A stretch of DNA of 45,616 nt from Bacteroidota bacterium (lineage in GTDB: Bacteria; Bacteroidota; Bacteroidia; UKL13-3), in assembly GCA_947453415.1 (NCBI GenBank), contig CANGGG010000015.1:1-45616 (forward strand). Reading direction: 5' to 3'. Position numbers and translations under genes: made by a program. The notes under the pieces are model-generated. The model had not been told where the DNA came from and searched no databases. It worked only from the letters and a program-made list of their open reading frames with translations. The first letter of the stretch is position 1. Every line of letters starts with the position of its first letter. Positions 1 through 45,616 of the stretch are shown here, piece after piece.

Positions 1-251
1 GAAATCCAAGGTAAACATAAGTTTTCATTCTTGTTGGTAATGGTCATTTCGCCTTCCGATGAACCATTTAATTCTAAATATTTTAAAGTAACCGTTTTAG
101 AACAACTTGTTTGAATCCAAACCATACATTCTTTATGTTCAGCATAGCCTAACATGGGTCCTGCTACTATTTTAGTTAAAGCAGGTTTTGTTTGAGTAAA
201 TGCATTTAAACTCATAACAAGACAATATATCAAAGAGAAATATTTTTTCAT
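1..251 (-). CDS. PhoD-like alkaline phosphatase family protein, N-terminal fragment
   Basis: The minus strand is open from an ATG at 249-251 to the window edge, about 83 codons, so only the N terminus is present. It begins with a secretion signal (MKKYFSLIYCLVMSLNAFTQ) and continues with a beta-rich segment containing AGPMLGYAEHKECMVWIQT. That GPMLGY...E...VWIQT pattern is the start of the N-terminal domain of PhoD-like metallophosphatases in Bacteroidota, which hydrolyse phosphate esters outside the cytoplasm. The catalytic metallophosphatase domain would lie beyond the left edge and cannot be seen. The assignment rests on this short segment only. Confidence 0.6.
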   Translation of the reverse strand, partial: MKKYFSLIYCLVMSLNAFTQTKPALTKIVAGPMLGYAEHKECMVWIQTSCSKTVTLKYLELNGSSEGEMTITNKNENLCLPWI

Positions 252-279
252 ATTTTTAAAATTTGTAAATTTTGAAAAT

Positions 280-316
280 AAAAAAAGCTTCCAAATGATT
301 ATAAGGAAGCTCTTTT
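280..316 (-). terminator. Rho-independent terminator downstream of dnaN
   Basis: The inverted repeat AGCTTCC (286-292) and GGAAGCT (305-311) is followed, reading the minus strand, by a run of T from the A tract at 280-286. It lies 22 bases past the dnaN stop and before the next minus-strand gene. Confidence 0.7.
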
Positions 317-337
317 ATATAAGTTATGATTTTACAA

Positions 338-1459
338 TTAGTAATTGTTCAACATCATTGGCATTACCAACATCAAAATGTCTTCACCATCTTCAGTTTC
401 AGACGGAATAATTACTCCTGCTCTGTTGGGTTGGCTCATTTCTAATGTCATATTCGATGAATCTATGGCTCCTAAAACTTCGCCCAAATATTTTGAATTG
501 AAACCTATTTCTAGGTCTTCGCCTTCAAAGTTTGCAGCTAATTTTTCTACTCCTTCATTTTCATAATCTATATCTTCAGAACTAATTGTTAATTCACTTC
601 CTACAAATTTTAAACGAATTTGATAAGTAGTTTTATTCGAAGTAATAGATATACGTTTAACAGCTGATTGGAATTCACCTTTATCAATGGTTAGTTTATT
701 AGGATTTTCAACAGGAATTACTGCTTTATAATCAGGATATTTTTCATCGATTAAACGACAAATTAAACTAAAATCACTGAATGAGAAGAACGCATTTGAT
801 TTATTGAAATTCACTTTTACTTCGCTCAAATCAGCGGGCAATGAATTTTTTAATAAATTCAATGCTTTTTTAGGCATAATAAAACTTTCTTCCACACCTG
901 GCTTTACATCAGTTCTAGTGTAGCGAACCAAACGGTTAGCATCAGTTGCTACAAATGTGATACTTTTTTCAAATAACTGAACGTATACGCCTGTTAAGTT
1001 CAAACGTAATTCATCATTGCTACTTGCAAAAACCGTTTTAGTAATTGCTTTTTGCAATACTCTACTTGGAATAGTAAATGATTGATCGCTATCTACTTCT
1101 GGATTTTTAGGAAATTCATCACCGTTTTGTACAGTTAATTTAAACTTTCCAGTTCCGTATTTTATTTCCATTGATCCCTTTTCTAAATTGATAGAAAAAG
1201 CCAAAGGTTGATCTGGCAATTGCTTCAATAATTCGATAGTAGTTTTTGATGGAACCGCTACCGAAATTTCTTCGCTTGCATCTACCTTAATGCTGGTGGT
1301 CATGGTGGTTTCTAAATCGGTTGATGAAATGGTAAGGTTACCATCTTTTATATCGAATAAAAAATTATTCAATATTGGAATAATTGGTTTTGCTACAATT
1401 ACTCCATCAATCATTGATAAGTGCTTTAAAAGCGTGCTACTATTTACTATAAATTTCAT
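338..1459 (-). CDS. dnaN: DNA polymerase III subunit beta (sliding clamp)
   Basis: A 373-residue protein of normal length for the beta clamp, which forms the dimeric ring that tethers DNA polymerase III to DNA. The N terminus MKFIVNSSTLLKHLSMIDGV, the ISSTDLETTM segment near residue 45, the VATDANRLVRY motif in the central domain and the C-terminal LMLVMPMMLNN ending are all family hallmarks. The ATG at 1459 gives the conserved N terminus. It has its own promoter with two DnaA-box matches further upstream. dnaA is not in the window. Confidence 0.97.
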   Translation of the reverse strand: MKFIVNSSTLLKHLSMIDGVIVAKPIIPILNNFLFDIKDGNLTISSTDLETTMTTSIKVDASEEISVAVPSKTTIELLKQLPDQPLAFSINLEKGSMEIKYGTGKFKLTVQNGDEFPKNPEVDSDQSFTIPSRVLQKAITKTVFASSNDELRLNLTGVYVQLFEKSITFVATDANRLVRYTRTDVKPGVEESFIMPKKALNLLKNSLPADLSEVKVNFNKSNAFFSFSDFSLICRLIDEKYPDYKAVIPVENPNKLTIDKGEFQSAVKRISITSNKTTYQIRLKFVGSELTISSEDIDYENEGVEKLAANFEGEDLEIGFNSKYLGEVLGAIDSSNMTLEMSQPNRAGVIIPSETEDGEDILMLVMPMMLNNY

Positions 1460-1475
1460 ACTTTTCGTAAAGCTT

Positions 1476-1505
1476 CAAAAATAGCCGAGCAAGTGATGTT
1501 ACAAA
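1476..1505 (-). promoter_or_regulatory. Predicted dnaN promoter (Bacteroidota -33/-7)
   Basis: On the minus strand TTTG (1502-1505) and TATTTTTG (1476-1483, matching TAnnTTTG) are separated by 18 bases. The -7 box ends 16 bases before the dnaN ATG, predicting a short leader. Confidence 0.6.
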
Positions 1506-1512
1506 ACACAAG

Positions 1513-1616
1513 TTATGCACAAATATTTTTTAGTTGATGGTTGATAGTTGATAGTTTGTTTTGATGAGCAAATTTCAAAAGGATATTTCCTTCTGATATT
1601 GATTTTTTGTGGATAA
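1513..1616. promoter_or_regulatory. Pair of consensus DnaA boxes upstream of dnaN
   Basis: TTATGCACA lies at 1513-1521 on the plus strand and TTATCCACA at 1608-1616 on the minus strand (read as TGTGGATAA). Both fit TTATNCACA exactly. They sit in the 205-base spacer between dnaN and the thioesterase gene, just upstream of the predicted dnaN promoter, so DnaA control of dnaN is plausible. Two boxes alone do not make an origin. Confidence 0.5.
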
Positions 1617-1664
1617 AATCACTCCGCTCAAGCCCTGCGTGATTGTCACTTTGCAATCCGAACG

Positions 1665-2099
1665 CTAAAAAACTTTCATACCACTATTTACTAAATTGGA
1701 GGAAGCTTTTACCAATAACTTTTTTCGTTTATATATAAATCCTTCAATATTTATTACACTAATTCCTTTGCGAACCACTTTAGCTTCTACAGTAATTTCA
1801 TCACCTGCCAATGCAAATGATAAAAAATCTAATGTAAGGTTTACTGTTGAATAAAAAACTTCATTTCCCAAACTATAAACCGTCATTCCCATTACATCAT
1901 CTATTAAAGTAGCTGCCATTCCACCATGTAAAGTTTTAGCCGGATTTAACCAAGTATCTAGTACTTTAAATGTAATTTTCAAATGGCCTTCTTCTGCAAA
2001 AATCAATATTCCATCTATCCAACGACTTACTGCTCCTAGTCCTTCTTCGTTGGTACTTTTACCAATACAATTTTGTAAATTTTCTAAGTTTTTATTCAT
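1665..2099 (-). CDS. PaaI-like hotdog-fold acyl-CoA thioesterase
   Basis: A 144-residue single-domain hotdog protein. The segment NPAKTLHGGMAATLIDDVMG (around residues 52-71) carries the HGG(M) motif and following acidic residue typical of PaaI/4-hydroxybenzoyl-CoA-type thioesterases, which hydrolyse acyl-CoA esters. The C-terminal half (STVNLTLDFL, ITVEAKVVRKG) matches the central strands of the fold. The gene starts 7 bases after the Ppx/GppA gene and probably shares its transcript. The PaaG-like isomerase two genes upstream suggests a role with ring-acyl-CoA or fatty acyl-CoA intermediates, but the substrate cannot be read from sequence. Confidence 0.8.
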   Translation of the reverse strand: MNKNLENLQNCIGKSTNEEGLGAVSRWIDGILIFAEEGHLKITFKVLDTWLNPAKTLHGGMAATLIDDVMGMTVYSLGNEVFYSTVNLTLDFLSFALAGDEITVEAKVVRKGISVINIEGFIYKRKKLLVKASSNLVNSGMKVF

Positions 2100-2105
2100 T
2101 TATTT

Positions 2106-2981
2106 TTAGTAAAATTTATCATATAATTCATTTAAAATTCCATCTTTTAGACCTGCATTTGGTGCATGCACAATTTCAATTTTCCCCCAATTTAATATGC
2201 GTAAATATATATCAGCTGAAACGTCAATAATATCAGCTCTATCAGGATTTAACTTTAAATTATCCATGCGTTCCATGATGCTCATTTTACTTACTTTTCT
2301 GTGAAAAGCTTTCAGTTGTTCACGTGTAAAGTTTTCGGCATTTTCAGGATTTAGCATAAATGAAATTTTATTAATTGTTCCACTTGTTACCACCGCTTCC
2401 AAGTCTGGAATATTTTCTGTTTTATGTTTTACCCAACTTTCAATAGTTTGCCATGTTTTCTCATTTACGGCACCATCTACCATTCTAACAGTACCTATGT
2501 TAAAGCTAGCAGAATTTATCATTCTACCATTTCTAACTACTGCTAATTCTGTACTTCCACCGCCCACATCTATGGTTAAATAATTGGTATTTGGTTTAAA
2601 ATAATCTTTGATGGAGCGAAGTATAATTTCACTTTCTCTTACTCCTGTAATGATATTAATTTTTAAGCCACATTTATCATAAATTTTTTCTGCAATTTTT
2701 TTTCCATTATCAGCTTCACGCATGGCACTTGTGGCACAAGCCATGTAATGATCTACTTCAAAAGCATCCATCATTAATTTAAATGATTGCATTGCTTTTT
2801 TAAAAATCTTACTCTTTTCTTTACTGATTCTTTGATATTTAAAAGAGTCATCGCCTAAGCGAATTGGAATACGAACAAATTCTAATTTTTTAAATAATTC
2901 TTTATCGTTCGGATTTTCATTTACCCTAACTATCTGTAACCTTACAGCGTTTGAGCCAATATCTATTGCAGCTAATTTCAT
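2106..2981 (-). CDS. Ppx/GppA family exopolyphosphatase / pppGpp phosphohydrolase
   Basis: Member of the actin-like ASKHA phosphatase family acting on polyphosphate or pppGpp. MKLAAIDIGSNAVRLQIV is the first phosphate-binding motif, and YLTIDVGGGSTELAVV near the middle is the second. The open frame extends 25 codons further upstream, but that extension is encoded by an AT-rich intergenic repeat and is absent from the family, so I place the start at the ATG at 2979-2981. At about 291 residues the protein is a short form consisting of the N-terminal catalytic domain only. It sits between the PaaG-like and PaaI-like genes in the same direction. Confidence 0.88.
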   Translation of the reverse strand: MKLAAIDIGSNAVRLQIVRVNENPNDKELFKKLEFVRIPIRLGDDSFKYQRISKEKSKIFKKAMQSFKLMMDAFEVDHYMACATSAMREADNGKKIAEKIYDKCGLKINIITGVRESEIILRSIKDYFKPNTNYLTIDVGGGSTELAVVRNGRMINSASFNIGTVRMVDGAVNEKTWQTIESWVKHKTENIPDLEAVVTSGTINKISFMLNPENAENFTREQLKAFHRKVSKMSIMERMDNLKLNPDRADIIDVSADIYLRILNWGKIEIVHAPNAGLKDGILNELYDKFY

Positions 2982-2991
2982 TTTTTTTTGT

Positions 2992-3052
2992 GATTTAAAG
3001 ATTAAAAGATTAAAAGATTTGAATATTAAATTGTTTAATGATTGATTAATTT
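2992..3052. repeat. Low-complexity spacer repeat (GATTAAAA-type units)
   Basis: Reiterated GATTTAAA/GATTAAAA/GATTTGAA units occupy the spacer between the PaaG-like and Ppx/GppA genes. The same style of repeat occurs at 5233-5285 and 8461-8495. It explains the spurious in-frame extension of the Ppx/GppA gene. Confidence 0.6.
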
Positions 3053-3059
3053 TCAAATA

Positions 3060-3842
3060 TTACTCGCCTGTAAAAACAGGTTTTCTTTTTTCCATAAATG
3101 CAGTAACACCTTCTTTATTGTCTTTGCTTCTTCCAGCTATTTCTTGGCAATACGCTTCGTATTCTAACATGGTATCTAAATCACTATTGAACGATTTATT
3201 CAACATTTTTTTCATTAAACCAATAGCTTTTGTTGGCGCATTGGCATAATAATCGGTTAATTTTTTTACTTCTTCGTCTAAGTCCTCAGCCTTACAAACA
3301 CGGTTTACCATTCCCCAATCATATGCTTGTTGCGCAGTTACTTTACTGCCCATGGTGCTTAATTCAAAAGCCCTAGCCGAACCTACTAAACGAGGCAAGA
3401 AATACGATGAGCCTGAGTCTAACACCAAACCAACATTGATAAATACTTCAATTAAAGTTGCGTTTTCACTGGCCACAATCATATCGCTGGCTAAAGCCAA
3501 TGAACAACCTGCTCCGGCTGCCACTCCATTTAACCTACAAATTACAGGAATTGGTAAATTACGAATGGCTTTTATCATGGGGTTATAACGTTTGTCAATG
3601 CTCTCGCGCAAACTTCTGTTTTCTGCTCCCGCAATCGATTTTAAATCTTGACCACTACAAAAAGCTTTACCAGCTCCGGTTAAAACCAACACACGAATGG
3701 TTTTATCTTTCGCACATTTTTTCAAAGCATCAATTACATCATAACTTTGTTGTTCGTTAAATGCATTGAAAACATCAGGTCTATTGAGTGTTAGCGTTGC
3801 CACTCCATTATTTACATCAAATAAAATTGTTTCGTAACTCAT
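3060..3842 (-). CDS. Enoyl-CoA hydratase/isomerase, PaaG-like
   Basis: A 260-residue crotonase-fold protein. The segments AFCSGQDLK (about residues 60-68) and GVAAGAGCSLALASD (about 106-120) form the CoA-binding and oxyanion-hole region. GLVLDSGSSYFLPRLVG keeps the Asp and layout seen in PaaG (1,2-epoxyphenylacetyl-CoA isomerase / 3,2-enoyl-CoA isomerase) rather than the Glu pair of classical hydratases. It is the first gene of a minus-strand group with Ppx/GppA and a PaaI-like thioesterase. No ring-epoxidase paaABCDE genes are in the window, so a general beta-oxidation role is equally possible. Confidence 0.85.
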   Translation of the reverse strand: MSYETILFDVNNGVATLTLNRPDVFNAFNEQQSYDVIDALKKCAKDKTIRVLVLTGAGKAFCSGQDLKSIAGAENRSLRESIDKRYNPMIKAIRNLPIPVICRLNGVAAGAGCSLALASDMIVASENATLIEVFINVGLVLDSGSSYFLPRLVGSARAFELSTMGSKVTAQQAYDWGMVNRVCKAEDLDEEVKKLTDYYANAPTKAIGLMKKMLNKSFNSDLDTMLEYEAYCQEIAGRSKDNKEGVTAFMEKRKPVFTGE

Positions 3843-3994
3843 GGTTCAATGCTAATAAATTTATACTGAAAATTAAAAGCATTTTTTTATAAATATTTTG
3901 AATGGAAATGTGTTAGAAAAAATAAAATTAACAAAGTATAATTGCTCCAAATCAAAATCATTTTCTGAAAACAACTTTTACATATTTATTTATT

Positions 3995-5233
3995 ATGTTT
4001 TGCTTTGCAATGAAAGCGCAGAACTTAATTCCAAATCCTGGATTTGAGGAAAGGATGAAAGATGGAAGGCCCAGTTTTTGGACACAGCCCAAAGGCGATT
4101 TTTACCATTACGAACACATGTTGGTGGATACCAATGGCAATGAAATTTCGAATTATATTCATGGACTTTGCACCATTATGCCTTTGCCAAGCGAATATTT
4201 ATGTGTAAAACTTAAAAAACCAATTATTGCAGGTAAAACATACCATTTAAAAATTAAAACTTATGTGAAAGATGAAAACTGGAATAGAATTGAAAAGTTA
4301 GGCTTTTTTGAATGTGCGATTTTGCCTTATTACGAACAAGTAACTCCAGTTAGAATTAGAATAAAAGCTATTCCCTTGGCCATATTTCAAATTGATTCAA
4401 ATCCTGAAAGAGTTCGTCCATTTTGGCAATATCATTCCTTAACATTTACAGCAAATACTAGTGGAGATTACTTTTATTTAGGAAGATTTCACGATGATTT
4501 TACATACAGTTTATACGATAGTTTGATCAGTATAAAAGAAAGATTGATTAAGGAAAGAGAAGAAAAATACAATGAAATTAGAGACAGTTTTAGTCAATTG
4601 AAAATTGAATTGCCTGAGCAGGCAACCAGCAAAAAAGACATAAAAAAGCAAAAACAATTAATGTTTAATTTTATTGATAACAATAGGAAAGAAATGCAAG
4701 CTGCGTTTTCTGATGTTCAAATAAAAACCAATAACGAATTAGATTCAGTCAATAAATTATACTTAGATCCCTATTATTTTCATGTTCGTTTGTATTACGA
4801 TGATTTGTGTTTAGCCGAAGTGCGGAACGATAATTCTTGCGATTGTAGAGATACCATGTATAATTTCAAACCTAAATTTGAAGTTGGAAAAACCTATGCT
4901 TTACGCAATATCAATTTTGATTTAGATAAATATATTTTACTACCGCAATCGTATGTAGAATTAGAAAATTTACTGAATGTTTTACGTGAATATCCAAAAA
5001 TGTGTATCAAAATTATGGGACATACCGACAATCAAAATTCGGAGGCCTATAACATTATATTATCTAAAAATAGGGCAAAGGCGTGTGTAAAGTATTTAAC
5101 CTTAAAAGGCATCAATCCAAATCGTTTAACATGGCAAGGATATGGCGAAGGAGTTCCCATTACCACCAATGAAACAGAAGAAGGTAAAGCAGCCAATAGG
5201 AGGGTAGAGTTTTTGGTTTTGAAAGTGGAATAG
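3995..5233 (+). CDS. OmpA family outer-membrane/peptidoglycan-binding protein
   Basis: About 412 residues. The mature N terminus (AQNLIPNPGFEE) leads into a carbohydrate-binding-like beta domain of the kind seen in Bacteroidota surface proteins. A charged, probably helical segment follows (about 180-245), and the last 110 residues are an OmpA C-terminal domain (INFDLDKYIL, MGHTDNQ, LSKNRAKACVKYL, GYGEG...NRRVEFLV) that binds peptidoglycan. The ATG at 3995 leaves only eight residues before AQN, too short for a signal peptide. The frame is open upstream, and CTG at 3965 would give KTTFTYLFIMFCFAMKAQ, a typical signal peptide, so the real start may be that non-AUG codon. Both flanking genes are on the opposite strand. 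Confidence 0.85.
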   Translation: MFCFAMKAQNLIPNPGFEERMKDGRPSFWTQPKGDFYHYEHMLVDTNGNEISNYIHGLCTIMPLPSEYLCVKLKKPIIAGKTYHLKIKTYVKDENWNRIEKLGFFECAILPYYEQVTPVRIRIKAIPLAIFQIDSNPERVRPFWQYHSLTFTANTSGDYFYLGRFHDDFTYSLYDSLISIKERLIKEREEKYNEIRDSFSQLKIELPEQATSKKDIKKQKQLMFNFIDNNRKEMQAAFSDVQIKTNNELDSVNKLYLDPYYFHVRLYYDDLCLAEVRNDNSCDCRDTMYNFKPKFEVGKTYALRNINFDLDKYILLPQSYVELENLLNVLREYPKMCIKIMGHTDNQNSEAYNIILSKNRAKACVKYLTLKGINPNRLTWQGYGEGVPITTNETEEGKAANRRVEFLVLKVE

Positions 5234-5258
5234 TTGATTTGGAGATTTGGTGATTAAG

Positions 5259-5361
5259 AGATTGGAAGTTTACAAAGATTGAAAGATTTGTCTATTGCCC
5301 TTTGCCTCCTTCGGCAAGCTCAGGATGACTATACTTATCTTCAATCGTTGCCAGCTGCCAG
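5259..5361 (+). repeat. 103-bp direct repeat, copy 1
   Basis: It matches 8466-8568 over 103 bases in the same orientation with three substitutions by eye. It contains the widespread Bacteroidota spacer motif CTTCGGCAAGCTCAGGATGA and ends with GCCAGCTGCCAG. It lies between the OmpA gene and the stop codon of the T9SS-domain protein. Confidence 0.85.
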
Positions 5362-5364
5362 AAG

Positions 5365-7824
5365 CTAGTTGCCAGCAGCCCTTTTTATTATCCTCGTACT
5401 AACTTTTTCGCCTTTGTTGGTTGTAATAATTAGCAAATACATGCCTTCGGTTAGTTCACCAATTTGATACGTGTAAGTTTGAATGCCTTTGGTTTGGTTT
5501 AAGTTTTGGTTCAAAGTTTTGATTATTTTTCCAGTAATATCAGTAATAATAAATTCCAAGTTGCGTTCTTCGGCTAAATCAATTTCAATATTCAAGGTTT
5601 GTTCAGCAGGATTTGGATAAGCCAAATACGAATTTATTTTCCCTGAAATATTTTGGCAAGCTTCAAAATACTTGCAACTTAAAGTAGGTTGATTGGTTGA
5701 AATGGCATTGTATTCTTGCCTAATTTGGTTGGCAATTTCAGTTGGAAGCATACTGAAAAAATCTTCAGTTGGCTCGTACCACATAATTAAATTAAATGGC
5801 TTTATTGTATCGTTAGTTATTGCTTTAACTAATACAGGAATTGCATGTTTAATTCTATTCAATAAAAGTGCTTTGTTTTGAATATTATTTTTTATATCAA
5901 CTGAGAAATTGCTAAAGTTTAAATTGTTATTTCTTAAATAAGCTAAGTCTTCTTTACTGAGTGTTTTAAAAGTTGAGTCAGGAGTATAAGAATGCCAATG
6001 TAAACCGTTTTCACTTGTAACTAATATTGGAGCAACTTTAATTTGAGGACTTTTTTTATAAAACATCATGAAAGACCTAAAAGAATCTCCACCAAGTAAA
6101 AAATCTACACTATCTCCACGTTCAGCTAAAGGTAAATTGTAATACTTTTCTCTAGAAATGCCATCAAAACTCATGCTGCTGCCATTGTTTCCAATTTCAG
6201 TTTGAGTAAAGTTTTTGCCTTTTGAACGTTCTGGAAAACTAATTTTACCAAGCAAACTATAAATATTCAACTTAGCTAAAGCCTCTTCATTTAGTTCCAA
6301 TAAATTTACTTTATTATTAGTAAAAACATTCACATTTGGATTAATAATCCGCTTTAACTTTTCTGTTGGTTCAAACCAAATTATATAATTAGAATCTACT
6401 TTTATGGGAATGAGTTTATTGACGTTTTCTCTGAAATATTTGCTTGCTATTTCATTTTGTTTGGAATGAGGAATGCTGTCTGAAAACTGCATTAGGTAAT
6501 TTATTCTTTTTATTGAATTATCAGTTAAAGCAATTGCAATACAATGCTGATTTTTTGACTTAATCAAATTCCAAATATTCATATTTTCATTTATGTATGA
6601 ATTTCCATTTTTTACTTTAAGTCTTAAAATTTTAGTTTTATTATCGATGTTTTGGTAGCTTTTTAATTTAAACCCATATCTCTTTTTTGTAATATTTAAA
6701 TCTTTCAATTGTTTATCATTTAATTGAATATAATTTCTTTGAAGTCTTGCCACTGTTAAAGAATCAAAACCTTTTTGAATAGATTTTCTAGTAAAACTTC
6801 TGTATTTATACAATATTTTCTTGTACTCATTTTCTGTAGAAGTGCCATATTTATTTATTACTGCTTTTGCAACATCATTACTTAAAGCTTCATAAAATTT
6901 AGGCTCAGTTTTGAACCAAAATATCAATTTCAAATCACTACTATATTTGCTTGGAACTGACTTTAAATGAACCACAATTGGAACCAACATTGATTCCATT
7001 TCTTTTAAGAAATCTTTTTCATAACCAAATCCATTTAAGTATTCAATTAATTGGTGACTGCTGTCTTTTTTATTTGGTGAATTTAAAGCTGTTGGAAAAT
7101 TTAGTATAGAAAGTGATGTAGCCCAAAAATTGACAGAATTTTTTATAATCAATGTGTCTTTTGTATAACTATGATTTGTGGTTCTACTCCCATGTTTTCC
7201 TACTTTTAATGAAAAATATGTTTTGTGTGTTTCTATAATTCCATCATTTTTAAAGTTGAAAAAAGTATCCGTTACATTCTCATATTTCAACACATTTCCA
7301 TCGGTAATAATTCCTAATTTGGCCAACTCTTCGTTAGTTAAAATTAAATAGCCATTTTCATCAAAATAAGTCCGGTTATCCTCCATATTTGTGTCTGAAA
7401 ACTTTGGAGTAGAATTAAATGGTTCAAACAATGGAGCTTCTTGTTTATTGGCAAATTCTTTAGTTGGTTTTGGCTTTTTATTTACCGCTAAAGGACTTTG
7501 CTTTATAGTTAAATCAACCGTTTTATTTTCCTTTGATTCATTGGTTTTTATTGTTGGTTCAGCAATTGTGTTTTGCTTATTTACCACACTTTCTTTAACT
7601 AAAATACTGTTATTATTTTGTGTTGAAGTAGGATAAAATCCTAACCACAAACCTGCTATTACTGCGCATACTACCGACATGATCAAAATGTTTTTTAAGG
7701 TGAAAAATGATTGTTTTTTAACCAATAAATTTTTGTTGCTAATAATGGCAGATACATCGCTTTGGGTTAGTAAAGGATTTTGCTGTTTTGCATTGTTCAA
7801 TAATGTTTCTAATCTATTGCTCAT
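5365..7824 (-). CDS. Membrane protein with anti-sigma-like N terminus and T9SS type A C-terminal domain
   Basis: 819 residues. Residues 1-42 are a short cytoplasmic segment (MSNRLETLLNNAKQQN...) resembling the N termini of Bacteroidota proteins encoded beside ECF sigma factors. A single membrane helix follows (about 43-63), then a low-complexity linker and a large extracytoplasmic region. That region holds three diverged repeats built around IPV.VK...LI.WFEPTE...LP..IA..I..EY and reiterated ELAKLGI/EALAKLNI/EDLAYLRN motifs. The last ~85 residues (AYPNPAEQTLNIEI...DITGKIIKTL...GMYLLIITT) are a T9SS type A sorting domain, here with no cleavable signal peptide. The start overlaps the sigma gene by 11 bases, so the two are probably translated together. 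The tail RAAGN and its stop codon lie in spacer-repeat sequence. Function is inferred from context only. Confidence 0.7.
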   Translation of the reverse strand: MSNRLETLLNNAKQQNPLLTQSDVSAIISNKNLLVKKQSFFTLKNILIMSVVCAVIAGLWLGFYPTSTQNNNSILVKESVVNKQNTIAEPTIKTNESKENKTVDLTIKQSPLAVNKKPKPTKEFANKQEAPLFEPFNSTPKFSDTNMEDNRTYFDENGYLILTNEELAKLGIITDGNVLKYENVTDTFFNFKNDGIIETHKTYFSLKVGKHGSRTTNHSYTKDTLIIKNSVNFWATSLSILNFPTALNSPNKKDSSHQLIEYLNGFGYEKDFLKEMESMLVPIVVHLKSVPSKYSSDLKLIFWFKTEPKFYEALSNDVAKAVINKYGTSTENEYKKILYKYRSFTRKSIQKGFDSLTVARLQRNYIQLNDKQLKDLNITKKRYGFKLKSYQNIDNKTKILRLKVKNGNSYINENMNIWNLIKSKNQHCIAIALTDNSIKRINYLMQFSDSIPHSKQNEIASKYFRENVNKLIPIKVDSNYIIWFEPTEKLKRIINPNVNVFTNNKVNLLELNEEALAKLNIYSLLGKISFPERSKGKNFTQTEIGNNGSSMSFDGISREKYYNLPLAERGDSVDFLLGGDSFRSFMMFYKKSPQIKVAPILVTSENGLHWHSYTPDSTFKTLSKEDLAYLRNNNLNFSNFSVDIKNNIQNKALLLNRIKHAIPVLVKAITNDTIKPFNLIMWYEPTEDFFSMLPTEIANQIRQEYNAISTNQPTLSCKYFEACQNISGKINSYLAYPNPAEQTLNIEIDLAEERNLEFIITDITGKIIKTLNQNLNQTKGIQTYTYQIGELTEGMYLLIITTNKGEKVSTRIIKRAAGN

Positions 7825-8410
7825 ACAATATTCCTTTCCTAATTTTTACGGTTTTCTTTTCATCATTTTCAAGTAGTAATGCCAGTGTTTTTCGCGCTCG
7901 GTGAATATTGGTTTTTACACCATTTACACTTACGTTTTGAATGGCTGCAATGTCTTCCATGCTTAATCCACTTATTTCGTACCAAACTATGGCTTCGCTT
8001 TGCTTAACAGGTAAGCGTTGCAATGCTTTGTTTAGTTCAAATTTCATCAATGAACCTTCGCTGTTTGAATTGCTAGCTGTGTTTTCCATTTTGTTGGATT
8101 CAAACAAACCCCAAAACTTCTTCCGCCTTAGTTTTTTATTTACCAAATTGCTAGCAATACTGAATAAATAACTCAAAAAAGCAGTTTCATTTTGCAATTT
8201 TTCAAAACTTTCAAAAGCCACCAAAACCGTTTCACTTACTACATCTTTTGCTTCTTCATTATCCCAAACCAATGTTTGCACAAACCTGCTCAACCGCGCA
8301 TGCAACGGCTGATACAAACTCATAAAACGATCTTGTTTTGAAATATTTTGTTGCAAATTATTTTTATTAGTTATTTCAGTATGTTGCTTAACTAAGCTAA
8401 AAAGTTTCAA
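7814..8410 (-). CDS. ECF-type RNA polymerase sigma factor
   Basis: 198 residues with the two ECF domains. Region 2 spans about residues 30-100 (SRFVQTLVWDNEEAKDVVSETVLVAF...FLSYLFSIASNLVNKKLRRK). Region 4 spans about 125-185 (ALQRLPVKQSEAIVWYEISG, then the helix-turn-helix LSMEDIAAIQNVSVNGVKTNIHRARKTL). It would direct core RNA polymerase to a private set of promoters. The 3' end overlaps the membrane protein gene by 11 bases, the arrangement of a sigma factor with its membrane regulator. MSLYQPLHARL at codon 30 (8323) is an alternative start. Regulon unknown. Confidence 0.92.
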   Translation of the reverse strand: MKLFSLVKQHTEITNKNNLQQNISKQDRFMSLYQPLHARLSRFVQTLVWDNEEAKDVVSETVLVAFESFEKLQNETAFLSYLFSIASNLVNKKLRRKKFWGLFESNKMENTASNSNSEGSLMKFELNKALQRLPVKQSEAIVWYEISGLSMEDIAAIQNVSVNGVKTNIHRARKTLALLLENDEKKTVKIRKGILYEQ

Positions 8411-8465
8411 GCCACAAACAAGTATTTGTTATAGCTTTGGTTTTAAGGTTTTTAAAAAATTACAA

Positions 8466-8568
8466 AGATTGGAAGATTACAAAGATTGAAAAATTTGTCT
8501 ATTGCCCTTTGCCTCCTTCGGCAAGCTCAGGATGACTATACTTCTCTTCAATCGTTGCCAGCTGCCAG
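8466..8568 (+). repeat. 103-bp direct repeat, copy 2
   Basis: Second copy of the 5259-5361 repeat, three substitutions by eye. It lies in the 232-base spacer between the divergent sigma-factor and permease genes. The remainder of that spacer holds GATTGGAAGATTACAAAG-type units and the permease promoter. Confidence 0.85.
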
Positions 8569-8594
8569 CAGTCCTTCCAAACCTTTTATAAAAA

Positions 8595-8602
8595 TAACTT
8601 TG
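8595..8602 (+). promoter_or_regulatory. Predicted -7 box of the MacB-like permease gene
   Basis: TAACTTTG matches TAnnTTTG and lies 40 bases upstream of the ATG at 8643. No clear TTTG is seen at the expected -33 position. Confidence 0.4.
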
Positions 8603-8642
8603 TAATTGAAATTATATAGTTCATTTTTGAAATCAATTTAAA

Positions 8643-9899
8643 ATGAAAAGTTTTCAAATAATATTAACCCAAATCAAAGAAAGTGCACGATCGGCATTTT
8701 ATACCATGTATTTGAATAAAGTGCGTACTTTACTTTCAACCTTGGGAATTACCATCGGAATTTTTTGCATTATTGCGGTGTTAGCTGTAGTTGAAAGTTT
8801 TGAAACTAGCTTACACCAAAGTGTAGAAAGCTTGGGAAACAATGTGGTTTTTGTTGAAAAATGGCCATGGACTTTTGGGCCAGGATATAAGTGGTGGAAA
8901 TACATGAATAGGCCAAATGCATCGATTGATGAAATGAAAAATATAGAGCAGAAATCTGCTTTGTCTCAAGGTCAAATGCTAACTATTTCTATCAGTGGCA
9001 AAACATTGAAAAGTGGCTCCAACAGTGCAAGTGGAATAGATATTCAAGGAGTAACGCACGATTATGATCAAGTAAGAAATTTTAATTTAATAGAAGGTAG
9101 GTATTTTACCGAAAATGAATCTGTAAATGGAACATTGGTTTGTATTATTGGTTATAATTTATCCCAAACATTATTTCCAAGTGTAAGTCCAATCAATAAA
9201 AGTATTAAAGTTTCTGGAATAAAATTCAATGTTATTGGCGTTTTTGCCAAAGAAGGTGAAAGTTTAATTGGAAACAGTCAAGATAATTTAACCATTATTC
9301 CGGTAAATGCTGCTGCCAAATTTGTTAGAATTAATAGCGATGATGCCAATAGCAGAATTCATGTAAAAGCCAGCAATGGGGGAGTGGCAGCTTTGGAACA
9401 AGAGTTAAATGGAATCATGCGAAGCAAACGAAAATTAAAACCCGGACAGGAGGAAAATTTTGCGTTAAATAAAACTACTTTAATTACCCAACAACTTGAT
9501 CAAACTTTTTCAATTGTAAATATTGCCGGCTGGATCATTGGATTATTTGCCATGTTGGTTGGTGGTTTTGGAATAGCTAATATTATGTTTGTGAGTGTGA
9601 AAGAAAGAACCAATGAAATTGGTATCCAAAAGAGTTTAGGTGCTAAAAATTATTTTATATTAATTGAATTTCTTATTGAAGCAATTATTCTTTGTTTGTT
9701 AGGCTGCGTACTAGGTTTAATTTTAGTTTGGAGTATTGTATTAGTACTTGGAAGTATATTTGATTTTGTTTTTTACTTAAGCTTAAAAAATATTTTTATA
9801 GGTGTATTTACCAGTATTTGTATTGGTGTAATTTCAGGATTTTTACCAGCATTAAGTGCCTCTAGGTTAAACCCAGTAGATGCTATAAGAAGTAAATAA
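8643..9899 (+). CDS. MacB-like ABC transporter permease (FtsX family)
   Basis: 418 residues with the MacB/FtsX layout. There is one N-terminal membrane helix after a conserved amphipathic segment (LNKVRTLLSTLGITIGIFCIIAVLAV, about 25-50), then a large periplasmic MacB-type domain (about 55-280). Three membrane helices follow (about 290-315, 338-365, 378-400), and the end LSASRLNPVDAIRSK is typical. Such permeases work with an ABC ATPase and often a periplasmic adaptor, exporting or extracting substrates from the envelope. Neither partner is encoded here, so the ATPase must lie elsewhere. It is transcribed away from the sigma-factor gene and could belong to that regulon, but nothing here proves it. 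Confidence 0.88.
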   Translation: MKSFQIILTQIKESARSAFYTMYLNKVRTLLSTLGITIGIFCIIAVLAVVESFETSLHQSVESLGNNVVFVEKWPWTFGPGYKWWKYMNRPNASIDEMKNIEQKSALSQGQMLTISISGKTLKSGSNSASGIDIQGVTHDYDQVRNFNLIEGRYFTENESVNGTLVCIIGYNLSQTLFPSVSPINKSIKVSGIKFNVIGVFAKEGESLIGNSQDNLTIIPVNAAAKFVRINSDDANSRIHVKASNGGVAALEQELNGIMRSKRKLKPGQEENFALNKTTLITQQLDQTFSIVNIAGWIIGLFAMLVGGFGIANIMFVSVKERTNEIGIQKSLGAKNYFILIEFLIEAIILCLLGCVLGLILVWSIVLVLGSIFDFVFYLSLKNIFIGVFTSICIGVISGFLPALSASRLNPVDAIRSK

Positions 9900-9963
9900 T
9901 TAATTACAAAAAGTAGCTAAACAAATAGCAAGAAATTCTTTTTGAAATCAATAAATCAAAATG

Positions 9964-10875
9964 CTATTTTTCCTGTAAAATAGCCTCGTATTTGGTAGCG
10001 TTTGTTATATCTATTTCAGATAAAATTTCCACTATTTTAGGTTTTTCTATTGCAGTAGCGCCTTTATAAATATTGATAATTTCATCACGTTTTGAATCAA
10101 AAAACATTAACAACATCACGGTGTTAGGAGCAATAGCATATACTTTCTTTACCTCTTCAATGGCTTTAAAAATTTGCTTGCGGGCTTCTAAAGGTTTTTT
10201 CTGAAAAATATCCATCCCTTTTCTATGGTAAATATAATAAGCGAGTCTAATGGTTTTAAAACGTTCGTTTAAAATATTATCAATTAAGTTGTACCTAGTT
10301 CTTAAATTTCTACCAAAAGCTGTCCATCCCGCACCACCACTTTTAGCCTGTGCCAACGATAATATTTGTGCTGCTTTATTAAAATAAGGAGTTCCGCTTT
10401 CTTGTCCAAAACTATCATAATCTAAACCCAAACAATAATTACAGTAAAATGCTAAGAGTCCAGTAATTTCAGTTCCATATTGTCCGTCAGTATAATCAAA
10501 ACGTTGTTGGTCGAGGTAAGTAAAATTAAAATTTTCGTCTCTAAAGTTGAGTAAAATGGTATTGTAATTTGTTCCAAAAACTGGTCTTCTACATTGAATC
10601 ATTGCTACCGCAGTAATTTCGCCCGTAGTTTGATTATAAGCTGAGGGAATAATTTCAATTGTTAAATCAAAAAGTTCAGCGGGTAAAACCTTATCAAGAC
10701 TCCATTTTTGAATAGAAATAAATGTTTTGATATCATTTTCTAATCTTCTAAAAATTGATCTATCAGTTATTTCAATTTGATTGTCAGTTACCCTAACTTG
10801 TATATTAAAATCAGGCTGAGCATTAACCAAAAGACTAATTAGTAGTCCTAAAACAAAAAATATTTTACGCATCAA
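9964..10875 (-). CDS. porD: DUF4835 family protein (PorD-like, type IX secretion associated)
   Basis: 303 residues with a signal peptide (MRKIFFVLGLLISLLVNAQ). The body matches the DUF4835 family: FNIQVRVTDNQIEITDRSIFRRLEND at the start of the mature protein, RRPVFGTNYNTILLNFRDENF in the middle and GLDYDSFGQESGTPYF further on. This Bacteroidota-specific periplasmic or outer-membrane family is associated with the type IX secretion system and has been named PorD; its biochemical role is not established. The gene overlaps the 3' end of coaBC by 11 bases. The order bamD-rpoZ-coaBC-DUF4835 is a recurring arrangement in the phylum. The ATG at 10872 (second codon) is an equally good start. Confidence 0.82.
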   Translation of the reverse strand: MMRKIFFVLGLLISLLVNAQPDFNIQVRVTDNQIEITDRSIFRRLENDIKTFISIQKWSLDKVLPAELFDLTIEIIPSAYNQTTGEITAVAMIQCRRPVFGTNYNTILLNFRDENFNFTYLDQQRFDYTDGQYGTEITGLLAFYCNYCLGLDYDSFGQESGTPYFNKAAQILSLAQAKSGGAGWTAFGRNLRTRYNLIDNILNERFKTIRLAYYIYHRKGMDIFQKKPLEARKQIFKAIEEVKKVYAIAPNTVMLLMFFDSKRDEIINIYKGATAIEKPKIVEILSEIDITNATKYEAILQEK

Positions 10876-12076
10876 TGGTATTTGTTAAATTAACTATTTC
10901 ATTCACAATGTCAATGGCAACATCGTTTTTCGATTTTAAATTAAAGGCTATTCTCTCCCCACTATTTTTTAAAATAGTAATTTGATTGGTGTTGTGTTTA
11001 AAGCCTGCACCTGTTGTTTGTAAAGAATTTAACACAATAAAATCAGCTTTTTTTTCTTTTAATTTTATTAAAGCATTTTCTTCTTCATGATTGGTTTCGA
11101 GTGCAAATCCAACCAATATTTGTTTGTTAGTTTTTATGGAACCAATATGTTTTAAAATGTCTTTGGTCTTTTTCAATTCAATGATTAAACCTTCGTCATT
11201 TTGTTTTTTTATTTTTTCATCAGCAACTTTAATTGGCGAATAGTCGGCAACGGCAGCACACATAATTGCAATATTTGCAGTACTAAAATTTTCATTAACT
11301 GCTTCAAACATTTGTGCAGCTGAATGAACGTTTAATCTTGTAATATTTTTATGATGGTGAATGATTTCAACTGGTCCGGCTATTAGTTTAACCAATGCGC
11401 CTCTGTTTGCTAATTCTTCTGCTAAAGCAAATCCCATTTTCCCACTCGAATAATTTCCAATAAAACGAACTGGATCTATGTTTTCGTATGTTGGACCTGC
11501 AGTTACTAAAGCTTTTTTACCTAATAAATCTTGCTCAGAATTAAAATGTTTTTCTATAACTAAAAATATTTCTTCAGGTTCAGCCATTCTTCCTTTTCCG
11601 TTTAATCCACTGGCTAATTCACCTTCTTTTGCGTCAATCATGATGTTTCCAAACGATTGAAGTTTAGCGCAATTTTGAACAGTAGTTGGATGTATAAACA
11701 TGTCTAAATCCATTGCTGGCGCAAACATGATAGGACACTTGGCTGAAAGATAAGTTGCAATTAATAAATTATCACAAATTCCATTTGCCATTTTAGCAAT
11801 TGTATTTGCACTTGCTGGCGCAACAACCATTAAATCTGCCCAAAGTCCAAGTTCTACATGATTTGTCCATTCGCCATTTTGGTTCAAAACAAAATCGCTG
11901 TAAACAGGATTTTTACTAAGCGTACTTAAGGTTAAAGGCGTAACAAATTCTTTGGCTGCAGGAGTAATTATTACTTTTACATTGGCACCTGCTTTAACTA
12001 GCAATCTAACCAAAAAAGCCGCTTTGTAGGCGGCTATGCTGGCACTAATGGCGATAATAACTTTTTTGTTTTTCAA
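10865..12076 (-). CDS. coaBC: Bifunctional phosphopantothenoylcysteine decarboxylase / phosphopantothenate-cysteine ligase
   Basis: 403 residues, normal for the fused enzyme that makes 4'-phosphopantetheine precursors for coenzyme A. The N-terminal flavoprotein decarboxylase (about 1-185) shows IAISASIAAYKAA, the HVELGLWADLMVVAPASAN segment and MANGICDNLL with the active-site Cys region. The C-terminal ligase (about 188-400) shows VTAGPTYENIDPVRFIGN, YSSGKMGFALAEE and MCAAVADYSP. It sits in a tight minus-strand operon downstream of rpoZ and overlaps the DUF4835 gene. Confidence 0.96.
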   Translation of the reverse strand: MKNKKVIIAISASIAAYKAAFLVRLLVKAGANVKVIITPAAKEFVTPLTLSTLSKNPVYSDFVLNQNGEWTNHVELGLWADLMVVAPASANTIAKMANGICDNLLIATYLSAKCPIMFAPAMDLDMFIHPTTVQNCAKLQSFGNIMIDAKEGELASGLNGKGRMAEPEEIFLVIEKHFNSEQDLLGKKALVTAGPTYENIDPVRFIGNYSSGKMGFALAEELANRGALVKLIAGPVEIIHHHKNITRLNVHSAAQMFEAVNENFSTANIAIMCAAVADYSPIKVADEKIKKQNDEGLIIELKKTKDILKHIGSIKTNKQILVGFALETNHEEENALIKLKEKKADFIVLNSLQTTGAGFKHNTNQITILKNSGERIAFNLKSKNDVAIDIVNEIVNLTNTIDA

Positions 12077-12111
12077 TTTACTCTTGTTTTAAAAAGTAGT
12101 GTTTGAAAAAA

Positions 12112-12459
12112 CTAGAATTGTTTTCCATCTCCAGTTTTAGCTGGATTATTGTAATAAATTTTACCGTTCATAAACTCCTCAGTTGCTATTAAAGTCGACT
12201 TAGGTAATTTCTCGTAAAAATTAGAAATTTCTATTTGTTCACGGTTTTCAAAAATCTCTTCTAAAGTGTCGTTATCATTATCAAATTCGTTTAATTTGCT
12301 ATGTAACTCTTCTTTCATTTGAGCTGATATTTGATTTGCTCTTTTAGCAATAATTGCAATTGTTTCGTACAAGTTTCCTGTTTCAGCTTCTAATTTACGT
12401 AAGTCGCGAGTTACAGTGGTAGTAGGTACGTTTTGGTAATTGTGATTTAAGTTTGCCAT
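12112..12459 (-). CDS. rpoZ: DNA-directed RNA polymerase omega subunit (Bacteroidota type)
   Basis: 115 residues. The segment TVTRDLRKLEAETGNLYETI followed by IIAKRANQISAQMKEEL is the omega/RPB6 core (compare Y-x-x-x-x-x-x-x-RA-x-Q/QI in other omegas). The acidic middle segment FDNDNDTLEEIFENREQIEI and the C-terminal ATEEF(M)NGKIYY are typical of the phylum's longer omega. Omega aids assembly of the beta' subunit. It lies 6 bases downstream of bamD and 35 bases upstream of coaBC. Confidence 0.85.
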   Translation of the reverse strand: MANLNHNYQNVPTTTVTRDLRKLEAETGNLYETIAIIAKRANQISAQMKEELHSKLNEFDNDNDTLEEIFENREQIEISNFYEKLPKSTLIATEEFMNGKIYYNNPAKTGDGKQF

Positions 12460-12465
12460 TTATAT

Positions 12466-13269
12466 TTATTTGTTTATTTTATTTAATTCGGTTACTGCTT
12501 TTTGTTTAATGTCTTTTGCATTACTCATAAATTTACTGTTTTCGGTGTATAATTCAGTAAAATCATTGAATGCACTTATTGTTTCTTGGTAACGTTGAAT
12601 TTGTTTTTCTGGAATGCTATTTTCAGCTAATAAATAGTTTGATTTTAAAATCAAAAAATCTATTTCTTCTCTTTGTGCTATTTCCGGAAAATCATTCACT
12701 AAATTTTTAAGTGAAACAATTGCACTTTTATACGAACCAATATTGTAATATAATTTTGCATTGTTATAAGCTTTTTGTGAAAGTTTAGCTCGCAATTTAT
12801 CTAAATATTTATTGCAATCATTTAAATATTTACTTTCAGGATAAACATTTACAAAAATTTTAAAAGTTTCAATCGCTTTATATGTATCAACTTGGTCTAA
12901 TTCAGAATCTTGCGATTCTAAAAAAATACAATATCCATTTAAATATAAAGCCTCTTCTGCATTTACACTTGTTGGATAAGTTTCGTAATATATTTTATAC
13001 CTGTAACCAGCTAAAGAATACATTTTTAAACCATAATCACATTGAGCTTGATAATATAAAATTTTCTCGGCCAAAGGTGTATTTGAAATTTCGTTTTCTA
13101 ATTGATCAAAAAGTGTTTGAGCCCTGTAAAAATCTTTTTTCATAAAGAAATATTCAGCTACTTCCAATTTCTTCTTGGAGTCAGTGCTTTTTAAAGCCTT
13201 TTGGAACTTACTTCTGCAGCCTCCAAATACTAAACTTAATATGATAATTGATAAACTTAAATACTTCAT
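12466..13269 (-). CDS. bamD: Outer membrane protein assembly factor BamD (lipoprotein)
   Basis: About 267 residues from the ATG at 13267-13269. MKYLSLSIIILSLVFGGC is a lipoprotein signal ending in a Cys anchor, followed by tetratricopeptide-like helices: KLEVAEYFFMKKDFYRAQTLFDQLE, YYQAQCDYGLKMYSLAGYRY and ALYLNGYCIFLESQDSELDQ. BamD is the periplasmic TPR partner of BamA in outer-membrane protein insertion. The frame stays open for 32 further codons, but that extension would bury the lipobox and overlap the divergent NlpC gene, so I reject it. It is the first gene of the bamD-rpoZ-coaBC-porD operon. TACTTTCG at 13287-13294 on the minus strand is a near-match -7 box. Confidence 0.9.
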   Translation of the reverse strand: MKYLSLSIIILSLVFGGCRSKFQKALKSTDSKKKLEVAEYFFMKKDFYRAQTLFDQLENEISNTPLAEKILYYQAQCDYGLKMYSLAGYRYKIYYETYPTSVNAEEALYLNGYCIFLESQDSELDQVDTYKAIETFKIFVNVYPESKYLNDCNKYLDKLRAKLSQKAYNNAKLYYNIGSYKSAIVSLKNLVNDFPEIAQREEIDFLILKSNYLLAENSIPEKQIQRYQETISAFNDFTELYTENSKFMSNAKDIKQKAVTELNKINK

Positions 13270-13334
13270 TTTTACTAGTCTGCGAAAGTATGTTTTTTGA
13301 TTTAAAATAGAAAACTTATTTTCGTAAAATACCA

Positions 13335-13907
13335 ATGAGCAAAAAAAAGATTTCAATATTGTCATTTATTTTATTTATAGTGTTGAATACTTGGTGTTTA
13401 ATTTCCTATTCTCAGTTACGAATTACCAAAAATAGTGATAGCATAATTGTCGCTTCAAACGACTCAATCAATCAAATAGTTACATTTTCGATTTTAAAAC
13501 CTAAAGTATTTAAAGCTGATTCTATGATTATTTATGGGAAAAAGTATTTAGGTTTAAATTACAAAAGAGGTGGAACCTCCAATAGAGGATATGACTGCAG
13601 TGGTTTTACAATGACTGTTTTTGCAAAATTTGGTATTCGTTTGCCACATACCAGTGCTGGTCAATCATTAATAGGAATAGAAGTAAACAGTAAAAATATT
13701 CAAAAAGGGGATTTGATTTTTTTTAAAGGAAGAAGCCGAAGAGGACATAGAGTTGGACATGTAGGAATAGTTATTTCTGAAAGAGGAATGCCCGTAAAAT
13801 TTATTCATTCCTCAGTAAACGATGGAGTAAGAGAAGATTGGATGTTAAGTGATTATTACCGAAAACGTTTTGTTAAAGTAATGCGCGTAAAGCAGTGGGA
13901 GCAATAG
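13335..13907 (+). CDS. NlpC/P60 family cell-wall endopeptidase
   Basis: 190 residues: an N-terminal signal or membrane segment (about 6-26), a short linker, and a C40 cysteine peptidase domain from about residue 62. The catalytic Cys88 is in YDCSGFT, His142 in GHVGIV and His158 in FIHSS, and the LPHTSAGQ and KGDLIFF motifs between them are intact. These enzymes cut peptide stems of peptidoglycan. The gene is divergent from bamD with a 65-base shared promoter region that includes a TATTTTCG near-match to the -7 box. Confidence 0.92.
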   Translation: MSKKKISILSFILFIVLNTWCLISYSQLRITKNSDSIIVASNDSINQIVTFSILKPKVFKADSMIIYGKKYLGLNYKRGGTSNRGYDCSGFTMTVFAKFGIRLPHTSAGQSLIGIEVNSKNIQKGDLIFFKGRSRRGHRVGHVGIVISERGMPVKFIHSSVNDGVREDWMLSDYYRKRFVKVMRVKQWEQ

Positions 13908-13915
13908 ATTAGACG

Positions 13916-13993
13916 ATAGTCAATGGACCATAGTATTTGTAAGATAGATAAGTGTCCAATTATTAAATTTATTTTCTATGGTCTATCGACTAT
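13916..13993. repeat. Inverted repeat after the NlpC/P60 gene
   Basis: ATAGTCAATGGACCATAG (13916-13933) and CTATGGTCTATCGACTAT (13976-13993) pair at 16 of 18 positions around a 42-base loop. It is another dispersed spacer repeat and fills most of the 164-base gap before the amino acid permease gene. No T run follows, so it is not a standard terminator. Confidence 0.65.
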
Positions 13994-14071
13994 TAGCTAT
14001 AAACTAAAAATCGTACTTGTATAATTTGCTTTACTTATTATATTGCCATTCAAAAAATCGATAAAAAATAT

Positions 14072-15547
14072 ATGAGTGTTTGGCGAAAAAAACCAATTAG
14101 TGCCTTTGAGGCAGAAATGAAAAAAGGCGGATTAAACCGTGTGCTTACCCGTTGGGGATTAACATCGTTAGGAATAGGTGCCATTATTGGCGGTGGAATT
14201 TTTACTTTAACAGGAATTGCCGCGCACGATTATGCAGGACCAGCACTTGCGATTTCATTTGTAATTGCTGGCGTTGGCTGTTTATTTGCTTCGCTCTGTT
14301 ATGCTGAATTTGCTTCAGTTTTACCAGTAGAAGGTAGTGCTTACAGCTATGCTTACGGAACAGTTGGTGAATTATTTGCTTGGTTCATTGGTTGGAATTT
14401 AATATTGGAATACATGATGGGAGCAACCACAGTTGCTGTAGCTTGGAGCGGTTATTTTGTAAAACTATTACATTTGTTTCACCTCGATATTCCAATTTGG
14501 TTATGTAATGATCCAGTTACAGCAGCTACAAAAGCAGCTGCATTAGGAATCGATATTCCTTCTTTTGCTTTTAACTTACCAGCATTTGTAATTACTTGGT
14601 TTGTTACTAGTATTTTAATTAAAGGCATTAAAGAAGCTGCAAGTACAAATAATATTATTGTAATTATTAAAATTGCTGTTGTTCTTTTTGTAATTATAGT
14701 TGGGGCATTTTATATCAATGTAGAAAATTGGCAACCATTTATTCCAACTTCGGTTGAAACAATAACTGATGGAGTTGTAAGCAAAAGTTTTGGTTGGGAA
14801 GGTGTTGTTACTGCAGCTACTATTGTATTTTTTGCTTATATCGGTTTCGATGCTGTTTCAACTCAGGCTGGTGAGGCAATCAACCCTAAAAAAGATGTGC
14901 CTTTTGCAATCATTGCATCATTGGTTATTTGTACTGTTTTATATATTTTAGTATCATTGGTTTTAACAGGAATGGTAAAATACGATGTGTTAGATAAAGC
15001 AGCACCCGTAGCTTCAGCATTTAGCGAAAACGGTTTAACTTGGGCAGTGTTTATCATAACAATTGCAGCAACTGCAGGTTTAACTTCTGTAATGTTAGTA
15101 ATGATGTTAGGTCAAACTCGTATATTTTTGGGAATGGCTAAAGATGGTTTATTACCTAAGGGAATGTTTGGTACATTACATCCCAAATTTAAAACGCCTT
15201 ATAAATCTACCATTTTAGTTGGTGCAATTATTTCTGTTGTAGCATCTTTTACTCCAATTGAAAATGTAAGCGCCATGTGTAGCATGGGAACATTATTGGC
15301 TTTTGCAATGGTATGCGTTGCGGTCATGTTATTACGCTATAAAAGTCCTGAATTAGAAAGACCTTTTAAAGCGCCAGCAGTATATTTAGTTGGAACCTTA
15401 GGTGTTTCATTCAATTTGTTTTTGATGTGCTTTGTAAGAATTGAAACTTGGATTGCTTTCCTAATTTGGGGTGCAATTGGTGTATTGGTTTATTTCCTTT
15501 ATAGCAAAAGACATAGCAATTTACAAAACCCTCCAATTGAAGAATAA
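14072..15547 (+). CDS. APC-superfamily amino acid permease (cationic amino acid transporter type)
   Basis: 491 residues with about 12-13 membrane helices. The first helix GLTSLGIGAIIGGGIFTLTGIAA carries the GxG substrate-binding bend of APC transporters, and PALAISFVIAGVGCLFASL...YAEFASVLPVEGSAYSYAY is the conserved second/third helix region. FFAYIGFDAVSTQAGEAINPKKD is the helix 6 unwound site and the following loop motif. Length and motifs fit the CAT/YfnA subgroup that moves basic or branched amino acids with protons. Substrate is not determined. It is a single-gene unit followed by a strong terminator. Confidence 0.9.
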   Translation: MSVWRKKPISAFEAEMKKGGLNRVLTRWGLTSLGIGAIIGGGIFTLTGIAAHDYAGPALAISFVIAGVGCLFASLCYAEFASVLPVEGSAYSYAYGTVGELFAWFIGWNLILEYMMGATTVAVAWSGYFVKLLHLFHLDIPIWLCNDPVTAATKAAALGIDIPSFAFNLPAFVITWFVTSILIKGIKEAASTNNIIVIIKIAVVLFVIIVGAFYINVENWQPFIPTSVETITDGVVSKSFGWEGVVTAATIVFFAYIGFDAVSTQAGEAINPKKDVPFAIIASLVICTVLYILVSLVLTGMVKYDVLDKAAPVASAFSENGLTWAVFIITIAATAGLTSVMLVMMLGQTRIFLGMAKDGLLPKGMFGTLHPKFKTPYKSTILVGAIISVVASFTPIENVSAMCSMGTLLAFAMVCVAVMLLRYKSPELERPFKAPAVYLVGTLGVSFNLFLMCFVRIETWIAFLIWGAIGVLVYFLYSKRHSNLQNPPIEE

Positions 15548-15564
15548 TTATTGAAATTTAAATT

Positions 15565-15605
15565 CAAAAAAGCTGCTTTGGAATTAATTTCAAAGCAGCT
15601 TTTTA
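15565..15605 (+). terminator. Rho-independent terminator of the amino acid permease gene
   Basis: Perfect 10-bp stem AGCTGCTTTG (15571-15580) and CAAAGCAGCT (15591-15600) with a 10-base loop and trailing TTTT. Confidence 0.85.
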
Positions 15606-15658
15606 TATGTTTTTTTGAATAAATAATTCAATATTATTTACTATAACTAAGAACATTT

Positions 15659-15694
15659 CTACAAGCTCAATAACCTTGGTCGTTGAGCTTGTAG
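15659..15694. repeat. Perfect 12-bp inverted repeat (spacer palindrome)
   Basis: CTACAAGCTCAA (15659-15670) and TTGAGCTTGTAG (15683-15694) pair perfectly around TAACCTTGGTCG. It resembles the dispersed 'GGTCGTTGAGCTTGT' family. The rest of the gap between the two terminators (15606-15773) shows nothing else. Confidence 0.7.
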
Positions 15695-15773
15695 ATACGA
15701 TTATCAATTTTCACTTTGTATAACACAATTGAAGTTGAACGACATTTATATTTTACAATTTTGTACAACCCAT

Positions 15774-15806
15774 AAAAAAAGCGGAAATCTCTTTCCGCTT
15801 TTTTGT
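15774..15806 (-). terminator. Rho-independent terminator of fabI
   Basis: Stem AAGCGGAAA (15779-15787) and TTTCCGCTT (15792-15800) with a four-base loop. There are A runs on the left and T runs on the right, so it could work in both directions. Confidence 0.85.
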
Positions 15807-15831
15807 TTAATAATTATTTTTATAAAATTTC

Positions 15832-16647
15832 TTATTCAGGATTTTTTGCTATTTCAAATACATCAGGGCTAAAGCCAGTATTGTTAAATCCACCATCGTG
15901 GAAAAGGTTTTGCATGGTAACCATTCTGCTGAAATCGCTAAACATTAATGCACAATATTCAGCACATTGCTCCGCATCGGCATTGCCAAGTGGACTCAAT
16001 GCAGCTGCGTAGTCAAAGAAGTCGCCAAAACCTTTTACACCGCTTCCAGCAGTAGTTTTTGTTGGACTTTGTGAAATGGTATTGATACGTACTTTTTTAG
16101 TTTTACCATAATGGTAACCAAAACTACGAGCCACACTTTCTAATAAAGATTTTGCCTCTGCCATTTCGCTGTAATGAGGGAATACACGTTGCGCAGCAAT
16201 ATAAGTTAAAGCTACTACTGAACCCCATTCGTTAATGGCATCTTTTTTATAACATGAAGCCAATAAACGGTGGAAACTCATAGCAGAAATATCAATGGTA
16301 TCATGCATGAACTTATAGTCTAAGTTCAAGTAATCATTGCCTTTTCTCATATTCATACTCATGCCAACTGAGTGTAAAATAAAATCAATTTTACCACCTA
16401 AAATCTCCATCGACTTGTCAATCAAATTGTCCATGTCTTCGTTTTTACTCACATCGCAAGGAATTACTTGAGCATTACAAATGGTTGATAATTCATTTAT
16501 TTCACCCATTCTCATGGCTACAGGTGCATTGGTTAATACAATTTGTGCGCCTTGTTCATGACATTTTAAAGCCACTTGCCAAGCTATTGACTTATCATTT
16601 AACGCACCGAATATGATGCCTTTTTTTCCTTGAAGTAAATTATTCAT
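15832..16647 (-). CDS. fabI: Enoyl-[acyl-carrier-protein] reductase (NADH), FabI type
   Basis: 271 residues, an atypical short-chain dehydrogenase that reduces the enoyl-ACP double bond in the last step of each fatty acid elongation cycle. GKKGIIFGALNDKSIAW is the NADH-binding turn with the FabI-specific NDKSIAW. SVVALTYIAAQRVFPHYSEMAEAK contains both the distal and proximal catalytic Tyr and the Lys of the Y-x6-K motif. ISQSPTKTTAGSGVKGF is the substrate-binding loop typical of Bacteroidota FabI. It is divergent from the M1 peptidase gene with a 76-base spacer. Confidence 0.96.
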   Translation of the reverse strand: MNNLLQGKKGIIFGALNDKSIAWQVALKCHEQGAQIVLTNAPVAMRMGEINELSTICNAQVIPCDVSKNEDMDNLIDKSMEILGGKIDFILHSVGMSMNMRKGNDYLNLDYKFMHDTIDISAMSFHRLLASCYKKDAINEWGSVVALTYIAAQRVFPHYSEMAEAKSLLESVARSFGYHYGKTKKVRINTISQSPTKTTAGSGVKGFGDFFDYAAALSPLGNADAEQCAEYCALMFSDFSRMVTMQNLFHDGGFNNTGFSPDVFEIAKNPE

Positions 16648-16697
16648 ATTGAAAACTTAGATTTTTATTTATAGCGCAAGTTTATACAATTTAGTTT

Positions 16698-16705
16698 TAT
16701 GTTTG
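16698..16705 (+). promoter_or_regulatory. Predicted -7 box of the M1 peptidase gene
   Basis: TATGTTTG matches TAnnTTTG 18 bases before the ATG at 16724. The -33 element is not recognisable. Confidence 0.45.
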
Positions 16706-16723
16706 AAAAAAAATATTTAACAA

Positions 16724-18352
16724 ATGTTTCACCATAAATTATTCATTTCCTTTTTATTAGTCGTTTTGTTTGGAAATTTAAGTGCACAACCTTTTTCAAA
16801 ACAAGATTATTTACACGGAAAACTATCAAAACTCCGTTCATGCTTTGATGTTAAAACCTATGAAATAACATGCAAAGTTGATATTGACCATCATTTTATT
16901 TCGGGTAAAAACGAAATCACATTTTTGGCTGTAACTGATTTGAATAAAATTCAAATTGATTTGAAAATGCCAATGAAAATAGAAAAAGTGATTTTTGAAA
17001 ACACCAATCTTATTTACCAGCAAGATAGCAATGCATATTTTATTGATTTCGGGAAAAAAATTTTAAAAGGAACTTTGGCTAAAATTACTGTATTTTTTAG
17101 TGGATTCCCACCAATTGCCAAAAATGCACCTTGGGATGGTGGCTTTGTTTTTAAAAAAGACAGCAGTAATAAACCATGGGTAGGTTTGGCTTGCGAAGGA
17201 ATTGGCGCATATTGTTGGTTGCCTTGCAAAGATCATTTGAGCGATGAAGCAGAAAACATGGTGATGCATTTGCAAGTTCCAAATGGTTTGGTTGGAGTAA
17301 GTAATGGAAAGTTAATAGGAAAATTGCCATTAAATGATGGTTACACGCAGTATGATTGGAAAGTTTCGTATCCTATTAATAATTATAATATCACCATAAA
17401 TATTGCTGATTATGTTCAAATTCAAGATGAATTTAGAAGTCCGATAAAAGGAATTTTAGTTTTAAACTATTTTGTTTTAAGAGAAAATGAACAAAAAGCA
17501 AAAAATCATTTTAAGCAGGTAAAGGATATGTTGGGTTGTTTTGATCGTTTTTTTTCTCCCTATCCTTTTTGGAACGATGGCTATAAATTAGTGGAATCTC
17601 CTTATTGGGGAATGGAACACCAAAGTTGTGTAGCTTATGGCAATGATTATAAAAATAATGAATGGGGTTTTGATTTTATCATAGTTCATGAAAGTGGGCA
17701 CGAATGGTTTGGCAATAGTTTAAGTATGAAAGACCATGCAGATATGTGGATTCATGAAAGTTTTACCACTTATTCGGAAGCAGTTTATGTAGAGTTTAAA
17801 AAAGGTTATGACCAAGCTGTAAAGTATTTAAATAGCCAAAAATATCATATCAAAAATAGAGAGCCAATCATTGCTCCTTGCGATGTTTATTTTCATGGAA
17901 GAAAAGACAATGATGTTTATTATAAAGGAACTTGGATGCTGCATACCATGCGTAAAATGCTGAATAACGATACTACTTGGTTCAATATGATTTATGAATT
18001 AAACGATGATTTGAAATACAAAACATTAAGCAGCGCTGACGTTGAAAATTATATAACTAAAAGAACTCGTTATAATTTTGGTCCGTTTTTTAATCAATAT
18101 TTACGAAAAGCAGCATTGCCAGTTTTTGAATACCAATTCATAGAAAAAGAAAATATTTTAGAACTAAAATACAGGTTAACAACCAATGTAAGTGGATTAG
18201 AAATGCCTATAAAAGTAATGCTGAGTACTGGTAAATTTGAATATATAATTCCTGCAAGTCATTGGAAAATAGTGGAATTGCAATACAGCAGCAAAGAAAA
18301 TTTTAAAGTAGATACTGAAAACTTTTTGATAGAGGTAAAGGAAGTGGAGTAA
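16724..18352 (+). CDS. Secreted M1 family metallopeptidase (aminopeptidase)
   Basis: 542 residues with a signal peptide (MFHHKLFISFLLVVLFGNLSAQ). An M1 N-terminal beta domain precedes the gluzincin active site HESGH (His322, Glu323, His326), with the third zinc ligand Glu345 in WIHESFTTYSE. The exopeptidase motif is YWGMEHQ instead of GAMEN, and DVYYKGTWMLHTMR supplies the transition-state Tyr region. Zinc-dependent removal of N-terminal residues from peptides in the periplasm or outside is expected. It is shorter than classical 850-residue aminopeptidase N because the ERAP-like C-terminal domain is absent, as in many Bacteroidota M1 peptidases. Divergent from fabI. Confidence 0.92.
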   Translation: MFHHKLFISFLLVVLFGNLSAQPFSKQDYLHGKLSKLRSCFDVKTYEITCKVDIDHHFISGKNEITFLAVTDLNKIQIDLKMPMKIEKVIFENTNLIYQQDSNAYFIDFGKKILKGTLAKITVFFSGFPPIAKNAPWDGGFVFKKDSSNKPWVGLACEGIGAYCWLPCKDHLSDEAENMVMHLQVPNGLVGVSNGKLIGKLPLNDGYTQYDWKVSYPINNYNITINIADYVQIQDEFRSPIKGILVLNYFVLRENEQKAKNHFKQVKDMLGCFDRFFSPYPFWNDGYKLVESPYWGMEHQSCVAYGNDYKNNEWGFDFIIVHESGHEWFGNSLSMKDHADMWIHESFTTYSEAVYVEFKKGYDQAVKYLNSQKYHIKNREPIIAPCDVYFHGRKDNDVYYKGTWMLHTMRKMLNNDTTWFNMIYELNDDLKYKTLSSADVENYITKRTRYNFGPFFNQYLRKAALPVFEYQFIEKENILELKYRLTTNVSGLEMPIKVMLSTGKFEYIIPASHWKIVELQYSSKENFKVDTENFLIEVKEVE

Positions 18353-18425
18353 GTGTTCATTTGTTTAAGTGTTTAGGGCAACGAATTTTTTAATTCATCA
18401 TTCAACACCCAACATTCAAAATTTC

Positions 18426-19049
18426 TTATCCTTCAAATATCCCTAAAACATCTAGAATATTGTTCAATTCGTCAAAGTCTTTTACACCAGTTTTTTCTTC
18501 ATCACCACCAGTAATATTTAAAGCATAAGGTTGGTAGTTTGCTATAATTGCTTTTATTGTTTTTGACGAAGTATTAATACCCCAAATTATTTTATGATTG
18601 TCACAAATTTCTTTCAATTGTTCAGCTGATATTGAATTGTTTTCATGGCTTGCAAATAAATGAAACGCATCTACATTAGTTGAATAGGAAGTTATTTCTG
18701 CCGTTAAAGTTTCTTTATTTAACAAGCTAATATCTATTTTTTTAATAATTGGTTTGTCTATTTCTATTAAATCTGCTGGCAATAAACGATTGTTTATTTC
18801 TACAATATCAATGTTCAACATTTCAGTTATAGCCAATATTTCATTGATAGATTGATTTCCAAATTCCGCTACTACAAAGCATCCGCTAGTCCAATCTATA
18901 ATTTGTTTGGCTTTAACAGGTGGAATATAATTTACGTTATTGGTATCGAAACAAAAGCCCATGTATTCAATTCCGGCAGCTGCTGCAAAGCGTGCATCGC
19001 TTAAGTTTGTAATATTACCTAACTTAATTTTTACAGTTTGGTCGTTCAT
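18426..19049 (-). CDS. TrpF-like (phosphoribosylanthranilate isomerase fold) protein lacking the catalytic Cys
   Basis: 207 residues with the overall pattern of TrpF: KLGNITNLSDARFAAAAG near the N terminus, MGFCFDTNNVNYIPPVKAKQI, and a C-terminal phosphate-binding region NITGGDEEKTGVKDFDEL. In active TrpF the first motif reads KICGIT; here it is KLGNIT, so the general-base Cys is Gly and the next Gly is Asn. The C-terminal DVSSGVE motif has become NITGGDE. No other trp gene is near. It closes the IPExxxVDY-pyk-lipoprotein-DUF2480 operon, 6 bases from its neighbour. A diverged paralogue with another function is more likely than a working tryptophan enzyme. Confidence 0.7.
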   Translation of the reverse strand: MNDQTVKIKLGNITNLSDARFAAAAGIEYMGFCFDTNNVNYIPPVKAKQIIDWTSGCFVVAEFGNQSINEILAITEMLNIDIVEINNRLLPADLIEIDKPIIKKIDISLLNKETLTAEITSYSTNVDAFHLFASHENNSISAEQLKEICDNHKIIWGINTSSKTIKAIIANYQPYALNITGGDEEKTGVKDFDELNNILDVLGIFEG

Positions 19050-19055
19050 TTATTC

Positions 19056-19574
19056 TTATTTTTTTTTATAAATTGGCACATTGCTGCATGCTTCGCCATA
19101 CATTAAACTTTTTACTACAGGCAATAATTTATTGCTTATGGCTACGTAAGCAGAAACTGGCATTTCATTGTGACTACAGCCTTTAATAATTATTCTTTTA
19201 TCGGAATAATCATTAGCATTTATTTGGGCAATTGCATCATTATACAATGTAATTTCAAGTTGTTGTAAATTGCCGTAAACACAACGGTTGGCATATTGCT
19301 GAACAGCAGTCGCCAAAAGCATGTAAGCCCAAGTAGGAACAATGGCATCATTGCTACAATAAAATGCAATATTCTTGTTTTGATAAAGTGTCCAATCGTG
19401 TGTTTTAATAAATGCTCTAAAGTCTTTTTCCTTTAAAATCATTTCCCTAAAAAGCCAATTTTTTATATCAAATAAAATACGTTCACCCGCATGGCATAAT
19501 AGTTCCAAATCGATGGTAACTAAACCGCTATTTGCAATTTTATTTTCAATTAAATTAGTTTCTTGAAATTCCAT
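19056..19574 (-). CDS. DUF2480 family protein
   Basis: 172 residues matching the Bacteroidota DUF2480 family along its length: NKIANSGLVTIDLE at the start, ERILFDIKNWLFREMILKEK, DFRAFIKTHDW, DAIVPTWAYMLLATA in the middle, and SLMYGEACSNVPIYKK at the end with its conserved Cys. No biochemical function is known to me. In many relatives this gene lies beside suf Fe-S genes, whereas here it is more than 12 kb from the suf operon, inside the pyk operon. It starts 7 bases after the lipoprotein gene. Confidence 0.85.
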   Translation of the reverse strand: MEFQETNLIENKIANSGLVTIDLELLCHAGERILFDIKNWLFREMILKEKDFRAFIKTHDWTLYQNKNIAFYCSNDAIVPTWAYMLLATAVQQYANRCVYGNLQQLEITLYNDAIAQINANDYSDKRIIIKGCSHNEMPVSAYVAISNKLLPVVKSLMYGEACSNVPIYKKK

Positions 19575-19581
19575 TTTAAAT

Positions 19582-19974
19582 TTATTGTCTTACAATCATG
19601 GTTCTTGTAATGGTTTTTTGACCCATCACTTGTACCACATTGGTATCGCTTTTTATTCCACTTTGAGCGCGTAAATAATAATTACCTTGTAAAATATAAC
19701 CAAAATCGGCAGTACCATTTATGCCAGCAACTGTATTTATATAAAAATTTCTTTTCAAGTCTTCGTAAGTTGGATACAAAAAAACTTGGGCATCATTAAT
19801 AATAGCATTGTTATTAGTTCCATCTAACACCATTACTTTTAATCGTCCTGAATATTGTGAACTATCGGAAGTAATGATTGTTTGACTCGGATTAGGATTT
19901 GACTCGGTTTTAGTACATGCCATAAAACCTATTAAAATGATAGCTACAAAAATTATTTTTTTCATATTTTTCAT
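19582..19974 (-). CDS. Small lipoprotein with carboxypeptidase-regulatory-like beta domain
   Basis: 130 residues. The N terminus MKKIIFVAIILIGFMAC is a lipoprotein signal with the Cys anchor at residue 20 (Cys17 if the ATG at 19965 is used). The mature part RLKVMVLDGTNNNAIINDAQVFLYPTYEDL...GTADFGYILQGNYYLRAQSG looks like a small transthyretin-like beta sandwich with the usual V-D-...-V-.L.....G.A.F..L..G.Y pattern. Function unknown. It is two bases downstream of the pyk stop and belongs to that operon. Confidence 0.7.
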   Translation of the reverse strand: MKNMKKIIFVAIILIGFMACTKTESNPNPSQTIITSDSSQYSGRLKVMVLDGTNNNAIINDAQVFLYPTYEDLKRNFYINTVAGINGTADFGYILQGNYYLRAQSGIKSDTNVVQVMGQKTITRTMIVRQ

Positions 19975-19976
19975 AT

Positions 19977-21413
19977 TTATTTTATTTCAGAAACTTTAAT
20001 TGTGTTTACTCTAGATCGTTGTGAAATAGGCATACTAGCTGTATTTATTACTAACTGTCCCGGTTTTATAAAACCACCTTTTAATAAATTATCATTCACA
20101 TCTTGCATAGAATCGTCAGTGCTTTCAAACTCGCGGTATAAAAATCCTCGAACGCCCCAAACTAAGCTTAAGGTATTCACCAAACGTGGATTGGTAGTAA
20201 AAATAAATATACTTGCTTTAGGACGGAATGATGAGATTTTATATGCTGAATAACCCGAAAAAGTCATACCAACAATGGCATCTGCTTTTAAGTGATCGCT
20301 TACTTTAACTGCAGTAAAACAAATTTCATCTGAAAAAAATGTTTCACTTTCCGCTGATGGCTTAACACCTTTAAAATAGGGAGCATTGGTATTTGTTTCC
20401 ACTTCCAATATAGTTTTTCTCATATAACTAATTGCATCTACTGGAAATGCGCCAACACTTGTTTCAGCGCTTAACATTACTGCATCGGCCCCATCCATCA
20501 CTGCATTTGCAATATCGTTTAATTCAGCACGAGTTGGAACCGGGCTTACAATCATACTTTCCATCATTTGAGTAGCAATGATGACAGGTTTACTAGCTTC
20601 AATACATTTTTTTACAATGCGTTTTTGAATAACCGGAACTTGCTCCATTGGCATTTCCACACCCAAATCGCCACGAGCAACCATAATTCCGTCAGAAACT
20701 GCAATGATTTTATCAATATTGATTACTGCTTCTGGTTTTTCTATTTTTGAAATTACGCGTGGTCTCCAATCGTTTAATTCTATAATATTTTTAAGAAAAA
20801 TTACATCGTTTTCATTTCTAACAAATGAAAGTCCAACCCATTCTACTTTGTTTTCAATACCAAATTTCAAATCATCCAAATCTTTTTGTGTCATGCTTGG
20901 TATACTCATTTTGGTATTTGGTAAATTGAAACCTTTTTTGTTTGAAAGCCACCCACCAACAATTACTTGAGCTTTGATTAAATTCTTTCTATTGGTTTCA
21001 ATTACTTTTAATTCTAGCTTACCATCATCTAATAATATACGTTCACCAGGATTTACGTCTTTAGGTAAATTTTCAAAATTTACATAAACACGGTTACCTG
21101 TGCCCATGCATTTTTCAGTAGTAACCTCTATCATTTCGCCATTGATAAGCTCTACTTTCCCGTTTTCCATTTCGCCAACTCTTAATTTGGGTCCTTGCAA
21201 ATCAAGTAACATACAAACATTGGTTCCAAGTTGTTCATTGGCTAATTTAATATTGTCAATTACTTGTTTGTGGTCTTCGTATGAACCGTGTGAAAAGTTA
21301 AGTCTACAAACATCCACACCTTCTAATATTATTTCTTTCAGTTTTTCTAAACTGCTTGTTGCGGGGCCAATGGTAGCTACTATTTTGGTACGATTAAAAA
21401 GTATATTATTCAT
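19977..21413 (-). CDS. pyk: Pyruvate kinase
   Basis: 478 residues, the normal length. TKIVATIGPATSSLEKL and CRLNFSHGSYEDHK start the barrel. MLLDLQGPKLRVGEM carries a substrate and metal region, SKIEKPEAV the catalytic Lys, and SDGIMVARGDLGVEMP the metal-binding Glu/Asp. IATQMMESM..P.PTRAE and DAVMLSAETS complete the active site. It makes pyruvate and ATP from phosphoenolpyruvate in the last step of glycolysis. It lies downstream of an IPExxxVDY-like gene, a pairing common in the phylum, and upstream of the lipoprotein gene. Confidence 0.97.
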   Translation of the reverse strand: MNNILFNRTKIVATIGPATSSLEKLKEIILEGVDVCRLNFSHGSYEDHKQVIDNIKLANEQLGTNVCMLLDLQGPKLRVGEMENGKVELINGEMIEVTTEKCMGTGNRVYVNFENLPKDVNPGERILLDDGKLELKVIETNRKNLIKAQVIVGGWLSNKKGFNLPNTKMSIPSMTQKDLDDLKFGIENKVEWVGLSFVRNENDVIFLKNIIELNDWRPRVISKIEKPEAVINIDKIIAVSDGIMVARGDLGVEMPMEQVPVIQKRIVKKCIEASKPVIIATQMMESMIVSPVPTRAELNDIANAVMDGADAVMLSAETSVGAFPVDAISYMRKTILEVETNTNAPYFKGVKPSAESETFFSDEICFTAVKVSDHLKADAIVGMTFSGYSAYKISSFRPKASIFIFTTNPRLVNTLSLVWGVRGFLYREFESTDDSMQDVNDNLLKGGFIKPGQLVINTASMPISQRSRVNTIKVSEIK

Positions 21414-21435
21414 GATATATTTATCTAAAATTCGG

Positions 21436-21861
21436 TTATAAAATTAAATTTACTTTGTGTTTCAGCCTTTTTTGGTCTATTTTACTAATGAGCTGAATTT
21501 CATTAATACGTTTCATTTTTTTTAAAAATAACTTCTCATCAAAAAAAGTTAATCCACCTTCTATTAAAATAAAATACTTCATGGCTCTTAACTTTAGCTC
21601 AGTAAAAAGCGAAACATTGTCATCGTAATTAGAGAAGAATGTGTATGTTAAATGGTTTAATTCATCAATGTAAACAAATTTATCAAAGTAATAATTTTCA
21701 TTTTCTAAATCATTATACCATTCAATACTGTTTTCCTTAGCCAAATCAATTGCTATGGCATGATTGATTAACCATGCTAAGCGAGAATTGTTTTCATTAC
21801 AAATTAAACCGTAAAAAAAACTTTCTTCCTCATTATCAATATTTAGCGAAAACTTTTTCAA
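21436..21861 (-). CDS. IPExxxVDY-like small protein
   Basis: 141 residues, acidic N-terminal half and basic C terminus, no signal or membrane helix. The layout (hydrophobic start, SRLAWLINHAIAIDLAKENS, an aromatic-rich centre, then FTELKLRAMKYFILIEGG) resembles the IPExxxVDY family usually encoded just upstream of pyk in Bacteroidota. The name-giving motif near the C terminus is not intact here (LISKIDQKRLKHK), so this is either a diverged member or a positional look-alike. Function unknown. Confidence 0.5.
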   Translation of the reverse strand: MKKFSLNIDNEEESFFYGLICNENNSRLAWLINHAIAIDLAKENSIEWYNDLENENYYFDKFVYIDELNHLTYTFFSNYDDNVSLFTELKLRAMKYFILIEGGLTFFDEKLFLKKMKRINEIQLISKIDQKRLKHKVNLIL

Positions 21862-21873
21862 TTAAAAATCGAG

Positions 21874-21881
21874 CAAATATA
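21874..21881 (-). promoter_or_regulatory. Predicted -7 box of the pyk operon
   Basis: On the minus strand TATATTTG matches TAnnTTTG. It ends 12 bases before the ATG at 21861, predicting a leader of only a few bases. No TTTG is seen at -33. Confidence 0.4.
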
Positions 21882-22004
21882 CTGTTTGTAAATGATGAAA
21901 TTATTAAATTAATTATTTTTTGTGGTAAAAAATTAGTTTTAATTTTTTAAGGCCTAAATAAAGTAAAATTTGATTGATGAATATTAAAAAAATAGCAATA
22001 TTTT

Positions 22005-23120
22005 TTAGCCAATAGCTTCGTGCAAATTTGGCAATTTACCCAATTGTTTTAAATAGGTAATATGTGATTTGATAGCACTAAAAAGTGTTTTGTTTTCTAT
22101 ATGTGGAATGCCATATTCCTTAGCAGTTTGCTTTACTATTTTGGCTATTTCAGGATAATGAACATGCGATATTTTTTGAAATAAATGATGTTCTACCTGA
22201 AAATTTAATCCGCCAATGTACCACGACAATAATTTGTTATTAGGAGCAAAATCGGCTGTTGTATTTAATTGGTGAATAGCCCAATCATTGGCTATAATTC
22301 CTTCCTTGTTTGGCAATGGATGGGTTGTATTTTCAACAGTATGAGCCAATTGGAATACGGTTGTTAAGATTAATCCTGAAAAAAAATGCATCAATGCAAA
22401 TCCTGCAAATACATGGGCAAATATCATATTAAAAAAATATACAGGAACAACAATCATTAAAGAAAAATAGAAAATTTTTATACCAATAATTTTTGCCAAT
22501 ATGAATACATTTTCTTTTCTGTTATTGTTATTTACTCCATTTTTTGAAAACTGATAAAATTGAATAAAATCTTTTGCAACTGCCCAGTAAAAAGTAAGTA
22601 ATCCATAAAAAAAGAAAGCATATATCCATTGGAATTGATGAAAACTTTTTTGTTTGGTATGAGGCGAAAATTTCAATACTAATCTATCCGAAATATCATC
22701 ATCTAAAAATGTAATATTGGTATAAGTATGGTGCAAAATATTGTGTTGAAGTTTCCAGTTAAATACTGAACCTCCTAATAAATTTAATGTATTTCCTAAC
22801 CAATAATTCACGTTTTTATTAGCTGAATATGCACCATGATTTGCATCATGCATCACACTCATTCCAATACCAGCTACGGCTATTCCCATGAAACTCCAAA
22901 GCATTAAACTTACTCCAAAACTTGGTTGAAAAAATAGGATAAAAATAAATGGTAAAATATATGCTAAAAGCAAAATAATTGTTTTAATAACCATTGTTAC
23001 ATTGGCAAATTTAGAAATATTATTTTCAGTAAAATATTGATCTACTCTGCTTTTTAGAATTGAGTAAAATTCAGTTTTGTTTTGATCTACAAATTTTACT
23101 TGTGCTTTTAATTCCGACAT
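22005..23120 (-). CDS. Membrane fatty acid / acyl-CoA desaturase
   Basis: 371 residues of the membrane di-iron desaturase family. The three histidine boxes are complete: HDANHG (about residue 90), HNILHHTYTN (about 126, HxxxHH type) and QVEHHLF (about 308), with the Gln-for-His third box typical of front-end and linoleoyl-CoA desaturases. Membrane helices flank the boxes. No cytochrome b5 domain is fused. It introduces a double bond into membrane acyl chains, probably for fluidity control. It is divergent from the yqhD-type gene, and an inverted repeat covers the shared upstream region. Confidence 0.92.
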   Translation of the reverse strand: MSELKAQVKFVDQNKTEFYSILKSRVDQYFTENNISKFANVTMVIKTIILLLAYILPFIFILFFQPSFGVSLMLWSFMGIAVAGIGMSVMHDANHGAYSANKNVNYWLGNTLNLLGGSVFNWKLQHNILHHTYTNITFLDDDISDRLVLKFSPHTKQKSFHQFQWIYAFFFYGLLTFYWAVAKDFIQFYQFSKNGVNNNNRKENVFILAKIIGIKIFYFSLMIVVPVYFFNMIFAHVFAGFALMHFFSGLILTTVFQLAHTVENTTHPLPNKEGIIANDWAIHQLNTTADFAPNNKLLSWYIGGLNFQVEHHLFQKISHVHYPEIAKIVKQTAKEYGIPHIENKTLFSAIKSHITYLKQLGKLPNLHEAIG

Positions 23121-23169
23121 GTTACAAAGTAAACTTCTTTGAACTCATTTCTACTATTTACTTTGTTAC
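23121..23169. promoter_or_regulatory. Inverted repeat in the desaturase / yqhD divergent promoter region
   Basis: GTTACAAAGTAAA (23121-23133) and TTTACTTTGTTAC (23157-23169) pair at 12 of 13 positions. The left arm abuts the desaturase start codon. Each arm contains TTACTTTG, one base off TAnnTTTG, so the symmetry could be back-to-back promoters or an operator. Confidence 0.4.
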
Positions 23170-23239
23170 TTTAAAAATATTTTTTAATTAAAACAATTCA
23201 TTGTCCAAACAGCTTATCATTGTAACAACAATAAAAATT

Positions 23240-24400
23240 ATGATAAACTTTGAATTTAAAAACCCTACTAAAATACATTTTGGAAAAGGATTAATAGGAA
23301 AAATAGCCAATGAAATTCCCGCTCATGCTAAGGTGTTAATGCTTTACGGTGGTGGAAGCATTAAAAAAAATGGCATTTATGAACAAGTAAAAACCGCACT
23401 TCAATCGTTTGAAGTGATAGAGTTTGGTGGCATTCCTGCCAATCCTGAATACAATGTTTTATTAAAAGCATTAGCAGTAATTAAAGAAGAAAAAATTAAT
23501 TATTTGTTAGCAGTTGGCGGTGGATCTGTCATTGATGGAACAAAGTTTTTAGCATCTGCCGCATTATTTGAAGGAAATAATCCTTGGGATATTTTAGAAA
23601 AAGGAATAAGAACCGAAGTGGGAATGCCTTTTGGAGTAGTTTTAACATTACCTGCTACGGGTTCTGAAATGAATTCAGGTTCGGTAATTTCAAGACATGA
23701 AACCAATCAGAAATTAGGAATGGGCGGGCCAGGATTGTTTCCTCAGTTTTCTATTTTAGATCCCCAAGTAATTTCATCAATTCCAGCAATTCAAATTGCC
23801 AATGGAATTGTGGATGCATTTACACATGTTTTAGAACAATACATGACTTATCCTACTGGTGCAAATTTGCAAGACAGAATTTCGGAAAGTATCATGCAAA
23901 ATTTAATTGAAGTAGCACCACAAATTTTAAATAATCCTGCTGATTATAATTCGCAATGTGAGTTTATGTGGAGTTGCACAATGGCATTAAACGGATTGAT
24001 TCAAAAAGGTGTTCCAACAGATTGGACTGTGCATGCAATAGGCCATGAACTTACTGTTTTATTCGGTATAGATCATGCTCAAACATTAGCCATTATTGCT
24101 CCAAGTCATTACCGTTATAATTTTGAAAACAAGAAAGAAAAATTAGCACAATATGCTACTAGGGTTTGGAATATAACTGAAGGAACAATAGAAGAAAAAG
24201 CAAATTTAGCAATTGATAAAACAGAAGCATTTTTTCATTCAGTAGGAATAAAAACACATTTGAGTGAACATACTGATAAATTTAAGGAAGCCGCACCTTT
24301 TATTTTTGATTCATTTACTAAAAGAGGCATGTTGAAATTGGGCGAACGCCAAAATATTACTCCTTCTGATGTAATGAAAATTGTAGAAATGAGTTATTAG
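23240..24400 (+). CDS. yqhD: Iron-type NADPH-dependent alcohol dehydrogenase / aldehyde reductase, YqhD family
   Basis: 386 residues from the ATG at 23240; a TTG 39 bases upstream is in frame but would add a non-conserved tail. The protein follows E. coli YqhD along its length: NPTKIHFGKG, VLMLYGGGSIKKNG (the GGGS of NADPH preference), LLAVGGGSVIDGTKF, TLPATGSEMNSG. Metal ligands are in VDAFTHVLEQY (Asp and His), HAIGHELT and GIDHAQT. It reduces aldehydes, often toxic ones from lipid peroxidation, with NADPH. It is divergent from the desaturase gene, which fits a lipid-aldehyde role, and ends at a shared terminator. Confidence 0.93.
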   Translation: MINFEFKNPTKIHFGKGLIGKIANEIPAHAKVLMLYGGGSIKKNGIYEQVKTALQSFEVIEFGGIPANPEYNVLLKALAVIKEEKINYLLAVGGGSVIDGTKFLASAALFEGNNPWDILEKGIRTEVGMPFGVVLTLPATGSEMNSGSVISRHETNQKLGMGGPGLFPQFSILDPQVISSIPAIQIANGIVDAFTHVLEQYMTYPTGANLQDRISESIMQNLIEVAPQILNNPADYNSQCEFMWSCTMALNGLIQKGVPTDWTVHAIGHELTVLFGIDHAQTLAIIAPSHYRYNFENKKEKLAQYATRVWNITEGTIEEKANLAIDKTEAFFHSVGIKTHLSEHTDKFKEAAPFIFDSFTKRGMLKLGERQNITPSDVMKIVEMSY

Positions 24401-24420
24401 TTCATTTCATTTATTTAAAA

Positions 24421-24456
24421 AAAAGCCGTCAGATAAATGTCTGACGGCTTTTTTTA
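24421..24456. terminator. Bidirectional terminator between yqhD and the START-like gene
   Basis: Perfect 13-bp stem AAAAGCCGTCAGA (24421-24433) and TCTGACGGCTTTT (24440-24452) with a six-base loop, A run on the left and T run on the right, between two convergent genes. Confidence 0.9.
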
Positions 24457-24831
24457 TGCTCCTATACAACTTTTTAAATCATGTATTTGACTTTCCCATA
24501 ATTGATGGGTATATTTTTCTTCACTTTCCTCGGCATAGTCAGTAATTACTAAAGCTACGTCATCGGTAAGTTCATCTACGTTTATATCAAATTCCAAATA
24601 TTCATCTTTTGCAGAATCTGTCCATTTAAATTTCATGCTTTTATTATTAACTTTTTTAATTAAGTCAGCGCTTGTTTCTTCGCCTTCCCATTTAAATTTA
24701 AACAAGTTATTTCTAATATCCACATCTACACAGAACCATTGTGATAAACCACTTGGAGTACTGATATAATTAAACAATAAAGCTGGGGAAGCTTTAATTG
24801 GAAATTCCATTATTATTTGTTTACGGGCCAT
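24454..24831 (-). CDS. START-like / SRPBCC domain protein
   Basis: 125 residues, single small helix-grip domain: MEFPIKASPALLFNYISTPSGLSQWFC is the N-terminal strand and helix of the AHSA1/SRPBCC fold. The centre FKFKWEGEETSADLIKK and the C-terminal helix EKYTHQLWESQIHDLKSCIG complete it. Bacteroidota carry a conserved START-like family of exactly this length. Ligand and function are unknown. It has a complete promoter match upstream and is convergent with yqhD. Confidence 0.82.
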   Translation of the reverse strand: MARKQIIMEFPIKASPALLFNYISTPSGLSQWFCVDVDIRNNLFKFKWEGEETSADLIKKVNNKSMKFKWTDSAKDEYLEFDINVDELTDDVALVITDYAEESEEKYTHQLWESQIHDLKSCIGA

Positions 24832-24863
24832 TATTGCACTATTTTTTAGTTATTTAGCGTGGG

Positions 24864-24893
24864 CAAATATAATTTTTACTTTCACACTGCAAA
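24864..24893 (-). promoter_or_regulatory. Predicted promoter of the START-like gene
   Basis: On the minus strand TTTG (24890-24893), an 18-base spacer and TATATTTG (24864-24871) match the Bacteroidota -33/-7 consensus. The leader would be about 25 bases. Confidence 0.6.
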
Positions 24894-24943
24894 GTTTATG
24901 ATAAAAAATACTTAAACATTCCTCCTAATTCACCGTTATCACC

Positions 24944-25387
24944 TTATTTTTTGTTGGATGAAAACATATTCATTAACATACCTCCTAAACCGATTCCTCC
25001 CAAATTGCTCAATAAACCTTGTATATTAAATGAATCGTCTTTCGGATCGTTTGTTTTTGAAATTAATTGATGCATGACTGCTGGAATTAAATTGTGAGAA
25101 ATATGTTCAGCATCATTATTATTTAATTCAAATTTAGCCAATAAACTTTCACTAAAATTTGATACCATTGCTAATACTATTTTATTGTTTGATAAATTGC
25201 CATTGCTATTTAAAATTTCAGTTAAACCAGCAATATTACCTTTAGAAACTTCTAATTTTAATTGACTAATAATTACGTTTACTGTTTCTGAAATTACAGC
25301 CTCTTTATTTTCGTTTTTTATTACTTGGTTATTTAATATTAATTCAGCCGAATTTTCTCTTATTAATTTAGTTAAGTTTTCAATCAT
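24944..25387 (-). CDS. Conserved Bacteroidota protein, DUF937-like
   Basis: About 147 residues from the ATG at 25385-25387. The protein is helical and ends in a Gly/Met-rich segment (NIQGLLSNLGGIGLGGMLMNMF). The SHNLIPAVMHQLISKTNDPKDDSFNIQGLL stretch is recognisable from Bacteroidota hypothetical proteins related to DUF937/YidB, whose function is unknown. A TTG three codons upstream is in frame, but the predicted -7 box (25394-25401) overlaps it, so I prefer the ATG. That makes the transcript nearly leaderless. It lies 24 bases downstream of the PolX-like gene. Confidence 0.6.
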   Translation of the reverse strand: MIENLTKLIRENSAELILNNQVIKNENKEAVISETVNVIISQLKLEVSKGNIAGLTEILNSNGNLSNNKIVLAMVSNFSESLLAKFELNNNDAEHISHNLIPAVMHQLISKTNDPKDDSFNIQGLLSNLGGIGLGGMLMNMFSSNKK

Positions 25388-25393
25388 TTGCGC

Positions 25394-25401
25394 CAAAAAT
25401 A
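25394..25401 (-). promoter_or_regulatory. Predicted -7 box of the DUF937-like gene
   Basis: On the minus strand TATTTTTG matches TAnnTTTG and ends 6 bases before the chosen ATG. It lies in the 24-base gap after the PolX-like gene. No clear -33 element. Confidence 0.35.
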
Positions 25402-25411
25402 TAGGTTTTAT

Positions 25412-27082
25412 TTAAATAGAAACATTATTTTTTTGTTTAAAGTATTTTTTCAGTTCCTCGGTTGTAAACGCATTTAAACAACTTTCTTTTGTAAGTCCTC
25501 CTTTTCTAGCTATTTGTAATCCATAATACATGTCTTTTAATCCATCAATATTGTGCGCATCAGGATTTATACAAAGCATAATTCCTTTGTTCAAGGCATA
25601 ATCAATATAACGCCAATCAAGGTCTAAACGGTAAGGATTTGCATTTATTTCAATGGCAACTTTATTGGCCGCGCAGGCATCTATTATTTTTTCATGATTA
25701 ATTGGATAACCCTCACGCAATAATAATAACCTTCCTGTTGGATGACCTAAAATAGTTGTAAAAGGATTTTCAATGGCTGAAATTAATCGGCTCATTGCTT
25801 TTTCTTCATTCATTTTTAAAATACTATGAACCGATGCAACCACATAATCAAAACTGGCCAAAACATCATTCGCATAATCCATTTGACCGTTGTATAAAAT
25901 ATCGCATTCTATGCCTTTAAAAACAGTAAAATTGGGATTGCTTTTATTCAATTTTTCAATTTCAGCATGTTGGTTAATTATTTGCTCTTCACTTAATCCT
26001 TTTGCGTAAAATGCAGCTTTGCTATGATCAGCAATTCCGAAATAACTATAGCCTAATTTTTCACATGCTTTTGCCATTTCGGAAATGGTATTTAATCCAT
26101 CGCTCCATGTGGAATGATTATGCAATGCGCCCTTTAAATCGCTATATTCTATTAGTGTTGGAATCTTATTTTGCTTGGCTAATGCCACTTCATTTGTTCC
26201 TTCGCGCATTTCAGGAAAAATGTATGGCAATTGAATGCTTTTATAAATTTCTTCTTCGCTTGTACTTTGTTGGTTGATTGCATTTAAATCTAACAATGCT
26301 AAATGTTTTTCATTGGCTGTTTTTTCAAACAATTGCCAGCTAAATTTTTCGTTTTCACAGCATGAAATTACAACAGGAATTTGTTCGTATTTTCCTTTAA
26401 GTTCAATGCTATTATTATCAATTTCTGTAAATAAATTACTTTCAACTAATGCTTGTTTCGTTTCATTTATTTCATTGCATGCTACTATTATTTCAATGGC
26501 ATCTATCACTTCCATTTTTCTTCTTATTGCACCGCAAAGCGAAACTTTTTGAATGGTATTTATGCTTTGCAATTTTTCAACTAAATCAAATGCTTTTTGT
26601 TCCACTTTGGCATAATGAAACTTGTTAGCACTGGCATACATAAACTCAATTTGGTTAATCACACTTTGCTGTGTTTTTAAACCAAAACCTTTGGCTTGTG
26701 CTAACCTGTTTTCTTTACAAGCATAAAGCAATTCACCTATTTCTTCTATTTCTAATTCTTTCCATATAATGGCAATTTTTTTTGGTCCAATGCCTTTAAT
26801 TTTCATCATCATCAATATACCATCAGGCGTATTTGATAATAAATCATTTAGTTCCTCAAAACTTTCAGTTTTATTGATTTCATCAATTTTAGCCGCTATT
26901 CCTTTACCAATTCCTTCTATTTTTTCTAACTCAGGAATCGATAAATTTTCAAGTGGAGTAAGCATTTTATCAATGCGAAAAAACGCATTGGTGAACTGTT
27001 TTATTTTAAAAGGATTTCCGCCATGGAGTTCACTTAAGTCGGCAAAAAGCTTGAATAAATCGGCTATGTCTGAATTAGTCAT
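25412..27082 (-). CDS. PolX-like protein with degenerate polymerase site and intact PHP domain
   Basis: 556 residues with the bacterial PolX order: N-terminal helix-hairpin-helix region (IEGIGKGIAAKI at 55-66, KIKGIGPKKIAI at 94-105), Pol X palm (about 150-300) and C-terminal PHP phosphoesterase (about 316-550). PHP metal residues look complete: HNH (321-323), DH (352-353), Glu392, His419, His447 and DAH (508-510). In the palm the catalytic pair of aspartates normally in GDID is AIE (195-197), and the third Asp is replaced in IPVVIS. DNA synthesis is therefore unlikely; a 3'-5' exonuclease or phosphodiesterase role in repair is the better inference. The start overlaps the 3' end of a membrane-protein gene by 8 bases. 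Confidence 0.85.
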   Translation of the reverse strand: MTNSDIADLFKLFADLSELHGGNPFKIKQFTNAFFRIDKMLTPLENLSIPELEKIEGIGKGIAAKIDEINKTESFEELNDLLSNTPDGILMMMKIKGIGPKKIAIIWKELEIEEIGELLYACKENRLAQAKGFGLKTQQSVINQIEFMYASANKFHYAKVEQKAFDLVEKLQSINTIQKVSLCGAIRRKMEVIDAIEIIVACNEINETKQALVESNLFTEIDNNSIELKGKYEQIPVVISCCENEKFSWQLFEKTANEKHLALLDLNAINQQSTSEEEIYKSIQLPYIFPEMREGTNEVALAKQNKIPTLIEYSDLKGALHNHSTWSDGLNTISEMAKACEKLGYSYFGIADHSKAAFYAKGLSEEQIINQHAEIEKLNKSNPNFTVFKGIECDILYNGQMDYANDVLASFDYVVASVHSILKMNEEKAMSRLISAIENPFTTILGHPTGRLLLLREGYPINHEKIIDACAANKVAIEINANPYRLDLDWRYIDYALNKGIMLCINPDAHNIDGLKDMYYGLQIARKGGLTKESCLNAFTTEELKKYFKQKNNVSI

Positions 27083-27440
27083 TGGTAATTTTTTTTGTAA
27101 AATAGGGTTGAATAAATGCTAACCAAATGTATAATAATATGGTTGCCATTCCGGCAATAAAAAATATCAGTGAAACTGATTTTGAAACATTCAAATAAAA
27201 ATCTTTTAGCATCCAAGCGCTGTTAGCAAGTATCCAAAAAATAATTGCTAGATTCACTAAAACTGTTTTTAAATTTTGACTTGATAAATAGGTAACATAA
27301 AATGCCATGGCAAGGGTAGGTAAAATCATAATTGCACCTGCAGTTTTAAACTCCATCATCCAACATAAATCTTTTACCAACCAAAAAACAATATGTAAGT
27401 TTTCTGTTTTCCGTATTTTATCAATCATTTTAAATAGCAA
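27075..27440 (-). CDS. Conserved small integral membrane protein
   Basis: 121 residues (117 from the ATG at 27428) with three to four membrane helices: about 18-36, 37-52, 58-78 and 88-112. The N terminus IDKIRKTENLHIVFWLVKDLCWMMEFKTAGAIM and the LNLAIIFWILANSAWML-type centre resemble uncharacterised Bacteroidota membrane proteins. No known domain is recognised. It overlaps polX by 8 bases, so the two genes are probably co-transcribed. Confidence 0.6.
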   Translation of the reverse strand: MLFKMIDKIRKTENLHIVFWLVKDLCWMMEFKTAGAIMILPTLAMAFYVTYLSSQNLKTVLVNLAIIFWILANSAWMLKDFYLNVSKSVSLIFFIAGMATILLYIWLAFIQPYFTKKITND

Positions 27441-27598
27441 TCTTAAATTTTTGCCTTTGGCAATAATAGGAAAATTGTTCTATTTCTCTTTCAATATTGA
27501 GTGGATAATTGGTTGCTTTTTATAAATCAGTCAATATACATGAATTATTTGTTTAGTTTATTTAATATTTATATTTACCAAAAAAATAATTTACCAAA

Positions 27599-28867
27599 AT
27601 GCAAAAACGTGAATTTATTAAAACCTTAGCTTTGGCAGGAATTTCATTGCCATTATCGGGAAAAAATACAGATGAAATAATGTATAAATTTCAAAATTAT
27701 TCAGCATATCAAATGGCAAACGATGAAGACTTTTGGCTTAATTTAAGGAATGTTTATAAACTTAAAACTGATTATATAAATTTAGAAAATGGTTATTATT
27801 CCATGATGCCACAACCTATTTTGAATGATTACATAGCTGAAATAAAAATGTTAAATTTTCATGCATCCTATTACATGCGTAAAAAAATGACAGACGATAA
27901 AATTGCTGTAAGGAAAAATTTGGCTCAGTTTTTAAAATGTGATTTAAGTGAAATAATTGTTACAAGAAATACAACTGAATCCATGAATACTGTAATCAGT
28001 GGAATGGATTGGAAAGATGGCGATGAAGCAATTATGGCTTATCAAGATTATGGTGCCATGCTTGATATGTTTAAACAACAATCCGAAAGATATGGCATGG
28101 TGAATAAAATAATTAGTATTCCAAATCATCCAAAATCTGATGATGAAATTGTGGCTATTTATGAAAATGCAATTACTAAAAAAACCAAATTGATAATGGT
28201 TTGTCACATGATAAATATAACTGGTCAGATTTTACCAATTAAAAAAATTTGTGACATGGCACATCAACATAATGTAAAAGTAGTGGTTGATGGTGCACAT
28301 GCCATTGCTCATATTGATTTTAAAATAGCTGATTTAAACTGCGATTTTTATGCTTGTAGTTTGCATAAGTGGTTAAGTGTTCCCTTAGGTGCAGGATTAT
28401 TATATGTTAAAAATGAAAACGTTGAAGATCTTTGGCCAATAAATGGTGAATACAGTTACGATAAAAAAGACATTAGAAAACTGAATCATACGGGAACACA
28501 GCCAATGGCAACTGAATTAAGCATTGCACATGCAATTAAATTCAATGAATTAATTGGAATAAAAAGAAAAGAAGAACGTTTAAGATTCTTGAAAAATTAT
28601 TGGACAAACCAAGTAAAAGAGTTGAAGAATATTGAAATAAATACACCTTTTGAAGATGAAAGAAGTTGCGGAATAGCAAATGTTGGAATTAAAAAAATGA
28701 AGCCATCAGACATGGCTCAAATACTTTTTGATAAATATAAAATTTGGACTGTTGCCATTGATAATGAAAAAGCAAAAGTGCAAGGTTGTAGAATTACCCC
28801 AAGTATTTATACTACTATTGAAGAGTTAAATGTTTTGGTAAATGCTTTAAAAGAAATGAGTGCATAA
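27599..28867 (+). CDS. Aminotransferase class V-fold PLP-dependent enzyme (isopenicillin N epimerase-like)
   Basis: 422 residues of the fold-type I PLP family. TRNTTESMNTVISGMDWKDGDE is the cofactor phosphate region, VVVDGAHAIAHIDF contains the Asp that binds the pyridine nitrogen, and YACSLHKWLSVPLGAGLLYV holds the Schiff-base Lys. The family includes isopenicillin N epimerase, kynureninase-like and cysteine-desulfurase-like enzymes; the substrate is unknown. The N terminus MQKREFIKTLALAGISLPLSG resembles a Tat signal but has KR instead of RR, so export is uncertain. A GldL-like small gene follows 11 bases downstream. Confidence 0.85.
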   Translation: MQKREFIKTLALAGISLPLSGKNTDEIMYKFQNYSAYQMANDEDFWLNLRNVYKLKTDYINLENGYYSMMPQPILNDYIAEIKMLNFHASYYMRKKMTDDKIAVRKNLAQFLKCDLSEIIVTRNTTESMNTVISGMDWKDGDEAIMAYQDYGAMLDMFKQQSERYGMVNKIISIPNHPKSDDEIVAIYENAITKKTKLIMVCHMINITGQILPIKKICDMAHQHNVKVVVDGAHAIAHIDFKIADLNCDFYACSLHKWLSVPLGAGLLYVKNENVEDLWPINGEYSYDKKDIRKLNHTGTQPMATELSIAHAIKFNELIGIKRKEERLRFLKNYWTNQVKELKNIEINTPFEDERSCGIANVGIKKMKPSDMAQILFDKYKIWTVAIDNEKAKVQGCRITPSIYTTIEELNVLVNALKEMSA

Positions 28868-28878
28868 AAAATAAAATT

Positions 28879-29058
28879 ATGAAACTACTTACATACCTAT
28901 CAGGAGCTTTTTTTAGCTCAATTTCAGTAATTGCAATCCTATTTAAACTGCTTCATTGGGTTGGTGCCGACATGCTTTTATTTTTTGGATTATTGGGAAT
29001 TGCATTTTTATTCATTCCTTTTTTTACCATCTATAATTATAACAAAAAGCCTTCATAA
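28879..29058 (+). CDS. GldL-related 59-residue membrane protein
   Basis: Short ORF starting at the ATG at 28879, 11 bases after the preceding stop, and ending at TAA 29056-29058. It encodes two hydrophobic helices (about 8-27 and 31-52). The segment ILFKLLHWVGADMLL matches the LFKxxHWxGAxxLL signature at the N terminus of GldL, the inner-membrane motor subunit of the type IX secretion/gliding apparatus. The rest of GldL is missing, and such stand-alone GldL-like minis are known in Bacteroidota but uncharacterised. It is probably co-transcribed with the PLP enzyme. Confidence 0.65.
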   Translation: MKLLTYLSGAFFSSISVIAILFKLLHWVGADMLLFFGLLGIAFLFIPFFTIYNYNKKPS

Positions 29059-29061
29059 AAT

Positions 29062-29514
29062 TTATTTACTTTTCTTTTTTCTTCCAGTTTTTTGAGTGTT
29101 TGGATTTCCAATTTCATTGTTTAAAACAGCACTTTCATAATCAACCATTATTAAGTTTAATGGATAATAATCGTACAGTAAAACTATTCTGTGAGTAATG
29201 CCTTTATCTGTAAAATTATCAATGGCAGCAATGGTATACGCGCGTCCGCCCATAGAACAAGGCAATCGTTTTCCGTCTAAATTTTTAGTATTAAAAAACG
29301 CTTGGCTTAAGCCTTTTCCAGTTAATGAATCTACATTGGTTTTGTCGTAAATTTCATTTCTACTATATATTTCAATTCCAACAAATTCAGGTTTGCTAGC
29401 ATTACAAGGTTTAATGAATAATTGATTACCAACTTTAATAGATAGCTGATTTTTTTGCTGTGCAATGGAAAGCAAATTGGTGATTAAAAAAATAGAGAAA
29501 AATAGTGTTTTCAT
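29062..29514 (-). CDS. Secreted protein of unknown function
   Basis: 150 residues with a signal peptide (MKTLFFSIFLITNLLSIAQ). The mature part is mixed alpha/beta with two Cys (NASKPE region and KRLPCSMGG) and ends in a very basic tail (TGRKKKSK). I recognise no family. It follows the Nramp-UspA gene with a one-base gap, so it should be made from the same, probably metal-regulated, transcript. Periplasmic location is inferred from the signal only. Confidence 0.6.
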   Translation of the reverse strand: MKTLFFSIFLITNLLSIAQQKNQLSIKVGNQLFIKPCNASKPEFVGIEIYSRNEIYDKTNVDSLTGKGLSQAFFNTKNLDGKRLPCSMGGRAYTIAAIDNFTDKGITHRIVLLYDYYPLNLIMVDYESAVLNNEIGNPNTQKTGRKKKSK

Positions 29515-29515
29515 A

Positions 29516-31396
29516 TTATGCTTTTACAACTAAAACTGGAATATTTACTAAATGCCTCACTTCATCAACAGTTGAGCCAAAAATAATATCGCTGATACCT
29601 GCATGGCCATGAGCGCCTAAAACCAATACATCAATATTGTTTTCAGCAATTATTTTTGCAATTTCTTTAGCCCTATTTCCAAAACCTAATTGTGTTTTGG
29701 TGTTAAAACCCAAATTTTTTAAATCATTGCTATACGATTCTAAATTATTTAAATCCGATTTTGTTTCCAAGTCCAAAGCATCTTTTCCCAATCTTTTTGC
29801 TATGGCTGATTCCACAATATGTATCAATAAATAATCAATTTCTTTTCCTCCTAAAGTTAGTGCATGCTGAATGGTTGCTTGATCTTGTTTTCCAAAATCT
29901 ACTGAAATAGCAATGTGTTTATATTTAGCAAATTCAATTTTATTAATATGCAATGCATTGGCATGTGGCACCACATGTTTGTGTTTGTTCAGTTTAATAA
30001 ACAATGGATTAAATGTAATGTAAAACAACAAACCAAGGGCAAAAATACAAACTGCAATTACAATTATTTTTACATATAAATAATTAGAATCAAGCATTGT
30101 AAATAATTTATATACTTCTTCAAAAACCAATTTAATATTTAAACCAATAATTAAAATAGCAGCAATCCATGCCAATATTTTCACCCAATTTTTGATGGCA
30201 AATTCACCCATTAATTTTTTACTGCTGGTAAAATGAATCAGTGGAATTACGGCAAATCCTAATTGTAAACTTAATATTACTTGACTTAAAACTAATAATT
30301 CACCCAGTTTTTCATTGCCAAAAAGCAAAATAGTAAAAACAGCGGGAACTATAGCAATTAAACGTGTTACCAATCTTCGTAACATTGGACTGATACGCAA
30401 ATTCAAATAACCTTCCATAATTATTTGTCCGGCTAAAGTTCCTGTAATCGTTGAACTTTGTCCTGCACAAATTAACGCAATGGCAAATAGTGTAGGAGCA
30501 ATGTTACCAAACAAATTTTGCAACAATAAGTGAGCGTCTTGAATGCTTGAAATATTGTTATAACCCAATTTAAAAAAAGCAGTTGCCGCCAAAATAAGGA
30601 TAGCAGCATTTACAAAAAATGCCAAATTCAAAGCTACAAATGAATCAATGAAATTATACTTTAAAGCAGTTTTTATACCCGAAAATGTTTTATCAATTTT
30701 CCGAGATTGTACCAAAGCTGAATGTAAATATAAGTTATGTGGCATCACTGTAGCACCAATGATTCCAATGGCTATATAAAGTGCATTTCCATCTAAATTA
30801 GAAGGAATAAAACCTTTACTTACTTCTAATAAATTTGGTTTCACTATGATTAACTCAACAATGAATGAAATGCCAATGATACTTACCAATGAAAATATAA
30901 ACATTTCCAATTTCCGAACGCCTTTATTAATTAATAGTAGCAATAAAAAAGAATCGAAAACGGTAATTAATACACCATAAAGCAATGGCAAATCAAACAA
31001 TAAATTTAAACCAATGGCCATTCCAATAATTTCAGCTAAATCGCAGGCTGCAATAGCAATTTCAGCAAAAACATATAAGGAAATATTGGTCCATTGAGGA
31101 TATTGTTGTCGGCTTGCTTGCGCTAAATCCCAACCTTTTACTATTCCTAATCGGGCTGCTAAGCTTTGAAGTAACAATGCCATTAAATTACTCATGAGCA
31201 ATACCCATACTAGCTTATATCCAAAAGCACTTCCGCCCGCAATGTCTGTTGCCCAATTCCCCGGATCCATGTACCCAACACTTACTAAATACGCAGGACC
31301 AATAAATGCCAATAAGGTACGCCACCAGTTTTTTTGTACAGGTACTTTTACACTTTCATGTATTTCACTCAATGATTTATCAGAATTGTTTTTCAT
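29516..31396 (-). CDS. Nramp family divalent metal (Mn2+/Fe2+) transporter fused to a UspA domain
   Basis: 626 residues. Residues 1 to about 460 are an Nramp/MntH transporter with about 11 helices; the metal-binding DPGNW motif (about residue 45) and the MPHNLYLHSALVQSR segment (helix 6 and the following motif) are intact. The last ~140 residues are a universal stress protein domain (HIAISVDFGKQDQATIQHAL ... VLGAHGHAGISDIIFGSTVDEVRH...IPVLVVK) with the Gly-rich nucleotide-binding pattern. Proton-driven Mn2+ or Fe2+ uptake is expected, perhaps gated by the cytoplasmic Usp domain. A palindromic operator overlaps its promoter. The downstream secreted protein gene is one base away. Confidence 0.93.
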   Translation of the reverse strand: MKNNSDKSLSEIHESVKVPVQKNWWRTLLAFIGPAYLVSVGYMDPGNWATDIAGGSAFGYKLVWVLLMSNLMALLLQSLAARLGIVKGWDLAQASRQQYPQWTNISLYVFAEIAIAACDLAEIIGMAIGLNLLFDLPLLYGVLITVFDSFLLLLLINKGVRKLEMFIFSLVSIIGISFIVELIIVKPNLLEVSKGFIPSNLDGNALYIAIGIIGATVMPHNLYLHSALVQSRKIDKTFSGIKTALKYNFIDSFVALNLAFFVNAAILILAATAFFKLGYNNISSIQDAHLLLQNLFGNIAPTLFAIALICAGQSSTITGTLAGQIIMEGYLNLRISPMLRRLVTRLIAIVPAVFTILLFGNEKLGELLVLSQVILSLQLGFAVIPLIHFTSSKKLMGEFAIKNWVKILAWIAAILIIGLNIKLVFEEVYKLFTMLDSNYLYVKIIVIAVCIFALGLLFYITFNPLFIKLNKHKHVVPHANALHINKIEFAKYKHIAISVDFGKQDQATIQHALTLGGKEIDYLLIHIVESAIAKRLGKDALDLETKSDLNNLESYSNDLKNLGFNTKTQLGFGNRAKEIAKIIAENNIDVLVLGAHGHAGISDIIFGSTVDEVRHLVNIPVLVVKA

Positions 31397-31410
31397 TTAT
31401 TTTAGTACTG

Positions 31411-31440
31411 CAAAAATAAAAAGTTAGACATATCTAACAA
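31411..31440 (-). promoter_or_regulatory. Nramp promoter with candidate metalloregulator operator
   Basis: On the minus strand a TTG (31438-31440) and TATTTTTG (31411-31418) form -33/-7 elements with a 19-base spacer. The palindrome GTTAGACATATCTAAC (31423-31438, 6-bp arms) occupies that spacer, a position where a bound repressor would block transcription. DtxR/MntR-type regulators use TTAG/CTAA-like half-sites, so Mn- or Fe-dependent repression is plausible. Confidence 0.55.
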
Positions 31441-31579
31441 GAACTTTTTTCTTAAAAATTTATCAATAAAAACTTTTCAATTACTAATTTGATTTTCCTT
31501 TACAGATTGAATGTATTTTTTTGTAAATATCAAACTTTTCAGAATTTATTTTTAAAATAATGAAACGGTATAATTATTA

Positions 31580-31639
31580 GAATTTCGTTCTAAAAAACTA
31601 GAATTTTTTTCGAATTTCTTTTTTCTTTATTCGAATTTC
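31580..31639. repeat. TTCGAATTTC-type spacer repeat downstream of queE
   Basis: Reiterated TTCGAATTTC/TTCGTTC units fill the end of the 244-base gap between the Nramp gene and queE. The same family occurs at 32657-32730 and 36310-36433. The rest of the gap (31441-31579) is AT-rich with no gene visible. Confidence 0.55.
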
Positions 31640-31640
31640 C

Positions 31641-32246
31641 CTAAGGTATTTGCAGGTATTTGTGCGTTTGTAAGCTAATTTTCCATTTAGGATTTTGCTT
31701 CACATATTCTATAATTAAAGGTAAAACTTGTTCTGCTTTATCCCATTCAGGTTGTAGGTATAAAATGCAATCTTTATTCACCAAAGCAGCATATTTTTCG
31801 GCCCATTCAAAGTCTGATTTATTGAATACAACAATTTTTAATTCATTGGCTTTTTCAATTACTTCTAATAATGGTTCTTTGAATTTTTTGGGCGAAACAC
31901 AAATCCAATTCCAGTTACCACTTAAGGGACTTGAACCACTGGTTTCAATATTGGTTTCAATATTATTTTGCTGAAGCAATGTTGTTAATTCATCTAATTG
32001 ATGTAAAAGAGGTTCACCGCCAGTAATAACTGCCATTTCAGCTTTGGCTTCCATTACATATTGAAGAATGGTATAAATGTTTACTTGAGGATGCGCATTG
32101 GCATCCCAACTTTCTTTTACATCGCACCAAACACAACCCACATCGCAACCTGCCAAACGGACAAAATAGGCTGCTCTTCCAGTATGAAAACCTTCTCCTT
32201 GAATGGTGTAAAAATGTTCCATTAATGGAAGTGTACTTGTGCTCAT
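31641..32246 (-). CDS. queE: 7-carboxy-7-deazaguanine synthase (radical SAM)
   Basis: 201 residues. EHFYTIQGEGFHTGRAAYFVRLAGCDVGCVWCD contains the CxxxCxxC cluster-binding cysteines (34, 38, 41) and the QGEG start typical of QueE. AVITGGEPLLH is the SAM-binding GGE motif, and ETNIETSG and CVSPK follow as in the family. It converts 6-carboxytetrahydropterin to carboxydeazaguanine on the way to queuosine. It lies at the 3' end of the suf operon, 58 bases past sufT, a sensible place for an Fe-S enzyme. Confidence 0.94.
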   Translation of the reverse strand: MSTSTLPLMEHFYTIQGEGFHTGRAAYFVRLAGCDVGCVWCDVKESWDANAHPQVNIYTILQYVMEAKAEMAVITGGEPLLHQLDELTTLLQQNNIETNIETSGSSPLSGNWNWICVSPKKFKEPLLEVIEKANELKIVVFNKSDFEWAEKYAALVNKDCILYLQPEWDKAEQVLPLIIEYVKQNPKWKISLQTHKYLQIP

Positions 32247-32304
32247 TTGTTAATTATTTACTGCAAATAAAATAGAAAGATTGATGAAAAGAAATGAATG
32301 CTAT

Positions 32305-32649
32305 TTACAAAAATCCTAACTGTAATTTTGCTGATTCACTCATTAATTCTTGACTCCATTGTGGATCAAAAGTAACACGAACTTCCACTTCTTTTACGCC
32401 TGTAATTAAGCTCAATTTTTCTTTTATTTCAGCTGGCATACTTTGCGCAGCAGGACAAAAAGGAGAAGTTAACGACATCACGATTTCAATGTTCAAATCG
32501 TTGGAAACATTTACTTCGTATATCAATCCCAATTCATAAATATTTACTGGAATTTCAGGATCGTAAATGGTTTGAATGACTTCAATGGCTTCGTTTTGAA
32601 CATCTACAAATGTGCGAAGTGGTTTATGTTCTATATTTGTTTCTTCCAT
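32305..32649 (-). CDS. sufT: SufT-like Fe-S assembly protein (DUF59/MIP18 family)
   Basis: 114 residues of the DUF59 family: VIQTIYDPEIPVNIYELGLIY is the conserved start of the domain, and MSLTSPFCPAAQSMPAEI contains the invariant Cys. It helps mature Fe-S proteins and is a standard late gene of Bacteroidota suf operons. Here it follows sufE after an 83-base repeat-containing spacer. Confidence 0.93.
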   Translation of the reverse strand: MEETNIEHKPLRTFVDVQNEAIEVIQTIYDPEIPVNIYELGLIYEVNVSNDLNIEIVMSLTSPFCPAAQSMPAEIKEKLSLITGVKEVEVRVTFDPQWSQELMSESAKLQLGFL

Positions 32650-32656
32650 GTTATTT

Positions 32657-32730
32657 TTTAAATTCTAAATTTAAATATCGAAATTCGAATCAAAGCAATT
32701 TCTTTTCGAATTTCGTATTTAATTATTCGT
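32657..32730. repeat. AATTCGAA-type inverted repeat in the sufE-sufT spacer
   Basis: TAAATTTAAATATCGAAATTCGAAT and TTCGAATTTCGTATTTAATTATTCG form imperfect inverted arms around a short centre. It is the same family as the sufC-sufD spacer repeat. Confidence 0.6.
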
Positions 32731-32732
32731 GC

Positions 32733-33170
32733 TTAATTATTTTTGCTGTTATACGCTAATGCGTACAATTTTATTTGTTTAATCATGCTTACAAATCCAT
32801 TGCTTCGTTGGCTGCCAATCATGCGGCTCATGCCAATTTTTTCAATGAAAAATAGTTCACTGTTCAATATATCATTTGGAGTTTGATTGCCCCAAATAGT
32901 TACCAATAAATACACCAAACCTTTGGTAATTTCGGTATTACTATCGGCTTCTAAAAACACTTTTCCATCTACAAAATTAGGAAAAAGCCATACTTTGCTT
33001 TGGCAACCTTTTACCAAATAATCTTCAGTTTTATGAACTTCAGGCATGGCAGGTAATTTTTTACCTAAATCCATTAAGTAAAACAAAATGCTTTCCATAT
33101 CGCCATCGAACAATTCAAAGTTTTCAATGATTTCGTTTTGTATGTCTGTTATTGTTTTCATTTTTTTCAT
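32733..33170 (-). CDS. sufE: SufE cysteine desulfurase sulfur acceptor
   Basis: 145 residues (the ATG at 33161, giving MKTITDIQNEI, is an equally likely start). The segment DYLVKGCQSKVWLFP carries the sulfur-accepting Cys56 in the family motif GCQSxVW, and GMSRMIGSQRSNGF is the C-terminal signature (SRxxGLxxM-like region). SufE takes persulfide sulfur from SufS and passes it to SufBCD. It lies downstream of sufS, separated by a repeat. Confidence 0.94.
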   Translation of the reverse strand: MKKMKTITDIQNEIIENFELFDGDMESILFYLMDLGKKLPAMPEVHKTEDYLVKGCQSKVWLFPNFVDGKVFLEADSNTEITKGLVYLLVTIWGNQTPNDILNSELFFIEKIGMSRMIGSQRSNGFVSMIKQIKLYALAYNSKNN

Positions 33171-33176
33171 CTTCTT

Positions 33177-33270
33177 GAGTTAAACCGCTAAGATCGCAAT
33201 GCTTTCGCAAAGTTCGCGAAGCATTTCTTTGTGCTCTTTGCGTTTTTACTTTGTGTGCTTTGCGGTTAAG
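33177..33270. repeat. GCAAAG-type palindromic spacer repeat running into the sufS 3' end
   Basis: Read on the minus strand it goes from TTAACCGCAAAG through reiterated CGCAAAG/CACAAAG/GCGAAAGC units to TTAGCGGTTTAA, so its ends are inverted. The last codons and stop of sufS lie inside it. Confidence 0.7.
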
Positions 33271-34502
33271 ACTACTAATTTCTTAACTGCTTCCAAAAAC
33301 ACATCCACTTCTTCCAAAGTATTATAAACGGAAAACGATGCACGAATGGTTCCATCTACACCTAAATAGCTCATTAATGGTTGTGTACAATGGTGGCCTG
33401 TTCTTACCGCAATTCCTTTTGCATCTAGCATCATGCCTGCATCAAAATGATGCATGCCGTTAATGATAAATGATTGAACAGAAACTTTTTCTTTTGCCGT
33501 TCCTATTAATTGTATGATTTGGTGATTTGGTGATTTATTGATTTGTTCCAAACCATCAACACAATGTTTTAGCAATTCATTTTCGTGCTTTTCAATATTT
33601 TCTTTGCCAATTTCATTGATAAAATCTAAAGCATATTTAAAGGCAATTACATCACCAATATTGGGTGTTCCAGCTTCAAATTTATAAGGAATTTCATTGT
33701 AAGTAGTTTTATCGAAACTCACTTCTTTGATCATTTCCCCACCACCTTGATAAGGCGGCATGGCTTCTAATAATTCACGTTTTCCATATAATACACCAAC
33801 ACCAGTTGGTCCATATAATTTATGCGATGATATGGCTAAAAAATCGCAATCTAAATCTTGTACATCAACTTCTAAATGCGAGCAAGCTTGTGCGCCATCT
33901 AACAACACTTTGGCGCCTACAGCATGTGCTTTTTCTATTATTTCCTTCACAGGATTAATGGTTCCTAAAGCATTACTTACCCAAACACAAGCTACCATTT
34001 TGGTTTTAGAAGAAAGCATTTTATCATACTCCTCCATTAATAATTCACCTGCATCATTGATAGGAATTACCTTTAAAATAGCATTTTTTTCTTCGCAAAT
34101 CATTTGCCAAGGAACAATATTGCTGTGGTGTTCCATGGTGGTAATGATTACTTCATCACCAGCATTTAAAAACTTTCGTCCCCAAGATTGTGCTACTAAA
34201 TTGATACTTTCAGTGACTCCTTTTGTAAAAATACATTCTTCTACTTCTTTAGTATTTATAAATGTTTGAATGGTTTTTCGAGTATCCTCAAACATATCGG
34301 TGGAACGAGCAGCTAACGTATGCGCAGCTCTGTGAATATTTGCATTGTCGTGCGAATAATATTTAATTAAGGCATCTATAACAGATTGAGGTTTTTGTGT
34401 AGTTGCAGCATTGTCAAAATAAATCAAAGGTTTTCCATTAACTTCTTGATGAAGTATTGGAAACTGATTTCTTATGGATGTAATATCTAATTTTTGAGCC
34501 AC
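33246..34502 (-). CDS. sufS: SufS cysteine desulfurase
   Basis: 418 residues of the group II desulfurase family. YFDNAATTQKP starts the fold, ITTMEHHSNIVPW is a conserved PLP-domain motif, SSHKLYGPTG holds the Schiff-base Lys228, and RTGHHCTQP the persulfide Cys372. It removes sulfur from cysteine for SufE. The start is GTG (34500-34502), with no better start nearby; that GTG lies at the end of a dispersed AAATCTGTGTAATCTGTG repeat. A CACCAAAT-type repeat is embedded in frame (33508-33546) and encodes NKSPNHQIIQLIG, a few residues longer than usual. The C-terminal LTAKHTK is encoded by another repeat. Confidence 0.95.
   Translation of the reverse strand: MAQKLDITSIRNQFPILHQEVNGKPLIYFDNAATTQKPQSVIDALIKYYSHDNANIHRAAHTLAARSTDMFEDTRKTIQTFINTKEVEECIFTKGVTESINLVAQSWGRKFLNAGDEVIITTMEHHSNIVPWQMICEEKNAILKVIPINDAGELLMEEYDKMLSSKTKMVACVWVSNALGTINPVKEIIEKAHAVGAKVLLDGAQACSHLEVDVQDLDCDFLAISSHKLYGPTGVGVLYGKRELLEAMPPYQGGGEMIKEVSFDKTTYNEIPYKFEAGTPNIGDVIAFKYALDFINEIGKENIEKHENELLKHCVDGLEQINKSPNHQIIQLIGTAKEKVSVQSFIINGMHHFDAGMMLDAKGIAVRTGHHCTQPLMSYLGVDGTIRASFSVYNTLEEVDVFLEAVKKLVVLTAKHTK
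33508..33546. repeat. GATTTGGT tandem units inside sufS
   Basis: GATTTGGTGATTTGGTGATT followed by TATTGATTTG is the same low-complexity repeat seen in spacers (for example 5234-5253), but here it is in frame within the sufS coding region. Confidence 0.6.
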
Positions 34503-35019
34503 AGATTACACAGATTTAAATGATTTTTTATTTTATTAAATTATTTTGTTAAAGCAACTCTTTTAAATTTCAATGATTCCTCTCCAAAATTAATAATCAG
34601 ACCTAATTTTAATTTTGAAACTGCTAAATAATTTATTACTTGTTTATAATGGTTTTCAGCCACATTTTCTTGTGCCTTCACTTCTATTATTATTTTTCCA
34701 AATGCCACAAAATCAGCAATGTAATAGTGAGGTAATATAATATCTTTATAAGCTATTTCAAATTTTTTTTCACGTTCAAATCCAATATTCATTTTCCTTA
34801 ACTCATATTGTAAAGCATCTTTATAAACTACTTCTAAAAAGCCTTTCCCTAAATTTCTATGAACTTCCATACAAACTCCAATCAATTTATAGGTTTCTTC
34901 TTGGAATGGATATTTTTCAAGAGATTCATAAATTTCGAAAGATTCTTCGAATTTTAACATACTTTTTTAGATATTTATTTTTTTTAAATTAATCATTACA
35001 ATCTGCGAAATCAGCGGCT
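34497..35019 (-). mobile_element. Candidate GxxExxY cassette with terminal inverted repeats in the suf operon
   Basis: The left end 34497-34525 (AGCCACAGATTACACAGATT then TAAATGATT) and the right end 34991-35019 are imperfect inverted repeats, 23 of 29 positions equal when the right end is reverse-complemented. Between them is one gene, the GxxExxY protein. The right repeat touches the sufD stop codon and the left one contains the sufS GTG start, so the element fills the sufD-sufS junction. No transposase is present. Mobility is inferred. Confidence 0.55.
34541..34960 (-). CDS. GxxExxY family protein (putative PD-(D/E)XK nuclease)
   Basis: 139 residues, complete. The defining motif is GFLEVVY (Gly40, Glu43, Tyr46) after a helix TYKLIGVCMEVHRNLGKG. 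The segment IADFVAFGKIIIEVKA supplies Asp83, Glu93 and Lys95, the D...E-x-K core of PD-(D/E)XK nucleases. The family is sporadic, often multicopy, and to my knowledge has no proven function. The gene interrupts the conserved sufD-sufS adjacency, in the operon direction, and is flanked by inverted repeats. That suggests it arrived as a cassette and is transcribed from the suf promoter. Confidence 0.9.
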   Translation of the reverse strand: MLKFEESFEIYESLEKYPFQEETYKLIGVCMEVHRNLGKGFLEVVYKDALQYELRKMNIGFEREKKFEIAYKDIILPHYYIADFVAFGKIIIEVKAQENVAENHYKQVINYLAVSKLKLGLIINFGEESLKFKRVALTK

Positions 35020-36305
35020 TATAATTTCTTCTCTATTTCTTCTTCTAACAATTTTACTAATTCTGGAATTTTTATTTTTTCAGCAATGTCATCAGCAAAT
35101 GCATTTAGTAACATTTTTCTTGCCACATCTTCAGGAATACCACGACTTCTTAAGTAAAACATAGGTTCTTCGTCCAATTGGCCAATGGTTGCGCCATGCG
35201 TACATTTTACATCATCAGCAAAAATTTCTAATTGCGGTTTTGTATTTACAGTAGCTTCATCGCTTAATAAAATATTTTGATTACGTTGGTACGCATTGGT
35301 TTTTTGAGCGTCCAAATGAACCATAATTTTTCCATTAAAAACCGCTACCGATTTGTCCATCATGATGCCTTTGTATAGTTCATTGCTATTGCAATTTGGT
35401 TGCGCATGATCTACTCTGGTGTGGTTATCAACCAAACAATTGCCATGAGGCATATACAAACCATATAACAAACTATTACAATTTTGTCCATTTAAGTAAA
35501 AATGCAAATTATTACGTACCAATGTTCCATCTAATGTAAGAGTAACATGGTTCACATTGGTGTTTGCTTCTTGGAAAATTTGAGTGAAATTATTGTGGTA
35601 ACTTTCACCTTCTTGTTGTTGAATTTTATAATGCTCTACATGTGAATTTTCGTTGGCATAAATTTCATTTACCACATTGGTAAAAACTGAATTTGAGCCC
35701 AAAGAATAATACATTTCAATTAAATGAACAGATGCACTTTTTTCAACAATAATTAAATTTCTTGGTTGATTTAAAACATTTACATCGCTCGAATCGGCAA
35801 TGTTTACAATGAAAATTGGAAATTCAACTGTTTTATTTGTTGGCACATAAACAAATGCACCATCACTTAATAATGCAGTGTTTAATGAGTTCAAAGCGTT
35901 GTTTTCAATGTTGGCATATTTACCAAAATGTTGGTTAAATATTTCAGCATGTAACGAACGAGCTTTAGCCAAATTAGTAATATAAATGCTGTTGTCTTTT
36001 TCTATTATTTCCGATAATTCTGCGTTGAAAGTTCCATTTACAAAAACCAATTTATTGGCAGTAATTTTATTCAATAATGCGTTTTGCAAAAATGCTTTTA
36101 CATTTCCACTGCTTAAACAAGTTGATTCAAAATTTGTATTTGCCAAAACTTTTAAATTAGTGTATTTCCATTCTTCATTTTTGGTAGTTGGCAATCCTAA
36201 TTTTTCAAACTCATGGTAAGCTTGCTCACGCAATGCAGAAAAACCACTCACTTCAGCTTGGTCTTTGTATTGAGTAAACGCTGTTTTTATATTTTCTATT
36301 AACAT
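35019..36305 (-). CDS. sufD: SufD Fe-S scaffold subunit
   Basis: 428 residues. NEEWKYTNLKVLANTNFES is the N-terminal SufD signature, the centre is the right-handed beta-helix core, and the C-terminal part DHAQPNCNSNELYKGIMMDKSVAVFNGKI ... KCTHGATIGQLDEEPMFYLRSRGI is conserved in SufB/SufD. With SufB and SufC it forms the Fe-S assembly scaffold. The stop codon directly abuts the GxxExxY cassette. Confidence 0.95.
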   Translation of the reverse strand: MLIENIKTAFTQYKDQAEVSGFSALREQAYHEFEKLGLPTTKNEEWKYTNLKVLANTNFESTCLSSGNVKAFLQNALLNKITANKLVFVNGTFNAELSEIIEKDNSIYITNLAKARSLHAEIFNQHFGKYANIENNALNSLNTALLSDGAFVYVPTNKTVEFPIFIVNIADSSDVNVLNQPRNLIIVEKSASVHLIEMYYSLGSNSVFTNVVNEIYANENSHVEHYKIQQQEGESYHNNFTQIFQEANTNVNHVTLTLDGTLVRNNLHFYLNGQNCNSLLYGLYMPHGNCLVDNHTRVDHAQPNCNSNELYKGIMMDKSVAVFNGKIMVHLDAQKTNAYQRNQNILLSDEATVNTKPQLEIFADDVKCTHGATIGQLDEEPMFYLRSRGIPEDVARKMLLNAFADDIAEKIKIPELVKLLEEEIEKKL

Positions 36306-36309
36306 TTTT

Positions 36310-36433
36310 TATTAAATTCTAAATTCGAATAACGAAATTCGAAATATTTTTAAATAAAATTCTCGCTTAAAATTCTGTACTCAACACGCATATTTAGTTT
36401 AATATTTCGTGCTTCGAATTTTAAATTTCGAAT
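36310..36433. repeat. AATTCGAA-type inverted repeat in the sufC-sufD spacer
   Basis: AAATTCTAAATTCGAATAACG near the left and CGTGCTTCGAATTTTAAATTT near the right form imperfect inverted arms over the whole 130-base spacer. Confidence 0.65.
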
Positions 36434-36435
36434 TT

Positions 36436-37194
36436 TTAAGAATTAGCTTCTACTTCTTGTTTAATCCAGTCGTAGCCTTTTACTTCTAGTTCTTTTGCTA
36501 ATTCCTTGTCACCACTTTTTACTATTCTTCCTTTATACAATACATGCACAAAATCTGGAACTATATAATCCAATAATCTTTGGTAATGAGTAATTACTAA
36601 AAACGCATTGTCTTTATTTCTTAATTTATTTACACCATTAGAAACCAAACGCAAAGCATCAATGTCTAAACCTGAATCGGTTTCATCCATAATACATAAT
36701 TTAGGTTCTAACATGGCCATTTGAAATACTTCATTTCTTTTCTTTTCACCACCACTAAATCCTTCATTTAACGAACGAGAAATTAATGATTTATCCATTT
36801 CTACATAATCCATTTTTTCGCGCATCATTTTCAAAAAATCTGTTGCTTCCATTGGATCTAAACCCAAGTATTTACGTTTTTCGTTAACAGCTGTTTTTAA
36901 AAAATTGGTAGTAGAAACACCCGGAATTTCTATTGGATATTGAAATGCTAAAAACAAACCCTCACGGGCTCTGTCTTCAGGACTCATGTCCAACAAATTT
37001 TTACCTTCATAAGTAACACTTCCGCTTGTAACTTCATACTCAGCTCGGCCTGCTAATACCGATGAAAGTGTGCTTTTACCAGCTCCGTTTGGACCCATTA
37101 TGGCGTGAACTTCACCAGCTTTAACTTCTAAACTTAATCCATTCAGGATTTTTTTACCTTCTATTTCTGCTTTTAAATCTTTTATTGATAACAT
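36436..37194 (-). CDS. sufC: SufC Fe-S assembly ATPase
   Basis: 252 residues of the ABC ATPase fold: Walker [10 protein letters not shown] (34-42), the SufC-type signature [11 protein letters not shown] and Walker [13 protein letters not shown], followed by the switch His in VITHYQRLL. It has no membrane partner and drives conformational change of the SufBD scaffold. It lies between sufB and sufD with repeat-bearing spacers on both sides. Confidence 0.97.
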
Positions 37195-37200
37195 AATTTG

Positions 37201-37298
37201 CTTCTGGCAACTGGCATCTGGCTTCTAGCCGAATACAGTTAACTTTTATTTTAAATTTATATTTTTTTTGCTAGAGGCTAGAGGCTAGCCGCCAGCGG
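37201..37298. repeat. CTGGCTTCTAGC-type repeat in the sufB-sufC spacer
   Basis: GCTTCTGGCAACTGGCATCT with GGCTTCTAGCC on the left and GCTAGAGGCTAGAGGCTAGC with CGCCAGCGGC on the right are made of the same unit in opposite orientation. A related GCCAGCTGCCAGAAGC unit occurs at 5350-5380. Confidence 0.6.
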
Positions 37299-37302
37299 CT
37301 TT

Positions 37303-38754
37303 TTATCCAACTGAACCCTCTAAACTTACTGCTAATAACTTTTGTGCTTCTACTGCAAATTCCATTGGTAATTGGTTCAATACTTCCTTACAAAATCCGT
37401 TTACTATTAAGCCAACAGCTTCTTCTGTTCCAATACCACGTTGGTTACAATAAAATATTTGATCTTCACCAATTTTACTGGTACTTGCTTCGTGTTCTAC
37501 TTGTGCAGTTTTATTGTTAATTTCAATGTAAGGAAAAGTATGCGCGCCACTTCTATCACCTATTAACATGCTATCACATTGGGTATGATTCCTTGCATTT
37601 TCAGCACGTTTATTTACTTTTACTAAACCTCTGTATGAATTATGCGATTTACCCGCTGAAATTCCTTTCGATACAATTCTGCTTTTGGTATGCTTACCAA
37701 TATGAATCATTTTGGTGCCGGTATCGGCAATTTGCCTGTTATTAGTAACAGCTACTGAGAAAAATTCTCCAGTTGAATAATCACCTTTTAAAATACAACT
37801 TGGGTATTTCCAAGTAATGGCGCTACCAGTTTCTACTTGCGTCCAGCTAATTTTTGAATGTGCACCTTCACAACTTCCGCGCTTAGTTACAAAATTATAA
37901 ATTCCACCTTTTCCATCTTTATCACCAGGATACCAATTTTGAACCGTAGAGTATTTTATTTCTGCTTTTTCCATGGCTATTAATTCCACCACCGCTGCGT
38001 GTAATTGATTTTCATCGCGCATGGGAGCGGTGCAACCTTCCAAATAACTTACATAACTGTTATCATCAGCTATAATTAAGGTGCGTTCAAACTGACCAGT
38101 ATTTTCAGCATTTATGCGGAAATAAGTAGAAAGTTCCATAGGGCAACGAACACCTTTTGGAATATAAACAAAACTTCCATCGCTGAATACGGCAGCATTT
38201 AAAGCCGAAAAATAATTATCGGTATAAGGAACTACAGAACCAATGTATTTTTTCACCAATTCTGGGTGCTCATGCAATGCCTCACTGATTGCACAAAAAA
38301 TAACTCCTTTTTCGTACAATTGGTCTTTAAAAGTGGTAGCTATTGAAACAGAATCGAAAACTGCATCCACTGCTACGCCCGATAAGCGTTTTTGTTCTGA
38401 TAAACTGATTCCTAATTTTTCAAATGTTTTCAATAATTCTGGATCTACTTGATCTAAACTATCTAATTTGATTTTTTCTTTTGGAGCAGCGTAATAAATA
38501 ATATCTTGGTAATTGATTGGTTTCAAATCAAAATTCTGCCAATTCGGTTCCTCTAAAGTTAACCAATAACGGTATGCTTTTAGACGCCATTCCAACATCC
38601 ATTCGGGTTCATTTTTTTTAGAAGAAATGAACCTAACTATATCCTCGCTCAACCCCATTGGAGCTGTTTCCATTTCTATATCTGTACTAAAACCATATTT
38701 ATATTCTTGGCTTACTACCTGATCAATTATATCAACTTCCTGTGTATCTGACAT
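37303..38754 (-). CDS. sufB: SufB Fe-S scaffold subunit
   Basis: 483 residues, normal length. [19 protein letters not shown] and [18 protein letters not shown] are the N-terminal hallmarks. [21 protein letters not shown] and [21 protein letters not shown] are core motifs, and [13 protein letters not shown] and [21 protein letters not shown] end the domain. First gene of the suf operon and divergent from psd, with candidate promoter and operator elements upstream. Confidence 0.97.
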
Positions 38755-38783
38755 TTTCTAACTTTTATTTAAGTTTAGCATTG

Positions 38784-38827
38784 CAAATTTAAAAAAAATA
38801 TTGAACTATTTGTATTTAGTCTAAATA
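38784..38827 (-). promoter_or_regulatory. Candidate suf promoter -7 box and palindromic operator
   Basis: On the minus strand TAAATTTG (38784-38791) matches TAnnTTTG about 30 bases before the sufB ATG. The perfect palindrome TATTTAGTCTAAATA (38813-38827, 7-bp arms around one base) lies where the -33 element should be, and no TTTG is seen there. A repressor or activator binding here would control the operon. The regulator is unknown. Confidence 0.45.
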
Positions 38828-38956
38828 GATATACCAAAAAAGTGCTTAATTGTTTTAAGTCATTTTTATGATTAACTTTAATTTGTGTTTGTCGGTTTAA
38901 TTTTCTTGAAAAATGCAACTTATAGAAATAAAAAGCCAAAATTTATTAGCTTTATT

Positions 38957-38964
38957 TATATTTG
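38957..38964 (+). promoter_or_regulatory. Predicted -7 box of psd
   Basis: TATATTTG matches TAnnTTTG 24 bases before the ATG at 38988. It lies within the longer open frame, which supports the shorter start. Confidence 0.45.
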
Positions 38965-38987
38965 CCAATTCAAAAAACATTAAAAAT

Positions 38988-39638
38988 ATGTTACACAAAG
39001 AAGGAAAAGCTACTATACTTATAACACTAGTCGGTTTATTTGCATTAAATTTTGCTATCAGTTTTACTGAAATTGACTGGTTAATCAACTCCATTTTATT
39101 TTTATCAGTGGTGTTTTTGATTATCATCCTACAATTTTTCAGAAACCCAACGGTTAAAGTCATTCAAAATGAAAACCAAGTAATTTGCCCTGCAGATGGA
39201 AAAGTGGTAGTTATTGAAGAAGTAATGGAAACTGAATATTATAATGAAAAAAGAATTCAAGTTTCTGTATTTATGAGTCCTTTCAATGTGCATGTAAACC
39301 GCAATCCAATAGGTGGAATAGTAAAATATTTTAAATACCACAAAGGTTTATATTTAGTAGCTTGGCATCCAAAATCATCAACGGAAAATGAACGTACCAC
39401 AACAGTAATTGAAAAAGCTGATGGTGTTTCGGTATTGTTCCGTCAAATTGCGGGAGCATTAGCAAAACGAATTGTTTGGTATGTAAAAGAAGGACAGCAA
39501 GCTGAACAAGGTGCTGAAATGGGTTTTATAAAATTTGGTTCTCGTGTTGATTTATATTTGCCATTAGGTACCAAAATAAATGTAAACCTTAACCAAGTGG
39601 TGAAAGGTGGAAAAACAGTTATTGCTGAATTTAAATAA
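38988..39638 (+). CDS. psd: Phosphatidylserine decarboxylase family protein (short form)
   Basis: 216 residues from the ATG at 38988. An in-frame ATG at 38913 would add 25 residues not typical of the family and would put the predicted promoter inside the gene. MLHKEGKATILITL begins the protein, two hydrophobic segments follow (about 8-50), then LQFFRNPTVKV, CPADGKVVVIEEV, MSPFNVHVNRNPIGG and VEKADG-type motifs. The self-cleavage site is FGS with Ser185 becoming the pyruvoyl group. It makes phosphatidylethanolamine in the membrane. Divergent from the suf operon. Confidence 0.9.
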   Translation: MLHKEGKATILITLVGLFALNFAISFTEIDWLINSILFLSVVFLIIILQFFRNPTVKVIQNENQVICPADGKVVVIEEVMETEYYNEKRIQVSVFMSPFNVHVNRNPIGGIVKYFKYHKGLYLVAWHPKSSTENERTTTVIEKADGVSVLFRQIAGALAKRIVWYVKEGQQAEQGAEMGFIKFGSRVDLYLPLGTKINVNLNQVVKGGKTVIAEFK

Positions 39639-39647
39639 AGCATGCAT

Positions 39648-39901
39648 TTCGTCATTGCGAGAGGTAATTTTTTCAAAAAGTTAATATTTAAGACGTTAGT
39701 CATTCAGAAGTACCGCTTTAGCGGTATCCTTTCCATTGCAACTAAGATAGCTAATGGATTATTGATTACCAAACAAAGGAGATGCGCTGCATGACTGATT
39801 TTGTTTTTTGCATTAGTCTAGCATTAGAGATTTTAAAATATCGTCAATAGATGTAAGAAGTAATCTAATAATTAGATTGCTTCGTGCCTCGCAATGACGA
39901 A
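39648..39901. mobile_element. MITE-like element with 14-bp terminal inverted repeats
   Basis: The 254-base segment begins with TTCGTCATTGCGAG (39648-39661) and ends with CTCGCAATGACGAA (39888-39901), perfect inverted repeats. It contains an internal hairpin ACCGCTTTAGCGGT (39711-39725 region) and a right-hand TAATCTAATAATTAGATT near-palindrome. No ORF is inside. The end motif CGTCATTGCGAGGCACGAAG (minus strand) is a widespread dispersed repeat. It fills nearly all of the psd-rlmN gap. Confidence 0.6.
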
Positions 39902-39929
39902 TAATTAGTTATATATATCATTCAAAATA

Positions 39930-40988
39930 TTGAACAAAATAGATATTCGCGAACTCACGTTAGATGAGTTAAAAGCCATTTTTGTAAAAAAAGGACAACC
40001 TGCTTTTAGAGGCCAGCAAGTGTATGAATGGCTTTGGAAAAAATCTGCTATATCTTTCGATGAAATGAGCAATCTTTCAGTAGAGTTAAGGGCTTTGTTG
40101 AACGAAGAATTTTGTATCAATCACATAAAAATTCAGGATAAACAAGTAAGTGACGATAAAACTATAAAAAGCAGTTTCCGTTTGCACGATGGTTTTTTGG
40201 TGGAAGGTGTTTTAATTCCTGCCGATGATAGAATGACAGCTTGTGTAAGTAGTCAAGTTGGTTGCAGTTTAACCTGTAAGTTTTGTGCAACAGGAACCAT
40301 GAAACGCGAGCGAAATTTAACTCCTGCCGAAATATACGACCAAGTAGTTCATATAAAAAATTGGGCCAAAAACCATTACGGAAAACCATTAACCAATATT
40401 GTTTTTATGGGAATGGGTGAACCTTTGTTAAATTATAGCAATGTAATGGCTGCCATTAAAAAAATTACTTTGCCCGAAGGTTTAAACATGAGCAATGAAC
40501 GCATTACGGTAAGTACTGCTGGCATAGCAAAAATGATTGAAAAATTAGGTGACGACAATGTGAAATTCCGTTTGGCGCTTTCGCTACATGCGGCCAGCGA
40601 TGAAAAACGTAATTTGATTATGCCCATTAATGAAAGCAATAGTTTGGAAGCCGTTGGCAAAGCATTGCAACATTTTTATGCTAAAACAAAAAGCCGAATT
40701 ACCTTTGAATACATAGCCTTTAAAGACTTTAACGAAAGCATAGAAGATGCTAAATTATTGTTGAAATTCTGCAAAAAAGTACCTGCAAAGGTGAATATTA
40801 TTGAATACAATCCAACTGGTGACGGGCAGTTTGAAAAAGCGGATAGCAAAAAAATAGATGCTTTTTGTGCTTACCTAGAAAGAAATGGAGTGACTGCCAC
40901 AGTGAGGAGAAGCCGCGGAAAAGACATAGACGCAGCCTGCGGACAATTAGCCAATAAGAAGCATGTGGAAGCTTTGATGGACGTTTAA
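39930..40988 (+). CDS. rlmN: 23S rRNA (adenine-2503-C2)-methyltransferase
   Basis: 352 residues of the radical SAM methyltransferase family. QPAFRGQQVYEWLWKK is the N-terminal domain signature. CSLTCKFC supplies the cluster cysteines 112, 116 and 119, FMGMGEPLLN is the SAM-binding motif, and Cys337 in DAACGQLA is the methyl-carrying residue. It methylates A2503 of 23S rRNA and A37 of some tRNAs. The only suitable start is TTG at 39930, since no in-frame ATG lies upstream before the stop or just downstream. Confidence 0.96.
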   Translation: MNKIDIRELTLDELKAIFVKKGQPAFRGQQVYEWLWKKSAISFDEMSNLSVELRALLNEEFCINHIKIQDKQVSDDKTIKSSFRLHDGFLVEGVLIPADDRMTACVSSQVGCSLTCKFCATGTMKRERNLTPAEIYDQVVHIKNWAKNHYGKPLTNIVFMGMGEPLLNYSNVMAAIKKITLPEGLNMSNERITVSTAGIAKMIEKLGDDNVKFRLALSLHAASDEKRNLIMPINESNSLEAVGKALQHFYAKTKSRITFEYIAFKDFNESIEDAKLLLKFCKKVPAKVNIIEYNPTGDGQFEKADSKKIDAFCAYLERNGVTATVRRSRGKDIDAACGQLANKKHVEALMDV

Positions 40989-40989
40989 G

Positions 40990-41025
40990 ATAATTTTGAA
41001 TGTTGAATTTTGAATGTTGAATTGA
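40990..41025. repeat. TTTTGAATGTTGAA tandem spacer repeat
   Basis: Two head-to-tail copies of a TTTTGAATGTTGAA unit lie just past the rlmN stop. A similar unit in the opposite orientation is at 18400-18424 after the M1 peptidase gene. Confidence 0.55.
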
Positions 41026-41070
41026 TTAACTAGAGTTATTGATTATTCAAGACAATAATTATATTGCAGC

Positions 41071-41724
41071 ATGAAAACAATTTTCACTTGTATTTGCATT
41101 TTCTTCGTTTTTAAATTTGCAAAAGCGCAACATGTAATTTTTACAAAAACGGATACAATTGAAGCGCATATAATTAGTTTAGATGATTCGGTTTATACTT
41201 ATAAACGATTAAATAAACCAAGGATTGTCAAAACAATTGATAAAAGTTTAGTGGTAAGATTATTACCATTAGGCGATGACACTTTGTTTGATATTTCACA
41301 AACAATAAATTCAGAATTAGAAGTAAGGAAATCGTTATTTAATGACACTACAAAAAGTGTTTTGTATCTGAACAATGAAATAAAAACACAAGCTTATTGG
41401 TTAGATAAAGCAGGTTTTCAAATGAATACTGCTGTTACATTAAATATTTTAGGAACCATTTTTTTGTCAGCGTCACCATTTTTAGTCAGGAGCAATACCA
41501 TTGAAAAAACATATAAATTAAGCAATGGTACTACATCTACTTTTCCTACAATTGAAGTTGATAATACATTAGCTTATGTTTCAGTAGGAGCAGGATTAGT
41601 TTTAAACATAATATCATTGACATATTGGTATGAATGTAGTGATTCACTTAAAGAAGCTGGAAAACAAAACAAAATCTCTTACAGAATTTCGCCATTGGGA
41701 GCAAATATTGCTTATCGGTTTTAG
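41071..41724 (+). CDS. Exported membrane-associated protein of unknown function
   Basis: 217 residues. MKTIFTCICIFFVFKFAKAQ is a signal peptide. The next ~95 residues are a small beta-rich domain (HVIFTKTDTIEAHIISLDD..VYTYKR..), of the kind that follows signal peptides in many Bacteroidota proteins. Two hydrophobic segments follow, at about 120-140 and 170-190, and the C terminus ends in IAYRF, an aromatic final residue common in outer-membrane proteins. No named family is recognised. It stands alone between rlmN and a glycosylase remnant. Confidence 0.6.
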   Translation: MKTIFTCICIFFVFKFAKAQHVIFTKTDTIEAHIISLDDSVYTYKRLNKPRIVKTIDKSLVVRLLPLGDDTLFDISQTINSELEVRKSLFNDTTKSVLYLNNEIKTQAYWLDKAGFQMNTAVTLNILGTIFLSASPFLVRSNTIEKTYKLSNGTTSTFPTIEVDNTLAYVSVGAGLVLNIISLTYWYECSDSLKEAGKQNKISYRISPLGANIAYRF

Positions 41725-41730
41725 TTAATA

Positions 41731-41826
41731 TTACAAACCTTTACTTTCCCATAAAAACAGGCTAGCAATGTTTCTGTAAGGTTTCCATTGTTCGGCTATT
41801 TGATGGCAATAGGCCTTTTGACTGTC
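41731..41826 (-). pseudogene. C-terminal remnant of a DNA-3-methyladenine glycosylase (AlkA/HhH-GPD type)
   Basis: The minus strand between the DsbA gene and the unknown exported protein reads as 31 codons plus stop, including YCHQIAEQWKPYRNIASLFL followed by W. The pattern AE.W.PYR..A..FLW is the C-terminal signature of AlkA-type glycosylases (usually W.P(W/Y)RS.A..YLW). The frame is closed by a TAA immediately upstream, where the DsbA gene ends, so the rest of the gene is missing. It is best read as a deletion scar. Confidence 0.6.
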
Positions 41827-42472
41827 ATTTTACAATTACAGTTTCGTTCCAAGTTTGAGTTAAAGCAGCTAAAAAAGTTTCAATGCTTTGCGCACCTGAA
41901 ATAGCATATTTATTACCTAAAACAAAAAACGGAACACCACGAACTCCTATTTCTTGTGCATAGTTAATATCGTTATTTACTTCATCAGCATATTGATTAC
42001 TTTCCAAAACATTTGAAATTTCGTTGGCATCTAAACCAATTTGAAGTCCAATATTTGTGAGCACTTCATGATCTGCTGTATTTTTACCTTCCGTAAAATA
42101 GGCTGCCAATAATAATTCCTTGCATTGGTTTTGAAGCTTATATTTTTTTGCTAAATGCAATAACCTGTGTGCATCAAAGGAGTTAGCAACTACTGCTTTT
42201 TCAAAGTCAAAATGTAAGCCAACTTCGGTGGCCACATCTGTTACATGTTGAATTGATTGATTCGTGTAATCCATTGTCCAGCCTTTACTTTCGGCCAAAT
42301 GCTGAATGGTATTTATACTAATATCGGTTACTAAATTAGGATTTAGCTGAAAACTTTTCCATTCAACAGTAACTTCGTTTTTATGTTCAAATTTTGCCAA
42401 AGCATTTTCAAACTTTCGTTTACCAATATAGCAAAACGGACACATCACATCACTCCAAATTTCTACTTTCAT
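41825..42472 (-). CDS. DsbA family oxidoreductase (FrnE-like)
   Basis: 215 residues of the thioredoxin-fold DsbA/FrnE family. The active site CPFC is at residues 11-14 (SDVMCPFCYIGK), VANSFDAHRLLHLAKK is a conserved helix, and EIGVRGVPFFVLGNKYAISGAQS contains the cis-Pro loop and C-terminal motif. There is no signal peptide, so this is a cytoplasmic dithiol oxidoreductase or isomerase. The stop codon overlaps the upstream edge of the glycosylase remnant. Confidence 0.92.
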   Translation of the reverse strand: MKVEIWSDVMCPFCYIGKRKFENALAKFEHKNEVTVEWKSFQLNPNLVTDISINTIQHLAESKGWTMDYTNQSIQHVTDVATEVGLHFDFEKAVVANSFDAHRLLHLAKKYKLQNQCKELLLAAYFTEGKNTADHEVLTNIGLQIGLDANEISNVLESNQYADEVNNDINYAQEIGVRGVPFFVLGNKYAISGAQSIETFLAALTQTWNETVIVK

Positions 42473-42493
42473 TTTTTTATTTATTCATTGCAA

Positions 42494-42530
42494 AGCAAAA
42501 AAAAAGAACGCAATAAATGCGTTCTTTTTT
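42494..42530 (-). terminator. Rho-independent terminator of the Ig-repeat T9SS protein gene
   Basis: Stem AAAAAGAACGCA (42501-42512) and TGCGTTCTTTTT (42518-42529) with loop ATAAA and an A/T run on each side, 24 bases after the stop codon. Confidence 0.85.
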
Positions 42531-42553
42531 TGAAATTATAATCACATACTTTT

Positions 42554-45500
42554 TTATTCAACTACCAAACGCAATACTTTTTTGTTTTGGTTGATGGTAA
42601 CATTTACAAAATATACACCTGCTTTTAAATCTGAAATATCAATTGGTAATAATTCTTTGTTGCTAATTGTGTTAGTTTGACCAAATTGTTTTTTGCCTAA
42701 AACATCTACTATTTCAATCATGGCATCAGCATTGTTGAATAAGTCGAATTGTAGGTTTACAAATTTAGTAGCAGGATTTGGAAACAAACTAACATTTCCT
42801 AATTGATTAAATTGTTCAGACACGCCAATATTTGATTTTACATTTACATAAAGTTCTTTTACTACGCCTTTACAGTTTGATGAATTTGTTTCTCTAACCC
42901 TAATAACCGCAGTTGTAGCATTTGCAGCGCCCCATTTTACTGTAGCAGTATTTGTATTTCCGCCAGCTGTTACCGCACCACCGCCATAGGCTATCCAAAT
43001 ATAAGTAGAGTTAGGTGAACCAGTTACAGAATAGGTAGCAGTTTCATAATTTTTCAATTCATTTAATCCAGAAATATCACTTGTATTTGGAGCATCATTC
43101 ACTGTTAAATTATAATTTGTAGGAGTTGAGGTACAACCACCTTTGGTAATCGTTGCAAAATATTTTCCACTCATGGAAGGATTTACATTTCTTAAAGTAG
43201 GACTTTGCATGTTTGAATTAAATCCAGCAGGGCCTGTCCAGTCGTAAGCAGCACCAGCAGTAAATGAAGCAAATAACTGAATACTATCGCCACCACAGGC
43301 AATACCAGTAACAGGATTACTACTTAAAGACGGTGGATTTGGGAAAGTATTTATTAAAACTGAAGTAGTAGCTGGAGCGGAAACACATGATGATGAAATT
43401 GCAATTACACTGTAATCGCCTGCTTGAGTTAAAGTCACATTTGTTAGAACCGGATTTTGTATGCTTGAGTTAAAGCTATTTGGGCCAATCCAATTGTAAG
43501 TTGCACCACTAATATTTGAAGCTGATAAAGTGATATTGTCGCCAATACATTTTGGACCAGAATTACTAGCTGTAGGTGCATTAGGTGTTGGGTTTATAAG
43601 TACTGTAGTATTAGCAGGAACTGACGAACATCCATTTACAATAGATGAAACACTGTATGTTCCACTTCCAGAACTTAACAAATCTTTTAGCAAAGGATTT
43701 TGATCAGTAGAACTAAAATTAGGGCCAGTCCATTTGTAGGTTGCACCACTTACATTAGAAGCGGAAAGCATTAAAGTAACTCCTTCACAAATTGGTGAAT
43801 TATTAGATGGAGTAGGAGCACTAGGAATTGGTTTTACTATTACAATTGCTGATGAAGATGGCGAAACACAACCAGAATCAGTTACTGTTAAACTATAGCT
43901 ACCAGTATTAAGTGCGGTAGAATTTTGTATAAATGGATTTTTTATATTTGAGTTAAAACTATTTGGACCTGTCCAAGTAAAAATAGCATTTGGGCCCACA
44001 GTATTGGAAGAAGCAAAAAGCTTTAAACTATCGCCTAAACAAACAGCACCACCACTTGTGGCAGAAGGTGCGGCTGGAATTACATGTGTAACAACATCAG
44101 TACTTGCAGTTGGAGAAGTTCCGCAACCAGCAACAGTAACATAAACACTGTACAAACCTTTTTTAGCTGAATTGGCATTGGAGATAGATGGGTTTTGACT
44201 GTTTGAAGTAAATCCGTTTGGCCCATTCCAATTATATACAGCTCCTGTAATATTTGATGCAGATAAACTTATGGTTGAACCATCACAAACAGGGCCATTG
44301 TTACTAACAACTGGTGCAGCTGGCAAGCTATTAATTACCAAAGTGATGTTTCCTTGATTAGAAGTTCCGCATGCTGAAGTAGTAGCCGAAACACTATAAA
44401 TTCCAGCATTTAATGAAGTTACTCCATTAATAACAGGATTTTGCTGAGTAGATGTAAAACTGTTTGGACCTGTCCAAGCATAAGTAGCATTTGGAATAGT
44501 AGCCGCTGATAATTGTAAGTTTTGACCTGGACATAATGGGCCATTTGAACTTGCAACTGGTGTAGGTGTTAAAGTTGTAATTAATACATTTGTTATACTT
44601 GCAATAGATGCACATCCATTAACAGAGGCAATTACACTATAGCTTCCAGCATCTAAAGTGGTTAAACTTGAACGAACTGGATTCTGAGAAGAAGAAGTAA
44701 AACTATTTGGTCCACTCCAACTATAAGTTGCGCCAGCTATACTACTTGCTGTTAAACTTAATGCTTGTCCTGTGCATAAAGGTCCGTTGTTACCAGCAGT
44801 TGGTGAACTAGGAACATTATTAACAATAATAGTGGCTGAACCAGCAGTAGAACTACAATTATTAGATGAAATAACTACTGAATAAGTTCCAGCAAATGAA
44901 CTTTGAACGTTTGCACGTGAAGGGTTTTGTTGAGTTGATGAAAATCCATTTGGGCCAGTCCAATTATAGTTTCCACCAATATAAGTAGATGAAGTTAAGT
45001 TCAAATTATCGCCAACACAAAGTGGAGAATTACTAGTAACCACTGGAGTTATAGGAACTCTATTTACAGCACCTGCAACTGGGAATGGCCCCAGTGTTCC
45101 ACAACCACTTACAGTTACTGATACATTGTATAATCCAGAATCGGCCATGGTGGTAGTGGAAATAAATGGATTTTGTGAGGTAGATGAAAAGCTATTTGGC
45201 CCTGTCCATGAATAAGAAGCGCCAGTGATAGCAGTTACCGTTAAACTTAACGTTTGTCCTGCACAGCGAGGGCTATTGCTGGAAGCTACCGGAGTGGTAA
45301 TAATGGTTACATTGGTGCTAGCCACTGCAGACGAACACTGACCAATAATGGCCATTACCGCATAAGTTCCTACAATGGTTAAATTAGCATTTGCAATGGT
45401 TGGATTTTGTAAAGTAGAAGTAAAACCATTTGGGCCTGTCCAATAATAAGTAGCGCCAGCTATGGTGTCGGCTCTTAACTGTAAAGTAGCTCCACTGCAT

Positions 45501-45616
45501 AATGGACTATTATTTGAGGCATTTGGAATAGCTGGTGCAGCAGGTATTTGATAGGTAATTTCGTCAACACAGCCAATTCGCCAGCCATATAATGTATCTT
45601 TTAATTTTACTGAATA
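42554..45616 (-). CDS. T9SS type A sorting-domain protein with tandem Ig-like repeats (5' end beyond window)
   Basis: The frame is open to the right edge, so at least 1,020 residues are present and the N terminus with the signal peptide is missing; the internal ATG at 45355 is not the start. Ten repeats of about 80-86 residues follow a pattern SNSP.C.G..L.L.AS.I.GA.Y.WTGPN.F.S..QNP......GSYSV..T..GC. These are Ig/PKD-like extracellular repeats. A linker region (about 42840-43080) precedes the type A C-terminal domain NVSLFPNPATKFVNLQF ... DVLGKKQF ... LKAGVYFVNVT. The protein is exported by the type IX system to the cell surface or medium, probably as an adhesin-like structure. Confidence 0.92.
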   Translation of the reverse strand, partial: YSVKLKDTLYGWRIGCVDEITYQIPAAPAIPNASNNSPLCSGATLQLRADTIAGATYYWTGPNGFTSTLQNPTIANANLTIVGTYAVMAIIGQCSSAVASTNVTIITTPVASSNSPRCAGQTLSLTVTAITGASYSWTGPNSFSSTSQNPFISTTTMADSGLYNVSVTVSGCGTLGPFPVAGAVNRVPITPVVTSNSPLCVGDNLNLTSSTYIGGNYNWTGPNGFSSTQQNPSRANVQSSFAGTYSVVISSNNCSSTAGSATIIVNNVPSSPTAGNNGPLCTGQALSLTASSIAGATYSWSGPNSFTSSSQNPVRSSLTTLDAGSYSVIASVNGCASIASITNVLITTLTPTPVASSNGPLCPGQNLQLSAATIPNATYAWTGPNSFTSTQQNPVINGVTSLNAGIYSVSATTSACGTSNQGNITLVINSLPAAPVVSNNGPVCDGSTISLSASNITGAVYNWNGPNGFTSNSQNPSISNANSAKKGLYSVYVTVAGCGTSPTASTDVVTHVIPAAPSATSGGAVCLGDSLKLFASSNTVGPNAIFTWTGPNSFNSNIKNPFIQNSTALNTGSYSLTVTDSGCVSPSSSAIVIVKPIPSAPTPSNNSPICEGVTLMLSASNVSGATYKWTGPNFSSTDQNPLLKDLLSSGSGTYSVSSIVNGCSSVPANTTVLINPTPNAPTASNSGPKCIGDNITLSASNISGATYNWIGPNSFNSSIQNPVLTNVTLTQAGDYSVIAISSSCVSAPATTSVLINTFPNPPSLSSNPVTGIACGGDSIQLFASFTAGAAYDWTGPAGFNSNMQSPTLRNVNPSMSGKYFATITKGGCTSTPTNYNLTVNDAPNTSDISGLNELKNYETATYSVTGSPNSTYIWIAYGGGAVTAGGNTNTATVKWGAANATTAVIRVRETNSSNCKGVVKELYVNVKSNIGVSEQFNQLGNVSLFPNPATKFVNLQFDLFNNADAMIEIVDVLGKKQFGQTNTISNKELLPIDISDLKAGVYFVNVTINQNKKVLRLVVE
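43090..45546 (-). repeat. Tandem array of ten ~245-bp units encoding Ig-like repeats
   Basis: WTGPN-type motifs recur at about 45435, 45196, 44950, 44708, 44463, 44217, 43968, 43723, 43484 and 43227, a spacing of 240 to 258 bases. Variants (SWSGPN, NWNGPN, NWIGPN, DWTGPA) show that the units have diverged. Confidence 0.85.

Follow-up and report, generated by a model that had tools for sequence, protein, structure and literature searches.

A candidate membrane anti-sigma factor of Bacteroidota with a type IX secretion sorting domain at its C terminus

The C-terminal tag of the type IX secretion system (T9SS) normally marks proteins for export by that system. What, then, is such a tag doing at the end of a predicted membrane protein encoded directly behind an ECF sigma factor? 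This question is raised by a two-gene locus in a 45,616-nucleotide stretch of DNA from a Bacteroidota bacterium (contig CANGGG010000015.1; the window), the features of which are collected in Table 1. How the state of the T9SS is sensed in Bacteroidota is poorly understood; if the C-terminal domain (CTD) of a membrane-tethered anti-sigma factor served this end, secretion or outer-membrane state would be coupled directly to transcription. The analysis suggests that the CTD is probably part of a signalling device and not a chance tail, because the combination recurs across the phylum and because the tag is unusually well preserved. No anti-sigma factor ending in a T9SS CTD was found described in the open-access literature searched, which does not prove priority.

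Table 1. Features of the sigma factor/partner locus (positions in the window; residues are those of the partner protein).
Feature	Position	Strand	Basis
Direct repeat copy 1, 106 bp, bracketing the two-gene cassette	5259..5364	.	Sequence comparison
Direct repeat copy 2, 106 bp, 96%	8466..8571	.	Sequence comparison
Membrane anti-sigma factor candidate, 819 aa, T9SS type A CTD at its end	5365..7824	-	ORF, family models, structure model
T9SS type A C-terminal sorting domain, residues 735-815	5380..5622	-	PF18962/TIGR04183; beta-sandwich in model
Cys pair C717/C723 (CKYFEAC) directly before CTD	5656..5676	-	Recurs in relatives
Extracytoplasmic module 3, residues 502-716	5677..6321	-	Repeat alignment
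Extracytoplasmic module 2, residues 360-503	6316..6747	-	Repeat alignment
Extracytoplasmic module 1, residues 154-345	6790..7365	-	Repeat alignment; model pTM 0.66
Predicted disordered periplasmic tether, residues 65-148	7381..7632	-	pLDDT ~30 over 64-148
Transmembrane helix, residues 43-64, N-in	7633..7698	-	Hydropathy, model helix 43-63, charge
Cytoplasmic segment, residues 1-42, candidate sigma-binding domain	7699..7824	-	Two predicted helices; alignment
Sigma/partner gene overlap, 11 bp	7814..7824	-	ORF coordinates
ECF sigma factor gene	7814..8356	-	Sigma70_r2 + r4_2; listed ORF reaches TTG 8410
ECF-type promoter before sigma gene	8376..8406	-	AACTTTT-N18-TACTGA; conserved in homologues

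The sigma factor matched Sigma70_r4_2 (1.2e-14, 54.1 bits), Sigma70_r2 (1.3e-8, 34.9 bits) and TIGR02937 (69.1 bits), all three above cut-off, and with regions 2 and 4 only and a length of 180-198 aa it is of the ECF type (sigma-70 group 4). Whereas the family models uphold the sigma factor gene recognized in an earlier note on this DNA, its 5′ end at TTG 8410 probably does not hold: TTG 8356 is the likelier start, giving 180 aa as in the congener, because a conserved ECF-type promoter lies within the longer extension and the congener alignment agrees. The boxes of this promoter (−35 at 8400-8406, −10 at 8376-8381) are discernible as AACTTTT-N17/18-TACTGA ahead of 10 homologous sigma genes, in some with small departures. 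A strict version of the pattern had a single occurrence each in the window's genome and that of the congener G003, both at this sigma gene. A relaxed version gave three sites in the window's genome, compared with 12 in a reversed control; two of the three fall on coding sequence, and the only non-coding one is again the sigma gene's own promoter. Hence no regulon could be named from the motif. The sigma-specific promoter upstream of T9SS genes that the earlier note had proposed to look for was not found, as no T9SS gene lay behind the motif in this search of the window's genome.

Both open reading frames are present and overlap as had been described. Hydropathy shows a sole strong hydrophobic segment in the partner (residues 46-64), and the charge flanking the helix, +4 before and 0 after, indicates that the N terminus is cytoplasmic. 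Inspection by eye revealed no type I cleavage motif behind the helix. The view that the partner has a short cytoplasmic N terminus, one membrane helix and no cleavable signal is thus borne out, the last point by eye. A gene beside a sigma gene, a single N-in transmembrane helix and a conserved cytoplasmic N terminus together make up the layout of a membrane anti-sigma factor. The N-terminal segment, in which the AlphaFold2 model places helices at residues 3-13 and 21-31, aligns in 29 sigma-linked partners (motif LxxLFxxARxxxPxxxxxEV), CTD-bearing and CTD-less ones alike, and is the candidate sigma-binding domain. Searched against the PDB, a profile of this region matched no known anti-sigma structure.

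Behind these two helices, the model (mean pLDDT 57, nine sequences) predicts the transmembrane helix (43-63), disorder (64-148), three alpha/beta modules and a beta-sandwich (730-815). The three modules can be aligned to one another as well as to those of relatives (EELxxLGI ... LIPIxV ... FWFEPT). Those of the window protein had no Pfam match, and the modeled fold of the repeated unit gave no Foldseek match under 0.001 and at best a VIA-align Z of 3.8 (model pTM 0.66); the three copies represent a new extracytoplasmic module. The Cys pair behind them stands at the same place in ∼16 of 25 CTD-bearing partners.

That the partner ends in a canonical T9SS type A domain was confirmed by matches to PF18962 (residues 735-812; 4.8e-13, 49.6 bits, cut-off 27) and TIGR04183 (1.8e-12, 47.1 bits, cut-off 23); its predicted fold is an Ig-like, seven-strand beta-sandwich. 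The protein thus shares with T9SS type A cargo a C-terminal sorting domain scoring above both cut-offs. Unlike cargo, it has no discernible cleavable Sec signal peptide; instead, 42 cytoplasmic residues of a conserved N terminus precede an N-in helix. The window's genome contains 113 CTD matches, among which that of the partner scores mid-range, and 11 clear sigma matches, none of the other 10 with an adjoining CTD match. With such numbers, a single adjacency is weak evidence; recurrence of the pairing across families, therefore, is what indicates more than chance.

Recurrence was assessed in a census of loci retrieved by a sigma profile, blind to the C terminus of the partner (except G094, which came from a partner search); the profile itself was made from the first pairs, which had been found through the partner. 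In this sample of genomes, 25 of 47 complete partners carried a terminal CTD, 19 had none, and three ended in F. The CTD passed the Pfam cut-off in 21 of the 25; the other four (G592, G460, G571, and G522) were called with a home-made HMM, G571 and G522 weakly. The bearers represent approximately ten families, namely, the window's own, three more in its class and six or so outside, and occur in at least one other class (class membership being taken from kinship labels). An ECF sigma gene followed by a transmembrane protein with a T9SS CTD is therefore a recurring arrangement, and homologous partners do not consistently lack the domain, the finding that would have spoken against a cargo-domain-based sensor. 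Mapped onto the sigma tree, the CTD label required seven changes, compared with 16 in shuffles. As the CTD-less partners keep the sigma factor and the N terminus, the CTD appears to be dispensable for some members of the group; tether length did not differ between partners with and without it. The three F-ending partners, in which the F follows a stretch that looked possibly barrel-like by eye, fall inside a CTD-bearing clade of the sigma tree (support 82/88), and an amphipathicity test did not support a barrel.

Several partners deviate in their composition. In those of G667 and G675, from a class other than the window's, the transmembrane helix and the CTD are separated by a TonB C-terminal domain (62 and 72 bits; L177 2397-4331, minus strand; L178 679-2682, plus strand). 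Since this is a periplasmic domain, it points to a periplasmic location. In L184 (750-3083), the partner has a second, internal CTD-like copy at residues ∼400-477, perhaps from duplication of a module-plus-CTD unit; the domain can therefore apparently double as a plain beta-sandwich module.

If the CTD were an ordinary export tag, it should evolve like one. Between the window's partner and that of G003, conservation is highest in the CTD (93% vs 61% identity; dN/dS 0.046); the non-CTD regions are 33-80% identical, the modules 33-75%, and the tether 35% (dN/dS 0.70). The partners of G667 and G675 behave alike, with a CTD that is 92% identical (dN/dS 0.041) and a remainder at 46-63%. CTD identity exceeded that of the body in 10 of 10 pairs with at least 33% body identity and, when reduced to independent pairs, in six of six. 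Ordinary cargo behaved in the opposite way: in 11 of 12 reciprocal-best pairs between the window's genome and G003, the CTD (30-78% identical) was less conserved than the body, a control drawn from two genomes of the window's own genus only, with some cargo bodies incomplete at the edges of the fetched sequence. The contrast between sigma-partner and cargo pairs gave a one-sided Fisher p of ∼4e-4 (calculated by hand). The anti-sigma candidate thus shows the reverse of the cargo pattern. Strong conservation of the CTD could, however, also arise if the domain contacts the modules of its own protein instead of the T9SS.

Sigma-partner CTDs also differ from cargo CTDs in kind. An HMM built on CTDs of partners outside the window's class ranked the nine partners of that class 1-7, 9, and 14 of 79, most of the 70 cargo CTDs of the comparison set falling below them. 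In the reverse direction, with an HMM from the window's class, 13 of 16 partners from other classes outranked every one of the 17 cargo CTDs (p 2e-6). An Arg at the motif-E position was found in 22 of 25 partners, compared with 10 of 70 and 2 of 17 cargo CTDs (a simple count of the end pattern). By these sequence comparisons, sigma-partner CTDs are a phylum-wide subfamily, recognized reciprocally across classes, and the rankings and the Arg bias point to long co-inheritance of the CTD and the anti-sigma body. A CTD that belongs to a subfamily of its own and is the slowest part of its protein, whereas most cargo CTDs evolve faster than their bodies, offers a testable handle on the function of the domain.

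How these parts might work together is best considered beside two known systems. Dma anti-sigma factors of Bacteroidota consist of a sigma-binding segment, a transmembrane helix, a disordered tether and an outer-membrane end, which is a C-terminal beta-barrel; their partner sigma factors belong to group ECF21 (PMC13088901). The window partner resembles them in its phylum, its sigma-adjacent gene, an N-terminal segment with putative sigma binding, one transmembrane helix, a long disordered tether (as judged from model and alignments) and a C-terminal end related to the outer membrane. It differs in that its tether is followed by three folded modules, and in ending in the seven-strand PF18962 sandwich of a T9SS type A sorting domain where Dma has its barrel. 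Anti-sigma factors reaching toward the outer membrane would thereby be extended past the beta-barrel kind. In Porphyromonas gingivalis, SigP is an ECF sigma factor that has the CTD protein PorA upstream of it in the PorXY-SigP pathway of T9SS regulation; PorA has a signal peptide, is located at the cell surface and signals by way of a two-component system, and several free CTDs, that of PorA among them, bind PorV (PMC7712824). In P. gingivalis as in the window, a CTD-containing protein is linked to an ECF sigma factor; in the window, the CTD shares a polypeptide with a candidate sigma-binding domain and a transmembrane helix.

The explanation favored here, which could equally well turn out right or wrong, is that the locus encodes an ECF sigma factor together with a trans-periplasmic anti-sigma factor whose specialized CTD engages the T9SS or the outer membrane and thereby gates the sigma factor. 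The two-helix cytoplasmic N terminus would hold the sigma factor; the protein would pass the inner membrane once and span the periplasm with its disordered tether and repeated sensor modules, presenting the CTD at the outer membrane as its outer contact. Once the CTD engages the T9SS machinery of the outer membrane, in the way that free cargo CTDs bind PorV, or ceases to do so, the state of the tethered protein would change and free the sigma factor, which would then activate its own operon from the conserved promoter. The pairing, overlap, topology features, tether, modules, promoter, and the CTD with its conservation and subfamily support this explanation at the level of sequence; binding of the sigma factor, engagement of the CTD, the direction of the signal, the step of release and the regulon are presumed. 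The more far-reaching version, that a T9SS sorting domain, once an export tag, long ago became the part of such a factor that receives the signal, tying transcription in Bacteroidota directly to T9SS engagement through a tethered read-out with no need for a two-component relay, is put forward tentatively and with some doubt. The earlier proposal that the CTD is read functionally, its engagement or proteolysis releasing the sigma factor, is partly supported: architecture and recurrence speak in favor, and the unusual CTD conservation and the phylum-wide subfamily fit a functional role of the CTD, but no T9SS gene turned up behind the promoter motif in the search of the window's genome.

Alternatively, the T9SS might simply export the C-terminal part. 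The protein would then extend through both membranes, as Dma does, with the modules as a cell-surface sensor and a signal unrelated to T9SS status. The Dma-like order of parts (PMC13088901), a tether of ∼85 residues, in the model long enough for crossing the periplasm, and the position of the three F-ending, by eye barrel-like partners in a CTD-bearing clade would suit such surface delivery. It is nonetheless rather unlikely: cargo anchored in the inner membrane would remain threaded in the translocon, the amphipathicity test lent the barrel no support, two partners bear a periplasmic TonB domain, and a mere delivery tag would be expected to evolve fast, as in cargo, and not to be the slowest part. 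Given the TonB domain of these partners and how slowly the CTD evolves, a report of T9SS engagement, or anchoring of the sensor, is favored over surface delivery. The role of the CTD may be plain anchoring at the outer membrane.

The domain might also never contact the T9SS and be kept as an Ig-like structural module within a periplasmic sensor, a reading to which its sandwich fold and the internal copy in L184 lend themselves, and in which packing beside the Cys pair could explain the strong conservation. Yet in every Pfam-tested bearer, the terminal copy sits at the extreme C terminus and ends in the canonical basic tail, the genomes examined do encode T9SS cargo, and the window's CTD scores like an average member among the genome's 113, all of which make this an improbable account. 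Finally, the abundance of CTDs in the genome might have allowed a chance fusion of ordinary cargo to a sigma-adjacent gene, or the protein might be cargo that is set free by cleavage of an extended signal peptide. However, the pairing recurs over many families when searched by the sigma factor alone, the N-terminal segment is conserved with no visible cleavage motif past the helix, and the sigma-partner CTDs form their own subfamily; either version would be very surprising, and simple capture of a cargo CTD by chance was ruled out by the census and the HMM test.

The two-gene cassette lies between the direct repeats of Table 1 in the window and, in G003, between copies of an unrelated direct repeat of 135 bp (92%; L052 4704-4838 and 7905-8038); no further full-length copies were seen in the 203 kb and 789 kb examined. 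Its gene neighbors vary among three congeners, and the cassette thus seems to relocate. In the window, the gene for the T9SS protein PorD (9964-10875, minus strand; NF052317, 274 bits, cut-off 170) stands two genes upstream of that for the sigma factor, which has other neighbors in G003. Related sigma factors can have short partners: those at L046 2026-2490 and L047 2028-2531 (154 and 167 aa) finish in repeated DYNNI-like motifs past the transmembrane helix and tether. One locus, L151 (G047:C61:48500-55500), contains two adjoining paralogous sigma/partner pairs, one partner with a CTD and one without.
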